Origin: an uncultured Opitutales bacterium
GTDB taxonomy: Bacteria > Verrucomicrobiota > Verrucomicrobiia > Opitutales > Intestinicryptomonadaceae
Reading direction: 5' to 3'
Assembly: GCA_944389885.1 (NCBI GenBank)
Contig: CALXNZ010000001.1
Span: 186,001 to 250,000 of the forward strand
Length of the DNA stretch: 64,000 nucleotides
Each line of letters starts with the position of its first letter. The stretch's first letter is position 1. The notes under the pieces are model-generated. The model was not told the DNA's origin and searched no databases. It saw only the letters and a list, made by a program, of their open reading frames with translations. Below are positions 1 to 64,000 of the stretch, piece by piece. The translations under genes were made by a program, and so were the position numbers.

Positions 1-1074
1 GTCTTTGTCGGCGTATCCTACAAAGAAAATGGCGTTTGAGCGCTCTTCCATTATCGCGGCGGCGGCAAGATAGCTTGGCGTTTTTTCAACCATCATGCCG
101 CTTCCCAAAACATATATTCCCTTCTCTTCAAAATCCTTGCCTGGCACTATCTCGCCGCGCATCGGCTTCACTCCCTCCATATACTGTTTTCCAAAGGAAA
201 ACGTGGAAGCGTGCTTCGACATTTTTTCAAAATATTCGGCAATATCCAGTCCCAATCCTCCGGCGAAAACGGGGGTTGACATGGGTATCCGCCCCTTCTG
301 CTTCGCCTTATAAATTATATATATTATATCCTGCATTCTACCCAATGCAAAGCTCGGCACAAGCACGCTGCCTCCGTCGGATATGACGCGCGCTACGGAC
401 GAAACGAAGCGTTCAACTTCACTCTCATAAGTCACACCTTCAGGACGCGAATGTTCGCCTCTTGTCGTCTCAATCACCATTGTGTCTATATCGCAATCGG
501 GAGGTTCGGCCCCTCTCAATACGCCTGTGGAATGGAACGATATGTCTCCGCTAAAAAACACCTTTTGATGCTTGTGCTCAAAAAGAATTGAAGCGGCCCC
601 GGGTATGTGCCCCGCGGGAAAATAAGTTATGCCTATTGAATCTCCGTCGGCCGCGAATTGGCGTTGATGGAAGAACGGCATTGGAAGGAGCCTTCCCCTT
701 ATGTCGTCTATAGAGGCGTTGTCGAAAAGCGGATATTCCCTTACGCCGAATTCCTCGCGCTGCTTTTCCATGACTTTTCTCGAATTGCGCAACATTCTAA
801 AAAGCAATTCGCTTCCGTCCTGAGCGACCATAACATGGGCGGAATGTTGCGTGCGAAGAGCCACGGGCAAGCCTCCGCAATGATCGAGATGCGAATGTGT
901 GACGGTTATAAAATCGAGGGTCTCGGGAAGAATTTTATCGAGGCGCGGGAGAGCGGAAAGCCCCATATACTTTGGGTGGAGCCCACAGTCTATCAATATC
1001 TTGAATGAGCCTATTTCGAGAAGATGTCCACTCGACCCTATATCGATTTCGGTATTTAAATCAGTATAAACCAT
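1..1074 (-). CDS. Beta-CASP metallo-beta-lactamase family hydrolase (3' end outside window)
   Basis: The visible 358 residues start at an ATG one base after the stop of the ThiS-like gene; the C-terminus lies beyond position 1. The zinc-binding motif HSHLDH is at residues 60-65, followed by CGG. Later MBL elements are visible: FPAGHIPGA, then FSGDIS. Next comes a beta-CASP-like segment with PSFALGRMQDI and GSGMM. This arrangement is that of RNA-processing exonucleases and endonucleases of the YSH1/RNase J superfamily rather than of beta-lactamases. Family knowledge predicts a cytoplasmic zinc-dependent nuclease; the RNA substrate is unknown. The tight spacing to the upstream gene suggests translational coupling. 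Confidence 0.85.
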   Translation of the reverse strand, partial: MVYTDLNTEIDIGSSGHLLEIGSFKILIDCGLHPKYMGLSALPRLDKILPETLDFITVTHSHLDHCGGLPVALRTQHSAHVMVAQDGSELLFRMLRNSRKVMEKQREEFGVREYPLFDNASIDDIRGRLLPMPFFHQRQFAADGDSIGITYFPAGHIPGAASILFEHKHQKVFFSGDISFHSTGVLRGAEPPDCDIDTMVIETTRGEHSRPEGVTYESEVERFVSSVARVISDGGSVLVPSFALGRMQDIIYIIYKAKQKGRIPMSTPVFAGGLGLDIAEYFEKMSKHASTFSFGKQYMEGVKPMRGEIVPGKDFEEKGIYVLGSGMMVEKTPSYLAAAAIMEERSNAIFFVGYADKD

Positions 1075-1075
1075 C

Positions 1076-1282
1076 TCAACCGCCTGCCACTATCTGCATT
1101 ATTTCAAGCACATCTCCGGATTTTAACGCAGTGCCAGAAAATTTCTCCCGCTTCAAGACGTCACCGTTTAACTCTACGACACAACGCTTGATATCTACGC
1201 CAATCTTGCGGATAAAGTCCTCAACGCTCGTCCCGTCTTCAATTTCAAAAGTTTCCGCATTGGCGCGAATTTCGATTTTCAT
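1076..1282 (-). CDS. thiS: ThiS/MoaD-family sulfur carrier protein
   Basis: This 68-residue protein has the size and ubiquitin-like pattern of ThiS: an N-terminal strand (MKIEIRANAETFEI), the segment CVVELNGDVLKREKFSGTAL, and a C-terminal IMQIVAGG. The terminal GG is the residue pair that is adenylated and thiocarboxylated in this family. ThiS donates sulfur for the thiazole ring of thiamine. No thiG, thiF or thiE is visible in the window, so its partner could be elsewhere, or the carrier could serve another sulfur-transfer or conjugation role. It ends one base before the beta-CASP gene. Confidence 0.85.
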   Translation of the reverse strand: MKIEIRANAETFEIEDGTSVEDFIRKIGVDIKRCVVELNGDVLKREKFSGTALKSGDVLEIMQIVAGG

Positions 1283-1418
1283 GTCTTTATCATTTCACTA
1301 AAGCCTCCAAACTTCAAGACAATAAGAGACCGCCTCCATGCGCCGTATTTCCATTCAAAATTTCCGATTTCTTAACTCGCATTACCGCCATAAAAACCGT
1401 TTCCGCCTCAAATGCATA

Positions 1419-3575
1419 TCAGTTTTCTTTCCATTCATCTTCGCCCAAGCGTTTTTTCAGTTCAGTAATATCGAGTGACATGCCCAGCAACAAAGTTTCT
1501 CCGTTAGCGGCGTTAAATTTTGTTTTGGTGGTATGCAATTTGTGCCGTTTGCCCTCATGATCCCTGCGTTCTTCGGAAAATTCCAAGGGCTTATCGGAGT
1601 TCAATACAATCGCATCTATCCTCCTTGTTTTCTCGGCGCGACTATCGTCAAACAAATCAAAATCTGTTTTGCCAACAATATCATATCCGGGACATCCCAC
1701 AAATTCCTCAAAATGCCTGTTTATAAAATCAAAACTGAAATTCACATGCGGTTTCTTCGTAAAAACTATAATAGGAATTTTATCCATCACCGCATTTAAC
1801 AATCCGGCATAATCCTTAAGTTCCAACTCATTCTCCTTGTCATGTGTAATATCCTGAATAATCCCCGCAATCTTGCTCTCATACGACGGCGAAATATTTG
1901 AGCGCAAACTCAAGTTATAATAGCGATTTTCTCCTTCAATACCAGAGCGAAACACAAATTCCTCCATGTCCGAAACGCCGTCTATAAGCTTCTGAAATTT
2001 ATTTTCAAACATCGCCAAATCGTCGCGGTGCACGAATTCCGAATAGGGTATAGCGCGCCCGTCTCCACCCTTTGGCCAAATCCTGTAAAATGCCTCCGAA
2101 GCGTCTGTTTCACCGCTTTTTAAATCATAGAAAAAATAGGCCGCGTTCAAGGTCTCTGAAACTGTATCAAGAAGCCTGACATTCCTAATCGCCATTTCCC
2201 GTTCCCTGCACTCTTTTGTTATGTCTTTTATTGATAGAACCGCCCCCACTATATTCCCTTCAGTATCGCGTATGGGTGAAGACGCATCGGAAATATGCCT
2301 GCGCTCGCCATTCGGCAGTATAATATCAATATTTCTATTTAAGGAAATGTCCTTTCCATCGCGCAAAGAATCCCATACGGGAGAAGGCACGCTATTTCCA
2401 TCGACATTGTTGACTACGTTAAGGCAATCCGTGTGGACCTTCCCGACGGCTTCTTCAAACGGCATTCCGCAAAAGCTCTCCGCGGCGGAATTCATATCCA
2501 TAATCCTTCCCATATCATCTACGACTATTATGCCATCGCTCACATTTTTGAGAGAATTTTTCCAACTTTCCTTGTGGTAAGATAGCTCTTTTTTAGCATT
2601 AACAATATCCGTTATGTCTATGCGCGCCCCGACAATAAGCCTATGCCCGTTATTTCCTCTTATTATCCCGCAATTCATGCTTTTCATATAATGTAATTTT
2701 CCATTGCAGTCGGCTATCTCGAAAACTCCATTCACCCCATATTCTTCGCCTATAATTCGCATTTCATCGGATTTTCGCAATTCCTTCGCAGTACAATCTG
2801 AAAATATTTCAAAATCCGTCTTGCCCGCGATTTCTCCCACTTCTTTAGGGACAAAACTGCGCATTCCGGAATTTACAAATACATACTTGAACTCGTCGTC
2901 AGCATCTTTTGTAAATATATGCATGGGCAAGTAATCCAAAACGCGTCTTATGGATTTTACATATTCCTCAAAGCGTTCAGTGATGCCTGCATATTTTTTT
3001 GAAATTTCATTAGTTCCAATATTTTCATTTCTGCGCCAAAAACATGCAACCGTCTTAATTCCAAAGAGGCCTCTTTCAAGCGGTATTATGCGAAGAATTC
3101 CGGCGTTATTCTCAATCGACCGTTCCTCTCCGCTTTTGAATACGCCTTTTATATCGGCAAATGTTCCATCCAATGGGGCCAATAAGCGAAATAATCCTGC
3201 GCTATCGGTTTTCCAACACTCGCCAATCTCACTTCTATAAAACAATATCTTCCCGCCATGCGTGCATACGCATACCCCTCCGGGAAATGAGCTCATAAGG
3301 CGCATACTTCTACGCCCGGCTATTCGATTTGACGTAGTATATAACATTCCTGCTCCGACAATCAGCGCAGACAGTATAAGGAATTCCGAATTTCCCCTTG
3401 AGACATCCGCAAAACCGCTTTCATGCAAACCTCGGGCAAGTCCGATAGAACCTTCTGCCAAAATTAGATTATAAGTGGCTACGCCTAAATATCCCGGCTC
3501 CGCCGCGGTGCCGTTTAATATCGTAGAAAATCCCGGCCCAAATATAAATGCAGGTAATATAAAATATTTTAACAT
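1419..3575 (-). CDS. Membrane-anchored multi-PAS sensor protein without visible output domain
   Basis: This 718-aa protein has an N-terminal hydrophobic segment (about residues 1-25), a second one near 65-82 (FLILSALIVGAGMLY), and then a run of PAS-like domains. I can place PAS units at about 207-335, 345-455, 470-580 and 595-710. Two of them share an alternating pattern, IAGKTDFEIFSDC and IVGKTDFDLFDDS, typical of PAS domains with a 'GKTDFD' helix. Each unit ends in a C-terminal strand and linker such as GARIDITDI or GMSLDITEL. After the last unit the protein stops (KRLGEDEWKEN). No histidine kinase, GGDEF, EAL or methyl-accepting domain is present. It may act by protein-protein contact or be a sensor whose output module was lost. 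The AT-rich segment just upstream probably holds its promoter. Confidence 0.75.
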   Translation of the reverse strand: MLKYFILPAFIFGPGFSTILNGTAAEPGYLGVATYNLILAEGSIGLARGLHESGFADVSRGNSEFLILSALIVGAGMLYTTSNRIAGRRSMRLMSSFPGGVCVCTHGGKILFYRSEIGECWKTDSAGLFRLLAPLDGTFADIKGVFKSGEERSIENNAGILRIIPLERGLFGIKTVACFWRRNENIGTNEISKKYAGITERFEEYVKSIRRVLDYLPMHIFTKDADDEFKYVFVNSGMRSFVPKEVGEIAGKTDFEIFSDCTAKELRKSDEMRIIGEEYGVNGVFEIADCNGKLHYMKSMNCGIIRGNNGHRLIVGARIDITDIVNAKKELSYHKESWKNSLKNVSDGIIVVDDMGRIMDMNSAAESFCGMPFEEAVGKVHTDCLNVVNNVDGNSVPSPVWDSLRDGKDISLNRNIDIILPNGERRHISDASSPIRDTEGNIVGAVLSIKDITKECREREMAIRNVRLLDTVSETLNAAYFFYDLKSGETDASEAFYRIWPKGGDGRAIPYSEFVHRDDLAMFENKFQKLIDGVSDMEEFVFRSGIEGENRYYNLSLRSNISPSYESKIAGIIQDITHDKENELELKDYAGLLNAVMDKIPIIVFTKKPHVNFSFDFINRHFEEFVGCPGYDIVGKTDFDLFDDSRAEKTRRIDAIVLNSDKPLEFSEERRDHEGKRHKLHTTKTKFNAANGETLLLGMSLDITELKKRLGEDEWKEN

Positions 3576-3907
3576 AAAAAATATAAATTTAAATCTAATT
3601 ATAAATTTATAAAATTATACTATTATGTCGAGAATTTTAATTAGATTAAAAATATTTTATATAATATTTGAAAACTATAAAATACTTCCCTGCGGCCAAA
3701 AAAAGCACCGCAAAGCCCACCAAGTCGATTCCATGCGTTTTAGTTGCAGATTGTAAAAGTTCCCGCCCTGGCATACTGCAACAAATCTCTCAATTATAAG
3801 ATTATCGAGCGGGCGAACTTTCACAAAGAATGGGAAATTTTCCACAAAATAAGTTCGCGCAATTTGTTTGCGGGAATCTTATAAAGGGCTTTGCGCAAAA
3901 TAAAAAG
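3576..3907. other. 332-bp gene-free interval between clpX and the PAS gene
   Basis: No convincing coding frame is present. Positions 3576-3697 are very AT-rich and likely contain the promoter of the PAS gene on the minus strand. Positions 3698-3895 contain the candidate structured RNA described separately. Confidence 0.7.
3698..3895 (-). ncRNA. Candidate structured RNA downstream of clpX
   Basis: Several helices can be drawn by eye without crossing. The closing helix is a perfect 10-bp inverted repeat (3709-3718 with 3886-3895). Inside it are a 7-bp hairpin stem (3743-3749 with 3776-3782) and an arm made of 3794-3803 with 3875-3884 (10 bp), 3811-3820 with 3851-3860 (9 of 10), and a palindrome at 3831-3844. 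On the minus strand the closing helix is followed after four bases by U7 (3704-3698), as at an intrinsic terminator. An alternative pairing of 3751-3768 with 3811-3826 competes with the arm. It could be an independent small RNA (about 190 nt; 6S RNA is one candidate by size) or a clpX 3' UTR element. The identity is not recognised. Confidence 0.42.
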
Positions 3908-5143
3908 CTATTTCACAAAAGAGGAATCTATCTTAAGCGTCTTGCATGACGGATCGTCGGGAAGTTTATACATCACATCCAACATTATAGACTCCATTAT
4001 GGAGCGCAAAGCCCTTGCCCCGGTGCCAAGCGCAATCGCCTTTTCCGCAACGGCCTCGACCGCAGAATTGTCGAATTCAAGTTTAACTCCGTCCAAGGCG
4101 AAAAGTTTGGAATACTGGCGCACTAATGAATTTTTTGTCTTTGTGAGTATCCGAACTAAATCGTCCTTGCCGAGTTCTTCGAGGGTCGAAACCACGGGAA
4201 GGCGGCCTATAAATTCAGGAATAAACCCGAACTGAACTAAATCTTCGGGTTGAACCTTTGAAAGAAGGGCGGATTTTTCTGACGAAGTTTTGTCAAAATT
4301 GGACGAGAATCCCAAAACCTTTTCCTCGGAGCGCCGCGCTATTATCTTATCGAGTCCAACAAAAGCCCCGCCGCAAATAAAAAGTATATTGCGGGTATCC
4401 ACCCTTATATATTCCTGATCGGGATGCTTTCTGCCCCCCTTCGGAGGAATATTGCATACAGAACCCTCTAAAATCTTCAACAAAGCCTGCTGAACGCCTT
4501 CTCCGCCGACATCCCTGGTTATCGATACGTTCTCCGTACGCCGCCCTATCTTATCAATTTCGTCTATGTATATTATTCCGCACTGAGCCCGCTGAACGTC
4601 GAAATCGGCGGCTCTGAGCAAATTGAGGACAAGATTTTCAACGTCCTCGCCCACATATCCAGCTTCTGTGACGGTCGTAGCGTCTCCAATCGCGAACGGA
4701 ACGTTTAACATACGCGCCAAAGTTCTCGCCAAATAAGTTTTTCCGCTTCCGGTGGGGCCTATTAACAAAATATTGCTCTTTTCTATCTCCACATCTGCGC
4801 AATCCGGATCAACGGTCAAATCCTCGCCGGCCGCCCTTGCAAATTCTGCCTTTATGCGCTTGTAATGGTTGTAAACGGCCACGCTCAACACTTTTTTGGC
4901 GCGCTCCTGCCCCACAACGTACTGGTCAAGCCCGGCTTTTAATTGCGATGGCGTCTTGAGTTCAAAATCCATCAAGTTTCGGACCCGTTCCATCTCGTCA
5001 TGTTTTGCGCGCAATTCAAAGGCGTTGTTGGCCGCTTGGGCGCAATCGGCGCAAATCCTTGCTCCGCCTATTCCGCTCAAAAGCCCGCCCGCTTCGGACG
5101 CGCTTCTGCCGCAAAAACTGCACGAGTTTTTTTCGGATCCCAT
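3908..5143 (-). CDS. clpX: ATP-dependent protease ATP-binding subunit ClpX
   Basis: This 411-aa AAA+ unfoldase has the usual ClpX layout. The N-terminal zinc-binding domain has cysteines C8, C11, C31 and C34. The Walker A motif GPTGSGKT lies at residues 129-136, and Walker B is [10 protein letters not shown] with the following [20 protein letters not shown] region typical of ClpX. The pore-loop region ([10 protein letters not shown]) and the [10 protein letters not shown] segment, where the ClpP-contacting IGF-type loop is expected, are also present. It unfolds tagged substrates and feeds them to ClpP in the cytoplasm. It follows clpP by 3 bp in the order tig-clpP-clpX, so the three are probably co-transcribed. 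Confidence 0.97.
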
Positions 5144-5146
5144 ACC

Positions 5147-5749
5147 CTACTCCGAAACTTCGCGCCTACTGGCTATTACCTTGTCAACTATGCCGTATTT
5201 TACGGCTTCTTCAGCCGTCATATAAAAATCCCTATCGGAATCCTTCTCTATCTTGGAAATATCATTCCCGGTATTCTTAGCGAGGATTTCGTTCAACTTC
5301 TTGCGCCAGCGCAGAATTTCGTTCGCAGCTATGGTAATGTCGCTCGCCTGGCCGGTGGCTCCGCCGCGGGGCTGATGTATCATTATACTTGAATTCGGCA
5401 GGGCGTATCTTTTGCCTTTTGTACCCGCGGATAGAAGAATCGTAGCCATACTGGCCGCCTGTCCGACACAGTAGGTCACTACGTCGCAATGAAGAAAATT
5501 CATTGTGTCGTAAATCGCCATACCAGCGCTCAAATATCCCCCGGGACTGTTTATGTAAATATGCACGTCCTTTTTGGGATCTTCCATCTGCAGAAAGAGC
5601 AACTGGGCTATGACGGCGTTTGCCACACCGTCTGTTATAGGAGTACCTATAAATATTATCCTATCTTTGAGCAGGCGGGAATAAACGTCCCAAGAGCGCT
5701 CGGTTCTGCCGTCGCGCTCGAAAACCGTTGGTATATAGTATTCGGACAT
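5147..5749 (-). CDS. clpP: ATP-dependent Clp protease proteolytic subunit ClpP
   Basis: This is the serine protease core of the Clp machine. With the start at [11 protein letters not shown] it has 200 residues, the usual ClpP length. The frame stays open to another ATG at 5788, which would add 13 residues not resembling the family. Catalytic residues are visible: Ser in GQAASMA, His in MIHQPRGG and Asp in DSDRDFYM. The substrate-channel segment YINSPGG is intact. It forms two stacked heptamers that degrade proteins delivered by ClpX. It lies between tig (89 bp upstream) and clpX (3 bp downstream). Confidence 0.95.
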
Positions 5750-5837
5750 ATTGCGTGTGAATTTCCAATTTTGCAAGGGGCGCTCCATAATGCCGCGTTC
5801 GCAATCCGAACAACCGGCGTATGATCTACCGCGCCGA

Positions 5838-7142
5838 CTATGCCTTTGTCTTTACTTCGGCTTTTTCTGCAATAAAATTAATAGCTTTTTGCAAAAGGGC
5901 GTCCGAAGTCATGCGGTTGCGGCGTTGAGGATCTTTTCTCAGCTGTTTTATGAGCTCGTCGGGTTTTGTGCGCGTGCGCACAGACTCCTGCCAAAGCATG
6001 CGGCTCATATCTTCGTTTGTCACCTTGAGGTCGTTGGCCTTTGCCACCAAGTGCAGGAAAACTCTCATCTTTGCGCGACCTTCAGCTTCTTTCCCGGCAT
6101 TTTCAAAGAGTTCGTCCTTGTGCTTTTCTATATCGTCACGAGACGCCCCCGACGACATCAGGCGCACCATCATATCTTCAAGAATCGAATTTTTCTCCTC
6201 TTCCACAAGACTTTCAGGCACGGAAAGCTGAGTTTTTCCCATGAGTTGTTCAACGGCTAATTGTCTCTTTAGAATTTCGTTCCCGGACTTCTTTTCGGAG
6301 GCTATTCCCTCTTTTATTTTATTCCTGAACGACTCAACGGAATCGGCCTCAAAACTCTTGAGAAATTCCTCGTCTAATTCCGGGAGATTTTTTTGGCGAA
6401 TCTCAAATATTTCAACCTCGTATTCGGCCTTCTTGCCGGCCAGATCTTTTGCGGGAAATTCCGCAGGAAATTCGTGCGAGAGCGTTTTTTTCTCGCCCTT
6501 ATTCATGCCTAAGATTCCCTGTACTATCCCCTGCACTCCGGGAGCTTCAACATTTCCCGCCTCTTCCCAAGTGGATTTTTGATCGCAGAAAATAGGCATA
6601 TCGGGTATAATCTCTGAAAGAGCTTTGCCGTCGTAAGTTCCTTTATACGATAAACGCACAAAGTCGCCCTTTTGTATCGGACGCTCTACCTCGTCATATT
6701 TTGCCCTCTGGGAACGGCGATATTCAACAGCATTGTCTATTTCAGCTTCGCTCACCTCTTCGGAATCCAATTCTACTTCGGTGGCAAGGGATTCGGGAAG
6801 TTTTGCGTCGGGATATACATCGGCGGTAAACTCCAACTCTGTGGCCCCGTCCTTATCGTTCTTCTTGATATCTACGACTGCGTAAAGGTCTATATCCTTT
6901 GCAGAATTCATAGATTCGACAGCTTTAGTTGTAAGCGCCCTTTCGGTTTCATCTGCAATAGATTTTGCGTAGAGTTTTGCGACCATATTTTTGGGCGCCT
7001 TACCGGGTCTGAAACCGGACAATTTGGCGTTCTTGACAAAATTTTCCAGAACTTCCTCCGATATCTTTGCAACTTCTTCGGCGGAGAAAGCCACGGTTAT
7101 TTTCTTCCTTGTGTCGGATATATTTTCTATTTTTGTATTCAT
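5838..7142 (-). CDS. tig: Trigger factor, ribosome-associated chaperone
   Basis: This 434-aa protein has the three trigger-factor parts. The N-terminal ribosome-binding domain contains the signature-like [12 protein letters not shown] at about residues 42-53. The middle FKBP-type region is recognisable from [17 protein letters not shown] and the later [19 protein letters not shown]. The helical C-terminal domain includes [12 protein letters not shown]. It binds nascent chains at the ribosomal exit tunnel. It heads the tig-clpP-clpX operon, a common bacterial arrangement. The FKBP core contains an insertion relative to short homologues ([20 protein letters not shown]), so prolyl isomerase activity is less certain than the chaperone role. 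Confidence 0.96.
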
Positions 7143-7250
7143 AATGTTGGAAAGGTATCCCGCATGTTTACGGGGATTTTTTCATTAGCTAATGTGCTAA
7201 AAAATAAAGGTTAAAAGATGAAATTTCCGGGCAAGTTCGTCAACTCTTTT

Positions 7251-8237
7251 TTAGACGCTCCCCTGCATAGGCTTTCCAGCGCGGAACAGCCTGTCGTTTA
7301 TAGCCAGCCCTATGCCGCGCTCAGGAGCTCTCTGGCAGTAAAATCCCCCAGGGGACACTTTATCGAGACGCCTTAATAGTGAAAACAGTGAGCGCGCCGC
7401 CGTTTCCAAATCTCCGTTCTCGCTCAGCCAATAATGATTTGACAGGGGATTTTCGGGCCTGCGCATAAAGATTATATTGGATTTCAATCCTTCCACCTGT
7501 TCCGGAGAGTCGAAAAGAAACAGTGGCGAGCGCGGGCTGTAATGCGTTTTCAGCATGCCCGGAGCCGTCGGGCGGGCCTCGTTTACCTTTGGGTTGCAAT
7601 CAAGAGCACGCCCCAACGCAGCAACAAGCTCCTCGGGGGCTATGGGGCCAAAGCGCAGTATCTTTCCAGCTGAACGAGAATCTTCGGAGAGCGAGACTAT
7701 CGTGGATTCAACCCCCCTGCTGCACTCGCCCCCGTCCAATACAAAATCTATTTTATCTCCAAGCTGTTCGCGCACATGCTCCGCACAAGTCGGGCTTACA
7801 TAGCCGAACGGATTTGCGCTTGGCGCCGCAAGCGGCCTGCCGCACTTGCGTATAAGTTCCGCAGTGACCTTATGCGAGGGCATTCGCACGGCTACTGTTT
7901 CCAAACCAGCAGTCACTATATCGGGAACGCAAGGTTTGCGCTTGAGGATTAAAGTGAGCGGACCGGGCCAAAATTTTTGGGCCAGCAGTTCCGCGTCGCG
8001 GGTAAAAAACGCTATCGAGCGCGCCATAGACATATCGCACACATGGCATATCAATGGATCTATAAACGGCCTGCCTTTGGCTGCAAAAATCTTGCGCACG
8101 GCTTCAGGATTCAGCGCGTCGGCCGCCAACCCGTAAACAGTTTCAGTCGGGATACCGCCTATTCCGCCCGACAATATGACATTTGCGGCCAGAGAAATGG
8201 CCTCGTTTAAATTTTCCGATTTTTCCGTGTGCGACAT
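7251..8237 (-). CDS. tsaC: L-threonylcarbamoyladenylate synthase (Sua5/YwlC type)
   Basis: This 328-aa protein makes threonylcarbamoyl-AMP, the first step of the t6A modification of tRNAs decoding ANN codons. The YrdC domain occupies about residues 10-200. Recognisable motifs are GGIGGIPTETVYGLAADA, KGRPFIDPLICHV (the KxR ... PL nucleotide-binding pattern), GPLTLILKRK, AVRMPSHK and APSANPFGYVSPT. The additional C-terminal region, starting near APGMLKTHYSPRSPLFLF, is the Sua5 domain that distinguishes this form from short TsaC/YrdC. It sits downstream of rpsR, behind the terminator at 8253-8285, so it probably has its own promoter. Confidence 0.93.
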   Translation of the reverse strand: MSHTEKSENLNEAISLAANVILSGGIGGIPTETVYGLAADALNPEAVRKIFAAKGRPFIDPLICHVCDMSMARSIAFFTRDAELLAQKFWPGPLTLILKRKPCVPDIVTAGLETVAVRMPSHKVTAELIRKCGRPLAAPSANPFGYVSPTCAEHVREQLGDKIDFVLDGGECSRGVESTIVSLSEDSRSAGKILRFGPIAPEELVAALGRALDCNPKVNEARPTAPGMLKTHYSPRSPLFLFDSPEQVEGLKSNIIFMRRPENPLSNHYWLSENGDLETAARSLFSLLRRLDKVSPGGFYCQRAPERGIGLAINDRLFRAGKPMQGSV

Positions 8238-8252
8238 TGCAAAATATAAATG

Positions 8253-8285
8253 AAAAAACCGCCCCCCGATAGAAGCGGGACGCGG
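8253..8285 (-). terminator. Intrinsic terminator downstream of rpsR
   Basis: On the minus strand a GC-rich stem (8285-8276 with 8268-8259, about nine pairs with one mismatch and one G-U) is followed by six T residues at 8258-8253. It lies about 75 bp after the rpsR stop and just before the Sua5 gene start. Confidence 0.7.
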
Positions 8286-8360
8286 CCGTCAATTCAAATA
8301 CCCTTAAAACTTACCCTGTGAAACCTGCGGAAACAAATCCAGACAGTTTCGACACTTCCC

Positions 8361-8546
8361 TTACTTCATAAGCAAGAGATTGCGGGCATGTTTCACAGTC
8401 TTTTTTATGTGGCGTTGCTCCTTAGCGGTAAGACCCGTAAATTTGCGCGGGAGAATTTTTCCCGTTTCCGTGACATAGCGGTTAAGGGCTTCAGTATCGG
8501 TGAAGTCCAAATCTTTCACATTCTTCTTTTTTGTTTCTTCTGCCAT
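8361..8546 (-). CDS. rpsR: 30S ribosomal protein S18
   Basis: From the ATG at 8546 the product is 61 residues: a lysine-rich N-terminus (MAEETKKKNVKDLDF) followed by the S18 core NRYVTETGKILPRKFTGL, then AKEQRHIKKTVKHARNLLLM. The open frame extends upstream into the tRNA-Arg gene, so the longer start is rejected. The product is slightly shorter at the N-terminus than E. coli S18 (75 aa). In many bacteria rpsR sits with rpsF and ssb. Here it stands alone, 27 bp after tRNA-Arg, and is probably co-transcribed with it. Confidence 0.95.
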   Translation of the reverse strand: MAEETKKKNVKDLDFTDTEALNRYVTETGKILPRKFTGLTAKEQRHIKKTVKHARNLLLMK

Positions 8547-8573
8547 AATATTATTATCGATGCCTTGAAAAAG

Positions 8574-8650
<77 letters not shown>

Positions 8651-8815
8651 ACATTTGTAAAGCCCTTAGACCATGTTCAGGCTCAAAATCTTTGCAAGCT
8701 TTTTTTAAAAAATTTTTCGGACGAAAATCATATGTTTATAATAAAAATTCTCCATCTGCAGATTGAATATATAACAGATTTATAATAAAAAAATTATAAA
8801 AATATCCTTTAAAAC

Positions 8816-8843
8816 TTGACTCAAAAAATGAAGCGGATAATTT
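8816..8843 (+). promoter_or_regulatory. Probable promoter of the glycerophosphodiesterase gene
   Basis: A TTGACT box at 8816-8821 is followed by GATAAT at 8836-8841 (14-bp spacer) or TAATTT at 8838-8843 (16-bp spacer). The predicted transcription start is only a few bases before the ATG at 8852, so the message may be nearly leaderless. Confidence 0.35.
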
Positions 8844-8851
8844 AAATTTTT

Positions 8852-9709
8852 ATGTTTAGGTTTTCATTTGTATTTTTTCTGTCTTATATTCTGTCATCAT
8901 ACTGTTTGTACGGAGTGGAGATATACGCGCATCAAGGGGAATCCATGTTGGCGCCTGAAAATACTCCGCAATCCATAAAGCTTGCCTTTGACAAGGGGGC
9001 TAAATTCGCGGAATTCGATGTGAGCATTACAGATTCCGGGGAAATGGTCTGCGTGCATTGGGACGAACAACTTAAATATATATGGGGCATAGACAAGCCT
9101 GTCTCAAAGCTCACGCGCCAAGACATAGAAAATTCCAAACTGTCGCCTAAAAACAGATTCGCCGAAGAATATCCCGATGCTAAATTGGCGACTCTCGACC
9201 AAATACTTGCCGTAGTGCCCGCAAATGCCTACCTCTTAGTCGATATAAAGATTTTCAATGCGGATTTCCCCAAGAAATTCGACGACGCTATTATTAAGGC
9301 CGGATTAAAGAGATCGCATATGTACATACCCGTCGGTTTATTAGAGCATTTCAGAAAAATCTCCCGGGAATACAACAAGGCGATGTACTCAGTATATCTA
9401 CACAAGCCTTCCTCCGAAAAAAATCTGACCGCCGAACAAATCATAGAAACGGCAAAGAATTTCAAAATGGCAAAATACTTAAAAAGCATAAACATAGGCC
9501 AAGCCGGGCAAGGCGAAGAGTTCTTAAAGCGCCTCAACGACGTCGATTTCTTCAAGAAAATAAAAGCCGCCGGATTTAAAGCAGGAGCCTGGACAACAGA
9601 CGACCCAAAGCTCGCCAAGAAACTTATAGACGAATACGGCATTGACATACTTTATACTAACAAGGCCGCTGAAATGAAAGAAAAGCTTGGCTTGACCAAA
9701 GCCAATTAG
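8852..9709 (+). CDS. Secreted glycerophosphodiester phosphodiesterase (GDPD family)
   Basis: This 285-aa protein has a hydrophobic N-terminal signal sequence (about residues 1-20), so it is likely periplasmic or lipid-associated. The GDPD barrel begins with EIYAHQGESMLAPENTP. H27 and E36 are the expected catalytic or metal residues; the arginine that usually follows the histidine (HRG) is here Q28. The second metal motif AEFDVSITDSGEMVCVHWDE gives E54, D56 and H69. The C-terminal GAWTTDDPKLAKKLIDEYG and ILYTNKA match the family's last strands. Such enzymes hydrolyse deacylated phospholipids to glycerol-3-phosphate and an alcohol. It is one of few plus-strand genes here and converges with the helicase gene. 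Confidence 0.9.
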   Translation: MFRFSFVFFLSYILSSYCLYGVEIYAHQGESMLAPENTPQSIKLAFDKGAKFAEFDVSITDSGEMVCVHWDEQLKYIWGIDKPVSKLTRQDIENSKLSPKNRFAEEYPDAKLATLDQILAVVPANAYLLVDIKIFNADFPKKFDDAIIKAGLKRSHMYIPVGLLEHFRKISREYNKAMYSVYLHKPSSEKNLTAEQIIETAKNFKMAKYLKSINIGQAGQGEEFLKRLNDVDFFKKIKAAGFKAGAWTTDDPKLAKKLIDEYGIDILYTNKAAEMKEKLGLTKAN

Positions 9710-9801
9710 AAAATCCGCAATTACCGTAGGGCGGCGCAGCTTTTCATGCCTAAATTCCCTGCATTTTTAGGGAAATCGAGGCAATATTGTTCCCCTTGCG
9801 T

Positions 9802-11919
9802 TCAATACCCCAAGTCTATATCCGAGTCGTATAGGGAAGGATCTATATCCTGCAGAAACCTGCTTGGTTCGCGCATCTCATAAACACCGTTATTCACCGC
9901 AACGCGCGGATAAGAAATAATCAAATGGTTCATGGCCCGGGTGGAGGCAACATAAAAAAGCCTTCGTTCCTCTTCGACATCCCCGTCGTCAATGCTGCGC
10001 TTGGACGGGAAAAGTCCCTCCGCCGCCCCTATCACAAAAACAACGGGAAACTCCAAGCCCTTCGCCTGGTGCACAGTCATTAGGCGAACGCGCGAAATCC
10101 CGTCCCCGGGCTCGAACGGTTTTGAGCCTGTCTCAGACATTTCCAATGCGATATTGTCCAAGAATTCGCCAATATTATCAAATCGTCCGGCGTATTCAAA
10201 CAGAGAATCCAAGTCTTCCACGCGCTCCTCCCAATCCTCATAGGAAGATTTCATCGCCCCTTTATACCAACCGGTACAAGCGGCCCTTACAAGTTCCTTT
10301 GGCCCGTTTGCCAATCCAGACTCTTTTGACTCAGTTCCGGAATGTAGATTTTCAAGAGCGTCGTTTGAAAATAAATCGTATTGAAAAGCATCGCCGGCTC
10401 CGCTTTCGGAAGGCTCCGAAGATTTGTAGGCGCCGCTCGGAACCGTTTTCAAAATCTCCCCAAGCGACATTATATCTGCCGCGACAATCTTAAACGTATC
10501 TCGAGCCGCCGCCGGCACTTTCGACAGAAGCTCCTTGTCGCAAAGCAGGGACAGCGGGGGTTTCCCGCGTTTTTCAGCTAATTCTTCAAGCTTGGCTAAG
10601 ATTTTGTCGGCGGTTTTTTCGCCTACCTTAGGCAAAAATTTTACTATCCTTAAAAATGATATTTTGTCGTATGGATTGACGGCAAACCTTATTTGGGCGA
10701 TGACATCTTTGACATGGGCTTGTTCAAAGAACTTCAAACCGCTCGTTATCGCAAAAGGTATCTTGCCGTATTGGAGTTGGAGCTGCAAATCCATCGCCTG
10801 GAAGTGCGAGCGATACAATACGGCGATATCTTCATACCTGTACTGTCCGGAATCCACAATGGCGCTTATGCATTCGGCGACGCGCCTGCCCTGCGAAATC
10901 CCGTCCATGGCGCGAATCACCACAGGCTTGTTCATGCCCGCCCTCGCCGCCACAAGCGACTTTTTATAATCGACGTCGCAATCCATTTGCGAGAGTATCG
11001 CGTTCGCGAATTTCAATATCTGCGGAGTTGAGCGGTAATTGCGCTCTATTTTGTAAATTGACGCCGAGGGATGCCTTTCCCTAAATTCCAAAATATTATC
11101 TATTTCCGCCCCTCTCCAAGAATATATGCATTGGGCGTCGTCTCCGACAGCCGTAATCTGTCCCCTATGGGCGAGCAAATCTATAATTTCCGATTGTATT
11201 TTATTGGTGTCTTGGTATTCGTCCACAAGGATATTTGCAAATCTGGCGTTGTATTTTTGCAGAACATCGGGACAATCTTTCAACAATTTGAACCAGAGTG
11301 TGAGAAGGTCGTCGAAATCGCAGTAGTTGCGCTTGCGCTTTTCAAACTCATAGGCGTTGGCTATGTCCACAATCTGGGCCGATGGAGTTTCAATCCAACT
11401 GAATCTGCAAGCCATAGCCGACGGTATAGAAAGCATGGTATTGCGCGCATAACTTATAACATCGTAAAGCAGGCCGGCCCTCGGATTGTTTTTGTCGGAA
11501 AAGAATTTTGGATATTCGGAGTTAACTACGTTTTTCAGGAGTCCTTCCGAATCCTCGGCGTCCAATATTTCAAAATTGGGCTCTATGCCTATATTTTTTC
11601 CCTCTATGCGCAGAAAGCGATTCCCTATCGAATGAAAAGTGCCTCCCCAAAATTCGCTTGGCAAAAATCCGGTAAGGGCTTGTATGCGCTCCAACATCTG
11701 GCGGGCCGCCTTATTGGTGAAAGTCAGCAATAATATGTCTCGAGGAGAAAATCCCAACTCGGAAATCAGCCACGCCACCCTGTAAGTCAATGTTCGCGTC
11801 TTGCCTGATCCCGCGCCCGCCAACACAAGAGTAGGCCTGTTCGCGGGAGCGCTGACAACCGAGTATTGGTCGGAATTTAGCTCCCCGACAAAATCTATGC
11901 CACCCGCGCGCACAATCAC
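9802..11919 (-). CDS. uvrD: UvrD/PcrA/Rep-family superfamily 1 DNA helicase
   Basis: This 705-aa protein shows the SF1A helicase motifs in order: Walker A AGAGSGKTRTLTYRVAWL, motif Ia LLLTFTNKAARQM, motif II ILVDEYQDTN, motif III GDDAQCIYSWRGAE, motif IV ERNYRSTPQILKFAN, motif V VHQAKGLEFPVVFVIG and motif VI FYVASTRAMNHL. It unwinds DNA 3' to 5' in repair or replication restart. The start is GTG at 11919, overlapping the aroQ stop codon (GTGA), so it is translationally coupled to aroQ. The protein ends soon after motif VI, without a Tudor-type C-terminal extension, so UvrD, PcrA and Rep assignments cannot be separated. Confidence 0.93.
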   Translation of the reverse strand: MIVRAGGIDFVGELNSDQYSVVSAPANRPTLVLAGAGSGKTRTLTYRVAWLISELGFSPRDILLLTFTNKAARQMLERIQALTGFLPSEFWGGTFHSIGNRFLRIEGKNIGIEPNFEILDAEDSEGLLKNVVNSEYPKFFSDKNNPRAGLLYDVISYARNTMLSIPSAMACRFSWIETPSAQIVDIANAYEFEKRKRNYCDFDDLLTLWFKLLKDCPDVLQKYNARFANILVDEYQDTNKIQSEIIDLLAHRGQITAVGDDAQCIYSWRGAEIDNILEFRERHPSASIYKIERNYRSTPQILKFANAILSQMDCDVDYKKSLVAARAGMNKPVVIRAMDGISQGRRVAECISAIVDSGQYRYEDIAVLYRSHFQAMDLQLQLQYGKIPFAITSGLKFFEQAHVKDVIAQIRFAVNPYDKISFLRIVKFLPKVGEKTADKILAKLEELAEKRGKPPLSLLCDKELLSKVPAAARDTFKIVAADIMSLGEILKTVPSGAYKSSEPSESGAGDAFQYDLFSNDALENLHSGTESKESGLANGPKELVRAACTGWYKGAMKSSYEDWEERVEDLDSLFEYAGRFDNIGEFLDNIALEMSETGSKPFEPGDGISRVRLMTVHQAKGLEFPVVFVIGAAEGLFPSKRSIDDGDVEEERRLFYVASTRAMNHLIISYPRVAVNNGVYEMREPSRFLQDIDPSLYDSDIDLGY

Positions 11920-12344
11920 TTAACCAGATACCGCAGAGCCGCAAGATATCCTTCAAGCCCCATTCCCGCAACAAGTCCCGCGCACACGGGGGCAGTCAGG
12001 GAATCGTGCCTAAAACTTTCCCTGCCATATATATTGGATATGTGCACTTCTATGAATTTGATTCCCGAGCCGGCAATGCTGTCCCTTATTGCTACGCTCG
12101 TGTGGGTAAAAGCTGCGGGATTTATGATGCCAAGAGTTATTCCGGAATCCGCAAATTCGGCGATTTTCTCGACTATTTCACCTTCGTAATTCGACTGAAA
12201 ATCCGCTATCTCGTACCCGAATTTCGCGGCTTCGGCGCGCACCGCAGACACAATTTCCGAAAGCGTTGTCTTCCCGTACACCGCAGGTTCCCGAATTCCA
12301 AGCCTATCGAGGTTTACGCCGTTTATTAGAGCAATTTTCTTCAT
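11916..12344 (-). CDS. aroQ: 3-dehydroquinate dehydratase, type II
   Basis: This 142-aa enzyme catalyses dehydroquinate to dehydroshikimate in the shikimate pathway. The start at 12344 (MKKIALINGVNLDRLGIREP) matches the family N-terminus; a 23-residue upstream extension lacks similarity and is rejected. Visible motifs are YGKTT with the catalytic-loop tyrosine, NPAAFTHTSVAIRDSI with the active-site histidine, and EVHISNIYGRESFRHDS. The usual 'NGPNLNLLG' is here NGVNLDRLG, a mild variation. The stop overlaps the helicase start by 4 bp, and the NIF3 gene lies 35 bp upstream. Confidence 0.94.
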   Translation of the reverse strand: MKKIALINGVNLDRLGIREPAVYGKTTLSEIVSAVRAEAAKFGYEIADFQSNYEGEIVEKIAEFADSGITLGIINPAAFTHTSVAIRDSIAGSGIKFIEVHISNIYGRESFRHDSLTAPVCAGLVAGMGLEGYLAALRYLVK

Positions 12345-12379
12345 GGCAAGCAGTAATATTCTAAAAGTTATATTAAAAA

Positions 12380-13144
12380 TCAAAGCGGATTTTGAGTTTC
12401 TATGAACTCCCATTCAAGCTTAAATTTCCCGGATATTTTTTCCGCGAGGGCGCACACTCCAAAGGTCTCAGTTGCATAATGTCCGCAGGGATATAAATTG
12501 AGCTTTAAATCGCGGGCAGCCACATAATGGTGTTGGCGCAATTCTCCGCATACGAGGGTGTCAACGCCAAGCGACGGCAGAAGCTCCACGGCGTCCCCGC
12601 AGGACCCCGAGCATAGAACCGCGCACGCCGGGCTTGCGGATCCGAAAGGAATTGCCTTAAAAGTGTCGGGGAAAAGTTTTTTCAGCCTTCTTTCCAATTC
12701 CGGGCGCCCTCCTTTTGGAATATCTGCGAGCACCCCTATATCCTTGCCACCGCACGGCAGGCAATATCCGGAAATTTTCATTCCAAGTTTTTTTGCCATT
12801 ACCGCATTATTTCCGAGCTCTCTATTTCCGTCCAATGGCAAATGCATTGACAGCAGCGCAATATCGTTTTCCAGGAGAGTTTTTACTTTTAAATAATTCG
12901 GCCCCACAAATGGTTTTGGGGAATCCCAAAACATTCCGTGATGGACCAGCAACAGGTCGGCGCCGCGTTTGGCGGCCTCGCTCATCTCAAATAGACCTGC
13001 GTCCACCGACGCGGCAATCTTATGTACCCTCCCCGAATTGGCAAACTGCAGCCCGTTGCGCGCCCCCTCAAAATCGGAGTAGGAATCGGACTCTAAAAAG
13101 TCGCAAGCAAACTTTACAATCTTGGACAAATCGACGGATTTCAT
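12380..13144 (-). CDS. NIF3/YqfO family dinuclear metal-centre protein
   Basis: This 254-aa protein carries the NIF3 signatures: GADLLLVHHGMFWDSP near residues 60-75 with paired histidines, ALLSMHLPLDGNRELGNNAVMA, and a C-terminal LNLYPCGHYATETFGV. These supply the histidine, aspartate and glutamate ligands of a two-metal site. Members are often labelled GTP cyclohydrolase I type 2, but the biological role is uncertain. It lacks the PII-like insert of long YqfO proteins. The order NIF3-aroQ-uvrD on one strand with short gaps suggests an operon. Confidence 0.88.
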   Translation of the reverse strand: MKSVDLSKIVKFACDFLESDSYSDFEGARNGLQFANSGRVHKIAASVDAGLFEMSEAAKRGADLLLVHHGMFWDSPKPFVGPNYLKVKTLLENDIALLSMHLPLDGNRELGNNAVMAKKLGMKISGYCLPCGGKDIGVLADIPKGGRPELERRLKKLFPDTFKAIPFGSASPACAVLCSGSCGDAVELLPSLGVDTLVCGELRQHHYVAARDLKLNLYPCGHYATETFGVCALAEKISGKFKLEWEFIETQNPL

Positions 13145-13330
13145 GCTTATAAATATGGCGAAAAGGATACGGGCTTCAATATAAAATTCTTCCGCATTTT
13201 AATATCCGCCCAAATATTTTTTTAATGCTAAAAGAGCGGAGAATTTAGAGTTTTTGCTATAAGAACTATTCAGAAAACATCGCATAAAAAATCCAATCCG
13301 ACATGCCGTTCCGCATGCCAAAATCCGTTT

Positions 13331-14893
13331 TTACTTTAGGTTGTAGTAAAAAGACTTTTTTGAGCCGTCTGTATCGGACCAGCTGAGCCTGTAAAGGCCT
13401 CTAAACCCCCTGAACTTCACTTTCCCGTCTGAATCCGCACGAACCTTAACGCGGGTTTTCCACTCTCCGTTTATGAGGCTGTTTAAGGCGTAATACGCCG
13501 GTTTGGGCGACATGTCATAAGTAAACAATCCCGATCTTAAAGGTTCGCCCGGAGCTCCGCAACCGTCCACTACATTCCACCATGTTATTCCCATTACATT
13601 TTTCGCCGAAAACCATTTTCTGTACGCGTTTCTGGCTATTATGGCCTGCATCATTCTTCCGCGGAGAGTATCGTCCGGGGCGGCTATGGTGATTTCGCTC
13701 ATGTGGATTGGAAGGTTCAAGGCAGACAACAAATTTATGGTTTCATCGATTTGATTAGGATATATTCTGCCCACATTTTCTCCGGCGGCAATCCTGCGTA
13801 TTATATCCGGATTGAATATGTGCATTTGAGAGCCAACAATATCTATTTTACAGCCGCGCCGTTTCAAGTCTTCCACTTGTTTTACATAATCGGGCTTCAT
13901 GTTGTAGTCGTTTATATTGAGCGCTGCGGACTTCGGAAGATATTTTTGCGCCAGGCGAAAAGCGTTAAATGCGTAATCGGCCTCCATTATTCCATATCGG
14001 CTTTTCGACGCCCCAGATCCCGGTATAAGAACGCCCGCGGCAAAATCCTCGGAGCTTTCGTTCACCACGTCCCAGCTATCCACCTTGTCTGCGAATCGTT
14101 TGGCGATTTCCCTAACTCAAATTTCTATAAGTTCGGCCATTGCCTTGCTTATATTCCCGAACCGCTTTTCGAGCTCGGATTGTGGCATTTTTTTGTATTC
14201 CTCCGAAAACGCATAAGTCGAGCAGTCTAAATTATTTTTAGAATATTTCTTAAAAAATGCCATTTCCTCCGGAGATGCGAACTTATCGAAAATCATTTTT
14301 TCCGGATAATGCCACTTGCGATTTCCCCACACGAGAGGATGTCCGTGTATTCGTATATTTTTATCGAGACAAAAATCCACTATGTTTCCCACGGCGGGCC
14401 TGCGCCAATGCGGCTGCAATTTGGGATATTTCACATTATTCCAGAACTCCTCCGAATCCCAGAACTCGGAATCAAAACGCGGCTCCCCAAATTTCATCTC
14501 CAAGGGAGCCCAGTAAAACGCGACGGTCGCGGAATTAAAGAGGGTTCCGAATAAAGACTTATAGCGAGCATTGCTATCCTTGCTTCCGAGTTGGTCGAAA
14601 TTGAATATATTTGCCCCGAAAATAAAGTCGTGAGAAAGCTGTTCCACTTCCACGACGGCTCCCTCAGGAACCCCATTTAATCGTATTTCCGCGTCTGATT
14701 TGCGATTTGCGTCTATATCGGCGTCTATTTTGCGCTGTACGTCTCCATTCCATATTTCCCAATATTTTTGGGACATAATCCCCTCTGTATCCTCCTCCGG
14801 AGACTTAGGAATGGATACCTCTTCTCCGCCCGAAAGCGCCCATGAAAAAGAAAGCACGCATAAAGACAAAGCCAATTTACAACTAATAGACAT
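13331..14893 (-). pseudogene. GH10 endo-1,4-beta-xylanase interrupted by an in-frame TGA
   Basis: Two open segments in the same frame, 14893-14117 and 14116-13331, together make one 520-codon GH10 protein with a TGA at 14119-14117 (codon 259). Before the stop are a signal peptide (LALSLCVLSFSWALSGGEE), an N-terminal extension, FGANIFNFDQLG and HGHPLVWGNRKWHYP. After it are WDVVNES with acid/base E279 and LPIHMSEITI with nucleophile E400. The stop falls in the helix just before the WDVVNE strand, so the first segment alone lacks both catalytic residues. A Lys-Val codon pair (GTG at 14083) could restart translation, but that product lacks the first half of the barrel. This is most simply a nonsense mutation or a read error; readthrough is not excluded. 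An intact enzyme would cleave xylan outside the cytoplasm. Confidence 0.85.
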
Positions 14894-15020
14894 AACTATC
14901 CCCCCCTATTGCGGAATTTTCGCATACAATACGTTTAAACGCAATATATTATTCCTCTAAAAAACACAAGAAAATCCATACAAATGTACGGCAACCCCAA
15001 AACCAAAATAACATTTTCTC

Positions 15021-15049
15021 TTGATTCAAAACATACAACAGATTAGGAT
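15021..15049 (+). promoter_or_regulatory. Probable sigma-70-type promoter of the FAD oxidoreductase gene
   Basis: TTGATT at 15021-15026 and TAGGAT at 15044-15049 are separated by exactly 17 bp. The predicted start of transcription is about 6-12 bases before the start codon, giving a very short leader. Confidence 0.45.
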
Positions 15050-15061
15050 TTTAAAATCACA

Positions 15062-16450
15062 TTGCATATGAAAAGAAGGAGTTTTATTTCAGGATCCCTT
15101 ACCGCATCAATGGCAGTCCTATTGCCGAATGCTCTGTCGGCAAATGAAAATTCAGACAAAAAATACGCCGCAACCGACGAAGCGGACGTAGTTGTCGTCG
15201 GGGCCGGACCTGCGGGAATACCGGCGGCGATATCGGCCGCCAGAAACGGGGCAAAAGTCCTGCTTGTAGAGGAAGACTCCCTTGTGGGCGGAGCGCCTGT
15301 GGATATGTACGTATCATATTTATGCGGAGGGCCGCGCCTCGGCATTTGCAAGGAAATGCGTGAAAAGCTCGCAAAACATTACGACATTTCAGGAAAGCCA
15401 AGCGGAGGCTCGTGGTTCTTTCCCTCGACTTTCGCCCTCGTATTGCGCGAGATGATAGATAAGGAAAAAAACATAAAACTTATCACTCGCGCCCCCGTAT
15501 GCGGGGCGATAATGGAAAGAAAGGGGAACTCAAATAAAATTCTCGGAGTCGAATACCGCGACGACCTTGGAAATCTATTTGCCGCTAAGGGAAAAGTGGT
15601 TATAGACGCCACCGGGACCGGCCTTCTAAGCGAATTTGCCGGGGCAAAGTACATGTACGGCAGGGAGGCCAAATCCGATTTTGGCGAACGCTACGCCCTC
15701 GACAAAGCCGACGATAAAGTCCAACTCTGCACGCTCATGTGCTGCGTGCAGCGCTTCAGGCCGAACGCCGAAATAGATATAGACGCCCTTTTGCAAAATA
15801 AATCCTTCACCCATCGCCTCGTCCTCGATTCCGGATACAACTTTACAAAAGATGTTCCAAAAGAGAAGCTGCGTAGCGATGTCTATCAATACCTCATGTG
15901 GGCTGCCAACGCCCAGTGCGACACCCGCGATACGCTCGCTTTAGGCAGGGCCCAAAACAAATTGATGACTGAATTAATGCCTATTCTCGCCCGCAATTTC
16001 TGGAAGCAGGGATTCACCCTCCATATAGCGCCCAAGATAGGAGTGCGGGAATGCCGCCGCGTAATAGGCGACAAAGTCATCACAAGCGAAGATTTGTTCC
16101 AGCCCAAATACCCCGACGATGTCATATCCCAAGGGCGCTATGTATTGGACTCTTGGGGTCGAGGAAATTTAAAGGGCATGGAAAAGAAGATATTAAAATT
16201 CGGCATACCTTACTTTGCGACCATTGTAAAGGGTATAGACAATCTCATGATGGCCGGGAAACACATAAGCGGCACAAGCCTGGCCATGAGCGCTTACAGG
16301 GTGCAGCCAATAGTCGCCTCAATGGGGCAAGCCGTTGGATGGGCTGCGGCGGAAGCTGCAAAGAAAAATACGTCGCCGCGCAATCTTGAGGTTAAAGAGA
16401 TACAAAAAGCTATGGCGAAGCAGGAGATTCTCCCCAAAGAATACGCATAG
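15062..16450 (+). CDS. Exported FAD-dependent oxidoreductase with Tat-type signal
   Basis: This 462-aa protein begins MHMKRRSFISGS followed by a hydrophobic stretch ending near ALSA. That is a twin-arginine signal, suggesting export of the folded, FAD-loaded enzyme. The ATG at 15068 (MKRRSF) is an equally good start. The Rossmann motif VVVVGAGPAGIPAAISAARNGAKVLLVEE lies at about residues 43-70, and a second nucleotide motif is KVVIDATGTGLLSEFAGAKYM. The C-terminal GIDNLMMAGKHISGTSLAMS is typical of the 'FAD-dependent oxidoreductase' family (FAD_oxidored) frequent beside glycan-degradation genes. Substrate is unknown. It is divergent from the broken GH10 gene. Confidence 0.85.
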   Translation: MHMKRRSFISGSLTASMAVLLPNALSANENSDKKYAATDEADVVVVGAGPAGIPAAISAARNGAKVLLVEEDSLVGGAPVDMYVSYLCGGPRLGICKEMREKLAKHYDISGKPSGGSWFFPSTFALVLREMIDKEKNIKLITRAPVCGAIMERKGNSNKILGVEYRDDLGNLFAAKGKVVIDATGTGLLSEFAGAKYMYGREAKSDFGERYALDKADDKVQLCTLMCCVQRFRPNAEIDIDALLQNKSFTHRLVLDSGYNFTKDVPKEKLRSDVYQYLMWAANAQCDTRDTLALGRAQNKLMTELMPILARNFWKQGFTLHIAPKIGVRECRRVIGDKVITSEDLFQPKYPDDVISQGRYVLDSWGRGNLKGMEKKILKFGIPYFATIVKGIDNLMMAGKHISGTSLAMSAYRVQPIVASMGQAVGWAAAEAAKKNTSPRNLEVKEIQKAMAKQEILPKEYA

Positions 16451-16492
16451 GCTTTTAATCAGTTTGCCTTAGCATCAAAAGCCGAGAATTTC

Positions 16493-19400
16493 CTACGGGG
16501 CATTTTTGAAAAGAAATGCCCCTATTCTTTTCACAAGGGAATCGTCTTTAATTTTAAGAGTTTCCGCGCACTTGCGCATAAAGATATCCTCGCCGGGAAT
16601 TTCTATAATGGGAGAGAACGGAGAAACCTTCGCGCCGGCAAAATCCGACAAAATAAAAGTCTTATTATCTTTTATCGCCATATACGAATATCCTTTTTTA
16701 GGAGAGAAATCCGCAGGAAGCCTGCCGCCGGAATCCGCATATGCCGCCAGCGAATATACTCCCTTAGCAAGCTCCGACAAAGCAAAAGAACAAAGCCTTG
16801 CCTCCGCTATAAATGATTCACAGCCCATCTGCAAAACATTTAAGGCAGATAAAAATCTACCCGGGGGAACCACGGTTTCGGACAAATTTTTTATTATCAT
16901 GCAAGACCACGGTTTGGCCGATACGCTATCGGAATCTGAGCCATAAATAACTTTTGATTCGGAATTCACATAAAAATACAACTTATCCCCGCTTCCGCGC
17001 AACTTTTCGGGAATTTTGCCATTTTCGTCGGCCTTCACTATCAGGGCGTCGGCATCTACAAGTTTTACGGCCTCGTTAAAGTTGCTCTCGGGCAACTTGC
17101 CGGCGGCATACTCATTTTCAATTTTTTTCAATTCTTCCACAATAATGCTGAAATCTTTATGCCATGAGAACGGCATAAATACGCGATTTTCCATAGGATC
17201 CCCCACGAGAGCTTCAAATACGCCCATAATGCTTGGAGAGTAGATATAACCCGACCCCTTTGGATTATATGTCTTCATCGCCAAAATTATACTGCGCAAC
17301 GCGAACAGTTTAAAATTATCCGGCACCGAGTCCGCAACTGCTATCTTCTGAAGCAGGCCGAAAGATTCGTTTACTCCAAATATTTTTTCCCTATTATTAA
17401 CGTGCGTTTCAATTTCTTTTCTCAAATTTGCCACAAAGGCCGATTCGGGAGTTAGGGAAAAATTGGAGAGAAATTCACCTTTGCGGACTACTTCACCGCC
17501 CCCATTATCGGATAGGCACACAGTGCGCGCGGTAATCTTGCTCTCTACGATGGTTTCAGCAAAAAACTGCGACAATGGAGCATATGTAAAAGTCGAATCG
17601 TAGCATTCCGAAATTCTGCGCCCCTTATAATTTTTAAAATCTACGGAAAGTTTTTCCTCGGCAGGCTTGAAAATCGTATATATGCGCACGGAATATAACG
17701 GAGACGGAGCCTCGTTGTAAACCGCGTAGTCGCAAGAAAAAATATTCGCCAATCTTTCCGAAAAAATACCCGACAGCGCCGAAAGGAACAACTCCGAATC
17801 CTTTTTTAGCGAAGTTTCGTCTGCCGCTATGTTTCCGCTGCGCAAATATTCGGCAAATATTTTGCTGCCAGACGCAAGGGATTCCGAACACGCCGCGATA
17901 AAACTTTCTTTGGAGCCTATTATGGAACTCACCGACGCTATATCCGGAACTTTATTTATTCCGTTTTCCTTATAAAAATTAGAAATGCTCCCCAAAACCG
18001 AAAAATATTGGTCAAGATTTTTTGAATTTTTAAGGCTGTCCAAAAGTTTTTCACGTTTTGCAGCTACGGCGCTCAATTGCGAAGCCTCGTTAGCCATAGC
18101 AGTAAGCGCGGCTATTTCGGCGGCGGACGGAGGCGACACATACGGATCAGCCCAAGACTTATAATCACTCACAGCCGCTACAATCTCGCCCTGCAATTTT
18201 GAGTCGAATTTTGCCTCTGCCTTCATTTGCCTCAATTTGCGCAAGGCCGAAGATGCCTTTTCGGCGGCGGCCGCACGCTTGCCCTCTATCTCGGCTTTTC
18301 GCACCCTCGCATACGCGGCCTCAGCGGCATCAAAAGCGGACTTCGCGGCTTCAAGGCGCGGCACCAGCTCTCGCGGGAGATCTTTTCTAAAGAGTTGGCA
18401 ACGCTCCAAGACCCTATCGGAACGCTTCTTCACAAAATCGGAAGAGCCGAGCGATTCAAAGCTTTCAAGATTCTGCGAAGATATGCTTTTGGTGAAATCC
18501 TCAAGTTCCTCCTCTATTCTTTTGGCTCTTTCAGATTTGCCCCTGATAGACTCTACAATGTCGGAAAATTCCTTGAGCTCTATATAATGGGGATATTTAC
18601 CCAATAATTCCCCAAGCCTTCTGTCTATGGTTGCCGAAGAAAACTTTCCGGAATCCAAAGCCAGAAATTCGCCGTAAGCTTTTAATTTGGAAATGCGCCC
18701 GCAATACGCGTACGCGATTGCCCCCAATATTCCGCAACATGCGAGCCCAAATAGAACAGCCCCCACTATTCGCGCAAACGCCAAACGTCTCAGAGCCGAA
18801 TTTACATCGGACACACAACGTTCATAATCGTCAGAGATTCTGTCGTCTAATTGGAATTTGGAATCTTCTATAATCTTATGTATGCGGGCGCCTTGGGTCA
18901 GATGCCCCTTTAAGATGCGGGCGGAATATCCACCCGCAGCAAGAACAGAATTCGTCTGCCTTACAAAGGTTGACAACATTCTGCAAGTGCGCTCGAATTC
19001 CTCCTTTTCAGACTCAAATTTTTTCGACTCCACGGCGTCTTTTCTTCTACCATCGATATATACCGTATCCAATACGTATTTAAGGTCCGGAAACTCCTCC
19101 AAATGAGATTTAATTTCCGATATAATTTCAAAGACGCCCCTCCAATCCCCTCTTTCGGTATTTCTCAAATCTTCGGACAAGCTTTCCAGAGCCTCCTTAG
19201 CCCAGCCGCGCCTTATCTCGGAAACATACGCCTGCATTTTAGCCCAGCGAGAGCTGGACTTTTTTAGTTCATGCGGAATCAATCCCAAGAGGTCGTTATA
19301 GGCCTCCACCGCTCTTCTATGGTCGCCGCGCTGTGCGAAAGCGCTTATCCTGGTAATCTCCGATTCCATGTAGGCCCGCTTTATCGATAAAAGCTGCGAT

Positions 19401-21196
19401 ACCAATGCGGTATCCAACGGATTCGACATTGCGCGCTTCTCGAGAATATCGATGACTTTCCGCAGTTTTCCGGCAGCCATAAGATGCCTAATTTCCGCCG
19501 CGGAATTGTCCGGATGGGCCCGCATTTCAACGAGGGCGGAATTGAGGAGGGATATATCGTCGTCCGAAATTCTTTCCGGCACGGGTATGCCCGCCCGCCT
19601 GCAATATTCGGCCCACTTTGGAAGCCCGTCAAATTGAAGCGTATTTACAATCTCTATGAGAGAAGGGTATGAAGTAGCCAGCTGCATTGCAGAAGCGGAA
19701 TTACCCTTCTTTATGAGCATAGAGCATTTTGAAAGCCGCTTTATGGCATTGCTCTGCAGCTCCACATACTCTTTTGCCAATCCATATATATCAATATCGT
19801 CCGGATATTTTCCGTTTGCCACGATGCCCTCTATCTTGCGGACAACACCGTCAATATTGAGAAATTTTACGTTGATATCGTTCGATACAAAGTTGATGAC
19901 CCGGCTTGGCACGTACATATTGCGCGACCTTTGAGCCGAGGATATTTCCGAGAGCAAAGTTTTTGTAGGAATCTTTCTCCGTCCGTTCTTAGCCAAAAAT
20001 ATCCATATCAATCCGGCCACGAACAAGCTTGCAAGCGTCATTATAGCCGCGAACAGATAGTCTGAAACGAATTTCGCCCTCAAAAAATCGCCAACACTTT
20101 TTGAGATATCGCGCCAAACGCGCACAATTTTTGCAAGGAATCTTTCTCCGCCGATTTCTTCGGGGAGTTCCCCATCGCCTCCAATATCCGAATCCGACAA
20201 CAGTCCGGCTATTTGAAGCATGTCGGACACATGGTCGGCATGCAGTACGGCCGATCGGCTTTCCGATTTAGGATTGTCAAGCTTTACGCCGATAAGCCTT
20301 CCGGCGGAATCCAAAACGGGACCGCCCTCGTTGCCGTCGGATATATTAAATTCGCCCCTAAGTATTTTTACATGGGAATTACCGTCCAATCCCCAGTTAG
20401 TGCCGACGGAAACGCGTTCTATTTTCCCATTCCGGAAGGAGGGAACACAGAATTTTGAATTTCCAGATATGAGGCGCATTGGCAATTCAAGCGAATTGAA
20501 GAACTTGCGATATTCGTCCGCAATAACTTCCGCGAGCCTGCGCTTTGCAAATTCCAATGCCGCGCGCGATTCAGGAAGAGGATTTTTAGCCCCAATTACG
20601 GTTTTTTCTGCTCGAGAAACCTCGTCTTTTGCGCGCTCAATAGCCCTATTAGCCGAATCTGAAAAGGAAAACGACGGAAATAATTTGGAAATTTCCGCAT
20701 AAGAATCTATTGGGGCAAATTCCGGCAGAATACATGCTGAGCCGGCCTTGGGCGGAGTCTTGTACAGCTCAATGGACTTAAAATCGCTCAAAGATTCTAT
20801 TTTTACTACGGACAAATCCGAATCGCTATCGGGCTGTCCGACAAGAGTCGCCCTGTAAACTGCTATAGAGCCGCCCTCCTCTCTAAATGCCAGGATTGAT
20901 GGGCTGTCGGAGAATTTTGCCGACGCGATGCGCGCCGTGGTGATAGCATGGGAGCCCTCGCCCACCATGAAAGCCACGGCAGTACAGGCGTCGGAGTTTA
21001 TGAGTCTCAATACGGATTTATTTTCTCCATTTCCAAAACAAATGCTTGAGGTTCCGCAAAAGAAAAATAAAAGCGCCCGCAACACGGATTCAATTCGGGA
21101 AAATGCGCGCAATGCCCCTGCAAAGAGTTTTATTATAAACAGCCCTCCACCGCCCAGCACACGTCTAAACACACCGTTAAAATACATATAAATCAT
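16493..21196 (-). CDS. Large membrane protein with degenerate trypsin-like domain and coiled coils
   Basis: This 1567-aa protein (or from ATG 21187) overlaps the end of the GTPase gene by 10-20 bp. A hydrophobic N-terminus (about 20-55) precedes a trypsin-like fold at about 60-330. GNEGGPVLDSAGRLIGVKL matches the GNSGGPV motif with Glu290 where the catalytic serine should be; the usual TNAH position reads TTAR (R89); D127 sits in DSDLSVVKI. It therefore looks catalytically dead. A membrane segment lies at about 380-402 and a second at about 808-831. Between and after them are helical, charge-rich, coiled-coil-like regions (for example 600-800 and 860-1010), then a C-terminal globular part of about 450 residues I do not recognise. 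It is probably a scaffold or sensor partner of the GTPase. Confidence 0.7.
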   Translation of the reverse strand: MIYMYFNGVFRRVLGGGGLFIIKLFAGALRAFSRIESVLRALLFFFCGTSSICFGNGENKSVLRLINSDACTAVAFMVGEGSHAITTARIASAKFSDSPSILAFREEGGSIAVYRATLVGQPDSDSDLSVVKIESLSDFKSIELYKTPPKAGSACILPEFAPIDSYAEISKLFPSFSFSDSANRAIERAKDEVSRAEKTVIGAKNPLPESRAALEFAKRRLAEVIADEYRKFFNSLELPMRLISGNSKFCVPSFRNGKIERVSVGTNWGLDGNSHVKILRGEFNISDGNEGGPVLDSAGRLIGVKLDNPKSESRSAVLHADHVSDMLQIAGLLSDSDIGGDGELPEEIGGERFLAKIVRVWRDISKSVGDFLRAKFVSDYLFAAIMTLASLFVAGLIWIFLAKNGRRKIPTKTLLSEISSAQRSRNMYVPSRVINFVSNDINVKFLNIDGVVRKIEGIVANGKYPDDIDIYGLAKEYVELQSNAIKRLSKCSMLIKKGNSASAMQLATSYPSLIEIVNTLQFDGLPKWAEYCRRAGIPVPERISDDDISLLNSALVEMRAHPDNSAAEIRHLMAAGKLRKVIDILEKRAMSNPLDTALVSQLLSIKRAYMESEITRISAFAQRGDHRRAVEAYNDLLGLIPHELKKSSSRWAKMQAYVSEIRRGWAKEALESLSEDLRNTERGDWRGVFEIISEIKSHLEEFPDLKYVLDTVYIDGRRKDAVESKKFESEKEEFERTCRMLSTFVRQTNSVLAAGGYSARILKGHLTQGARIHKIIEDSKFQLDDRISDDYERCVSDVNSALRRLAFARIVGAVLFGLACCGILGAIAYAYCGRISKLKAYGEFLALDSGKFSSATIDRRLGELLGKYPHYIELKEFSDIVESIRGKSERAKRIEEELEDFTKSISSQNLESFESLGSSDFVKKRSDRVLERCQLFRKDLPRELVPRLEAAKSAFDAAEAAYARVRKAEIEGKRAAAAEKASSALRKLRQMKAEAKFDSKLQGEIVAAVSDYKSWADPYVSPPSAAEIAALTAMANEASQLSAVAAKREKLLDSLKNSKNLDQYFSVLGSISNFYKENGINKVPDIASVSSIIGSKESFIAACSESLASGSKIFAEYLRSGNIAADETSLKKDSELFLSALSGIFSERLANIFSCDYAVYNEAPSPLYSVRIYTIFKPAEEKLSVDFKNYKGRRISECYDSTFTYAPLSQFFAETIVESKITARTVCLSDNGGGEVVRKGEFLSNFSLTPESAFVANLRKEIETHVNNREKIFGVNESFGLLQKIAVADSVPDNFKLFALRSIILAMKTYNPKGSGYIYSPSIMGVFEALVGDPMENRVFMPFSWHKDFSIIVEELKKIENEYAAGKLPESNFNEAVKLVDADALIVKADENGKIPEKLRGSGDKLYFYVNSESKVIYGSDSDSVSAKPWSCMIIKNLSETVVPPGRFLSALNVLQMGCESFIAEARLCSFALSELAKGVYSLAAYADSGGRLPADFSPKKGYSYMAIKDNKTFILSDFAGAKVSPFSPIIEIPGEDIFMRKCAETLKIKDDSLVKRIGAFLFKNAP
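16497..16530 (+). terminator. Possible terminator after the FAD oxidoreductase gene
   Basis: A 9-bp perfect stem (16497-16505 with 16514-16522) with an 8-base loop is followed by a short T-rich stretch. It lies about 45 bp after the stop at 16450, inside the 3' end of the convergent gene. The T tract is interrupted, so this is tentative. Confidence 0.4.
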
Positions 21197-22988
21197 TGAC
21201 CGGTTTCGGCTTTGTAAATTTCATATTGAGAGGTGTTCCGTCAATTTGCGACACGGCCCAAAGGAAAGGCAATTCAACATTGAAAGGCTTTATCTTAGAA
21301 ATTTCCGGACTCAAATACCCTTTTCCGTTTTCATCGCGCCCAAAGCGCGGAGAGTGTCCAAGTGGACTCGCCATAAAATACTTCACGTTGTCGGAAATCA
21401 TCTCCGCATTAACCAGGACGTCCGGGACATACGATGCCAGAAAATCGCGTATTTTAGCCGAGTTAACAGCTATCGCGTCAAAATTTATAGTCCCGTCCGC
21501 AATACACGGGGCCAAAGATGACATATCGAAAAGCGGATTTAAGGCATCGCACTTATTCACAACGAAAGCAAACGGCACATTGCGCCTTAAATTTACGAGA
21601 GACTCGTTTAGGCGTTTTATTCTCGCGGCGGTTTCAGCCAAAACCAAGCTTTGCATATCTGGCGAAGCATTTTCCAGCTGGGGATCCGACGAAGGGTCTA
21701 AATTCAGCCTAAAATTAGCCGAATTCAGCGGGTCGAACAAAAATATTACCGCGTCGGAGGCCGCTATGTGCATAGCTCCCGGGACTTCGTCGGAATCCGG
21801 CGACGGTTCAAAATCCGAGCCGGCATTGTCGTACAGTGTCACCGAAGACCTCCCCGACGAATTTTTTATGTCTCCCATTAAATAAAAGAAAGGCTTAGGC
21901 AGGGGAACTTTGCGCCCATAGCGCACCACTATGTCATACATGTTCCCGTCCGGAGTAGTCTTTTCCAATCTCACATTTTCCGGGGAGGGCACTCTAAACA
22001 AAGTTTCCATCATCTCGTTTACGGCCACATTTAGAGAGGGATCTGCGTCCACAAAAGCCATATCGAAATTCTTAAAGCAAAATTCCGGAAGCGAACGCAA
22101 CAATACGCTCAAGAAATACGATTTTCCGGAAGATTGAGACCCGACTATCGAGATTATCGAATTGCCGGAAGACAGAAAAGTCGCGGGAAGCTTGCGATGG
22201 CAATGCGGACAAGCTATCTCATGGGCGGGAACCCCCATGGGATCCATAGGCACTCCCTTAGGATTATACTGGGACGGTAAAAAGCGCAGCTGTTCCTTAT
22301 CTCCCAAAATGGGATCTCCCAAAAGATCGGCGTGTACGGAAACATAATTTACATCGTCGGCGTTAAAGTGCAGCCAACACGACGGACATACAAATTCTCC
22401 GTAATCTTCGTCTATTTTCCGCGCCAATGCGCCGTCCTCCGAATCCGGAGGGATTGCCACGGAACTCTCGCGTATTTCTGGAAACAGGTCCCTCACCCAA
22501 AAACCTTCCGTGCAGCCTGACGGAATAACCGCAAAGTTCGCGATACTCCTGTTTTGCATGCGCAGGGTCGAAGGGATTTCCCCGAAAGAGAGGGCCGCCG
22601 CCACAATCTTATTGCCGTCGCCGTCAAACACTATCCAAGACGAGCTGTCTATGGTTTCGAGCGAGCGCCAATTTTTACCGTAATACACATAGTACAGGTT
22701 TCTTCCGATTTGAAGGGAGTAGAGTTTTTCTGATTCTATGGCGGCAGATTCAGAGATTTCCGAAGAATTTAACCTCGCGCAATATCCCTTGCCAAACATA
22801 GAAATTTTCGCTCCGCCCTCAGATTCGGAAAATACCGCCGAACAATCCGCAAGGGAATCGGCGTTTGTAAATTTCAGGTCGGAATCGGAGCCTGCCCCGA
22901 TTCTAAAAGGCATAGAAGCCGCCTGCGTCAAGATGTTTGAAGCGCAGTCTTTTATTGCGAGCCTTTTCTTTGCGAACCAAGACATCAT
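21177..22988 (-). CDS. FHA-like/zinc-ribbon P-loop GTPase, probable switch of a TIR system
   Basis: This 603-aa protein starts with a region resembling a forkhead-associated fold (FRIGAGSDSDLKF at 28-40; LYSLQIGRNLYYVYY near 89-103). Two CxxC pairs, C201/C204 and C260/C263, look like a zinc ribbon flanking an insert. The GTPase domain has Walker A GSQSSGKS (283-290), a G3-like LYDNAG (385-390) and the guanine-specificity motif VNKCD (477-481). That favours GTP over ATP, and a TRAFAC-like switch role. No membrane segment is seen. The stop overlaps the start of the 1567-aa gene, so the two are coupled. The divergent TIR gene shares its upstream region. The function is inferred from context only. 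Confidence 0.75.
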   Translation of the reverse strand: MMSWFAKKRLAIKDCASNILTQAASMPFRIGAGSDSDLKFTNADSLADCSAVFSESEGGAKISMFGKGYCARLNSSEISESAAIESEKLYSLQIGRNLYYVYYGKNWRSLETIDSSSWIVFDGDGNKIVAAALSFGEIPSTLRMQNRSIANFAVIPSGCTEGFWVRDLFPEIRESSVAIPPDSEDGALARKIDEDYGEFVCPSCWLHFNADDVNYVSVHADLLGDPILGDKEQLRFLPSQYNPKGVPMDPMGVPAHEIACPHCHRKLPATFLSSGNSIISIVGSQSSGKSYFLSVLLRSLPEFCFKNFDMAFVDADPSLNVAVNEMMETLFRVPSPENVRLEKTTPDGNMYDIVVRYGRKVPLPKPFFYLMGDIKNSSGRSSVTLYDNAGSDFEPSPDSDEVPGAMHIAASDAVIFLFDPLNSANFRLNLDPSSDPQLENASPDMQSLVLAETAARIKRLNESLVNLRRNVPFAFVVNKCDALNPLFDMSSLAPCIADGTINFDAIAVNSAKIRDFLASYVPDVLVNAEMISDNVKYFMASPLGHSPRFGRDENGKGYLSPEISKIKPFNVELPFLWAVSQIDGTPLNMKFTKPKPVNDLYVF

Positions 22989-23035
22989 TATAATATTTGA
23001 TGAAACTTCCCAAAATACGCACCTAAAAAGCGCCG

Positions 23036-23066
23036 ATTATCATTTCATATAGGCTGACAGTGTCAA
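23036..23066 (-). promoter_or_regulatory. Probable promoter of the GTPase operon with overlapping palindrome
   Basis: A perfect TTGACA lies at 23066-23061 on the minus strand, with GATAAT at 23041-23036 (19-bp spacer) or TGATAA at 23042-23037 (18 bp). The leader would be about 40 nt. The -35 box is part of a perfect 11-bp palindrome, TGACAGTGTCA at 23055-23065, a possible operator. Confidence 0.5.
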
Positions 23067-23153
23067 TGAGTTTTTGTTTCCTGCAACCCCCCGCCGCGAA
23101 CCTGCGGAGGGCGGATAAAAAGCCCGGGGACGACCGGAAAATCGTCAATCTGC

Positions 23154-23181
23154 TTGACGCAAAACGAGCGCTATATATACA
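23154..23181 (+). promoter_or_regulatory. Probable promoter of the TIR gene
   Basis: TTGACG at 23154-23159 and TATACA at 23176-23181 are separated by 16 bp; an overlapping TATATA lies at 23174-23179. Predicted transcription starts near 23188. This supports the start codon at 23201 rather than the upstream ATG at 23060. Confidence 0.5.
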
Positions 23182-23200
23182 AAAAAGACAATTTGAACGA

Positions 23201-26200
23201 ATGTCGAGTTTCAATATTACAAGCCCATTCAAGTACTTCGCGTTTATAAGTTATTCGCGCAAGGATAAACGCGCCGCCGAATGGATACAAAAGGCCGTAG
23301 AGAATTTCAGGTATCCAAAACATTTGACACTTGTCAGGCCATCTCACGAAGAGTATGTGCGCCCGATTTTTCTCGACGAGAACGAACTTGAAATATCGGA
23401 GACCAATTTTTCCAAAGACATAGAGAGAAACATATCCGACTCCCAGTACTTAATACTCTTATGCTCTGGAAATTCTAAAAATTCCCCTTGGGTAAAGCAC
23501 GAAATAGAGTTTTTTCTAAAAACGCACTCCAACGACACGTCGCTGATAATACCTGTAATCCTCGACGGGAGGGATCTCGACGCTACTCTCGACGGAATAT
23601 TTGCGCCCTACCGCGATATTTTCAAGATGAGAAATCTTCCGGACATGCGCGTCGGCAGGGGTGAATCGAGGGGCAAAGTTTGGAAGCTCGCGGCGGCAAA
23701 GATATTGTCTTACATGCTGAAAATACCCGTAAAGTCGGCTTACGACAGGTATTCGGAGCTGTCCAAGAGGGCGAAAACGGCCATATTTTTACTGTGTTTT
23801 ATATTTGCCGTCTGCGCCGCGATATTCTCATATTTGATATACACTGCGAATTCCGACGCAAATAAGGCCGCAAGGCTGGCCTTACAGGAGCGCGAACGGG
23901 CGATGAGCCTCGACAGGGAAAAGCGTGCCGAACAAATAAGGGCCAAGCGCGCCATAGAAATTGCCAAACTACTCGAAGTGGAATCGAAAGCCAGCGCAAA
24001 AAATATAATAGCCGACATAGAAAGGCTCACCGCAGAAAAAGAGCGCGAGAAACAAGCCCTTGCCCGCAAGTACGAGACCGATTTAAAGCTCAAGGAAAAA
24101 GAGGCTATAAAAGCCGCGGCAGAAGCCAAGGCCGCAGAAGAGAGGGCCAAAGCTCTGCAAATGGAACTATCCATGCGCGAACCTCCGCGCGAGTCCGAAC
24201 GCGACACACCAGGATATTCTCCAAGCTCAACCGTTGTGCGCAGCGGAAATTCCAGCATGTTTTTTCAGGACGCCAGGGAATTTCCGGATTTCAGAGATTA
24301 CATGCTGCGCTATTCGAGCGAATCTGCGGGAACTGGATACGCATTCGGATACATGGAGCACATAGTTTTGCGCCACATACTCGGGAGCGAATCTGCGGAA
24401 AAAATATCATCTAATTTCAAGTCGGGGTTCAAACGCCTGAAATCCGCATATCCCGTCGCAGATGAAACATGGGGCCGGGAACTCACAGCGGCTCTAATGG
24501 AGAACGCATCAAAAAGATTCGGAATAAATTTTTCAGGCGGTCCCGCAAAGCGAGAAAATATTCAAGATTTTGTGCGAAAAATCATGGATAACGGCGGTGT
24601 AATATTGGCAAAAACATCGAAGATACCCAACGAGGTATTTCTTTACGGATATTACAAGAGCCCCTCTTCTGGCGACTTCAATTTCTACGCCATAAACCAT
24701 TTTGGGGAGCGGCAAATAATTGAGGGAAGCTCCATATCTGAATGCAGATCAGCCATGCTAAAAAGTTCCCGCGCCACTCCCGACTCTCCGGGACGCGTCA
24801 CGCAGAATATGCTTGGAGACTTTATTTTAAACGGATTCGCCTCATTTAAATATCCGATTGCAGATTCAATCAGCAACGCCCAAAAAGATTTTATCATAAT
24901 AGACAGCCTCTCGCGCATAGCCCTTCCCGAATACAATTCCGCAAATATCGCCGTACTATTAAAAAAGCTTGGCGTCAGAGACTCAGCAAAAGCTGTGGCA
25001 AACGAGCTTGCCGAATTTGGACTAAGATTGAGGGAATTTCCCATCAATCGCGACGAAATAGTCTCTGCCATACGCGGGAGAAGTCCGCTATATTTTGCAA
25101 ATCCTCTATATCTGGATATGGAAAATTTGCGCCAAAGAAGCAAGAAACGCACGCTCTGCCGGACCTCCGCCGAACTCCTGTCCAATCTGAAGCTCCCGAT
25201 TATATCCCAAGATATTAAATCCGAAAATCCGCGTTTATTTGCGATTGTGGGCTATAATAAAAATACGCAAGAATTCGCAATAAGCGATATGGCAACTCAA
25301 AACTATGAATTGTTGTGGCTTACATTTGAAGAAATGTCGGCTCTGGCCCGCTGCAATCTTGTAAAAATGGAGAAATTTGCGGGCACGCCGCAAAAGAGCG
25401 ACGCCGCAAGCGCAAATATAACTCTCAAAACGCCGAAGATAAAGGTTTCTGACAGGTCGGTAGAAATAGAGGGAATACACGCAAAAATTTCCTATCCCGA
25501 ATACGCGGCGAAATGGACGGCTGAGATAACCGACTACGAAACCATGAATACCTTTTCAACATCTCTCGACTATGGATATTACTGCGCCATAGCGTACTTT
25601 GCCGGGGAGAAATACGCAAAGCTGGTTGCCCAGGAATACCTCGAGAATGTTTCCGGAAATGCCGGCTCGCAAAGAAATTCGAGAATTTACGGACGCACAC
25701 TATTTGAACGCCATATGCGGGAGCTTGGAATAAGAATAATTTTTATGCGAAGCGGAGCTTACAATGCAACTTTTGGCGATCCGGCTTTTCCGTCGAGGCA
25801 AGTCATAGCGAAAATGCTTAGACTCGGCGCTTTGATATTTGCCGACACGCGGACCCCATCGCGCGGAAACTCCATAATTTACGGCTCCGAAAACAATCCG
25901 GACTCATATAAAATCTTCAGATATTTTGAGAATAAAAAACTATCAGCCAAAGAAATAGATTGCCTTACCGAATGCCTAATCCCCGAAGACAAATTTTTGG
26001 GGTGGAATAGGGAAAAACAGCAAAAGCAGCCCCTTAGATATGTTCCATCGAACCAGAAAGACGACATCACTCTGAACGATTTCATGGGATTCGCCTCGTC
26101 CAACGCAAAATCCCTAAAGGGATTGAGATTGAAGAGGGACATTGACGCATGGAGGTATTTGCTCGTCACAAAATATATTTTCAAGGATATAGACATAGCC

Positions 26201-26614
26201 TCGTTTATAGCCAGGCACAATCATTCGCAGAATTTTGAAGCGCGAGAATTTTCCGAAGAAAAAATAGCCTCGGCCGGTATGCGATGCAGAATTTTTGACT
26301 TCGAGGAGTCTTCGGCTATAAACGCCCTCCGCACGGGGCTTCCCATAATGCTGCGATTGAAAAAATGTCCAGAATCGGAAATCGAGAAATTCGCGCAAAG
26401 GTACAAATTGCAGTCCAAGATAGCCGCGCCGTATGTAAGCCGAACTGCCGACGGCGTCCCGTCGTCAAAAACGAATTTCTTTGCGGTAGGGAAGTTTGGA
26501 AATTACTTCGACCTCATGGACGCCGAAGATCCCGACGCCCCTATATTGCGCCTTAGCCTTGAAGAGCTGCGCGGCCTCATGGACGGAAAGGCCTACGGAA
26601 TATTCTTTGAATAA
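23201..26614 (+). CDS. Membrane-anchored TIR-domain protein with large repeat-like C-terminal region
   Basis: From ATG 23201 the product is 1137 residues. The TIR domain occupies about 10-150: KYFAFISYSRKDKRAAEWI, PIFLDENEL and SPWVKHEIEFFL, where E101 fits the catalytic glutamate of NADase TIR domains. A membrane helix lies at about 192-215, then a charged coiled coil (about 216-330). The remaining 800 residues contain units ending in a similar strand-helix pattern: 492-520 (NFYAINHFGERQIIEGSSIS), 679-717 (LFAIVGYNKNTQEFAISD) and 1093-1128 (FFAVGKFGNYFDLMDAEDP). A further unit may lie near 760-920. They resemble degraded papain/C39-like folds, but this is weak. It is divergent from the GTPase operon. 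Likely role: NAD-consuming or signalling effector of an immune-type system. Confidence 0.8.
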   Translation: MSSFNITSPFKYFAFISYSRKDKRAAEWIQKAVENFRYPKHLTLVRPSHEEYVRPIFLDENELEISETNFSKDIERNISDSQYLILLCSGNSKNSPWVKHEIEFFLKTHSNDTSLIIPVILDGRDLDATLDGIFAPYRDIFKMRNLPDMRVGRGESRGKVWKLAAAKILSYMLKIPVKSAYDRYSELSKRAKTAIFLLCFIFAVCAAIFSYLIYTANSDANKAARLALQERERAMSLDREKRAEQIRAKRAIEIAKLLEVESKASAKNIIADIERLTAEKEREKQALARKYETDLKLKEKEAIKAAAEAKAAEERAKALQMELSMREPPRESERDTPGYSPSSTVVRSGNSSMFFQDAREFPDFRDYMLRYSSESAGTGYAFGYMEHIVLRHILGSESAEKISSNFKSGFKRLKSAYPVADETWGRELTAALMENASKRFGINFSGGPAKRENIQDFVRKIMDNGGVILAKTSKIPNEVFLYGYYKSPSSGDFNFYAINHFGERQIIEGSSISECRSAMLKSSRATPDSPGRVTQNMLGDFILNGFASFKYPIADSISNAQKDFIIIDSLSRIALPEYNSANIAVLLKKLGVRDSAKAVANELAEFGLRLREFPINRDEIVSAIRGRSPLYFANPLYLDMENLRQRSKKRTLCRTSAELLSNLKLPIISQDIKSENPRLFAIVGYNKNTQEFAISDMATQNYELLWLTFEEMSALARCNLVKMEKFAGTPQKSDAASANITLKTPKIKVSDRSVEIEGIHAKISYPEYAAKWTAEITDYETMNTFSTSLDYGYYCAIAYFAGEKYAKLVAQEYLENVSGNAGSQRNSRIYGRTLFERHMRELGIRIIFMRSGAYNATFGDPAFPSRQVIAKMLRLGALIFADTRTPSRGNSIIYGSENNPDSYKIFRYFENKKLSAKEIDCLTECLIPEDKFLGWNREKQQKQPLRYVPSNQKDDITLNDFMGFASSNAKSLKGLRLKRDIDAWRYLLVTKYIFKDIDIASFIARHNHSQNFEAREFSEEKIASAGMRCRIFDFEESSAINALRTGLPIMLRLKKCPESEIEKFAQRYKLQSKIAAPYVSRTADGVPSSKTNFFAVGKFGNYFDLMDAEDPDAPILRLSLEELRGLMDGKAYGIFFE

Positions 26615-26649
26615 TTCTTATCGAAATATCGGCGCCATAAAACAGAATA

Positions 26650-26684
26650 TGGGGTTTAAAATATTGTGGCCCCAAAATTTTTTC
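26650..26684 (+). terminator. Possible terminator between the TIR and DUF481 genes
   Basis: A short TGGGG/CCCCA stem (26650-26654 with 26670-26674) is followed on the plus strand by AAA and a T-rich run to about 26684. The stem is short and the loop long, so the call is weak. Confidence 0.3.
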
Positions 26685-26737
26685 TTAATTGTTCCTTATA
26701 CTTTCCCAATCCCAAAATGCGCTTTAGCCCACAAAAT

Positions 26738-27889
26738 CTAATCTTCTGACTCCGACCTCTGAATCGGAATTTCCAAAGACAATATCAACTTCTGCTCGTT
26801 CTTTATAGCCAAAGACGAATTTATCGTATCAAAATCGTTCGTAAGCCTGAAAGCCAGAGAGAATACACCCTTGGGCATAAATACGAGGCCCAACATAACA
26901 TATGCCGTTCCCTGTTCCCCCGTAGTTGCGTCCATTCCGAAATATCCCGTGTGTTCCAGGCGCAAGAGATCCGTCAAATCCCATGTGAGTGTCTCGTTCA
27001 AAAATATCATGGGAATCATATGCCGATTGTAGTCCAACGCATCTATATATCTACATCCGGGGCCTATGGAAACCGACCATTTCAATCCCCAAGTAGGAAT
27101 CTCAAAATTGTACCCTACGCCTACGCTCTCGTCTATCTGATAATTTATCATTTTCAGGGTATCGTGACGATAGGCGGCGACTACCGTAAAATACCAATTT
27201 GAGTCGGCCCCTAAGAAATGCCACTTATAATTGCCGGAAGCCCCGTATTTATCAGTATTAACGCTCTCGACGCCGTTTTCCGAACGCTGCCATTCATAAT
27301 CGTAAAAACCGCTTAGGGAAAAATTCATGGTATCCCATTCGCGCTCCATGCTTGCAGAGAAATAATACCGGTTTTTTCTAATTGTCGTAATCTCGCTCGT
27401 TATGCCCAAACTGAAATTAAATTTCATGCCTTCAGGAACAACGGAATCCAAAAACTCCCTGTAGGCGTCCCGCGCGCTTTTTAGATAGGCATAAAACGGA
27501 TCATTACGCCCCACAACAGACTTTTCGCTTCCAAAAAACGGCCTCCACGCATTGGAATCGTCATACTCGTGATCGTCATCGGGCGGAGGCGGTTCCGACG
27601 GAACATGGACGGAAGCGTAGGTCTCGACTATGCTTTCATTCACGATAAGATTTGTCGGTATTTTTACGGTTGAATACGAATTGCGAATCTCCACGAAGTC
27701 CTTGTTTCTGGAGACAACCTCCCCTATGAGTATCTCCCCCGTACTCAATGCAAAGCTTGTGACATGCATTAGGGAAGACGCTCCGAACGACACGCATGTC
27801 CCCACATAAGATATGCCCAACAAACAAGCGGCGACAAGCCATCTGGAAAAAAAATTTGCCATATTCCATAAAAGTTTCGCCATAAGCAA
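26738..27889 (-). CDS. DUF481-type outer-membrane beta-barrel protein
   Basis: This 383-aa protein (possibly starting at the ATG 27883) has a signal sequence at about residues 14-37 (FSRWLVAACLLGISYVGTCV). Next is a small beta domain, TGEILIGEVVSRNKDFVEI, common at the N-terminus of DUF481 proteins, and a proline/acidic linker. From about residue 155 onward alternating aromatic strands (YYFSASMEREWDTMNFSLSG, WYFTVVAAYRHDTLKM, SVGVGYNFEIPTWGLKWSVS) end in the conserved barrel order of the YdiY/DUF481 family. The last strand (LILSLEIPIQRSESED) does not end in the usual phenylalanine. It is probably in the outer membrane with unknown function. It converges with the TIR gene but does not obviously belong to that locus. 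Confidence 0.72.
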   Translation of the reverse strand: MLMAKLLWNMANFFSRWLVAACLLGISYVGTCVSFGASSLMHVTSFALSTGEILIGEVVSRNKDFVEIRNSYSTVKIPTNLIVNESIVETYASVHVPSEPPPPDDDHEYDDSNAWRPFFGSEKSVVGRNDPFYAYLKSARDAYREFLDSVVPEGMKFNFSLGITSEITTIRKNRYYFSASMEREWDTMNFSLSGFYDYEWQRSENGVESVNTDKYGASGNYKWHFLGADSNWYFTVVAAYRHDTLKMINYQIDESVGVGYNFEIPTWGLKWSVSIGPGCRYIDALDYNRHMIPMIFLNETLTWDLTDLLRLEHTGYFGMDATTGEQGTAYVMLGLVFMPKGVFSLAFRLTNDFDTINSSLAIKNEQKLILSLEIPIQRSESED

Positions 27890-28042
27890 AACCCATAATT
27901 ATTTGAAAGGCTATGGAGATTTTTTATATATTGCAAGAAAAGCGATTGAAAAATTAGCGCAACCCAAACGAAAAGATAATCATTTGACTGCAGTAAAAAT
28001 AAAACTGTTGCGATTGTCGTCCATATGGGGAATACTAAGGAT

Positions 28043-28921
28043 ATGAACTATTTTCTCATAGACGGTTTTAATATGGCATTCAGATGTTTTTATGCCATGC
28101 CAGATCTGACGCGTTCCGACGGTTTCCCAACGGGAGCCCTACACGCGTTTTTCGCATCTCTTTTAAAGCTTGGATCCATAGACGCCCCGCACGCGACCTG
28201 TGTATTCTTCGATTCCGGAGGTTCAATTAGGCACCGCAAACTCCTCCCCACATACAAAGCCAATCGCGCCCAAGCCCCTGAGACGTTCAAAAAGCAAATC
28301 GAACCGATGAAAAGTTTGTGTTCGCTTCTGGGATTCGACGTATTCGGGCGCGAAGGAATAGAAGCCGACGACCTTCTTGCAAGCCTTGCCGTAAAACTCA
28401 AAAATTCCGGACATTCCGTGACGATAGTAAGCGCCGATAAAGATTTCGCCCAATTAGTATCCCCAAACATGCGCCAGCTGCTACCTCCCAATTCGCGCCT
28501 AAAGGAGTGGTCGGCTCTTGACACGGTGGGTGTTAGAATGAAATTCGGGGTGTCCCCCTCGCAAATTCCGGATTTCTTAGCTCTGATGGGAGACTCCGCC
28601 GACAACATTCCGGGCCTTGAAGGCATAGGCCCTAAAACCGCCGCGAAATGGCTTAAGGAATACGGAGACCTTCAGGGGATAATAAGGCGCTACGATTGGC
28701 TCAAGCCTGAAAAGTTCAGAACTATCGTACGGGATTCGCAAGCTATGCTGGCCCGCAATCTCGAACTTGTCAGACTCGATACAAAACTCGATATTGAAGC
28801 TCCGCAGAATAGGAATCCGGATTTTGACGGCATAATAAAATTTCTCGAGGATATGGAGATGAAGAAAGCCCTGACCGGATTGCGCAAATTTGCAAAGGAC
28901 CAGCATGGAGTCCTTATTTAG
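28043..28921 (+). CDS. Stand-alone 5'-3' exonuclease (Pol I N-terminal domain type)
   Basis: This 292-aa protein starts at MNYFLIDGFNMAFRCFYAMP, preceded closely by AAGG; a 6-residue upstream start (28025) is less likely. FEN/Pol I exonuclease motifs are visible: FLIDGFN (metal aspartate), CVFFDSGGSIRHRKLLPTYK with arginines and lysines of the helical arch, GIEADDLLASLA and VSADKDFAQLV (acidic clusters). The helix-hairpin-helix region reads LMGDSADNIPGLEGIGPKTAAKWL. No polymerase domain follows. It probably removes RNA primers or flaps, either as a partner or paralogue of Pol I or like the separate ExoIX/YpcP proteins. It overlaps the convergent Sel1 gene by 3 bp at the stops. Confidence 0.9.
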   Translation: MNYFLIDGFNMAFRCFYAMPDLTRSDGFPTGALHAFFASLLKLGSIDAPHATCVFFDSGGSIRHRKLLPTYKANRAQAPETFKKQIEPMKSLCSLLGFDVFGREGIEADDLLASLAVKLKNSGHSVTIVSADKDFAQLVSPNMRQLLPPNSRLKEWSALDTVGVRMKFGVSPSQIPDFLALMGDSADNIPGLEGIGPKTAAKWLKEYGDLQGIIRRYDWLKPEKFRTIVRDSQAMLARNLELVRLDTKLDIEAPQNRNPDFDGIIKFLEDMEMKKALTGLRKFAKDQHGVLI

Positions 28922-30405
28922 CGGCCTATGCGCATGAGGGCTTTCTTGGCTTCCTCATTCCCGGCTTTTGCCGCTTTTCTCATAAGAGCTACTCCTTTAA
29001 ACTCGTCCCGCCGCACGCCGATTCCGTTATAGTAGCAGGCGCCGAGATTGCCCATTGCCTGAGCATCTCCGGCATCGGAAGCCTTTGACAGCCACTTTAT
29101 AGCCTCCGCGATATTCTCCGCTGTTCCAACCCCGTTTACAAGACATGTACCGAGATTGCTTTGGGCGTTGACATCTCCTGCCTCGGCAGCCTTGCGCAGC
29201 CATTTTATGGCATCGGAGGCGTCCTTGTTGGCGCCTATTCCCTCAAGATAGCAATAACCCAATGAAGACGCGGCGTTTATATCCCCTTGAAAGGCCGCCC
29301 TCCTATACCATTTTACGGCTTCAAAGGGATTCTCCTCTACTCCTATTCCGTTTAGATAACAATCCCCCAAATTATTCTGCGCTATTGCATAGCCTTGTTT
29401 CGCGGATTTCTCATACCAGTGCATTGCCAAAGCGTTGTTCTGCTCAACACCAAGTCCGTTCATGTGGCATACGGCCAAATTATTTTGGGCTTCCGCATTT
29501 CCCTGCTCCGCAGCCGCTTTAAGCCATCTGGCCCCGGCCACCGCATCAGGGGAAACTCCCAAGCCTTGCAAATACGCCATGCCAAGCATCAATTGAGACG
29601 CAGCGTATCCGTTCATCGCCGACTTCTCATACCAGCCAAGCGCGGCGAAATCGTCAACTTCAACTCCTATTCCCTTAGAATACGCCACTGCAAGGTTGTT
29701 TTGCCCCACTGCGCTTCCGCTATCCGCGGCCTCGCGGAAAAGCTTTACAGCCATGGCCTCGTCTTTTTTTTCCACTCCTTTTCCCTCAAGCCATGCCCTT
29801 CCCAACGACACCTTCGCCCGAAGAGACCCGTCAGAAGCGGCCTTTTTAAAGAGTTCTACGGCTTTGCGGGGATTCAGCTCCACTCCCAATCCCTTGTAAT
29901 AGCAAACTCCGAGAGCGTTCATGGCTTCAGGAATACCGGCGGCCGCAGCGCGCCGCAACATGGACGCCGCAGCGGGCTCGTCCTGAACTGCGCCCCTTCC
30001 CTCGAGTATGCAATACGCAAGCCCGCACTGCCCGTAGCGGTTTCCGGACATCGCGGACTTTGAAAACAGCATCGCGGCTTCGGAGTAGTCGCGGCCGTCA
30101 ACTCCCACTCCGCGATAATACAAAACCCCAAGCATGAATTCGGCCGCAGAGTTTCCTTTTTTCGCCTCAGCCCTCAGTGTATCCAATTTGAATTTCTCCA
30201 CTTCTGCATATGCAGAGGAATCAAAATCCATGAATGCTGAAAAATATTTCTGGGCTTTTTCAAAATTCCCGCCTTCCATTTCCGCAGGAGAGCCTTCGGT
30301 TTGAGTCCCGAAACTTTCATAGTGAAAAGCAGAAAAACATACGCAAAAGAATGCGAATACCAAAATGCGACTCCCCCTCCATAAATGGCGGGAAAAAAGA
30401 CGCAT
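28918..30405 (-). CDS. Sel1-repeat (SLR) protein with signal sequence
   Basis: Starting at MRLFSRHLWRGSRILVFAFF, the product has 495 residues and an N-terminal signal or anchor. The longer frame to 30528 would overlap the trpB end and lacks similarity. After a linker of about 70 residues come 11 consecutive Sel1-like repeats of 36-37 residues. They follow the pattern A...LG.cY..GiGv..d...A..W..kAA..G, for example AEAQNNLAVCHMNGLGVEQN and AIAQNNLGDCYLNGIGVEEN. The repeats form a solenoid used for protein-protein contacts, in the periplasm if the signal is cleaved. The partner is unknown. It follows trpB on the same strand. Confidence 0.88.
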   Translation of the reverse strand: MRLFSRHLWRGSRILVFAFFCVCFSAFHYESFGTQTEGSPAEMEGGNFEKAQKYFSAFMDFDSSAYAEVEKFKLDTLRAEAKKGNSAAEFMLGVLYYRGVGVDGRDYSEAAMLFSKSAMSGNRYGQCGLAYCILEGRGAVQDEPAAASMLRRAAAAGIPEAMNALGVCYYKGLGVELNPRKAVELFKKAASDGSLRAKVSLGRAWLEGKGVEKKDEAMAVKLFREAADSGSAVGQNNLAVAYSKGIGVEVDDFAALGWYEKSAMNGYAASQLMLGMAYLQGLGVSPDAVAGARWLKAAAEQGNAEAQNNLAVCHMNGLGVEQNNALAMHWYEKSAKQGYAIAQNNLGDCYLNGIGVEENPFEAVKWYRRAAFQGDINAASSLGYCYLEGIGANKDASDAIKWLRKAAEAGDVNAQSNLGTCLVNGVGTAENIAEAIKWLSKASDAGDAQAMGNLGACYYNGIGVRRDEFKGVALMRKAAKAGNEEAKKALMRIGR

Positions 30406-30451
30406 ATTTTCAATATTGTTCAAAACTTGCCGCAGAAGGAATTTTGTCGAA

Positions 30452-31810
30452 TTATAGAGACGGCAACCCGGAGAGAGCCATTGCAATCTCTTCTTCCGGA
30501 TAATCGTAGTTTTTAAGCGAGCCGGCAAAATACTCTATGTACGCCGCCATATCCATGTGTCCATGGCCCGATAGATTGAAGAGTATTGCCCGAGATTCTC
30601 CAGATTCCTTACATTTGCGAGCCTCGTCCATAGCCGCGGAAATCGCGTGCGACGACTCCGGAGCGGGCGTTATGCCTTCGGCGCGCGCAAATATTACGGC
30701 GTCCCTAAACACGTCGAGTTGCTGCACTGTCCGCGCCGACATGAGTCCTTGGCGGGCTACATTGCTTATTTGCGGAGCCATTCCGTGGTAGCGCAATCCC
30801 CCCGCGTGGACCGCCGGAGGTATGAAAAAACTTCCGAGCGTATACATTTTCATAAGCGGAGTCATTTTCGCGACGTCCCCAAAGTCGTATGCGTATTTTC
30901 CCTTTGTAAGACTCGGACAAGCAGCCGGCTCTACACCGAGAATTTCCACATCTTTTCCGCCCCTCAATTTTTCTCCGAGGAACGGGAAAGCCATACCCGC
31001 AAAATTAGAGCCGCCTCCGCATGCGCCTATGACGATGTCTGGATAATCGTCGGCCAGCTCAAATTGTTTAATTGCTTCCTCGCCTATAACCGTCTGATGA
31101 AGCAATACATGGTTTAAAACCGACCCGAGGCAATACTTTGTATCCTTTCCTTTTAACACCTCTTCTATCGCCTCAGAAATCGCTATGCCCAAGGACCCCC
31201 TGCAATTTGGATCCTCCGCAAGCACAGCCCTCCCGGCTTCTGTATAAGGGCTGGGAGAGGGAATTACCGTCCCCCCGAACAGCTCCATCATAGCCTTGCG
31301 GTAGGGTTTTTGGTCGTATGAGCAGCGCACCATGTAAACCTTGCATTCTATTCCAAAAATAGAGCACGCTTGCGAGAGCGCCGAGCCCCATTGTCCGGCT
31401 CCAGTTTCGGTGGTGACTTTTTTAGTGCCCTGCCGCTTGTTTTCAAAGGCCTGGGCCACCGCGCTATTGGTTTTATGAGAACCCGACGGGCTCACACCCT
31501 CATACTTAAAATAAATTCTGGCAGGAGTATCCAATACTTTTTCGAGCCTGCGGGCCCTAAACAATGGCGAAGGGCGCCAATTCCGCATGATGTCTCGAAC
31601 GGGTTTGGGGATTTCCACATAACGTTCATGAGTGGTTTCCTGCTCTATGGCCCCTTTTGAGAATATGCACTCGAGCTTGGAAATATCCATAGGCTTTCCG
31701 GTCGAAGGATCCACGGGAGGCGGAGTTTTTTCCTTTAAATCCGCCTCAATGTTGTACCAATGGGTGGGAATTTTTTCTTCGTCCAATATGTATTTGACTC
31801 TGTCTGACAT
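30452..31810 (-). CDS. trpB: TrpB2-type tryptophan synthase beta chain-like enzyme
   Basis: This 452-aa PLP enzyme belongs to the TrpB2 branch. It is longer than canonical TrpB and has the N-terminal region IPTHWYNIEADLKEKTPPPV. The PLP lysine is in GVSPSGSHKTNSAVAQAF, and the phosphate-binding loop is IGACGGGSNFAGMAFP. Other family segments are TETGAGQWGSALSQA and APESSHAISAAMDEA. It makes tryptophan from indole and serine. No trpA or other trp gene is adjacent, which is common for TrpB2. It lies between a small lipoprotein gene and the Sel1 gene on the same strand. Confidence 0.92.
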   Translation of the reverse strand: MSDRVKYILDEEKIPTHWYNIEADLKEKTPPPVDPSTGKPMDISKLECIFSKGAIEQETTHERYVEIPKPVRDIMRNWRPSPLFRARRLEKVLDTPARIYFKYEGVSPSGSHKTNSAVAQAFENKRQGTKKVTTETGAGQWGSALSQACSIFGIECKVYMVRCSYDQKPYRKAMMELFGGTVIPSPSPYTEAGRAVLAEDPNCRGSLGIAISEAIEEVLKGKDTKYCLGSVLNHVLLHQTVIGEEAIKQFELADDYPDIVIGACGGGSNFAGMAFPFLGEKLRGGKDVEILGVEPAACPSLTKGKYAYDFGDVAKMTPLMKMYTLGSFFIPPAVHAGGLRYHGMAPQISNVARQGLMSARTVQQLDVFRDAVIFARAEGITPAPESSHAISAAMDEARKCKESGESRAILFNLSGHGHMDMAAYIEYFAGSLKNYDYPEEEIAMALSGLPSL

Positions 31811-31873
31811 TTCTATGTACGCGTTATTTGTTCAAAGTATTCTATTCAAATGAGGGAACAAAAACAGGCCGAC

Positions 31874-32254
31874 TTATTCGTCGTCGTCTCCGATATATAC
31901 GGCGGTCGGGTCGGACGGCGATTTTGTAAGGTCGAAGCGCACCATTTCGGGCACTACGCTTTTGCCGGAATCCGACGGTTTATATGCGGGAAAAGTCACC
32001 ACCTGCGTTTGAAGGGAGGCTTCGTGAGGTATAGCCGTGATTACGGTTTTTCGCACAAAACATCCGTCCTCATTTGTTTCAACATTTATAGACAGCGGCG
32101 TTTTTCCCATTCTCAAGCTATCCACAACAATCGGGGCACCTGATGGAATCGTTCTTATTTTCAACTCGCGCGTGTATTTGTCTTTATCGGCGGTATTGCA
32201 GCCGGCAATAAGAGCTAACGCCATGGGAACTAAAAAGAATCTTTTCATCGTCAT
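31874..32254 (-). CDS. Small lipoprotein with PEGA-like segment
   Basis: This 126-aa protein has a lipoprotein signal with lipobox LIAGC (Cys19). The mature part contains KIRTIPSGAPIVVDSLRMGK followed by TPLSINV, which matches the PEGA pattern (a strand, then a proline-glycine turn and 'vdg...GkTPl'). The C-terminus is acidic (IGDDDE). It is probably an outer- or inner-membrane lipoprotein that binds surface or cell-wall material; the role is unknown. It begins 38 bp after nuoN on the same strand and may be transcribed with the tail of the nuo operon. A second ATG at 32248 could be the start. Confidence 0.72.
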   Translation of the reverse strand: MTMKRFFLVPMALALIAGCNTADKDKYTRELKIRTIPSGAPIVVDSLRMGKTPLSINVETNEDGCFVRKTVITAIPHEASLQTQVVTFPAYKPSDSGKSVVPEMVRFDLTKSPSDPTAVYIGDDDE

Positions 32255-32292
32255 TCCTTAAAAGACATATTTGAATTTGTGGCAACTTAAAA

Positions 32293-33726
32293 TCATATTA
32301 TGGCGTAAACAACGGCAGAAAATACAACCGTAGCTACGGAAAGAGCCACCATTGTCGCCGACATCGACGGAGTTTCTATAAGCTGGCGCTCCTCGCCTTC
32401 CGCCGGCTCCAAGGCAGCCCTCATCCAACCGAAATAATAGTAGATTGACATTACCGACCCGATTATCATTACGCCCACGAGCCAATAAAGTCCGGCTGCC
32501 CACGCCGCAATGAGTATGAGGAGTTTTCCGAAAAATCCTGCCGTGGGTGGAATTCCCGAGAGCGACGCCAAATTCACTATTAACGTTCCAAGAGCTATCG
32601 GGCTGCGAAGTTTCAGCCCTCTGTAATCAGCCAAGGACTGCTCTGCATCGTCGATTTCCCCGAATCTGTTCACAACGAAAAACACTCCGTAATTTGCGAA
32701 CATATAGGCCAAGAGATAGAAATACAATACGTCTTCAAGGCCTACTGACGGGCCGACCTTCAATGCGGCGGCAACCAACACCAAGAGATATCCCGCATTG
32801 GCTATTCCCGAAAATGCCATAAGGCGCTTCGTCCTAATTTGTGTTATCCCGCCGAGATTGCCGACGAGAATTGTGCACGCGGCAACTACTGAAAAAGTGG
32901 ATACGAGTTTATCGTGTATATGCGCCAAGTCTTTTGAAAAATCGAACGATGCGCATAGGGTCAGCAGAAACGCTATGCCTGCGCCTTTAGAGGCCACAGC
33001 GAAAAATGCCGATACCGGCGTCGGGGATCCCTGATAAACGTCCGGCGACCAAAATTGGAAAGGGAACGCCGATATTTTAAAAAGCAGACCGCATACGACA
33101 AACATCAAGCCCGACATAAATAGGCCGTTGTCCAATCCGAAAGAAACGTTCGAGAAATTTAGCAAATCCGAATTAGCCGGCAATCCCGCCCCATAAATTA
33201 GGGCGATTCCCATGAGGATTATCGCTCCGCTGACTCCCCCGGATATGAGGTATCTCGCGCCAGCTTCAAGGCTCGACGCCGATTTTCTCGACCACGCAGA
33301 CATCGCATACAGGCATATTGTCGCTGTCTCGAGAGCCACGAAGGAAAACATTAAATCTCTTGAGCGGACAAAGAGCATGAGGCCCGCCGTGCATATCATG
33401 AGCATTGACAGAAATTCGTTAATATTTCCGCCGCCTTTCGCGTAATACTGCAAAGCCATAAGGGCTGTGAGAATCGCGCATATCACCGCAAATATTCCAA
33501 AAGAATGCGACTGTGAAAGTATGTCGCCAAATGCCCCGCCTTCGGAATAAACTCCCCATGACTCCGCCGCCAACGCGACAAAAAGCCCTATGAGCGCCAA
33601 CGGAAATATCCTTTTCGACAAGGGCTTGCCCAACAAGGCGTCAGCCAACAAGGTAATGACGGCGAATGCGAACAACACGCCTTCCCCGATAACTGCGTTC
33701 CAATTGAAAGTTGTTATGGTTTCCAT
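32293..33726 (-). CDS. nuoN: NADH-quinone oxidoreductase subunit N
   Basis: This 477-aa integral membrane protein starts at METITTFNWN; a 16-residue upstream extension into nuoM is rejected. It has the many hydrophobic helices of the antiporter-like complex I subunits. The proton-channel segment SAFPFQFWSPDVYQGSPTPV, with its buried lysine/glutamate pattern, is close to the conserved NuoN sequence. It forms part of the membrane arm of complex I. It is the last gene of the nuo operon, 4 bp after nuoM. Confidence 0.95.
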   Translation of the reverse strand: METITTFNWNAVIGEGVLFAFAVITLLADALLGKPLSKRIFPLALIGLFVALAAESWGVYSEGGAFGDILSQSHSFGIFAVICAILTALMALQYYAKGGGNINEFLSMLMICTAGLMLFVRSRDLMFSFVALETATICLYAMSAWSRKSASSLEAGARYLISGGVSGAIILMGIALIYGAGLPANSDLLNFSNVSFGLDNGLFMSGLMFVVCGLLFKISAFPFQFWSPDVYQGSPTPVSAFFAVASKGAGIAFLLTLCASFDFSKDLAHIHDKLVSTFSVVAACTILVGNLGGITQIRTKRLMAFSGIANAGYLLVLVAAALKVGPSVGLEDVLYFYLLAYMFANYGVFFVVNRFGEIDDAEQSLADYRGLKLRSPIALGTLIVNLASLSGIPPTAGFFGKLLILIAAWAAGLYWLVGVMIIGSVMSIYYYFGWMRAALEPAEGEERQLIETPSMSATMVALSVATVVFSAVVYAII

Positions 33727-33730
33727 AAAA

Positions 33731-35230
33731 TCATTTTGATTGGTTATATACAGCCTGCGCCGACAAATTGGCATTAACAGGTTCAGCTATTGTCCACGGG
33801 AAGAATCCCGCAAAGGCCAAAGCGGCTATTAAAACGAATGCCGGGAAGCGTTCCCTGAGCGACAAATCCGATATGGAATCAAAGTCGCGGCGCAGCGGCT
33901 CCGACGGGGTCCCCATAAAGACCCAAGCCACCGCCCGCAATCCATATATTGCCGAAATGATGAGTCCCAGAGCGGCCAACGCGCATATCGCCGGAGAAAA
34001 ATTCCAAAGGCTCACCAATATGGAAAGTTCTCCCCAGAAATTCGCGAATCCAGGCAATCCTATGCTGGCAAAGATAGCTGCAATAAAGAACGCCGCCAAT
34101 ACGGGAGTTTTCTTGTACAATCCGCCCATCTGGCGCATATCCCATTGTCCCGTTCTATTTACAACGGCATTTGAAAGCATAAAGAGCAATGCCACGCTTA
34201 ATCCGTGGCCGAACATCAGAATTAACGCCCCTCCAACTCCCAGAATACTTGTCGAGCACAGCCCCAAAAAACAAAGCCCCATATGGGCCACGCTGGAATA
34301 AGAGACCATCATCTTGAGGTCGCGCTGGGCCATTGTCACTAAACCTATGTAAAGCACGTTGAACAAGGCCAATACCGCCAAGCACCATACCCATTCAGAC
34401 AGCCCTGCGGGAAGCATCGGCGCGCACACTTGAAATAGCAGATAAAGTCCAAATTTCTTCAACACGCCTGCATGGAGCATTGAAAACGATGTCGGAGCCG
34501 CGGAGTATCCGCGGGGAGCCCATGTATAGAATGGGAATAAGCTTACGAGAGTGCCGAGTCCAAACAGCAGGAGGGCGAATATCCAGCCCTGAAGCGAGGC
34601 GTTCAGCTCGACGGATTTCAAAGCCGACGCGATTTCTCCTATGCCGAATCCGTCGGAGCCCGAGAATACCACAAGCGCTATTATTCCAACAAGGGACACG
34701 AGAGCCCCCAGCGTTAAATAGACGGCCATTTGCATTGCCGCCATTCTTTTTCCGGCGCCGCCCCACACGCATGTAGCCACAAATGTCGGCACGAGGGCGA
34801 ACTCGTGAAACATATATATCCAAAGCAGGTTTGTAGAGGCAAACACTCCCATGAGGCCGCCTTGCATAAAGAGCAAAAGAATCATATATGCCTTAACGGA
34901 TTTTATATCGGAAATGCACGCCCAATAAACTGCAGCGAAGCCCACGACTCCAGCCAGAGCAAAAAATGGAACCGAGATTCCGTTTACACCCAGCGCCGGC
35001 AGAAAATCGGCAATATCGGAAGTGAAGGCGAAATTTGGCGATCCCGAGTGGAGTTTTAGGAACCCGTACCAGACAGCCAGCGAAGCCAGCGCGGATACTG
35101 ACGCCGCGGTCATTCCCAACACGCGCGCGGCTTTTCCTCCCGCGACAGGATAAATCAACGCGAGCAAAACCGCGAAGATTAGCGGAACATAAACGCCTGC
35201 ATAAATCGAAATAATATAAAAATCGTCCAT
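33731..35230 (-). CDS. nuoM: NADH-quinone oxidoreductase subunit M
   Basis: This 499-aa antiporter-like subunit has about 13-14 hydrophobic segments. Recognisable stretches are FEFALVPT-like FHEFALVPTFVATCVWG, FPFYTWAPRGYSAAPTS with the conserved channel residues, SYSSVAHMGLCFLG and GLPGFANFWGELSI. It takes part in proton pumping within the membrane arm. It lies 13 bp after nuoL and 4 bp before nuoN. Confidence 0.96.
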   Translation of the reverse strand: MDDFYIISIYAGVYVPLIFAVLLALIYPVAGGKAARVLGMTAASVSALASLAVWYGFLKLHSGSPNFAFTSDIADFLPALGVNGISVPFFALAGVVGFAAVYWACISDIKSVKAYMILLLFMQGGLMGVFASTNLLWIYMFHEFALVPTFVATCVWGGAGKRMAAMQMAVYLTLGALVSLVGIIALVVFSGSDGFGIGEIASALKSVELNASLQGWIFALLLFGLGTLVSLFPFYTWAPRGYSAAPTSFSMLHAGVLKKFGLYLLFQVCAPMLPAGLSEWVWCLAVLALFNVLYIGLVTMAQRDLKMMVSYSSVAHMGLCFLGLCSTSILGVGGALILMFGHGLSVALLFMLSNAVVNRTGQWDMRQMGGLYKKTPVLAAFFIAAIFASIGLPGFANFWGELSILVSLWNFSPAICALAALGLIISAIYGLRAVAWVFMGTPSEPLRRDFDSISDLSLRERFPAFVLIAALAFAGFFPWTIAEPVNANLSAQAVYNQSK

Positions 35231-35243
35231 TTTTCAATATCTC

Positions 35244-37157
35244 CTAAAATGCGACAAACAAAAGAAAGAGCAGCAAAGCTCCCGCCGCGAACCATCGCAC
35301 TTGGGAATTTGCCGAGCAGACATGAAGTCCTTTTATGCCATAGCCTATTACGGCACAAAACGCCCCTATCCCGCGCACGAACAGCAGTTCTATGAGGAAC
35401 ATATCCGCGAAAGTCGCCAACAGCACGGCGAACCTCTGCTGGACTTTCGCCACATACCAGTCGTACAATGAATCGAACCAGCCGTGTTGTTTTAATGCGT
35501 CATAGAGTATGGGAACATTGCGCTGCAAGGTGTCGTATCCCCTATTTCTACCGTAGAGGAAATAAGCCGCCAGCAATCCGAGAACTGTAAGCGATAGCGC
35601 AAGTTTTGCCAAGAGCCCCGCTCCCTGCACCGATTCCAATGCCGGCATATGCACCTCGAGCATATTTCCCACAAATTGGGTAGCGGCGGAAGGCAACAAG
35701 CCGTCCATTTTTCCGTCGAGCCAGAAAATGTCGTATGCAAATGACCAGCCGCCCGCCAGAGAATAGATTCCCAAAACCAGCAGGGGCAATATCATAAATA
35801 TTCCGCTTTCTTTAGCATTCGCGGCTTTCTCCGAATTGGGTTTGCCCAAAAACACGTTGAAGAAGAGCCTTCCCATGTAAATCGGGGTTAACAGGGCCGC
35901 TCCCATGACGAGCCAGAATACTATCTGGTCAAAAACCGCCCCCGTAATATGGGCCTTTCCAAAACTTGCCGCAAGAATAGCCTCCTTGCTGTAATATCCT
36001 GAAAAATACGGTATGGCTATAATCGACAAAGACGCCAAAAGCCCCACAAACGATGTCAATGGCATTCTGCGGAAGAGCCCCCCCATCTTATAAATATCCT
36101 GCTCATGGCAGCAAGCGTGTATTATTGAACCGGCCACGAGGAAAAGAGTGGCTTTAAAAAACGCATGCATAGTGAGGTGATACATTGCCAAGTCGTAGCC
36201 GAGACTAACGCCCACTCCCATAAGCCCGAGGTGGGCGAGAGTTGAATAGGCCAATATTTTCTTGATGTCGTTTTGTCCGAGAGCCCAAAGTCCGGCGAAG
36301 AAAGCCATGAGCGCGCAAAGTATAGCCACGGTATCCAAGACGTCCGGCGCAAGCATTCCCACAGCCGACAATCTCACCAGCATAAACACGCCCGCGGCAA
36401 CCATTGTCGCCGCATGTATGAGGGCCGAAACGGGAGTCGGACCGGCCATCGCGTCGGGCAGCCAGACTTGCAATGGGAATTGCGCGCTTTTGCCGAGAAA
36501 TCCGCAAAGCAGCAAGAGTCCCATGAGAGTTGAGGCCTGCGATGGATTTTGCGACAATATTTGGGACAGTTCAGAAAACGAGGTTGTCCCAAATTTTGCC
36601 TGGCAAAAGATTATTCCGAGGAGGAATCCCACATCGCCTACTCTATTTACAATAAACGCTTTTTTCGAGGCTGCTCTCGCGGCTTCTGTGTCTGCGTAAT
36701 GGGCTATCAGAGCGTAAGAGCTGAATCCCACCAACTCCCAGAACACAAACATCATAAACAGGTTCGACGACAACACAAGGCCGGTCATAGAGAACATAAA
36801 GAAGCTCATGCCGGCAAAGAACCTGCCTTTGCAAGGGTCTTTATCCATATAGCCAACACTGAATACATGGATTAGGAATCCCACAAAACAAACGACAAAC
36901 AGCATATTCATCGCCGCGGGGTCGAATAGAACCCCAAAATTCATTGAAAAATCCCCAAGGGAGAACAAGACATGCCTTGATTCAAACGCTTCGATTTTTG
37001 CGTCTGAAAGCATGGCCGCAACCGCCATTGCAAGGGCTATTCCCGCAGAAGTCACGGAAACGGTTGCCCCTCCCCATTTGGACGACCTAAGAAAAAGGGC
37101 TATTATAGCGGCCGAGCAGAGCGGCAATAGTAAAATTGAATACAGTTCGACGTCCAT
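35244..37157 (-). CDS. nuoL: NADH-quinone oxidoreductase subunit L
   Basis: This 637-aa protein is the largest antiporter-like subunit of complex I. It shows FWELVGFSSYALIAHY, FGTTSFSEL, the channel motif AQFPLQVWLPDAMAGPTPVS and SALIHAATMVAAGVFML, followed by STLAHLGLMGVGV. The C-terminal region carries the extra long amphipathic helix section, ending in a final hydrophobic helix (FAAGALLLFLLFVAF). The length matches NuoL from other bacteria. It follows nuoK by 1 bp. Confidence 0.97.
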   Translation of the reverse strand: MDVELYSILLLPLCSAAIIALFLRSSKWGGATVSVTSAGIALAMAVAAMLSDAKIEAFESRHVLFSLGDFSMNFGVLFDPAAMNMLFVVCFVGFLIHVFSVGYMDKDPCKGRFFAGMSFFMFSMTGLVLSSNLFMMFVFWELVGFSSYALIAHYADTEAARAASKKAFIVNRVGDVGFLLGIIFCQAKFGTTSFSELSQILSQNPSQASTLMGLLLLCGFLGKSAQFPLQVWLPDAMAGPTPVSALIHAATMVAAGVFMLVRLSAVGMLAPDVLDTVAILCALMAFFAGLWALGQNDIKKILAYSTLAHLGLMGVGVSLGYDLAMYHLTMHAFFKATLFLVAGSIIHACCHEQDIYKMGGLFRRMPLTSFVGLLASLSIIAIPYFSGYYSKEAILAASFGKAHITGAVFDQIVFWLVMGAALLTPIYMGRLFFNVFLGKPNSEKAANAKESGIFMILPLLVLGIYSLAGGWSFAYDIFWLDGKMDGLLPSAATQFVGNMLEVHMPALESVQGAGLLAKLALSLTVLGLLAAYFLYGRNRGYDTLQRNVPILYDALKQHGWFDSLYDWYVAKVQQRFAVLLATFADMFLIELLFVRGIGAFCAVIGYGIKGLHVCSANSQVRWFAAGALLLFLLFVAF

Positions 37158-37158
37158 A

Positions 37159-37464
37159 TCAATCCCTCAAATTTCCAAGATTGTTTCCCGACACTGATTT
37201 GGCCACGGAGAACAGGCGCGTCAATATGGCCAAGCCGACCGCGACTTCGGCCGCGGCGATTGTCAGTATAAAGAAAGTAAACACGCCTCCGCGCATATCG
37301 TCGTATGCAGACGCGAAAGACAGCAGAGCCAGCATGGCTCCGCAAAGCATGAGCTCAACGCACATGAAAAGCGATATTAGGTTGCGCTTAAGCATTGCCC
37401 CCACAAAGCCCGTAATAAATAGCATAAGAGCCGGCGCTAAAAATTGGTTTATTATGTCAGACAT
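37159..37464 (-). CDS. nuoK: NADH-quinone oxidoreductase subunit K
   Basis: This 101-aa, three-helix membrane protein has the NuoK order: a first helix FLAPALMLFITGFVGAML, then NLISLFMCVELMLCGAMLAL with the conserved membrane glutamate, and FTFFILTIAAAEVAVGLAIL with the second conserved glutamate. Those two glutamates belong to the proton path. It lies between nuoJ (21 bp upstream) and nuoL (1 bp downstream). Confidence 0.96.
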   Translation of the reverse strand: MSDIINQFLAPALMLFITGFVGAMLKRNLISLFMCVELMLCGAMLALLSFASAYDDMRGGVFTFFILTIAAAEVAVGLAILTRLFSVAKSVSGNNLGNLRD

Positions 37465-37485
37465 AGTAAATGAAATTTTAAAATT

Positions 37486-38007
37486 TTAAACGAGTTCTCT
37501 CCTTGCCTTCTTGCGCGACGGATTTTTTGCCACCACCATAACTCCTATCATAGCCGCGAGCAGGAGAGCTCCCGCTATTTGGAATGGCAACATAAATTCC
37601 GTCATCAGGACCAATCCGTAATTCTTTGCTTGGGAAAGGAATACCACTTCGGTAGTTTTTGAAAGTCCCGCCGCGGCCTGCGAGAGCATCGGAGAGACCC
37701 AACCAACGAAGGCTCCCAAAACCACCCACAGCCCGACTATTCCGATTTTTCGCCATATGGACGAATTTTCCTTAACATCTCCTATGAGCATTACCACAAA
37801 CACAAAGAGCACCAAAACCGATCCCGCATAGACCGACACCATAACGAAAGCCAGAAAGTAGCACTGCATTAGCACCATGAGCCCGGCCGCCCCCAGCATT
37901 GAACAAAGCATTCCCATTGCCGCGTTCACATAGCCGCGCGAGAGCAGGACAACCAGCGCTCCGCCCAAGAGCATAGCGCAAAATATATAATATGAGAAAT
38001 CGGCCAT
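37486..38007 (-). CDS. nuoJ: NADH-quinone oxidoreductase subunit J
   Basis: This 173-aa membrane protein has five hydrophobic segments. The conserved helix pattern is AFVMVSVYAGSVLVLFVFVV with a following MLIGD, similar to the 'YVGAIMVLFLFVVMM' stretch of NuoJ. The usual glycine of that bulged helix is present. The start codon overlaps the nuoI stop by 1 bp (TAATG), indicating coupled translation. The C-terminus is basic (NPSRKKARRELV). Confidence 0.95.
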   Translation of the reverse strand: MADFSYYIFCAMLLGGALVVLLSRGYVNAAMGMLCSMLGAAGLMVLMQCYFLAFVMVSVYAGSVLVLFVFVVMLIGDVKENSSIWRKIGIVGLWVVLGAFVGWVSPMLSQAAAGLSKTTEVVFLSQAKNYGLVLMTEFMLPFQIAGALLLAAMIGVMVVAKNPSRKKARRELV

Positions 38008-38546
38008 TAGTGAGATCCTCCTTCAAGTTCCGCATTGTCTTTGACGCGCTTCCATTTCATTATTTTATCAGGAAGCACTCCGCCTTCGGCGTAGAGTTTG
38101 GTCTTGTTGTAAATCAATTCCGCGCGCGAAGCTCCGTTTATCGAAAAGTTATTTTGCAGGACAATCGCCCTTTCCGGGCATGCCTCCTCGCAAAGTCCGC
38201 AATATATGCAACGGAGCATATCTATTTTAAATTCAGCAGGCGCTTTTTCTATAAAGGCGTATTGGCTATCCGCCGGAATTTCTCCCGGAGTGACAGTTAT
38301 AGCCTTCGACGGGCATACAAATTCGCACAGCTGGCACGAAACGCATTTTTCCCTTCCCTCGGAATCCTTTACGAGGGTCGGAGCTCCCCTATATCCCACT
38401 GGAAGCACCGGGGCTTGATCGGGATATTCCAAGGTCACTCTCGGCCTAAAAATATTTTTGAGGGTTATCCATAGGCCGGAAATTATCTGGGGCAGATATA
38501 ACCTTTCAAAAAAACCGAGCTTTTTTCTTTCAACTACTATAGCCAT
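38007..38546 (-). CDS. nuoI: NADH-quinone oxidoreductase subunit I (two 4Fe-4S clusters)
   Basis: This 179-aa ferredoxin-like subunit carries clusters N6a and N6b in two motifs, CVSCQLCEFVCP and CIYCGLCEEACP, near residues 68-79 and 113-124. The N-terminal amphipathic region and YRGAPTLV typical of NuoI precede them. It transfers electrons from NuoG toward NuoB and quinone in the peripheral arm. It lies 18 bp after nuoH and overlaps nuoJ by 1 bp. Confidence 0.97.
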   Translation of the reverse strand: MAIVVERKKLGFFERLYLPQIISGLWITLKNIFRPRVTLEYPDQAPVLPVGYRGAPTLVKDSEGREKCVSCQLCEFVCPSKAITVTPGEIPADSQYAFIEKAPAEFKIDMLRCIYCGLCEEACPERAIVLQNNFSINGASRAELIYNKTKLYAEGGVLPDKIMKWKRVKDNAELEGGSH

Positions 38547-38564
38547 TTTGATTAAGCCTAAATT

Positions 38565-39722
38565 TTAGATAGCCGCAATCGCCATATAAAATACGAGGTT
38601 TGCAAGTGCCAGCGGCATTAGGCACTTCCAACACAAAGCCATGACTTGGTCATATCTGAAGCGCGGGAGAGTCCAGCGCACCCAAATGAAGAAGAATATC
38701 ATGGCCGAAATCTTTACCAAAAACGTTATAAATCCAAGCAATGTTGAAATCCACCCCCACGACTCCGGATATGAAATATACGGCAACGGATTCCAAGCCC
38801 CCAAGAAAAGGATTATAAATAACGCCGACCCAAGCGCCACATGCCCGTATTCCCCGACAAAAAATAGCCCGAACTTAAAGCTGCCGTATTCAGTGTGGAA
38901 TCCGCTTACCAGATCAGTCTCGCTCTCGGCCATATCGAAGGGCAGCCTGTTTGTTTCGGCGAACAGCGCCACTATAAACAAGAGCGCCGCAAGCGGCTGG
39001 GTCATAAAGAACCACGACTGTTCCTGTGCCGACGCTATTTCAAAGAGGCTCAATGGAGAATCGGAAACCGACCCCATATATAGAACCACCGACATCGCAG
39101 CCAAAGCCATAGTGAGTTCATAGCTGATAACTTGGGCAGATGCCCGTATTGCTCCCATATATGGGAATTTACTGTTTGAAGACCAGCCCGCCATTATTGC
39201 CCCGTAAACTCCGAGGGCCCCTATTGCAAGAACCGCCAAAAGGCTTACGTCTATGTTTGCCGCGGCCAATGGGTGAGCCGCGCCGCCAGAATCCCACCAA
39301 ACCCCGAAAGGTATCAGACACGCGCATATTAGTATTGGCGAGAGCGACATAATCGGAGCCGCAAGATACCAAAGCTTGCTGACATGCGCCGGCAATGGAT
39401 CCTCTTTCAACAAGAATTTTAAGCCGTCGGCAACCAGCTGCATCAAACCGTTCTTTTTAAGGAAGTTTCCAACGAGCGGTATTGCGGCAATTATCGGAAT
39501 TGCGGTTCTATTCGGGCCGTATCTGCCTTGTATGTATGCGCATACTTTTCTTTCGGCGACCACGCTCAGAGCCGCAAAACACATTATTACTATTATCGCC
39601 GCGAGAGCAAACACCACTTTCAGGACGATGAACAACGCCATATCCGCATAGGAACAATCCGCCGTCCCCAATAACGCGGGCATGCATGTTGCAGTTTGGT
39701 TAATAAGGTAGCTCATATCCAT
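38565..39722 (-). CDS. nuoH: NADH-quinone oxidoreductase subunit H
   Basis: This 385-aa membrane subunit forms part of the quinone chamber. It has the family sequences ERKVCAYIQGRYGPNRT, GLMQLVADGLKFLLKED, AQVISYELTMALAAMSV, AETNRLPFDMAESETDLVSGFHTEY (shown here in part) and WVRWTLPRFRYDQVM. The order and spacing match NuoH/Nqo8. A second possible start is the ATG at 39716. It lies 10 bp after nuoG. Confidence 0.97.
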   Translation of the reverse strand: MDMSYLINQTATCMPALLGTADCSYADMALFIVLKVVFALAAIIVIMCFAALSVVAERKVCAYIQGRYGPNRTAIPIIAAIPLVGNFLKKNGLMQLVADGLKFLLKEDPLPAHVSKLWYLAAPIMSLSPILICACLIPFGVWWDSGGAAHPLAAANIDVSLLAVLAIGALGVYGAIMAGWSSNSKFPYMGAIRASAQVISYELTMALAAMSVVLYMGSVSDSPLSLFEIASAQEQSWFFMTQPLAALLFIVALFAETNRLPFDMAESETDLVSGFHTEYGSFKFGLFFVGEYGHVALGSALFIILFLGAWNPLPYISYPESWGWISTLLGFITFLVKISAMIFFFIWVRWTLPRFRYDQVMALCWKCLMPLALANLVFYMAIAAI

Positions 39723-39732
39723 TCAAGTCGTT

Positions 39733-41400
39733 TTATTTTTTTTGTCGCGAGTAGTGCATGGCGTCCTCTTCGGGGAAATCCACCGACGCAAATTGCGAAG
39801 AATCGAGAGGCAGCCCCGACGCCGGAATATGCACGGCGTCTTTCATCGCCACTATTGATTTTGCCATTTCCGCCCTCACATCCTCGGCGCTGGGAGCGTC
39901 AAAGTGCGACCCTTCCAATTCGGATAATAAGAACGACAGAAAATCAATGTCCGCAAAAGTGTTTTCCGGAGCCTGCACTGCCATGTTAAACTTTTGTATC
40001 CTAAACTGCCTGTTCACCCACGACCCGTTTTTCTCAAATTCAGTGCGCAGCGGAATGCAAATTTTAGCGGAAGCGCTTATATTGTTTTCAAGGGCCCCGC
40101 AATAAATGATATTCGCGGCTTTCAGTTGCTTCTGCTCCAAGCCGAAATCTTTGAGATCTTCCCTAAAGCATAGCACGGTACCCACTTCTCCGGCGTCTAT
40201 CGCCGCGCCGAGCCCTTTAAAATCTTTCGGCGGATAAGAGTCTAACAGCCCCGTCAAAAAGGCTCCGCGCATATTCGGAGTCCTGTCGGCGGAGAGCAAT
40301 TTGCCGTCGTCGGCCCCGACATGGCTTATCATATATATTTTTGCCCCGCAGGCGTCCGCGAGACGCTTCATAAGGAACATCTCCTCCACGCTCTGCCACG
40401 CGTTGGCTACTATCGCAACCTTGCCGAGTTTGAGAATTTCCAAACAGCGTTCCGCCGCGTAGCCCAAGTCGCATGGAGAAGAATCTATTCTGGCAACAGA
40501 CATGCGGTTCTTCGCCTCAAAGCGATAATGAATGTACCTTCCGCTATCCGTCATCCACATGTCGTTGACGGCGTCGTTCCGGCGCGGCGTTATGCGGTAA
40601 ATTTTACCGTTCCTCGACCAAACCCTGACATTGATTCCAGCGCTCGATTCCCCGCATATGCTGTCGGTCACTTTTAGGAACCATGTGCGCATTTTAAACC
40701 GAAACGCTTTTTCAGTCAACGCCCCCACCGGACAGCCGTCCACTACGTTCAGCAAATAATTGCTGTCGTTATCGCTGTTTGGATACACCGATATTTCGGT
40801 TTTGGAGCCGCGCTTTGTAAAAGAGAATGTGCTGCGGCCTATGAACTCCCTGCAAAATCTGATACAGCGCGAACACTCTATGCAGCGTTGGGAATCCATC
40901 ATTATTTTCCCCGCTACCATCACCTTTTTGGGCTTGACGTTTTTATTCTCTATATAGCGCGACTCCCCCCTGCCAAATGTATTTGCATACTCCTGCAGTT
41001 TGCATTCGCCCGCCTTATCGCATATCGGGCAGTCGAGTGGGTGGTTCAGCAATAGAAATTCCAGCACAGACTCCCTGCAACTCTTTATAAACTCGGAATC
41101 CGTAACCACATGCATGTTCTGCGAAACTTTTGTTCCGCAAGCTATCGCCGGCTTTGGCATCCACGATATTTCAGGTGAACCGTCCTCTTTTTTGAGGAGT
41201 TCGCCAGTGGCCCTGTCGCGGGCCGGAGTGCCTATTGTCACCAAACACATTCTGCAGGACCCCGCCACCTTAAGTTTCGGATGATAGCAAAAAAACGGCA
41301 CTTCAACCCCGACGCTTCTACACGCCTCCAAAACGTTCAGCCCGGCCCCAACTTCATAGTTGCAACCGTTGATGTTTACAGTCACCTTTTCGTTTTCCAT
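39733..41400 (-). CDS. nuoG: NADH-quinone oxidoreductase subunit G (short form)
   Basis: This 555-aa iron-sulfur subunit has an N-terminal 2Fe-2S ferredoxin domain (FFCYHPKLKVAGSCRMCLV). The His-Cys segment and the cluster motifs CPICDKAGECKLQEYA and CIECSRCIRFCREF follow. The molybdopterin-oxidoreductase-like part after residue 230 is much shorter than the roughly 900-residue E. coli protein and I do not see a full extra cluster N7. Short NuoG proteins occur in many bacteria. It passes electrons along the peripheral arm. It follows nuoF by 2 bp. Confidence 0.94.
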   Translation of the reverse strand: MENEKVTVNINGCNYEVGAGLNVLEACRSVGVEVPFFCYHPKLKVAGSCRMCLVTIGTPARDRATGELLKKEDGSPEISWMPKPAIACGTKVSQNMHVVTDSEFIKSCRESVLEFLLLNHPLDCPICDKAGECKLQEYANTFGRGESRYIENKNVKPKKVMVAGKIMMDSQRCIECSRCIRFCREFIGRSTFSFTKRGSKTEISVYPNSDNDSNYLLNVVDGCPVGALTEKAFRFKMRTWFLKVTDSICGESSAGINVRVWSRNGKIYRITPRRNDAVNDMWMTDSGRYIHYRFEAKNRMSVARIDSSPCDLGYAAERCLEILKLGKVAIVANAWQSVEEMFLMKRLADACGAKIYMISHVGADDGKLLSADRTPNMRGAFLTGLLDSYPPKDFKGLGAAIDAGEVGTVLCFREDLKDFGLEQKQLKAANIIYCGALENNISASAKICIPLRTEFEKNGSWVNRQFRIQKFNMAVQAPENTFADIDFLSFLLSELEGSHFDAPSAEDVRAEMAKSIVAMKDAVHIPASGLPLDSSQFASVDFPEEDAMHYSRQKK

Positions 41401-41402
41401 TT

Positions 41403-42767
41403 TTAAATCAACCTGTAAGAATTATTGTCGAGCCTGGCCTGTCCACCCACCTTCTTCTGGCGGCGGATTTTCTCATAGTATTCTTCCTTGAATTTCGATA
41501 CATTGCTTTGCGTAGGCCATGCAGCGCCTTCGCCGAGAGCGCAAATCGTCCGGCCGCACATATTGTCGGCCACGCTCTTTAGCAACGCTACGTCTTCCTC
41601 GCGCCCCCAGCCCTCGCATATGCGCTTCGTTATTCTGGACATCCACATTGTGCCCTCGCGGCACGGCGTGCATTGTCCGCAGCTTTCATGGGCGTAAAAC
41701 TGGTTGAGATTAGCCAAGGCTTCAACCATATCCACAGTGTTGTCCATGACTATTATCCCGCACGAGCCTATTGCCGTGCCGCATTTCATAAAGCTGTCGG
41801 CATCCAGGGGAATATCCTCAGTACGCACCTCTTTTTGGGCGCCGTCTTTATCTTTTATTGAGAATTTTTCGTCCCAACGCAAAATTTTCATCGACGAGCC
41901 TCCGGGAATCACAGCCTTGAATCTCCTGCCTGCCAAGGGCCCTCCGCAAAGATCGTAAAGCAATTCTCCAAGAGTGCAGGCTCCGGTTTCGATTTCGTAT
42001 CTGCCGGGTTTTTGCACGAGGCCGCTCACACCCCAAATATGGGTTCCCGGATCGAGGGGATTGCCCATCTTTGAAAAAGCTTCGCCTCCCATTTTAAATA
42101 TTTGAGGAACCCAACAAAGAGTTTCCACGTTGTTTACGGCAGTAGGACAATCGTATAAGCCCATCACGGCCGGAAAATACGGCGGCTTAATACGAGGATA
42201 GGCCCTGTCCCCGGAAAGCGACGACAACAATCCGGTTTCCTCCCCGCAAACATAGCAGCCCGCTCCGCGCGTGACGGTGATTTCGCAGGAATAATCTGAG
42301 CCGCATATATTCTTGCCCACAAAATTTTTCTTTCGCGCCTCTTCTATGGCGTTCATGAGAATGCGATACCCGTTGATGTATTCCCCCCTTATATATATGA
42401 AGGCCTGGGCCGCGTTTATTGCATAAGAGGCGCACATTATGCCCTCTATTATCTGGTGTGGATCCTGATATATCAGAAGCCTGTCTTTGCAAGTTCCCGG
42501 CTCGGACTCGTCGGCATTGCACACCAAGTATATTGGCTTTCCGCTCTTGCGGTCGAGAAATTTCCATTTCATTCCGCAGGGAAAACCGGCGCCTCCGCGG
42601 CCGCGAAGCTTGGATTTTTCCATCTCCGCGCAAAGCTCCTCGCGCGGGCGCCTAACGGTCTCCGACAAAATACTGTAGCCGCCGTCAGACAGATATTTGT
42701 CTATCGAGGCATTCCAAGCGTCGGCTCCTATATGTCTATAAATTATTCTTGTTTCTTTAGCAGCCAT
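41403..42767 (-). CDS. nuoF: NADH-quinone oxidoreductase subunit F (NADH/FMN binding)
   Basis: This 454-aa subunit binds NADH, FMN and a 4Fe-4S cluster. The NADH-binding GRGGAGFPCGMKWKF, the FMN-site segment NADESEPGTCKDR, GAGCYVCGEETGLLSSLSG and the cluster motif ESCGQCTPCREG followed by a later cysteine (DNMCGRTICALGEGA) are all visible. It is the electron entry point of complex I. It lies 3 bp after nuoE and 2 bp before nuoG. Confidence 0.97.
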   Translation of the reverse strand: MAAKETRIIYRHIGADAWNASIDKYLSDGGYSILSETVRRPREELCAEMEKSKLRGRGGAGFPCGMKWKFLDRKSGKPIYLVCNADESEPGTCKDRLLIYQDPHQIIEGIMCASYAINAAQAFIYIRGEYINGYRILMNAIEEARKKNFVGKNICGSDYSCEITVTRGAGCYVCGEETGLLSSLSGDRAYPRIKPPYFPAVMGLYDCPTAVNNVETLCWVPQIFKMGGEAFSKMGNPLDPGTHIWGVSGLVQKPGRYEIETGACTLGELLYDLCGGPLAGRRFKAVIPGGSSMKILRWDEKFSIKDKDGAQKEVRTEDIPLDADSFMKCGTAIGSCGIIVMDNTVDMVEALANLNQFYAHESCGQCTPCREGTMWMSRITKRICEGWGREEDVALLKSVADNMCGRTICALGEGAAWPTQSNVSKFKEEYYEKIRRQKKVGGQARLDNNSYRLI

Positions 42768-42770
42768 TTT

Positions 42771-43322
42771 TCAGCCCATGTAAGAAGGTGAATTGAAATC
42801 GTCCCCGCCCTGCGGTTTTTCAGACGCCGATACGGGAGCCAGTTCTCCGTCAGCATCAAGTTTCTTTATCTTTTCGACAAATTTTTCGGCGTCCTCCGCG
42901 GCCACCTTTTCAAATAGCCTGTCGTTTACCTGAACATTGGCCCCGTGCGAGCAATTACCAAGGCACTCGACAAATTCTATCGTGTAAATTCCGCGAGTCT
43001 CCCCCATGGGGCAGCCTGTAATTCTCGATATTTCCGTGCCGAGTTTTATGGATCCTGCAAGTGCGCATGAAAGCGTGCGGCACACTTTTATATGTATTCT
43101 TCCGCGCGGCTTTTGAGAATACATCGGATAGAACGACAACATCCCGTAAACATCTACAGGCTCTATGCCGAGTTTTTTTGCCGCGTAGCATATAGCGGTG
43201 TCGTCGAAATACCCGAATTTCTCTTGAATAAGATGCATTATCATCATAGCCGCCGAACGCTTCTGCGGATACCGGGCGATTATCTCGTCGCAAGCTATTT
43301 CCAATTGACTGTCTATTTCCAT
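42771..43322 (-). CDS. nuoE: NADH-quinone oxidoreductase subunit E (2Fe-2S)
   Basis: This 183-aa thioredoxin-like subunit has four cysteines for cluster N1a: CRTLSC in the first pair and CLGNCSHGANVQVND in the second. Other NuoE features are AAKKLGIEPVDVYGMLSFY and FSQKPRGR-like MYSQKPRGRIHIKVC. The C-terminal tail (KPQGGDDFNSPSYMG) is family-variable. It pairs with NuoF, which starts 3 bp downstream. Confidence 0.95.
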   Translation of the reverse strand: MEIDSQLEIACDEIIARYPQKRSAAMMIMHLIQEKFGYFDDTAICYAAKKLGIEPVDVYGMLSFYPMYSQKPRGRIHIKVCRTLSCALAGSIKLGTEISRITGCPMGETRGIYTIEFVECLGNCSHGANVQVNDRLFEKVAAEDAEKFVEKIKKLDADGELAPVSASEKPQGGDDFNSPSYMG

Positions 43323-43331
43323 AAAAAAGCC

Positions 43332-44549
43332 TTATCTATCGCATTCACCCAATACGAAATCCATTGAACCCAATATGATAGGGATATCGCTCATATGGTG
43401 TCCGGGTAGGATTTCCTGCATCGCGCTCAACGTTATGAAAGAGGGGGCCCTTATCTTAACTCTGTATGGAACTCCGCCGCCCATGCTCATTATGTAAAAA
43501 CCAAGAGCACCCTTGGGGTTGTCCGCCTCAAAATAGGCCTCTCCTCTGGGAATCGCGGGGCCCTGGGTCACTACGACAAAATTGTTTATGAGATCCTCCA
43601 TGTTGCGCAAGACCTTGTCTTTTTCGGGAGGAACTATGCGGTGGTCGTCTATGTTGATTTTTCCGTCGGGCATCTTTTCTATCGCCTGGCGAATTATGCG
43701 TATGCTTTGGCGCAGCTCCTCTATGCGGACCAACCATCTGTCGTAGGCGTCTCCTCGAGCCCCTATGGCTACGTCGAATTCATAGTTATCGTATCCCAGG
43801 TACGGGCAATCTTTGCGCAAGTCTGTGGCGACTCCGCTCCCGCGCAAGTTTGGCCCGGTCAGGCCCCATTGCATGGCTTGTTCGGGGGTTATGATTCCTA
43901 TGCCCTCGGTTCTGTCTACAAATATTCTGTTTCGAGTTATCAATTTGTCGATTTCGTCGAGAGCCGGGAGAAACTGGTTGGCGAATTTATTGACGTTGCC
44001 CAACCAAGATTCGGGAATATCGCGGCGCATTCCCCCCACCCGCGCAAAGGAGTTTGTGAGGCGCGCTCCGGTAAGCTCCTCAAACAGAGTCATTAATTTT
44101 TCTCGCTGCGTATAGCAGTACATGAACACCGTCCACCCTCCTGCGTCCATTCCGTACGCCGCCAGACCCACGAGATGGCTGGCTATTCTGGAGAGTTCGC
44201 AGCATATGACGCGCAGGGCCTTGCATCTTTCGGTGACGTCTATTCCCGCTATTTTCTCCACGCATTGCACAAACGCTATGTTGTTGCACATGGGGGCGAG
44301 ATAGTCGAGCCTGTCGGTAAAGGGCACGAACTGGTTATAGGTCATATTTTCCGCCAGTTTTTCCTGCCCCCTATGGAGCTGCCCGACAATCGGATCGCAG
44401 CGCGTCACCATGTCTCCGTCGAGCTCTATTTTTAATCGCAGAACGCCGTGGGTGGCCGGATGCGACGGGCCGAGGTTGACTATCATTTTTTCGCCTATCC
44501 TATTGTCTCCAAGTCCGGCAGGTTCGGGATATGTAAATTCTTTTTCCAT
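43332..44549 (-). CDS. nuoD: NADH-quinone oxidoreductase subunit D (49 kDa)
   Basis: This 405-aa subunit helps form the quinone site. It has the N-terminal MIVNLGPSHPATHGVLRLKI and the segments HRGQEKLAEN and RLDYLAPMCNNIAFV. The later YFEADNPKGALGFYIMS and RAPSFITLSAMQEILPGH regions precede a C-terminal IPIILGSMDFVLGECDR, where the quinone-facing aspartate lies. It lies 9 bp after nuoC and 9 bp before nuoE. Confidence 0.97.
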   Translation of the reverse strand: MEKEFTYPEPAGLGDNRIGEKMIVNLGPSHPATHGVLRLKIELDGDMVTRCDPIVGQLHRGQEKLAENMTYNQFVPFTDRLDYLAPMCNNIAFVQCVEKIAGIDVTERCKALRVICCELSRIASHLVGLAAYGMDAGGWTVFMYCYTQREKLMTLFEELTGARLTNSFARVGGMRRDIPESWLGNVNKFANQFLPALDEIDKLITRNRIFVDRTEGIGIITPEQAMQWGLTGPNLRGSGVATDLRKDCPYLGYDNYEFDVAIGARGDAYDRWLVRIEELRQSIRIIRQAIEKMPDGKINIDDHRIVPPEKDKVLRNMEDLINNFVVVTQGPAIPRGEAYFEADNPKGALGFYIMSMGGGVPYRVKIRAPSFITLSAMQEILPGHHMSDIPIILGSMDFVLGECDR

Positions 44550-44558
44550 TTTTCAGCC

Positions 44559-45170
44559 TCAAATATTATCCGATTCTCCGGTTTGCACTTGCATTGACCG
44601 CGGTTCTCGCCCACACGAAAATTTAGTTCCGGAGGACGGCGAATGGAATGGCCCGCCGGATTCCGGAGCCGGAACTACGCGGGTGGCATCTTCGTTCCCG
44701 GCAAAAGTATCCGGAAGCGGGGCCTCCTTGCCCGCCAGCGGAAAATCTTTTCTCAAGGGATGCCACGGATACGAATCCCACATTAAAATCCTCGCCAAGC
44801 GCGGGTGCCCGTCAAAAACTATTCCCATGAGGTCGTAAGCCTCGCGCTCCAACCAATCGGCGCCTTTGTAAACTCCAGTTAGGGAATTTATGTGCGGAGA
44901 CTCCGCGCTTTCGCACATGCAAACAAGCCTTACATATTTTTTCTTTGTATGTGAAAATAAATGATATACTACTCCAAAGCGGCATTTTGCCAAATCAGGC
45001 CCCATATCCACGGCGGCCAAATCGGTGAGCGACTGACATTCAAACTCCCTTTTCAACTTTAGGGCAGCCTCAACAATGCGGTCGGCGGGGCAATCGAAAG
45101 CTACTATCCCGTCCGAAGACGGGCGGACTTTTAAGAAGTCCATTTCAGAAAGGATTTTTTCGCTGTTCAT
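44559..45170 (-). CDS. nuoC: NADH-quinone oxidoreductase subunit C (30 kDa)
   Basis: This 203-aa peripheral subunit has the 30-kDa signature region ADWLEREAYDLMGIVFDGHP followed by RLARILMWDSYPWHPLRKDFP. Upstream, YHLFSHTKKKYVRLVCMC is the usual beta-strand core. It is a separate protein, not the NuoCD fusion seen in enterobacteria. The tail (about 40 residues) is not conserved. It lies between nuoB and nuoD with spacings of 7 and 9 bp. Confidence 0.95.
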   Translation of the reverse strand: MNSEKILSEMDFLKVRPSSDGIVAFDCPADRIVEAALKLKREFECQSLTDLAAVDMGPDLAKCRFGVVYHLFSHTKKKYVRLVCMCESAESPHINSLTGVYKGADWLEREAYDLMGIVFDGHPRLARILMWDSYPWHPLRKDFPLAGKEAPLPDTFAGNEDATRVVPAPESGGPFHSPSSGTKFSCGREPRSMQVQTGESDNI

Positions 45171-45177
45171 TTCCGTT

Positions 45178-45690
45178 CTATTTTTTAGGAAGGAACAACC
45201 CTTTTGCGGAATGTTCCTTGCGAATCTGGTTTTGAAGTGTCATGAGGGCGTCCAGCAGGGCTTCAGGGCGCACAGGGCAACCGCTCACATAAACATCTAC
45301 CGGTATAATTTTATCAACTCCCTGCAATACGGAATAAGTTCTGAACATTCCGCCCGTGGAAGCGCAAGCCCCCATGGCTATCACCCATTTAGGCGACGGC
45401 ATTTGATCGTAAACCCTGCGTATTGCTCCGGCCATCTTGTATGTGACAGTCCCCGCGACTATCATACAATCGCTTTGGCGCGGAGAAAAGCGCATTACCT
45501 CCGATCCAAATCTGGCGATATCAAAGCGCGAGCCGCCTGCGGCCATAAGTTCAATAGCGCAACATGCCAATCCCATAGGCTGAGGCCATATCGAGTTGGC
45601 TCTGACCCAATTTATCACGGCATCGAGTTTGGAGAACACGAAGCCTTGTTCGTTGGCGCAGTTTAAATTTGTTTTTTGAATTTCGTCCAT
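45178..45690 (-). CDS. nuoB: NADH-quinone oxidoreductase subunit B (cluster N2)
   Basis: This 170-aa subunit carries cluster N2, the last iron-sulfur cluster before quinone. The ligands are in [13 protein letters not shown] (tandem cysteines), [11 protein letters not shown] and [11 protein letters not shown]. The start at MDEIQKTNL is chosen; 12 upstream codons would reach into the previous gene's end. In most operons nuoA precedes nuoB, but here the gene 16 bp upstream encodes an unrelated proline-rich membrane protein. This is the first recognisable nuo gene. Confidence 0.96.
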
Positions 45691-45706
45691 TTGGGTAATT
45701 TTAAAT

Positions 45707-47047
45707 TTATCTGGGGAACATCGCACCTTTATTGCGGACTACAAAGTCGAAATTTATGCGCGCGTGTTCCTTGCCGTCAAGCGATATTACTGCGCTTTCC
45801 GGAAGCTTGTACATTTCGCCGCCCATATTGTAGTCGCCATAAACTATTTCCACCTTTCTGCCGCCAAGCGACATTTCTAAAGCCGACAACAGAGCGGTTT
45901 TCGAATCAAAATAATATTTTACAACGACTCCATTAGATTCAGTTGCCACAAGCACATCGCATTTATCGCCTTTGTATTCTACATTCCCTTCATACGCCAA
46001 GTTATAAGGCAAATCCGGCGATATTTGTTCAAAGCTTACAAAGGCTTTTGAAAAAAGCCTGCTGTCAAATTCCATATAAGCTCTTGATACAAGAGCGTCA
46101 ACACCTGAAAGTTTCGACTTCCTGCCGGATATAGTGCCGTCGAACAGCTCTTCCACATTTCCGTTTAACTCGTTTATAAAATAAGACTTTGTTTCTTTGT
46201 CGTTTCCGAATTTTAGAAATGTTGCATAACCGGGCTTTTTTATACAATAAAAAGTTTTGGAATCCTTGCCCATGTGTATGGAACCCTTCATTAGAAAGTC
46301 CCTCGTATTGGAGATGTCGTCCAAATTCCCGCAGGCATCATAATAGCGCCGGATTGTTTCGTTGGCCTCGGTTTTGGGAAGCTTCCATAAGCGCGCGCTG
46401 CTCATCTCCGACAAGTTCTTTTCGTCGAACTCTTCTTTGGCAGAAAGCTCGCTCTTAGTCATATCGGCATAATAGTAGCAAATAATTCCCACACATACCG
46501 CTATGAGAAGTCCAAGTATTAAAACTGTATAAAGTATTTTAAAAAACAGCCCAAAAGTTGACGCTACATTTTCTTTTCCTATGTTTGCGGCGGCTTTCCG
46601 TTCCCCTTCAAACTGGATTTTATCAAGAGTTTTGTCCTTCGATATTTTAGAAGAATCTATTCGCTTTATATTAGGGGCTTTTCCCCTTGAAAATCTATCT
46701 ACTGGAGGAACGGCAATGTAGTCACGCCTGCCATCGCCATTTAAATTTTCTTCATCAGACTCATTTTCAGAAGGTATTGCGAATTGCCCTTGGGGCACTC
46801 CATACGGCGGAATCCTTCCCGGGGGTGGGAACGGCCTCCAACCCAGTGGCGGCGGCGGAAATGGCATACCCGGCGGCGGCGGAAATGGTAAATTGGGAGG
46901 AGGCGGATAGCCTGCAAAAGGCGGAATAAACTCAGATTCATCGACAACCTCCTCAACTTCGTCGTCTTTACGAAGTTCTCCATCGCCGGCGCTACCAAGA
47001 TTTTCATTTCCTGACACCAACTTTGAGTTGTCCTCATCGGGAAACAT
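45707..47047 (-). CDS. Proline-rich single-pass membrane protein with LolA-like C-terminal half
   Basis: Starting at ATG 47047, the product has 446 residues; 12 further codons reach a TTG. An acidic N-terminus leads to a proline-rich tract at about residues 45-95 (repeats of FPPPP and PPPPG). A basic stretch precedes one membrane helix at about 180-200 ([20 protein letters not shown]). The external C-terminal half (about 240-446) contains [15 protein letters not shown] and [16 protein letters not shown], like the curved beta-sheet of LolA or outer-membrane lipoprotein-sorting proteins; this is a weak resemblance. The stop lies 16 bp before nuoB, so it may share the nuo transcript. Its function is not recognised. 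Confidence 0.68.
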
Positions 47048-47396
47048 ATGAAAGCAGAATGGCACGCCTTCAAGGCATTTCAAGATAAAAAACAGCCCTT
47101 TCGAGATGAAAAAATTTACATTTCTTTTTAATATAAAACCCTCTTTTGAAATATTTATTTGCCACTCCAGAAATTTGACATGAAATTTATATCAATCCAT
47201 ATGCTAATAAATTATAAAAATAACATTTTCCAATCCACCCATCTTATCCACTCCTGCAGGAAAAACTTAAAAAAACTTATTCGGATTGCTTCTTAAATGG
47301 CAGAAACCGAACCATAAATACTTTAATATCATGCTCCGAATACTGTACGAATTGTACTAATTTATATGCAAATTTTAGACTAAAAGCTTTAAAATT
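47048..47396. other. 349-bp AT-rich gene-free interval
   Basis: The interval lies between the proline-rich membrane-protein gene and folC, both on the minus strand. It is AT-rich and has no credible coding frame. No clear terminator hairpin or promoter pair was seen, but it must hold the promoter of the downstream gene if folC transcription ends here. Confidence 0.5.
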
Positions 47397-48722
47397 TTAA
47401 TAAGGCCTATCTTGCAATCCGTCAGAAATTTTACCTTTAATCAGCGCAAGTATTTCTCCGCACAAATATATGCTCCCTGTGCAAACTAAAGTTTTAAACT
47501 CGCTATTAATTAACGAACGGCAACCATATCCAAAAAGCTCTTCAACAGTAGAATCCTCTATGGGAATATCGCAAGAGCCAATAATCCCGCGCAATTCTTT
47601 CGCGCTGAGAGCCCTTGGTTCTTTAGGTTCCAAGAGAAAGATTTTGGACGCATATTTTTTTACCACATCAAGAATAGGTTTAGCCCTTTCAATTCCTAAA
47701 ACCCCCAAAGCGATTGCGGGCTTTGGATTTGAAGCGCAAAACGAGGACAGATTAGAATCTAAAACCCTCGCGCATTCCTCATTATGGGAGGCGTCCAATA
47801 TTATTTTTTTCCCTCCTGGAATGGGCACGGTTTGCCATCTGGCGTCCCAGTTTACAGACAAGAGGCCGCGCCTTATAATTTTCTCCGTAATTCCGCTGAA
47901 AATCTTAGGGGCGGCACCACTTTCCGCCCTTCCCTTCAGAAGGCGAGCCGCGACAAACGCCATAGCCGCATTTCGGCGCTGAAATTCCCCATAAAGAGAA
48001 GTTCTTGGCAACCCTTTACCATAAAATATTTCCGGAATTTTATAGACTTTAGAATTTCGCTGCCCGGCTACATTTTCGACTGTTCTCATAGCCTCGTCTG
48101 GAAGCCAACCGCATAATACCGGTACCCCAGATTTTATTATACCGGCTTTTTCCGACGCAATTTTTTCATAGGTATCTCCCAACAACTGGGTATGGTCAAA
48201 GCCTATAGAGGTTATCGCGCAAAGCTCCGGACGAGTTAGAATATTTGTCGAATCGAGCCTTCCTCCGAGGCCAACTTCTATTACGGCGCAATCCACGCGG
48301 CTTTCAAAAAATTCCAAAAACGCCAAAGCCGTCATGTACTCAAAAAAAGAAGGATAATTTTCCGTATCCGACGGATTAAATTCCGCGTCAACTATGTCGC
48401 GTATTCTTTTTACAAGGGCTAAAAGCCTGCCCTTGGACACGGGAACCCTATCCACCTGAACGCGCTCTCCCAAATATACGAGATGAGGAGAAGTAAACAT
48501 TCCCGTTTTTAATCCCGAGTTTCTCAATATAGACTCGACCATTGCGGCGGTTGATCCTTTGCCGTTTGTTCCGGCTATATGGATTGTCGGATATTTTTCT
48601 TGCGGATTTCCCAATGCGGCCATTATGCGCCGCATTCTGTCCAAAGAATATTTGGAGCCTGCATTGCGGAGCTTGTACAGGAATGCTTCCGTCTCTTCAA
48701 AAGATGTAGGGCTATTGCGCAT
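47397..48722 (-). CDS. folC: Folylpolyglutamate synthase / dihydrofolate synthase
   Basis: This 441-aa Mur-ligase-family protein has the P-loop IHIAGTNGKGSTAAMVESIL, the region GLKTGMFTSPHLVYLGERVQ, CAVIEVGLGGRLDSTNI and ITSIGFDHTQLLGDTYEKIASEKAGI (in part). These give the ATP- and folate-binding elements. It adds glutamate to folates, and may also join dihydropteroate to glutamate. The start is ATG 48722. The frame extends upstream through tRNA-Pro, and those 33 codons are not part of the gene. It follows tRNA-Pro by 58 bp on the same strand. Confidence 0.95.
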   Translation of the reverse strand: MRNSPTSFEETEAFLYKLRNAGSKYSLDRMRRIMAALGNPQEKYPTIHIAGTNGKGSTAAMVESILRNSGLKTGMFTSPHLVYLGERVQVDRVPVSKGRLLALVKRIRDIVDAEFNPSDTENYPSFFEYMTALAFLEFFESRVDCAVIEVGLGGRLDSTNILTRPELCAITSIGFDHTQLLGDTYEKIASEKAGIIKSGVPVLCGWLPDEAMRTVENVAGQRNSKVYKIPEIFYGKGLPRTSLYGEFQRRNAAMAFVAARLLKGRAESGAAPKIFSGITEKIIRRGLLSVNWDARWQTVPIPGGKKIILDASHNEECARVLDSNLSSFCASNPKPAIALGVLGIERAKPILDVVKKYASKIFLLEPKEPRALSAKELRGIIGSCDIPIEDSTVEELFGYGCRSLINSEFKTLVCTGSIYLCGEILALIKGKISDGLQDRPY

Positions 48723-48780
48723 TTGCGGACATAAAAATAAAAGCCGCCACAGACGTTTAATCTCTCGCGGCTTTAGAATA

Positions 48781-48855
48781 TCGGGCGGGTGGGATTCGAA
48801 CCCACGACCCTCTGGTCCCAAACCAGATGCGCTAGCCAGGCTGCGCTACCACCCG
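48781..48855 (-). tRNA. tRNA-Pro (anticodon TGG)
   Basis: A cloverleaf is visible on the minus strand. The acceptor stem CGGGTGG pairs with CCGCCCG, with one G-U. The D arm is TAGCGCAGCCTGGCTAGCGC. The anticodon stem-loop CTGGTTTGGGACCAG gives anticodon TGG, and the T arm is GTGGGTTCGAATCCCAC. The discriminator is A at 48781. The 3' CCA is not encoded, unlike in tRNA-Arg at 8574. Confidence 0.97.
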
Positions 48856-49165
48856 TAATTTGCCGTATGAAAGTGTCCCAATATACGAAACTGTCAATTC
48901 TTATTTTGAAAAATAAAGCCATATTTCCAATTTAGTGAAAAAGATTCGCAATGTGTATTTCAGACAATACGCCCAACATGCTTCATCAATACTGAAACTC
49001 AATCAGCCAAAATTCCACTTCTGACTTGTAAGCTATATTGTGCCAAAAAGATTTCCCAAACAGCAAATACCTCTATCCAAATCATAATTGTGAAAATAAA
49101 AAATTCGGACACACCAGCCAAAGTGTGTCCGAAAACTATTTTAAACTCTTGCGGTATGCGCTACC
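48856..49165. other. 310-bp interval between tRNA-Pro and the PEP-CTERM gene
   Basis: No coding frame is supported. The interval contains the terminator at 49096-49133 for the PEP-CTERM gene and, probably, the promoter of tRNA-Pro; a TTGACA on the minus strand lies at 48898-48893 but without a good -10 box. Confidence 0.5.
49096..49133 (-). terminator. Intrinsic terminator after the PEP-CTERM gene
   Basis: On the minus strand a perfect 11-bp stem (49133-49123 with 49114-49104), with an 8-base loop, is followed by a T-rich run down to about 49096. It lies about 30 bp after the gene's stop. This is the clearest intrinsic terminator in the window. Confidence 0.9.
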
Positions 49166-50803
49166 TTATTTGCGGCGCCTAATTGCATATCCCAGAGCGA
49201 ATATTCCGAAGAAAACCGCAAATACGGAGGGCTCGGGAATAACCTGGGTTGCGCGCAACCAACCGTCCGTATCCACATAAAAATCCTCCCAGCCGTTTGA
49301 CGAGAAGGATTTTGCAATCCAGTGAACAGCGTCGGCCATAGACGAAGCATCTTTTACGAAAGTCGAATCCGTAAATTTTATAGACGAGGTCACACCGTTG
49401 TCAAAGAAGTCGGTCAATATGAAATTTATATTTTTATCATAGTAATTTGAACCGCCACCGCCGACAATAGAACCAAGAGTCAAGATTGATCCGTTTTTAA
49501 AATTTATATTTACGTCAACCGAATTTTCTCCGAGAGCTACATCCCAGAAGTGAAAATCTTGCACAGTGGAATCTGCGCCAATATTAATATTGTAAGACAC
49601 ATTATTAGCAATAAATGTCGGGGATACTTTTTCCGCGACTCCCGATTGGTTTAAAGTCAATGTAGCGCCGTCTCCGCTGAACTTTATTCTCCGAACATTT
49701 ACGTTTTCAAGAGAACCTTCCGCATATTCAAGAGTGGCATTTCCATTTATCACTATATGGCATTCTGCAGCAGAGTTTACCTCCTCTACCACGATTTGGC
49801 CTCCGGCATTGACGACAATTTTTCCGCCAGCAGTGACATTCAAGAAATCTTGGTTAACCTGCGTGCTTGCCGTGTGGTATTTAAACGTTCCGGATATGTT
49901 CATATTATAAGCCTCAGACGCCAAATATGTAGTAGTATCGGCAATATTCTGGTTTATTTGTATAGTTCCTCCGTTATAAATGTTTACTGTTGAGTTCGCA
50001 TTCGAATTTGCCGAAAGTTTTCCGGTTGCATTTAAAGTTCCGTAAACGTCAAGATTGCAAGAAGTCGCTAAATATACGCCTCCATTAACTTCCATCGTCG
50101 CAGCGGAGTTATCTTTAGAGCCGATTTCAAGGGTAAGCGGGATTAATATTGTGGTCCACACATCTTTAGTTCTATCTGGATCTTCAGGGGTAGGATCAGG
50201 TATAGTTTTAGTGTCAGTCTTGGAAGACATAGACAGATCACCTGCCGTAGTTGCCTTATTGAGTATTGCTATTCTAAAATCCGCATTGCGGCCTATTTCC
50301 CCATCTGAATGAACATTATTATATGCTAAGTCGTAAGTTCTGAAAGATATTGAATTCCCCGAGAATGCGGTTTCTCCCAAGAATTTAATTGTGTATTTTG
50401 CATCTTTAGAGCCTGTCGAATTTCCGCCAACCGAGGTATTAACATCTAAAAGTTCACCTGTAAAATTCACGTTGCAATCAAAAGCTATGCTGTAATCCAC
50501 AGCTTTCTCGGGACATTCAAACGCCGTACCAAGATATTTAAAGGTAAATGTAGTATCGGGATATCCTTCAAACGTGAAATTTGTAGTGCTATAATTGCCT
50601 GTAATATTCCCTGCGGAATAATCTTTATCAAGGATAAGAGTCCCATATCTTGCCGTGACAAAGTCTGATCCCTCAGGCAGAACTTCGCCATTACTCCAAG
50701 TTGAAGGGTCGGACCAAACTCCACCCCCATTGACAACATCTACGCCAAATACGCATGATATAGAAGACAAACAAGCTATTGTTGAGGCTAAAAACTTTTT
50801 CAT
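49166..50803 (-). CDS. PEP-CTERM sorting-domain surface protein
   Basis: Starting at ATG 50803 (MKKFLASTIACLSSISCVFG), the product has 545 residues; the longer frame uses a TTG. A signal peptide is followed by VDVVNGGGVWSDPSTWSNGE and a long beta-rich, Asn/Thr/Gly-rich region with alternating short strands, probably a beta-helix or autotransporter-like passenger. The C-terminus VIPEPSVFAVFFGIFALGY followed by AIRRRK is a PEP-CTERM signal: PEP motif, hydrophobic helix, basic tail. Such proteins are processed by exosortase and usually linked to an exopolysaccharide layer. No exosortase gene is in the window. It lies between folC and the legionaminic acid operon, with its own terminator. Confidence 0.9.
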   Translation of the reverse strand: MKKFLASTIACLSSISCVFGVDVVNGGGVWSDPSTWSNGEVLPEGSDFVTARYGTLILDKDYSAGNITGNYSTTNFTFEGYPDTTFTFKYLGTAFECPEKAVDYSIAFDCNVNFTGELLDVNTSVGGNSTGSKDAKYTIKFLGETAFSGNSISFRTYDLAYNNVHSDGEIGRNADFRIAILNKATTAGDLSMSSKTDTKTIPDPTPEDPDRTKDVWTTILIPLTLEIGSKDNSAATMEVNGGVYLATSCNLDVYGTLNATGKLSANSNANSTVNIYNGGTIQINQNIADTTTYLASEAYNMNISGTFKYHTASTQVNQDFLNVTAGGKIVVNAGGQIVVEEVNSAAECHIVINGNATLEYAEGSLENVNVRRIKFSGDGATLTLNQSGVAEKVSPTFIANNVSYNINIGADSTVQDFHFWDVALGENSVDVNINFKNGSILTLGSIVGGGGSNYYDKNINFILTDFFDNGVTSSIKFTDSTFVKDASSMADAVHWIAKSFSSNGWEDFYVDTDGWLRATQVIPEPSVFAVFFGIFALGYAIRRRK

Positions 50804-50847
50804 AATTTGATTAGTTTTCAATTTTAAGAGGCCGTTTTATAATCAAC

Positions 50848-50875
50848 TTATTAACTAATTTATGACTTATGTCAA
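50848..50875 (-). promoter_or_regulatory. Probable promoter of the PEP-CTERM gene
   Basis: On the minus strand a perfect TTGACA (50875-50870) is followed after 16 bp by TAATAA (50853-50848). The predicted leader is about 38 nt before the ATG at 50803. The -10 match is modest. Confidence 0.45.
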
Positions 50876-50940
50876 GAGTCTTAACACAAGGAAATTATAA
50901 CAAATAGCATAAGATACTAAAAAAAGTCGCCGCTATGATT

Positions 50941-51645
50941 TCAAGAGTGGGGAGAATCAAGCATATTATTATTCATAAAATACTCTGCTAAAACAAAGTC
51001 CGACTCTCCATCAACATCCACCGAATGGTTCCTTTCCATAATGTAGAGGAACCCTTTTTCGCCGTAAAAGCCGAAAGATTCTGGGAGATCTGTTTTTGCG
51101 ATATAAATTGCCCCGTTAACCATATAGGATTTTGGCAAATTTTGCCGCGGCACACAATATTCCGATTTTATAAAGTCTCTCGCGCTTAAATCGCTTCCTA
51201 TCACATTGCACCAAAACATGGGGTGAGCCGTTTCGCATACGGAAACTACCGTGTCGGCTTTCTTCTCAAAAAAAAGGCTCATAGCCCCTTTTATGTCTTC
51301 CGCAGTCCTCATCGGAGACGTGGGCTGCAGCAAAACAAAAATATCGAATTTTTCTTTCAAGCGGCAGAGAACTTCTCGAACCACTCCAATAGAGCCCGCA
51401 GTATCGGAAGAATTTTCCGCGCTCCTAAGAAACGGCACATACGCGCCGAAGTTCCTGGCGATATTCGCATATTCGGGGCTATCGGTTGAGACGAACACTC
51501 TGTCGAAAAATCCTGTTTTTAGAGCCGCCTCTACGGTATAAGCCAGCATCGGTTTTCCATTGAGATTTCTTATATTCTTATCTCTCAAGCCTTTTGAACC
51601 GCTTCTGGCGGGAATTATAGCTATTATTCTTTTGCCGTTGTACAT
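50941..51645 (-). CDS. legF: CMP-legionaminic acid (or CMP-sialic acid) synthetase
   Basis: This 234-aa cytidylyltransferase starts at MYNGKRIIAIIPARSGSKGL, the CTP-binding signature of the NeuA/LegF/PseF family; 24 upstream codons overlap the preceding gene and are rejected. Other features are LRDKNIRNLNGKPMLAYT, VFVSTDSPEYANIA and LLQPTSPMRTAEDI. It activates a nonulosonic acid with CTP. Given the gene order it most likely acts on N,N'-diacetyllegionaminate, though sialic acid cannot be excluded from sequence alone. It is the last gene of the seven-gene operon, 2 bp after ptmE. Confidence 0.88.
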   Translation of the reverse strand: MYNGKRIIAIIPARSGSKGLRDKNIRNLNGKPMLAYTVEAALKTGFFDRVFVSTDSPEYANIARNFGAYVPFLRSAENSSDTAGSIGVVREVLCRLKEKFDIFVLLQPTSPMRTAEDIKGAMSLFFEKKADTVVSVCETAHPMFWCNVIGSDLSARDFIKSEYCVPRQNLPKSYMVNGAIYIAKTDLPESFGFYGEKGFLYIMERNHSVDVDGESDFVLAEYFMNNNMLDSPHS

Positions 51646-51647
51646 GG

Positions 51648-52700
51648 CTAAAATTTGATAAATCTTATGTCGTCTTGGGCCTTCGCGTAATTTTGCACAT
51701 TGCCGATATCGAGCCAATATCCTCTTATTGGAAAGTGGCTGACTTTTTTGCCGGCATCTATTAGTTTTTCCATGAGTTCTGTCGAATCAAATTTTACCCC
51801 TTCCGGAATGTACTCCAACATCTTTACCCCGACAAGATATATACCGGCATTTGAATAATATGTGAAAGACGGCTTCTCTATAAGGGATTTTATCCTCTTA
51901 TCTTCCGTATCAAGTACGCCGTAGGGAATATTTATCCTCACGTTAAAAGTAGCTATGGACATATCGTCCTTAAAACTTTTGTAGTTGGCGAAAAAATCGT
52001 AAAAATCTATATTAGTGAGAATATCGGCGTTCATCACAAGGACGTCGTCGTTGAGCCACTTATCCACCATCTTTATGGAGCCTATTGTACCTAAGAAATC
52101 GGTTTCCTCTATAAAGTTTATATTCAGATGGGCATATTTACTGTTTACATAAGAAATTATTTGCTCCTTCAGATGGTTTACGGAGATATGAATATTTTTT
52201 ACGCCGAAAGAAACAAGCCTGTCTATGTTATGGGCTATTATAGGTTTTCCGGCCAACTCAAGCATGGGTTTTGGGGTATCGTTAGTATAGGGTTTTAATC
52301 TCACGCCCCTCCCGCCAGCCATAATCACGGCGTCAACCGGAATTACAGAATTCAATTTGCGCAAATCTATGAACTCTATTAAAGTGAAATCTTTTTTCAC
52401 CCAGGGAACTATTTTTAAATCGAGTTTCTTGTATTCGTTTATTTTCTCGTAGTTTTTTATGTCCCCCACATACTTAAAATTCTTCCGCATAACTTCCGAC
52501 ACGCTATCGTCGAGACTCACGCCGTTAACAAGTCCGCGCCTTATATCGCCATCGGTAAGAGACCCTACTATCTTTCCGCCGTCATCGATTGCAAAAAGAA
52601 TGAGGGCGCAACCCGTAGGAAGTTCGTTTATTTTCGACAATGCGGCTTTAATTGTCTCCCTGCAAGATATTGTATGTTTGCGCGTTTCAAGAGATGTCAT
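51648..52700 (-). CDS. ptmE: CBS-domain nucleotidyltransferase (PtmE-like)
   Basis: This 350-aa protein joins a CBS region (about 1-110; GGKIVGSLTDGDIRRGLVNG) to a sugar nucleotidyltransferase domain. The latter starts VDAVIMAGGRGVRLKPYTND with the GGxGxRL nucleotide motif, then ETDFLGTIGSIKMV and LVMNADILTN. It ends ... PIRGYWLDIGNVQNYAKA. In the Campylobacter legionaminic acid pathway PtmE makes GDP-glucosamine, the GDP-linked starting sugar. It overlaps legG by 14 bp and lies 2 bp before legF. The GDP specificity is inferred from the operon, not from residues I can read. Confidence 0.82.
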   Translation of the reverse strand: MTSLETRKHTISCRETIKAALSKINELPTGCALILFAIDDGGKIVGSLTDGDIRRGLVNGVSLDDSVSEVMRKNFKYVGDIKNYEKINEYKKLDLKIVPWVKKDFTLIEFIDLRKLNSVIPVDAVIMAGGRGVRLKPYTNDTPKPMLELAGKPIIAHNIDRLVSFGVKNIHISVNHLKEQIISYVNSKYAHLNINFIEETDFLGTIGSIKMVDKWLNDDVLVMNADILTNIDFYDFFANYKSFKDDMSIATFNVRINIPYGVLDTEDKRIKSLIEKPSFTYYSNAGIYLVGVKMLEYIPEGVKFDSTELMEKLIDAGKKVSHFPIRGYWLDIGNVQNYAKAQDDIRFIKF

Positions 52701-53805
52701 AAAATTTCTTGTTTATGATTCCGTCTAATTTGAATGATTTTAAGGTTCGAAATATATTTAGGGCGGTATTTTCGCCTTCGTACGGATTTTTAACTCCTGA
52801 AAAATCCGACTTATAAGCTTTTTGCAAAGCTTTCACAATTTCCCTCCTATCAGGCCGACAGTTTATTATTGATTCGGCCTGGATTCTTCCCCTTTGGCGC
52901 CCGCCTATGTTTACGGTGGGAATCCCGAATGATGGAGCTTCATAAATACCGCTTGAAGAATTTCCAACGACGGCGTCCACATAGCGCATACAGGAAAGAT
53001 AACGCTTTAAGCCCAGAGACCCATAAACCTTTACGTTTTTGCTCCCCTTTTCAAAATCACTTATAAGACTGAATATTTCCTCGTTTCCCTCGTCCGAATT
53101 CGGGCAGGTCAGTATGATTTTGCAATTTTCAAAAGAATCCAAAGCCGCAAGCAATTCCGCAAACTGTCCACCAGCATTTCCTTCCAATGTCGCCGGGTGA
53201 AATGTGACAAGTAAATTTCTGCGGCCGAAAGAAAAACCCAAAGACTTCTCCAGCTCTTTTTTTTCAAGCAAAGGAACTTTTTTCGCGTTTTCCACTCCCA
53301 ATGCCCCAAAATTAAAAACTCTTTCCGGAGATTCTCCCAACTGTATTACACGCCTTCTATAGGCATCGCAAGAGACAAAATGCAGATGGCTCATTTTGGT
53401 TATGGAGTGGCGTACAGCCTCATCAATCGCCCCCTCCGTAGTATCCCCGCCATAGAGATGCGCTATGGGAATATTGTTTAACATAGCAGCTTGGGCGACT
53501 CCCATTATTTCGTATCTATCCCCGAGCAGCAGCAGAATATCCGGACGGAGTCTAAGAAACGCGTCGGAAAACTTCTCCACAGCTTTCGCCAAGGCATGCG
53601 AAGGTGGCCCGTCTATACCTATGTCGATTTTTTCCTCTATGGGTTCTTTAATTTCAGAATATGTAAGACCGAATTTATCGGATAAATGCGTCCCTGTGAC
53701 TAAGAGGCGGAAGTCTATTTCAGCATCTTCGCTAAGCATTCGCAGCAAGCGCGACATAATGCCGTAGTCGGCCCGGCTCGAAGTCACTGCGCATATTTTC
53801 CTCAT
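52687..53805 (-). CDS. legG: GDP-sugar 2-epimerase, hydrolysing (LegG type)
   Basis: This 372-aa protein belongs to the WecB/NeuC family of hydrolysing 2-epimerases. The N-terminus MRKICAVTSSRADYGIMSRL matches the 'GTRADYG' motif. Other conserved stretches are LLLGDRYEIMGVAQAAMLN, IAHLYGGDTTEGAIDEAVRH, VTFHP and the C-terminal VVGNSSSGIYEAPSFGIPTVNIG (shown in part). It would convert GDP-2,4-diacetamido-trideoxyglucose to the 2-epimer sugar while releasing GDP. It lies 25 bp after legI and overlaps ptmE by 14 bp. Confidence 0.88.
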   Translation of the reverse strand: MRKICAVTSSRADYGIMSRLLRMLSEDAEIDFRLLVTGTHLSDKFGLTYSEIKEPIEEKIDIGIDGPPSHALAKAVEKFSDAFLRLRPDILLLLGDRYEIMGVAQAAMLNNIPIAHLYGGDTTEGAIDEAVRHSITKMSHLHFVSCDAYRRRVIQLGESPERVFNFGALGVENAKKVPLLEKKELEKSLGFSFGRRNLLVTFHPATLEGNAGGQFAELLAALDSFENCKIILTCPNSDEGNEEIFSLISDFEKGSKNVKVYGSLGLKRYLSCMRYVDAVVGNSSSGIYEAPSFGIPTVNIGGRQRGRIQAESIINCRPDRREIVKALQKAYKSDFSGVKNPYEGENTALNIFRTLKSFKLDGIINKKFYDIS

Positions 53806-53830
53806 ATTTGTAGAAAGTTTTCCAAAAGCA

Positions 53831-54814
53831 TCATATCATTTCGTCAATTTCGTAATCTCTGAGAGCCATGCTTCCTATTATGCTATCCCATTTCATCGGA
53901 GAGATTCCATTCCCTGGACGTTTTGCAGTCAAATTTTCTTCGCTAAACAAATCGCCTTTTTTTATCGGGCGCTTCACCACGATAGACTTTCTGGCCGCAA
54001 TTCTATTATTCGTCTCTGAATCCAATGGAGCCTTATATCCCGTGCCGAAGGCGAGCTCTACGTTTCTCACAGCCCTTACCATATCCGCCAATTCGCGCGG
54101 AGACAGTGACGCTTTGTGGTCCGGCCCCTTCATTCGCTTGTCGAGCGTAAAATGTTTTTCTATTATTGTTGCCCCCAATGCAGCTGCCATTATGGGGATT
54201 TCTATCCCCTCCGTGTGGTCCGAATAGCCCACTTCAAGATTAAACTTTTCCTTCATAGAGAGCATGGCCGCCATATTCACATCGCAATACGGACACGGAT
54301 ATTCCGTAGTACAATGCAATAACCTGACCCTACAGTTTTCCAACTCTCTTACAGCCTCCGATATTTCATTCATCGTGGCCATTCCCGTGGAAAGTATGAC
54401 GTCGGTCTTAAAGGAATTTATTTTTCGCAACAACGGCAAATCCGTAATTTCACCCGACGGAATTTTAAATATTGGCATTCCCAAAGAATGTAGGAAATCC
54501 GCGCTATCCGGATCAAACGGGGTTGAGAGAAACATTATTCCGCGATTGTCGCAATGTCTCTTAAGTTCCACAAATTCTTCTCGAGACAGCTCGAGAGCTT
54601 TTAGCATTTCGAGTTGAGAACCGTCGGAACCGGTGTTTCCCACCTGGTAGTCGGCCTTTTCCGCCAGAGGCGAAGCCAGTTCTTCCGCCTTAAAAGTTTG
54701 AAATTTAACGCAATCGGCTCCGGCTTCCGCGGCGCAATCGACAAGCTTCTTGGCAATTTCAATATCGCCGTTGTGGTTTACACCCGCTTCAGCAATGATA
54801 AATACCCCGCTCAT
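53831..54814 (-). CDS. legI: N,N'-diacetyllegionaminic acid synthase (NeuB/LegI family)
   Basis: This 327-aa protein condenses the 6-carbon sugar with phosphoenolpyruvate to give a nine-carbon nonulosonic acid. It begins FIIAEAGVNHNGDIEIAKKL and has the NeuB segments DCVKFQTFKAEEL, FLSTPFDPDSADFL, FKIPSGEITDLPLL, STGMATMNEI and LLHCTTEYPCP, plus VGYSDHTEGIEIPIMA. The C-terminal part, from about 270 (ARKSIVVKRPIKKGDLFSEE), is the SAF antifreeze-like domain. It overlaps legH by 4 bp (ATGA), so it is translationally coupled. Confidence 0.93.
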   Translation of the reverse strand: MSGVFIIAEAGVNHNGDIEIAKKLVDCAAEAGADCVKFQTFKAEELASPLAEKADYQVGNTGSDGSQLEMLKALELSREEFVELKRHCDNRGIMFLSTPFDPDSADFLHSLGMPIFKIPSGEITDLPLLRKINSFKTDVILSTGMATMNEISEAVRELENCRVRLLHCTTEYPCPYCDVNMAAMLSMKEKFNLEVGYSDHTEGIEIPIMAAALGATIIEKHFTLDKRMKGPDHKASLSPRELADMVRAVRNVELAFGTGYKAPLDSETNNRIAARKSIVVKRPIKKGDLFSEENLTAKRPGNGISPMKWDSIIGSMALRDYEIDEMI

Positions 54815-55389
54815 TTTGCCAAACTCCCCGCTTTAATGAAACTGCGCTTCGGAATGGATACACCCTGCACTACCGTAGAGTTGCTGCCGACAAAAGAGCA
54901 TTCACCTATTTCCGAGCCGCCGTTTACAATCGCCCCGGTAGATATGTGCGAGTTGTCCCCTACTACTACATCGTGTTCCAAAATGGCGCGTGTATTTATT
55001 ATACAGTTGCGTCCAATGCGCGCTCCCGCGTTTACTATGGCGCCCGCCATTACCACCGTTCCAATTCCTATTTCCGCATGCTTTGACACATATGCGTCCA
55101 GAGATACCACAGAGGCAAATTTTGCGTTTTTAGAGAGCAAAAGCTTAAAAAGCTCCTCGCGCCGCAATGAAGATTTTATCTGGCCAATGGTTATAAGAAA
55201 GTAATTTTCGTCCGAGATGAGGGAATCGATATTATCGTCATCGGCCAGAATTGGGTACCCCAATAACGCTTCTCCTATCCTATCACGCTTGTCTATCAAA
55301 CCTTCAATGCGATATTCCCCCTGCCTTTCTATTACGTCTATGCAGGATTTTGCATGCCCCCCGGCCCCTATTAGGAATATTCTTTTCAT
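54811..55389 (-). CDS. legH: Sugar O/N-acetyltransferase of the PglD/NeuD type
   Basis: This 192-aa protein has an N-terminal Rossmann-like part (KRIFLIGAGGHAKSCIDVI) typical of the PglD/NeuD family, then hexapeptide repeats forming a left-handed beta-helix: IGIGTVVMAGAIVNAGARIG, NCIINTRAILEHDVVVGDNS, HISTGAIVNGGSEIGE. A catalytic-type histidine lies in LEHDVVVGDNSHIS. In this operon it would acetylate the 4-amino group introduced by LegC. It overlaps legC and legI by 4 bp each. Confidence 0.88.
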   Translation of the reverse strand: MKRIFLIGAGGHAKSCIDVIERQGEYRIEGLIDKRDRIGEALLGYPILADDDNIDSLISDENYFLITIGQIKSSLRREELFKLLLSKNAKFASVVSLDAYVSKHAEIGIGTVVMAGAIVNAGARIGRNCIINTRAILEHDVVVGDNSHISTGAIVNGGSEIGECSFVGSNSTVVQGVSIPKRSFIKAGSLAK

Positions 55390-56474
55390 AGCCTTACCCA
55401 GCTTGGAATATTTACGAGCCTATCCTCTATCCATTTTGCGTTAGACAGATCTCCGTGGGGACAATCCTTGAACATTTCAAGCTCGTTCATCAGACACCAG
55501 CACGGCCGTGTCATAACGCCGTTGTCGTTCGTATAAGCCAAGAATTCGTCGCGCTGTTTTCTATCGTCCAAAAGTACCGCCTGAAGCCAGAAATTTGAGC
55601 GGGCATTCTTGGGCTCGTCCACAAAACGGCCGCCAAAAAACTTCCTATATTTATCGGCGAGCTCCCGCTTTTTTGCGAGGAGCGCGGGAAGTTTTTCAAA
55701 CTGGGCCATGCCTAATGCCGCGTTTATGTTAGGCATTCTGTAATTGTAGCCGCACTCGGAATGTCTAAATTCCCAACGATGCGGAATTTTTGCCTGAGTT
55801 GTCAAATGCTTTGCGCGATCGGCGAGCTTGGAATCGTTAAACAACAACATTCCGCCGCCGCCTGTAGTTATTATCTTATTGCCGTTAAAGCTCAACGAAG
55901 CTCCCTCCGACCAATTTCCGGTATGTATTCCATTATAAAAGCTGCCAAGACTCTCCGCGCAATCTTCTACAAGCTTTGCCCCATATTTTTCGCAAATATC
56001 GCGTATCTCTGAAATCCTGCACGGATGGCCGAATGTATGCATTGGAACAACCGCCTTTACAAAGCCGTTCTTTTTTAAGAAATCCTCCAGCTTTTCGGGA
56101 CTCATTCCCATTGTATCCCTGTCAACATCCACAAAAACCGGCTCCGCGTTGCAATATTTTATGGCATTGGCCGTGGCGATAAAGGTTAGAGGTTGGGTGA
56201 CCACCTTGTCCCCCTCGGCAACACCGGCGAGTTTTAATCCCAAGTGCAAGGCATTTGTTCCGTTCACGCATGCCACCGCCCTCTTTACCCCGCAAAACTC
56301 CGCCACTTTATCCTCAAAGTCGGAAACGAATTTGCCGACGCTTGAAACAAATGTTGACTTTATGCACTCTGAAGTAAGCTCTAACTCTCTATTGTCAAAA
56401 TACGGCTGATGCAGCGCTATGAAATCTCCGCTGCCGTAAACGCTTCTTATAAAATCGACCGCTTCTTTAAACAT
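55386..56474 (-). CDS. legC: DegT/DnrJ/EryC1-family sugar aminotransferase
   Basis: This 362-aa PLP enzyme is a sugar aminotransferase. It has HQPYFDNRELELTSECIKST, CVNGTNALHLGLKLAGV, VFVDVDRDTMGMSP, VVPMHTFGHPCRISEI, LVEDCAESLGSFY and the PLP lysine in SLSFNGNKIITTGGGGML. In legionaminic acid synthesis LegC adds an amino group to the 4-keto sugar produced by LegB. It overlaps legB by 8 bp and legH by 4 bp. Confidence 0.92.
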   Translation of the reverse strand: MFKEAVDFIRSVYGSGDFIALHQPYFDNRELELTSECIKSTFVSSVGKFVSDFEDKVAEFCGVKRAVACVNGTNALHLGLKLAGVAEGDKVVTQPLTFIATANAIKYCNAEPVFVDVDRDTMGMSPEKLEDFLKKNGFVKAVVPMHTFGHPCRISEIRDICEKYGAKLVEDCAESLGSFYNGIHTGNWSEGASLSFNGNKIITTGGGGMLLFNDSKLADRAKHLTTQAKIPHRWEFRHSECGYNYRMPNINAALGMAQFEKLPALLAKKRELADKYRKFFGGRFVDEPKNARSNFWLQAVLLDDRKQRDEFLAYTNDNGVMTRPCWCLMNELEMFKDCPHGDLSNAKWIEDRLVNIPSWVRL

Positions 56475-57456
56475 TATATATATCCGCCTTGTATTTCCTT
56501 AAATTCTCGGGATTCACAAACCAATCAATAGTCTGGCGCAAGCCTTCCTCCAAAGTGTACTGCGGCTTAAATCCCGTCGCCTTAACTATTTTGGAATTGT
56601 CGCACCACAATCTGTTCACCTCTGAATTTTTGGGCCTTATGCGATTGCTGTCAGTTTCAAATTCCACATCACTGTTCATCAGCCTTTTTATTATGTTCAA
56701 TGTATCTCCAATGGAAATCTCGTAATTTGAACCTATATTAAACTCCTGACCGGCGGAGTTTTCACAGGAAGCAACAGCTAAAAATCCGGAACAAGTATCC
56801 TTAACGTAGTTAAAGTCCCGCGTGGGAGAAGTATCCCCCAACTTTATCTTCTTTTTGCCTGAAGCTATTTGGGTGATAATTGTCGGTATGACCGCCCTCG
56901 CAGACTGTCTTGGACCGTATGTGTTAAAAGGTCTTGCTATCGAAACGGGCAGGTTAAAGGCATTATAAAAACTTTTAGCGATGGCATCAGCCCCTATTTT
57001 AGTTGCCGAATACGGAGATTGCGGCTGAAGCGGATGGTTTTCGTCAATAGGCACATATTTTGCGGTGCCGTAAACTTCGCTCGTTGAAGTCACCACAAGT
57101 TTGCCTACGCCGTTTTCCAACGCGGCTTTGCATACGTTCAAAGTTCCTCTTATATTTGTGTCAACGTAGCTTTCGGGCGCCGTATAGGAATATGGAATTG
57201 CTATGAGCGCCGCCAAATGAAATATTATGTCCGAACCTTTGGATATATGGTTCACATACGCCGAATCCCTAACGTCGCCGCAGACAATTTCAATATCGTC
57301 TTTGCAATCTACGTCTTCGAGCCAGCCCCAATTATTGAAAGAGTTGTACTGCGATAAAGCTTTTACAGTAGCCCCCTCTTTGACCAATCTCTCCGTCAAG
57401 TGCGAACCGATAAACCCGTCCGCCCCCGTAATTAGCACCTTTTTTCCCTTTAGCAT
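56467..57456 (-). CDS. legB: NAD-dependent GDP-sugar 4,6-dehydratase (LegB type)
   Basis: This 329-aa extended short-chain dehydrogenase starts at MLKGKKVLITGADGFIGSHL with the GxxGxxG motif; 33 upstream codons are rejected. The active-site tyrosine is in PYSATKIGADAIAKSFYNAF, the associated Thr/Ser segment in VVTSTSEVYGTAKYV, and the late region PRQSARAVIPTII with NFYVKDT-like NYVKDT. It would convert GDP-N-acetylglucosamine to the 4-keto-6-deoxy sugar, the first committed step. It heads the operon and overlaps legC. Confidence 0.91.
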   Translation of the reverse strand: MLKGKKVLITGADGFIGSHLTERLVKEGATVKALSQYNSFNNWGWLEDVDCKDDIEIVCGDVRDSAYVNHISKGSDIIFHLAALIAIPYSYTAPESYVDTNIRGTLNVCKAALENGVGKLVVTSTSEVYGTAKYVPIDENHPLQPQSPYSATKIGADAIAKSFYNAFNLPVSIARPFNTYGPRQSARAVIPTIITQIASGKKKIKLGDTSPTRDFNYVKDTCSGFLAVASCENSAGQEFNIGSNYEISIGDTLNIIKRLMNSDVEFETDSNRIRPKNSEVNRLWCDNSKIVKATGFKPQYTLEEGLRQTIDWFVNPENLRKYKADIYNV

Positions 57457-57527
57457 ACAATCCGACCGTTTGTCCGCGATTTTCCCGGCAAGCCACTTTT
57501 GCAGCGCTTGTCGGAATAGTGGTAAAA

Positions 57528-57555
57528 AATCTAAAACGGAACCTTTTTCAGTCAA
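57528..57555 (-). promoter_or_regulatory. Possible promoter of the leg operon
   Basis: On the minus strand TTGACT (57555-57550) is followed after 16 bp by TAGATT (57533-57528), about 65 nt before the legB ATG and just after the upstream terminator. The -10 match is partial. Confidence 0.35.
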
Positions 57556-57588
57556 GATAAAACGCCTTCCACACCGTATAAAGAGACT

Positions 57589-57614
57589 AAAAAAGCGCAG
57601 GCATTATCCCGCGC
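57589..57614 (-). terminator. Intrinsic terminator after the beta-helix enzyme gene
   Basis: On the minus strand a 7-bp stem (57614-57608 with 57601-57595, one G-U) and a 6-base loop are followed by six T residues (57594-57589). It lies 27 bp after the stop at 57641 and separates this gene from the leg operon. Confidence 0.85.
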
Positions 57615-57640
57615 CAAAATTGGCAAAAACTACTTTTGCA

Positions 57641-59992
57641 TCAATTTAAATCAACTTTGTCGAGCAGCCTATTCCCCTGCACCACGACATTCGACACGGT
57701 CTCTTTATCAAAATAGACGCTCGGATTTTTGACATTAGGAGATTTGATATACATATTGTCAACTATGCGTATATTTGAAGAAGATGTCACAAAGAATGAC
57801 CCCCTGTACTCCTTTAGAGTATTTCTCGGAGTGAAATTTATAAAAGTATTTTTCCAAAAAGTGACATTGCTCGCCGAAGCTATAGTGGCGACCATACCGA
57901 AAGTATCCTTAAAAGTATTACCTTCAAAAAGAATATTCTTTAGAATTGGATAAGATGTCTGTTCATATGATGGATCCGCGGCTATATACGCTCCGATAAA
58001 CACGTCCCTCTCGTATCCGAAATTGCTTACGCCCAGAGGATTTGAAGTATCGAAAATATTGTTTCGCAACACTACGTTATCCACGCCGAACCCCTCGCAC
58101 CAAATATTGGTGGTGTATCCCGTTTCAAGTTTTACAGCGCCCATTTCGTTGCGTCTGAATCTGCAATTTTCTATTGTGACGTCTCTTGCTAAAACAAGTA
58201 TCCCACGGGCCCGATTGCTGTGAAAATAACAATCTCTCACTATTACGTTGCGGGTGTCGTAAGTCTTGTCGAACATGATATACTTCGATTTCTCCGGACC
58301 AGGTATATCGGAGTTGAAGAATATTTCAAATTTGCCGTCATCAAGTTTTTTCGCCCCGGTGCGCATCGCCGAAAAATTTGCCGGAGAGTAGTCGTTGTTT
58401 CTGAACTCTATCATAGCCCCATCCGCTCCGTAATTATGCCTCGACACAATCGAATTTGAAGACTTCTTTACACCGTAAGAGGAACAATCGTGGAAATTTA
58501 TGCAATCGTCTGCCCCCTGTGAAAATTCGCAGTTTTCCAATTTTATGAACCCGCAAGATTGCGCTACATGCATGTGGTCGGCGGTAGTGGTGATTACATG
58601 TTTTGGTTTGTCCTTTGGAATTATTATATTTACATTTTTAAGGTATGTGTATTTTTGTGTTCCGCTAATTACCAACCCGTGTCCTGCGGAGGACCAAATA
58701 TTGATATTGCGAAGCGTAATATTCTCATTGGAAAATAGAGTAAAGGCTCCCATATCATAATAGTAGTGCTGCATTCTATAATACTGCCCAACAGCTAATT
58801 TTTTGCTAAAATTGTATCCGCCGTAAATGCGCAATACGTTATCCGACACCCATTCGGTCTTAGGTTTTGTATTGGGGCGGCCCAAAAACATCTCGTACGC
58901 CATTGTGAGACCGTCTTCAACCCCTACGGACTTCTCCTTTACGTCCCATGCCGACAGCGTAGCAGCCCTCACATAACCCCTATACGGAAATTTTTTATAA
59001 TCCACAAATTCATAATCTATATACCTATTTTCTAAAGGGATATTCCTATCTTTTTGAATTTTTACTACTTTTACGATACTCGCCAAAGGATCGTTTTCCC
59101 AATCCCAATCCATATTGAAATCCCGAAGTTCAATTCTGCGGCAATTAGTCACTACAAAGCTAATTCCATTTTTCTTGCGGTAAACGAAAGTCGAGCCGTT
59201 GCCGTCAAACGTAAAGTCGGACATCCCGTCTATACAAACTGAACCGTCCTCCACCATTGAATACACGGCATTTTTTTCAAAAACGAGACGGGACGCCTTT
59301 ACTTTTTTACAATAAGCTATGGCCTCCGCGAATCTTTTGAGCATAATTTTTTCTCCCGGAATTATTCCGAAACGCTTTGCCTCCACAACTTCACCCTTAG
59401 CATTTTGCGGAAGTTCAACATTAAATTCCCTTGCCCCGACAGGCAGGGTAGATTTATCCATATCGTATGGAGCGGGATTTTCAGTTATGGATACATGAGA
59501 GTCCAATATCCCCTCAACTATTTTAAAATCTTTAATATAGCCTTTAATCATATTATGGGCTATAAATTGCATGTTAAATCCCTTCTCACCATCGCCAGTA
59601 AATGGAAGTTTCAGATTTATCTCGCCGGCGGTAAAGGTCTGGTTGTTTATGAGGAGATCGTTTCCGCCTTCAAAACCGTCGCGGACAAGCATATGGACAA
59701 AGGAATCTTTTTCTGAAGATACCTTCTCCACATTTATTTTCATCATCACGGTATATTGCTTCTTTGCTTCAAACCTCCCTTTCGGCAGAAACACCAACGG
59801 AGTAAAACCTTTGGTCGATGTCTTAAAAGTATCGAAATACATTACCTTTCCGTCTTTCGATATGGTGGCCACGTTTTTAAACACTTCCGTCCCGGACTCC
59901 GCAAAATTTTCAACTACAATTTTTTCTTTCGCATTTAACATGACGCATGACAACGCAAATACAAAAAAAACAGCCAACCCGTAAAATCTCAT
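57641..59992 (-). CDS. Secreted right-handed beta-helix enzyme, GH110-like
   Basis: This 783-aa protein has a signal peptide (LAVFFVFALSCVMLNA). Residues of about 25-190 form a beta-sandwich-like leader. A long parallel beta-helix follows, seen as repeats of short strands such as ENITLRNINIWSSAGHGLVI, FIKLENCEFSQGADDCINFH and RDVTIENCRFRRNEMGAVKL. The ADDCINFH segment and RGILVLA-VTIENCRF pair resemble the catalytic coils of GH110 alpha-galactosidases. The assignment is by motif memory; other polygalacturonase- or pectate-lyase-like helices are possible. It likely acts on host or algal galactose-containing glycans outside the cell. It has its own terminator. Confidence 0.72.
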   Translation of the reverse strand: MRFYGLAVFFVFALSCVMLNAKEKIVVENFAESGTEVFKNVATISKDGKVMYFDTFKTSTKGFTPLVFLPKGRFEAKKQYTVMMKINVEKVSSEKDSFVHMLVRDGFEGGNDLLINNQTFTAGEINLKLPFTGDGEKGFNMQFIAHNMIKGYIKDFKIVEGILDSHVSITENPAPYDMDKSTLPVGAREFNVELPQNAKGEVVEAKRFGIIPGEKIMLKRFAEAIAYCKKVKASRLVFEKNAVYSMVEDGSVCIDGMSDFTFDGNGSTFVYRKKNGISFVVTNCRRIELRDFNMDWDWENDPLASIVKVVKIQKDRNIPLENRYIDYEFVDYKKFPYRGYVRAATLSAWDVKEKSVGVEDGLTMAYEMFLGRPNTKPKTEWVSDNVLRIYGGYNFSKKLAVGQYYRMQHYYYDMGAFTLFSNENITLRNINIWSSAGHGLVISGTQKYTYLKNVNIIIPKDKPKHVITTTADHMHVAQSCGFIKLENCEFSQGADDCINFHDCSSYGVKKSSNSIVSRHNYGADGAMIEFRNNDYSPANFSAMRTGAKKLDDGKFEIFFNSDIPGPEKSKYIMFDKTYDTRNVIVRDCYFHSNRARGILVLARDVTIENCRFRRNEMGAVKLETGYTTNIWCEGFGVDNVVLRNNIFDTSNPLGVSNFGYERDVFIGAYIAADPSYEQTSYPILKNILFEGNTFKDTFGMVATIASASNVTFWKNTFINFTPRNTLKEYRGSFFVTSSSNIRIVDNMYIKSPNVKNPSVYFDKETVSNVVVQGNRLLDKVDLN

Positions 59993-60086
59993 AATTCTGT
60001 CCTCCTTCTCTTTTTAACGGCGATTACGCATACCGCCTGCAGATTTTTAATTTTCAAAAAATCTTTGTAAAGACTAAAAGACAAAA

Positions 60087-61508
60087 TCAATCCCACGGAA
60101 GCTTTATGCCTTTCAGAGGCTCCAGTGATACAAGGTCCTGAGGATTATAAATCTTTCCCCTGTTTAGTATATTCCTGGGATCGAAACGGCTCTTAATTGA
60201 ACGCAAAAACTTCATTTCGGAATCGGAGTGCTGCAGCGACATGTATTTTGATTTCAGCATGCCTATGCCGTGCTCTCCGGATACCGCTCCCCCGCATTTT
60301 ATGGCTTCTCTTATTGCCATATCCATACAAATGAGGGCCCGCGAACGCTCTCCGGGAATATTGCCGTCATACATAAAATGTATGTGGTAATTGCCGTCGG
60401 CAGCATGCCCGAAAACGGGAGCCGGCAAGCCGCTCTCAGATGATATCTTTCTGAAAGCCCTAAAATACGGCGCTGCCATATCGATAGGCAAAACTATGTC
60501 CTGGGACACTTTCGTATTGCCGAGCATGTACATAGACGGAGACGATTTCCTGCGCACCTGCCTAAACCTCTCGGCTTCCTCGGGAGTGCGGGCAAACCTG
60601 CAATCGCAATCGCACAACAGCTTTACAAACTCCCTGGCCTGTTCGTTGCAAGAAGCTCCGCAATATGAGTCAAACTCCGCCAAAAGCGCCGCACAGCCAG
60701 GTTCAAATTCGAGGCCGGTATCGCAATGCCTCACGCACTCTATGGTCAGCGAATCCATAAACTCAAGCATCGACGGCTGGAGGCTACTGCGCATTATTCT
60801 TTCGACGCTTTTAAAAGCCAAGTTATCGCTTTTAAAAAACGCTATTGCAAAAGTTCTGGACTTAGGAGCAGGCAACAGTTTTAACCATGCCTCGGCCACG
60901 ACCCCAAGAGTCCCCTCCGTACCTATGAAAAAGTCGCGCAGATTTTCTCCGACGCTAAATTTTCGCAAGGGTCTGCCGCAATTTAGGCGTGTTCCGTCGG
61001 CCAAAAACGCGGTAAGGGCCAATACGTAGTCCCGTGTGACCCCGTATTTTGCCGCTCTCAATCCCCCCGCATTACACGCTATGTTTCCGCCTATCGAGCA
61101 AAACTTGTGTGAAGATGGATCGGGCGGATAAAAAAATCCGAATTTATTTGCCGCCGCATCTATGCGGGCCGTGACTGCGCCCGCCCCGACATGGGCAATG
61201 CGCGATTTGGGATTTACCCTAATAAAACTAATCCCCGACATGTCCAACACCACTCCGCCGCATTTAGGGACAGCCCCGCCGGCGCAACCCGTTCCGCTTC
61301 CGCGCACCGTCACAGGAACCCTTCGGGCGTATGCGAGCCCCAAAATATTTCCCACTTCTTCAACCTTTCGGGCAAGCAACACAGCGCTCGGTTTAAAGCT
61401 TATGCGCATGTGGTCCAAAGACGCGTTGAATAGGGATTTATCCGAGGTATCCACGCGTATTCCCGCTTTTATTGCATCGTCTAAAAAACGCCCTATTTCA
61501 GATTTCAC
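60087..61508 (-). CDS. glcD: FAD-linked oxidase of the glycolate oxidase subunit D type
   Basis: This 473-aa protein has the FAD-binding PCMH domain: RRVPVTVRGSGTGCAGGAVP, VLDMSGISFIRV and DPSSHKFCSIGGNIACNAGG, then AAKYGVTRDYVLAL. The C-terminal FAD oxidase domain ends with VFGHAADGNYHIHFMY and GGAVSGEHGIGMLKSKYM, the histidine-containing signature of GlcD and D-lactate dehydrogenases. It oxidises a small 2-hydroxy acid. No glcE or glcF partner is adjacent, so the exact substrate and electron acceptor are uncertain. Confidence 0.9.
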   Translation of the reverse strand: MKSEIGRFLDDAIKAGIRVDTSDKSLFNASLDHMRISFKPSAVLLARKVEEVGNILGLAYARRVPVTVRGSGTGCAGGAVPKCGGVVLDMSGISFIRVNPKSRIAHVGAGAVTARIDAAANKFGFFYPPDPSSHKFCSIGGNIACNAGGLRAAKYGVTRDYVLALTAFLADGTRLNCGRPLRKFSVGENLRDFFIGTEGTLGVVAEAWLKLLPAPKSRTFAIAFFKSDNLAFKSVERIMRSSLQPSMLEFMDSLTIECVRHCDTGLEFEPGCAALLAEFDSYCGASCNEQAREFVKLLCDCDCRFARTPEEAERFRQVRRKSSPSMYMLGNTKVSQDIVLPIDMAAPYFRAFRKISSESGLPAPVFGHAADGNYHIHFMYDGNIPGERSRALICMDMAIREAIKCGGAVSGEHGIGMLKSKYMSLQHSDSEMKFLRSIKSRFDPRNILNRGKIYNPQDLVSLEPLKGIKLPWD

Positions 61509-61616
61509 GCTTCAATAATTTTTCAAACCGGCAACAAACTCAATCTTTTATTTCTCCTATAAAAGAAGATTACAAGGCCGCAGAGATAAGCTATGCTAAA
61601 GCCCTACTCTGAAAAA

Positions 61617-62534
61617 TCAGCGCTTCTGGGCTTTTGAATATTCCGAAATAATGTCGTCCGATACAAGTTGGGTGTATATCTGGGTTGTCGAGAGATCGCT
61701 GTGGCCAAGCATTTCCCTTATCGACATGAGATTTGCGCCGTCGCGCAAGAGATGGGTTGCGAACGAATGCCGCAACATGTGGGGCTTAACATTGCAAGCT
61801 ATCCCCGCCAAAGCCGCGTACTTTTTAAGGTTATACCAGAAAGTCTTCCGCGACAGCTTGCGGCCGCGCTTGGTTATGAACAATTCCGACGCCGTCGATT
61901 TTTTTATTTCCGGGCGAATCCTCAGCCACGCGTCTATTGCCGAAGCCGCAAGTTTTCCGAACGGCACAAGGCGCGTTTTTTCTCCCTTTCCGCGAACGCG
62001 CAATATCGCGTTCTCCAAGTCTATATCCGCAAACTGCAGGCCGCAAAGTTCAGATACACGCAATCCGCTTCCGTACATTAATTCAAGCATGGCTTTATCG
62101 CGCACGCGCTCAAATTTGACATCTTCGGAAGCTTTTTCTATTATGGCATCTATCTGGCCCGCCTCGAGAACTCTCGGGACTTCGCGGCGCACCTTCGGCC
62201 GCGCGAGAATGTCGCAAAGATTTTTTTTCCACACTCCGTTATCCACCAGCCAAAACGCAAAAGACTTCAACGCGCTTAGCCTGCGGGCCTGCGACGACGC
62301 TTTTGTCTTTCTGGAGAGCTCGCCGAGCCACGCCACAAGATCGTCGTCCGAAACGCCCGCGAAGTCCGATATTCCCCTCCTGGAAAGAAATTCCGCAAAC
62401 AATGTCAAATCGGAAATATAAGACGAGCTCGTATTTTTGCTCCGGCACAATTCAAGTTCGAGATAATATTTAAAGTCGGCTATAGTGTCGAAAAGCTTTT
62501 GGTTTACTTCGGACTTCTCTTTAGGTTCTGACAT
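61617..62534 (-). CDS. xerD: Tyrosine recombinase XerC/XerD
   Basis: This 305-aa protein has the two domains of chromosome-dimer resolving recombinases: a helical core-binding domain (about 15-105) and a catalytic domain. Catalytic residues are R159 (GSGLRVSEL), K183 (RVRGKGEKTR), H252 and R255 (HMLRHSFATHLL), H278 (LGHSDLSTTQIY) and Y287. Those features and its length favour a housekeeping Xer over a phage integrase. It acts at dif during replication termination with FtsK. It lies 3 bp after meaB. XerC and XerD cannot be separated from sequence alone. Confidence 0.92.
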   Translation of the reverse strand: MSEPKEKSEVNQKLFDTIADFKYYLELELCRSKNTSSSYISDLTLFAEFLSRRGISDFAGVSDDDLVAWLGELSRKTKASSQARRLSALKSFAFWLVDNGVWKKNLCDILARPKVRREVPRVLEAGQIDAIIEKASEDVKFERVRDKAMLELMYGSGLRVSELCGLQFADIDLENAILRVRGKGEKTRLVPFGKLAASAIDAWLRIRPEIKKSTASELFITKRGRKLSRKTFWYNLKKYAALAGIACNVKPHMLRHSFATHLLRDGANLMSIREMLGHSDLSTTQIYTQLVSDDIISEYSKAQKR

Positions 62535-62537
62535 TCT

Positions 62538-63653
62538 TTAAATTGATTTCTCCATAAGATTTTTGACAGCCGTAGCCACAGTTATGGCTCCTGAATTTAT
62601 GAGTTTCTTATAATGCTCGATAGTCTGCTGCATGTTGGGCCGCTTATGGAATTCGCGCAACACCTCCGCTTCGAGCAAAGTTTTAAACCACTCCAATTTT
62701 TGTTCCGCGCGCCGCTGGGCCATATATCCGGATTTTCCGACCGAATCCTTAAATTTGCAAAGCATGTCCCAAGCCTCATGCACTCCCATGCCGGTATGGG
62801 CGGAGCATACCTCGCAGAACGGGGACCAACCGGGAGTTGGGCTATTTAGGAAATGAAGAACCCCGGCAAGCTCCGCCTTTTTGAGCATCGACTTCTCGCG
62901 CATATTACCATCGCATTTGTTGACGAGAATACCGTCGGCAAGCTCTATTACGCCCTTTTTTATGCCCTGCAATTCGTCGCCCTGGGCCGCAAGCTGTATA
63001 AGAAGAAAGAAATCAGTCATTGAACGCACGGTGACTTCGCTCTGCCCAACACCCACGGTCTCTACCAAAATGACGTCGAATCCAGCGGCCTCGCAAAGTA
63101 CCATAGTCTCGCGGCTCTTTCGGGCCACTCCTCCGAGAACGCCGCTGGAAGGCGAAGGCCTAATAAAAGCTTTGGAGTTGCGCGAAAGTTTTTCCATTCT
63201 GGTTTTATCGCCAAGAATACTTCCTCCCGTCACGCTGCTCGATGGATCCACGGCCAGCACCGCAACTTTTTTGCCGAACTCCTCGCACAGCATCGAACCG
63301 AAGGTTTCTATAAACGAGGATTTCCCCGCCCCTGGAACTCCCGTTATGCCTATTCTAAACGCCTTTCCCGCGTGCGGAATAAGCTCGGACAGCAATGCTT
63401 GGGCTTTTTCAAAATGCGCATCGGCATTGCTCTCTATGAGAGTTATAGCCCTTCCCAAAATTGTCCTGTCGCCCGCCAAAACTCCGTCTTTGTATTCCTG
63501 CAATGACAATTCCCTGCGCTTGGGGCGCGGCGCATGGGAAATTGTATTGTCTTCGCCGCTCTTGACTCCCTGCATTACGGAAGTCGTAAAAAATCTTTTG
63601 TCGGCCCCGTCCGGAACCCATTCCGGCATAGTCCTGTTTTCTTCGTCTGGCAT
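62538..63653 (-). CDS. meaB: MeaB/ArgK family GTPase
   Basis: This 371-aa G3E GTPase protects or loads the adenosylcobalamin-dependent methylmalonyl-CoA mutase. Motifs are Walker A GITGVPGAGKSSFIETFG, the Asp-rich VLAVDPSSSVTGGSILGDKT, RPSPSSGVLGG, VILVETVGVGQSE and the base-specificity LADGILVNKCDG. The N-terminal roughly 50 residues are longer than usual and look unstructured. No mutase gene is in the window. It is between rmuC (6 bp) and the recombinase (3 bp). Confidence 0.93.
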   Translation of the reverse strand: MPDEENRTMPEWVPDGADKRFFTTSVMQGVKSGEDNTISHAPRPKRRELSLQEYKDGVLAGDRTILGRAITLIESNADAHFEKAQALLSELIPHAGKAFRIGITGVPGAGKSSFIETFGSMLCEEFGKKVAVLAVDPSSSVTGGSILGDKTRMEKLSRNSKAFIRPSPSSGVLGGVARKSRETMVLCEAAGFDVILVETVGVGQSEVTVRSMTDFFLLIQLAAQGDELQGIKKGVIELADGILVNKCDGNMREKSMLKKAELAGVLHFLNSPTPGWSPFCEVCSAHTGMGVHEAWDMLCKFKDSVGKSGYMAQRRAEQKLEWFKTLLEAEVLREFHKRPNMQQTIEHYKKLINSGAITVATAVKNLMEKSI

Positions 63654-63658
63654 AATTT

Positions 63659-64000
63659 TTAAATCTCCTCTACTTCATCCTCCGAGATGCTTGACGCGTC
63701 TATTTTAGACTTTGTCTTTGCGCCCAACATGCGCAACTTCTCCGCGGAGGAAATTATGTTTCCGCTACCGTTTGAAAGGGTCTTTTCAGCGTCCGCGTAG
63801 GCCGCGGAAATCTGGGAAATTCTATTCCCGACAAGGGCGAATTTGTCCAGAAAAATCTTAACTTTATCGTAAAGCTTTCCTCCTGCTTCGGCTATTTTTA
63901 TGGCGTTGCGCTGTTGTTTGTCACCACGCCATATATGCTCCACCACTCTCAACATTCCCATGAGAGTGGAAGGCGTGACAAGCACTATTTTATCCGCATA
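63659..64000 (-). CDS. rmuC: DNA recombination protein RmuC, C-terminal part
   Basis: Only the last 113 residues are inside the window. They begin YADKIVLVTPSTLMGMLRVV, the hallmark of RmuC, followed by EHIWRGDKQQRNAIKIAEAG and a helical stretch KLYDKVKIFLDKFALVGNRI. RmuC is a nuclease-fold, coiled-coil protein implicated in limiting inversions; its catalytic core lies beyond the window edge. An apparent start inside the window at 63985 is an internal GTG. It precedes meaB by 6 bp. Confidence 0.88.
   Translation of the reverse strand, partial: YADKIVLVTPSTLMGMLRVVEHIWRGDKQQRNAIKIAEAGGKLYDKVKIFLDKFALVGNRISQISAAYADAEKTLSNGSGNIISSAEKLRMLGAKTKSKIDASSISEDEVEEI

Follow-up and report, generated by a model that had tools for sequence, protein, structure and literature searches.

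A structured 3' untranslated region with a putative intrinsic terminator downstream of clpX in an Opitutales genome, and a possible competing arm in the clpX codons

On the minus strand of the window (the whole stretch of 64,000 nt analysed here), the interval that follows clpX can be read, with a confidence somewhat above even, as a structured 3' untranslated region (3' UTR) that ends in the intrinsic terminator of a tig-clpP-clpX transcript. The sequence elements, their strand and their computed fold are described below, and from these we infer that the interval is transcribed and that transcription ends at its far side. A further observation, new here and derived from modeled folds, is that arm 2 of this 3' UTR has a perfect 13-nt partner within clpX, in the codons for the motif ARALR (4004-4016), which is longer than the 10-bp pairing with arm 3 that closes the structured domain. 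We regard the competition by a coding arm as a possible lead, not as a demonstrated switch, given that it comes from one genome and from thermodynamic folding. On the minus strand of the genome (2.2 Mb in 27 contigs), consecutive genes encode threonylcarbamoyladenylate synthase, trigger factor (tig), ClpP and ClpX, followed by the interval and by a gene for a protein with PAS domains (Table 1); no output domain was found in this 718-aa protein with Pfam or NCBIfam.

Table 1. Features of the interval downstream of clpX and of the adjoining genes (window coordinates)
Feature	Position	Strand	Description
clpX	3908..5143	(-)	411 aa; NCBIfam clpX equivalog, above cut-off
Arm 1	4004..4016	(-)	clpX codons for A-R-A-L-R, RNA AAGGGCUUUGCGC; perfect 13-nt complement of arm 2
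Arm 2	3884..3896	(-)	first arm of the 3' UTR, RNA GCGCAAAGCCCUU; partner is arm 1 or arm 3
Long imperfect hairpin ('sixth pairing' of the initial annotation)	3751..3826	(-)	76 nt
Inner stem, 3' side	3727..3732	(-)	RNA GGAAUC; partner 3873-3878
Arm 3	3709..3718	(-)	3' arm of the closing stem, RNA GGGCUUUGCG
U7 tract	3698..3704	(-)	4 nt (GUGC) past arm 3; A7 on the plus strand
PAS-domain gene, downstream of clpX	1419..3575	(-)	718 aa, PAS domains

The closing stem (3709-3718/3886-3895) is a perfect 10-bp helix with 167 nt between its arms, the first of which lies 11-12 nt from the clpX stop codon. The initial annotation had placed a U7 tract after the closing helix on the minus strand, and this tract is indeed present at 3698-3704; a U tract follows the closing stem in the clpX direction only. 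Inverted repeats of 10 nt are by themselves common, with 20 in the window; a perfect one followed by T6 (at least 4 G/C in the repeat, a spacer of 20-200, T6 within 6 nt) occurs once in the 64 kb, and one of 30 shuffles has one as well. In its features, the interval is akin to intrinsic (Rho-independent) terminators and structured 3' UTRs, in that a stable 10-bp stem lies past a stop codon, with U7 4 nt farther on. It differs from classical short-loop terminators in that 167 nt, themselves folded, lie between the arms. A 10-bp stem around 167 nt would be unusual for an intrinsic terminator, and its folding at U7 may be too slow. Long 3' UTRs with terminators distant from the stop codon are known (PMC7821165). 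A standard scan of 3300-4300 returned no short terminators on either strand, and the search for sigma-70-like promoters ahead of 3895 on the minus strand was negative as well. A loose hairpin script pointed, about 30 nt past the clpX stop codon, to a small hairpin whose T-rich tail is weak, yet this script does not discriminate, because it flagged all 12 loci.

On the terminator reading, transcription would continue past the clpX stop codon into the interval, and the stable 76-nt hairpin at 3751-3826 would form in the nascent transcript. Pairing of arm 3709-3718 with 3886-3895 would then cause the transcript to end at U7 (3698-3704), such that the 'loop' of the terminator would be a folded domain of 167 nt; the hairpins may protect the 3' end. 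If the interval is no more than a structured 3' UTR and its terminator, it would represent an ordinary though elaborate transcript end.

The minus strand of the interval is predicted to fold with -62.5 kcal/mol (z -3.59), and none of 200 shuffles was as low. Evaluated against 30 of its own shuffles, its z of -3.85 is below that of all 194 windows sampled across the stretch (one every 330 nt, one strand; mean -0.24, sd 1.02); in raw energy, 31 of these 194 are as low as the interval. On the plus strand the fold is almost as strong (z -3.57; 1 of 200 shuffles as low), as palindromic sequence would lead one to expect, so that the fold alone cannot pick the strand, which is instead picked by the U tract. 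A strong fold after clpX is also not rare in itself, since the unrelated stretches that follow clpX in relatives have z below -3 in 2 of 11 cases. The five inverted repeats described in the initial annotation and its competing pairing are all present: the repeat finder lists 3709-3718/3886-3895 (10 nt), 3794-3803/3875-3884 (10 nt) and the competing pairing of 3751-3769 with 3808-3826, and the 7-nt and 9/10 repeats, like the palindrome at about 3831-3845, can be seen by eye in the sequence. As a set, however, the five do not make up the favoured fold, because enforcing the five helices jointly yields -33.9 kcal/mol as opposed to -62.6 kcal/mol for the best fold, i.e. about 29 kcal/mol worse. 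Three elements are retained in the best fold: the closing stem has a pair probability of 0.89-1.0, the inner stem GGAAUC/GAUUCC reaches about 0.88 when the clpX tail is left out of the transcript, and the hairpin 3751-3826 shows a mean pairing probability of about 0.9 in every folded state that contains the whole hairpin. Probabilities of the other helices are near zero, with the exception of the palindrome, for which 3 of 5 tested pairs reach about 0.6; upon folding of ten prefixes, the helix 3794-3803/3875-3884 appeared only in the 120-nt prefix. The additional, 'sixth' pairing does exist and dominates the fold. With this pairing dominant and the other helices near zero, no balanced switch is predicted inside the interval. 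The notion of a switch-like competition thus does not hold within the interval, but it survives in another form, as the predicted folds disclose a competitor of the terminator stem inside clpX.

Arm 2 has two possible partners, arm 1 (13 bp) and arm 3 (10 bp plus U7), of which it can take only one at a time, and translation might decide on termination via this choice. We consider such a gate fairly unlikely. Ribosomes covering arm 1 would leave arm 2 free, the terminator would form and the transcript would end; upon poor translation of clpX, arm 1 would capture arm 2, with read-through into the PAS gene as the consequence. Stated in full, namely that translation of the last ~100 nt of clpX sets termination versus PAS read-through, with the ARALR codons doubling as antiterminator, the proposal appears unlikely. 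Folding predictions speak for the gate. The closing stem (P1) forms with a probability of 0.95-0.99 in RNA without arm 1, drops to 0.004-0.15 when arm 1 is present and free (arm 1:arm 2 then being paired at 0.80-0.97), and is back at 0.88-0.89 when arm 1 is masked; it is predicted to be absent whenever at least 108 nt of upstream RNA (to 4016) are present and unoccupied, which speaks against the terminator reading. Masking was carried out with 15 tiles of 19 nt: P1 was restored solely by the two that overlap arm 1 (0.92 and 0.95) and remained at 0.001-0.098 with the other 13. In favour of the gate, too, the window contains a single three-arm arrangement (a 10-nt sequence, k=10, flanked on either side by its complement at up to 300 nt), and none of 60 shuffles contains one, although the arrangement was noticed post hoc. 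The clpX complement is the longest among the 49 ORFs of the window when the last 250 nt of each ORF are compared with the 60 nt after it (the next has 11 nt). If the clpX tail is recoded with random synonymous codons (peptide kept, codon usage of the window), 39 of 20,000 tails reach 13 nt, again a post hoc comparison.

What speaks against the gate, apart from its post hoc origin, is that arm 1 codes for a motif conserved in ClpX and its sequence is therefore largely set by the protein. This constraint on the ARALR motif aids the match between arms 1 and 2, and 247 of the 20,000 synonymous tails reach 10 nt or more. Moreover, none of the 11 orthologous clpX genes in the genus has the arrangement, the clpX tails of these relatives containing no match longer than 9 nt. 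With a ribosome footprint over the stop codon, neither pairing is predicted to dominate (arm 1:arm 2 about 0.47, P1 0.17-0.18), so that trailing ribosomes would have to do the work; there is also no known reason for coupling clpX to the PAS gene. Ribosomes can repress nearby terminators by blocking the hairpin or shift the mRNA to an antitermination form (PMC4824070), which makes a gate that senses translation at the end of clpX possible. Transcription attenuators with an antiterminator pairing under ribosome control likewise comprise three arms, of which one is shared, and mutually exclusive pairings. In contrast to leader-peptide attenuators, the competing arm here is situated toward the 3' end of a complete housekeeping gene, and the mutually exclusive pairings of arm 2 come from predicted folds. 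The literature searched, with a coverage mostly outside subscription journals, yielded no switch in a clpX 3' UTR. Should the gate exist, the logic of attenuation would operate where a gene for a housekeeping protease ends and would link translation of that gene to expression of its downstream neighbour; a search of genomes for other coding segments in competition with their own terminators would then be worthwhile.

Searches for relatives gave little beyond the interval itself. The lack of a homologue speaks against the terminator reading. A blastn search of 14 genus genomes with 198 nt recovered self only; a search of 19 family genomes with 236 nt recovered self plus matches of 17-34 nt (E 0.01-0.1) in 10 of the 18 others, which are chance matches. 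A covariance model built from the single sequence scored 245 bits on self and nothing else above 16.2 bits in the 19 family genomes. Five further matches (13.4-16.2 bits, in 4 genomes) were rejected as homologues on inspection, being simple hairpins or poor alignments. One genome, G004, gave zero candidates in any homologue search and is counted as unexamined among the 18 other family genomes. ClpX is found in 11 of the 13 other genus genomes with 70-76% identity, G008 having just a relative of 42% and G004 no candidate. We rejected a conserved RNA adjoining clpX, as the stretches downstream of the 11 clpX orthologues are unlike the interval and the neighbouring genes differ. In at least 7 of these 11 relatives (L006-L012, read by eye), the clpX stop codon is followed within about 80 nt by an ordinary GC hairpin with a T run. 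In the closest relative (L004, G007:C110), about 490 nt separate clpX from the next listed ORF, which is on the other strand, and this stretch contains repeated motifs (GGAGACGTTCC, GGAAACGTTCC) and is unlike the interval. Among the matches listed from a search of contigs, the best ClpX is that of a Cephaloticoccus MAG with 61% identity, which would point to an Opitutales-like member of the Verrucomicrobiota, and the listed ClpX relatives are all distant; TGAR-motif codons were read, where found, from at least 80 ClpX loci of that search.

Of the identities offered in the initial annotation, a 6S-like RNA was suggested by size. The interval does share length and a closing stem with 6S RNA (RF00013), yet its predicted fold has a large one-sided 5' loop with small hairpins of its own. 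RF00013 matched neither the interval (E up to 10) nor a stretch of 12 kb (E up to 5), and the sole 6S match in the genome (70.6 bits to RF00013) is on the minus strand of another contig (C18:7507-7694; L001:1501-1688). Without an Rfam match and with a separate 6S gene, the 6S-like reading is unsupported, and we have rejected it. The Rfam comparison proposed at the outset returned no family over threshold in the interval; a permissive search with a 391-nt stretch gave chance-level scores only. A trans-acting small RNA of about 190 nt, either independent or processed, whose source would be the clpX 3' UTR or a promoter of its own, is quite unlikely in our estimate. Its size, strong fold, U7 end and closing stem would be in line with many small RNAs, but there is no sigma-70 promoter consensus upstream on the minus strand, no Rfam match, a single copy in its own genome, and no relative by blastn or covariance model in the 18 other family genomes (G004 gave no candidates). 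The proposal of a structured RNA is supported for the clpX 3' UTR, one of the options initially named; an independent RNA is not supported, with no sigma-70-like promoter upstream on the minus strand and a distance of 11 nt between the stop codon and the first arm.

Two other readings appear highly improbable. A leader or riboswitch of the PAS gene would be on the same strand as that gene, with a terminator-like end upstream, and is to this extent weakly possible; on the other hand, the gene starts 122 nt past U7, an AT-rich stretch with minus-strand promoter-like matches of its own lies between, no riboswitch family matched, and the PAS protein has weak matches (28-32% identity) in just 1 of the 18 other family genomes. 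The idea that the loop of an old clpX terminator took up a small mobile or repeat element draws on the resemblance of the closing arms to the ordinary terminator stems of relatives; in G017, for instance, model R1 matches what is a plain hairpin (AGCAAAGCCC/GGGCUUUGCU). It is countered by the lack of a second copy in the genome (E up to 1) and of copies in phages or plasmids, for which reason we rejected a repeat element, and by the fact that no target-site duplication was seen at the inner edges of the arms. Most simply, the interval would be the 3' UTR of the clpX transcript with its terminator, our preferred reading.

Two minor observations concern other parts of the window. Between the interval and the PAS gene, the sequence at 3540-3690 is very AT-rich, shows promoter-like matches on both strands and includes a perfect 14-nt inverted repeat (3557-3570/3649-3662). 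Farther away, the convergent ORFs 28025-28921 and 28918-30528 adjoin at their ends, and an 11-nt inverted repeat (AAGAAAGCCCT/AGGGCTTTCTT; 28863-28948) that spans both stop codons is possibly a two-way terminator.
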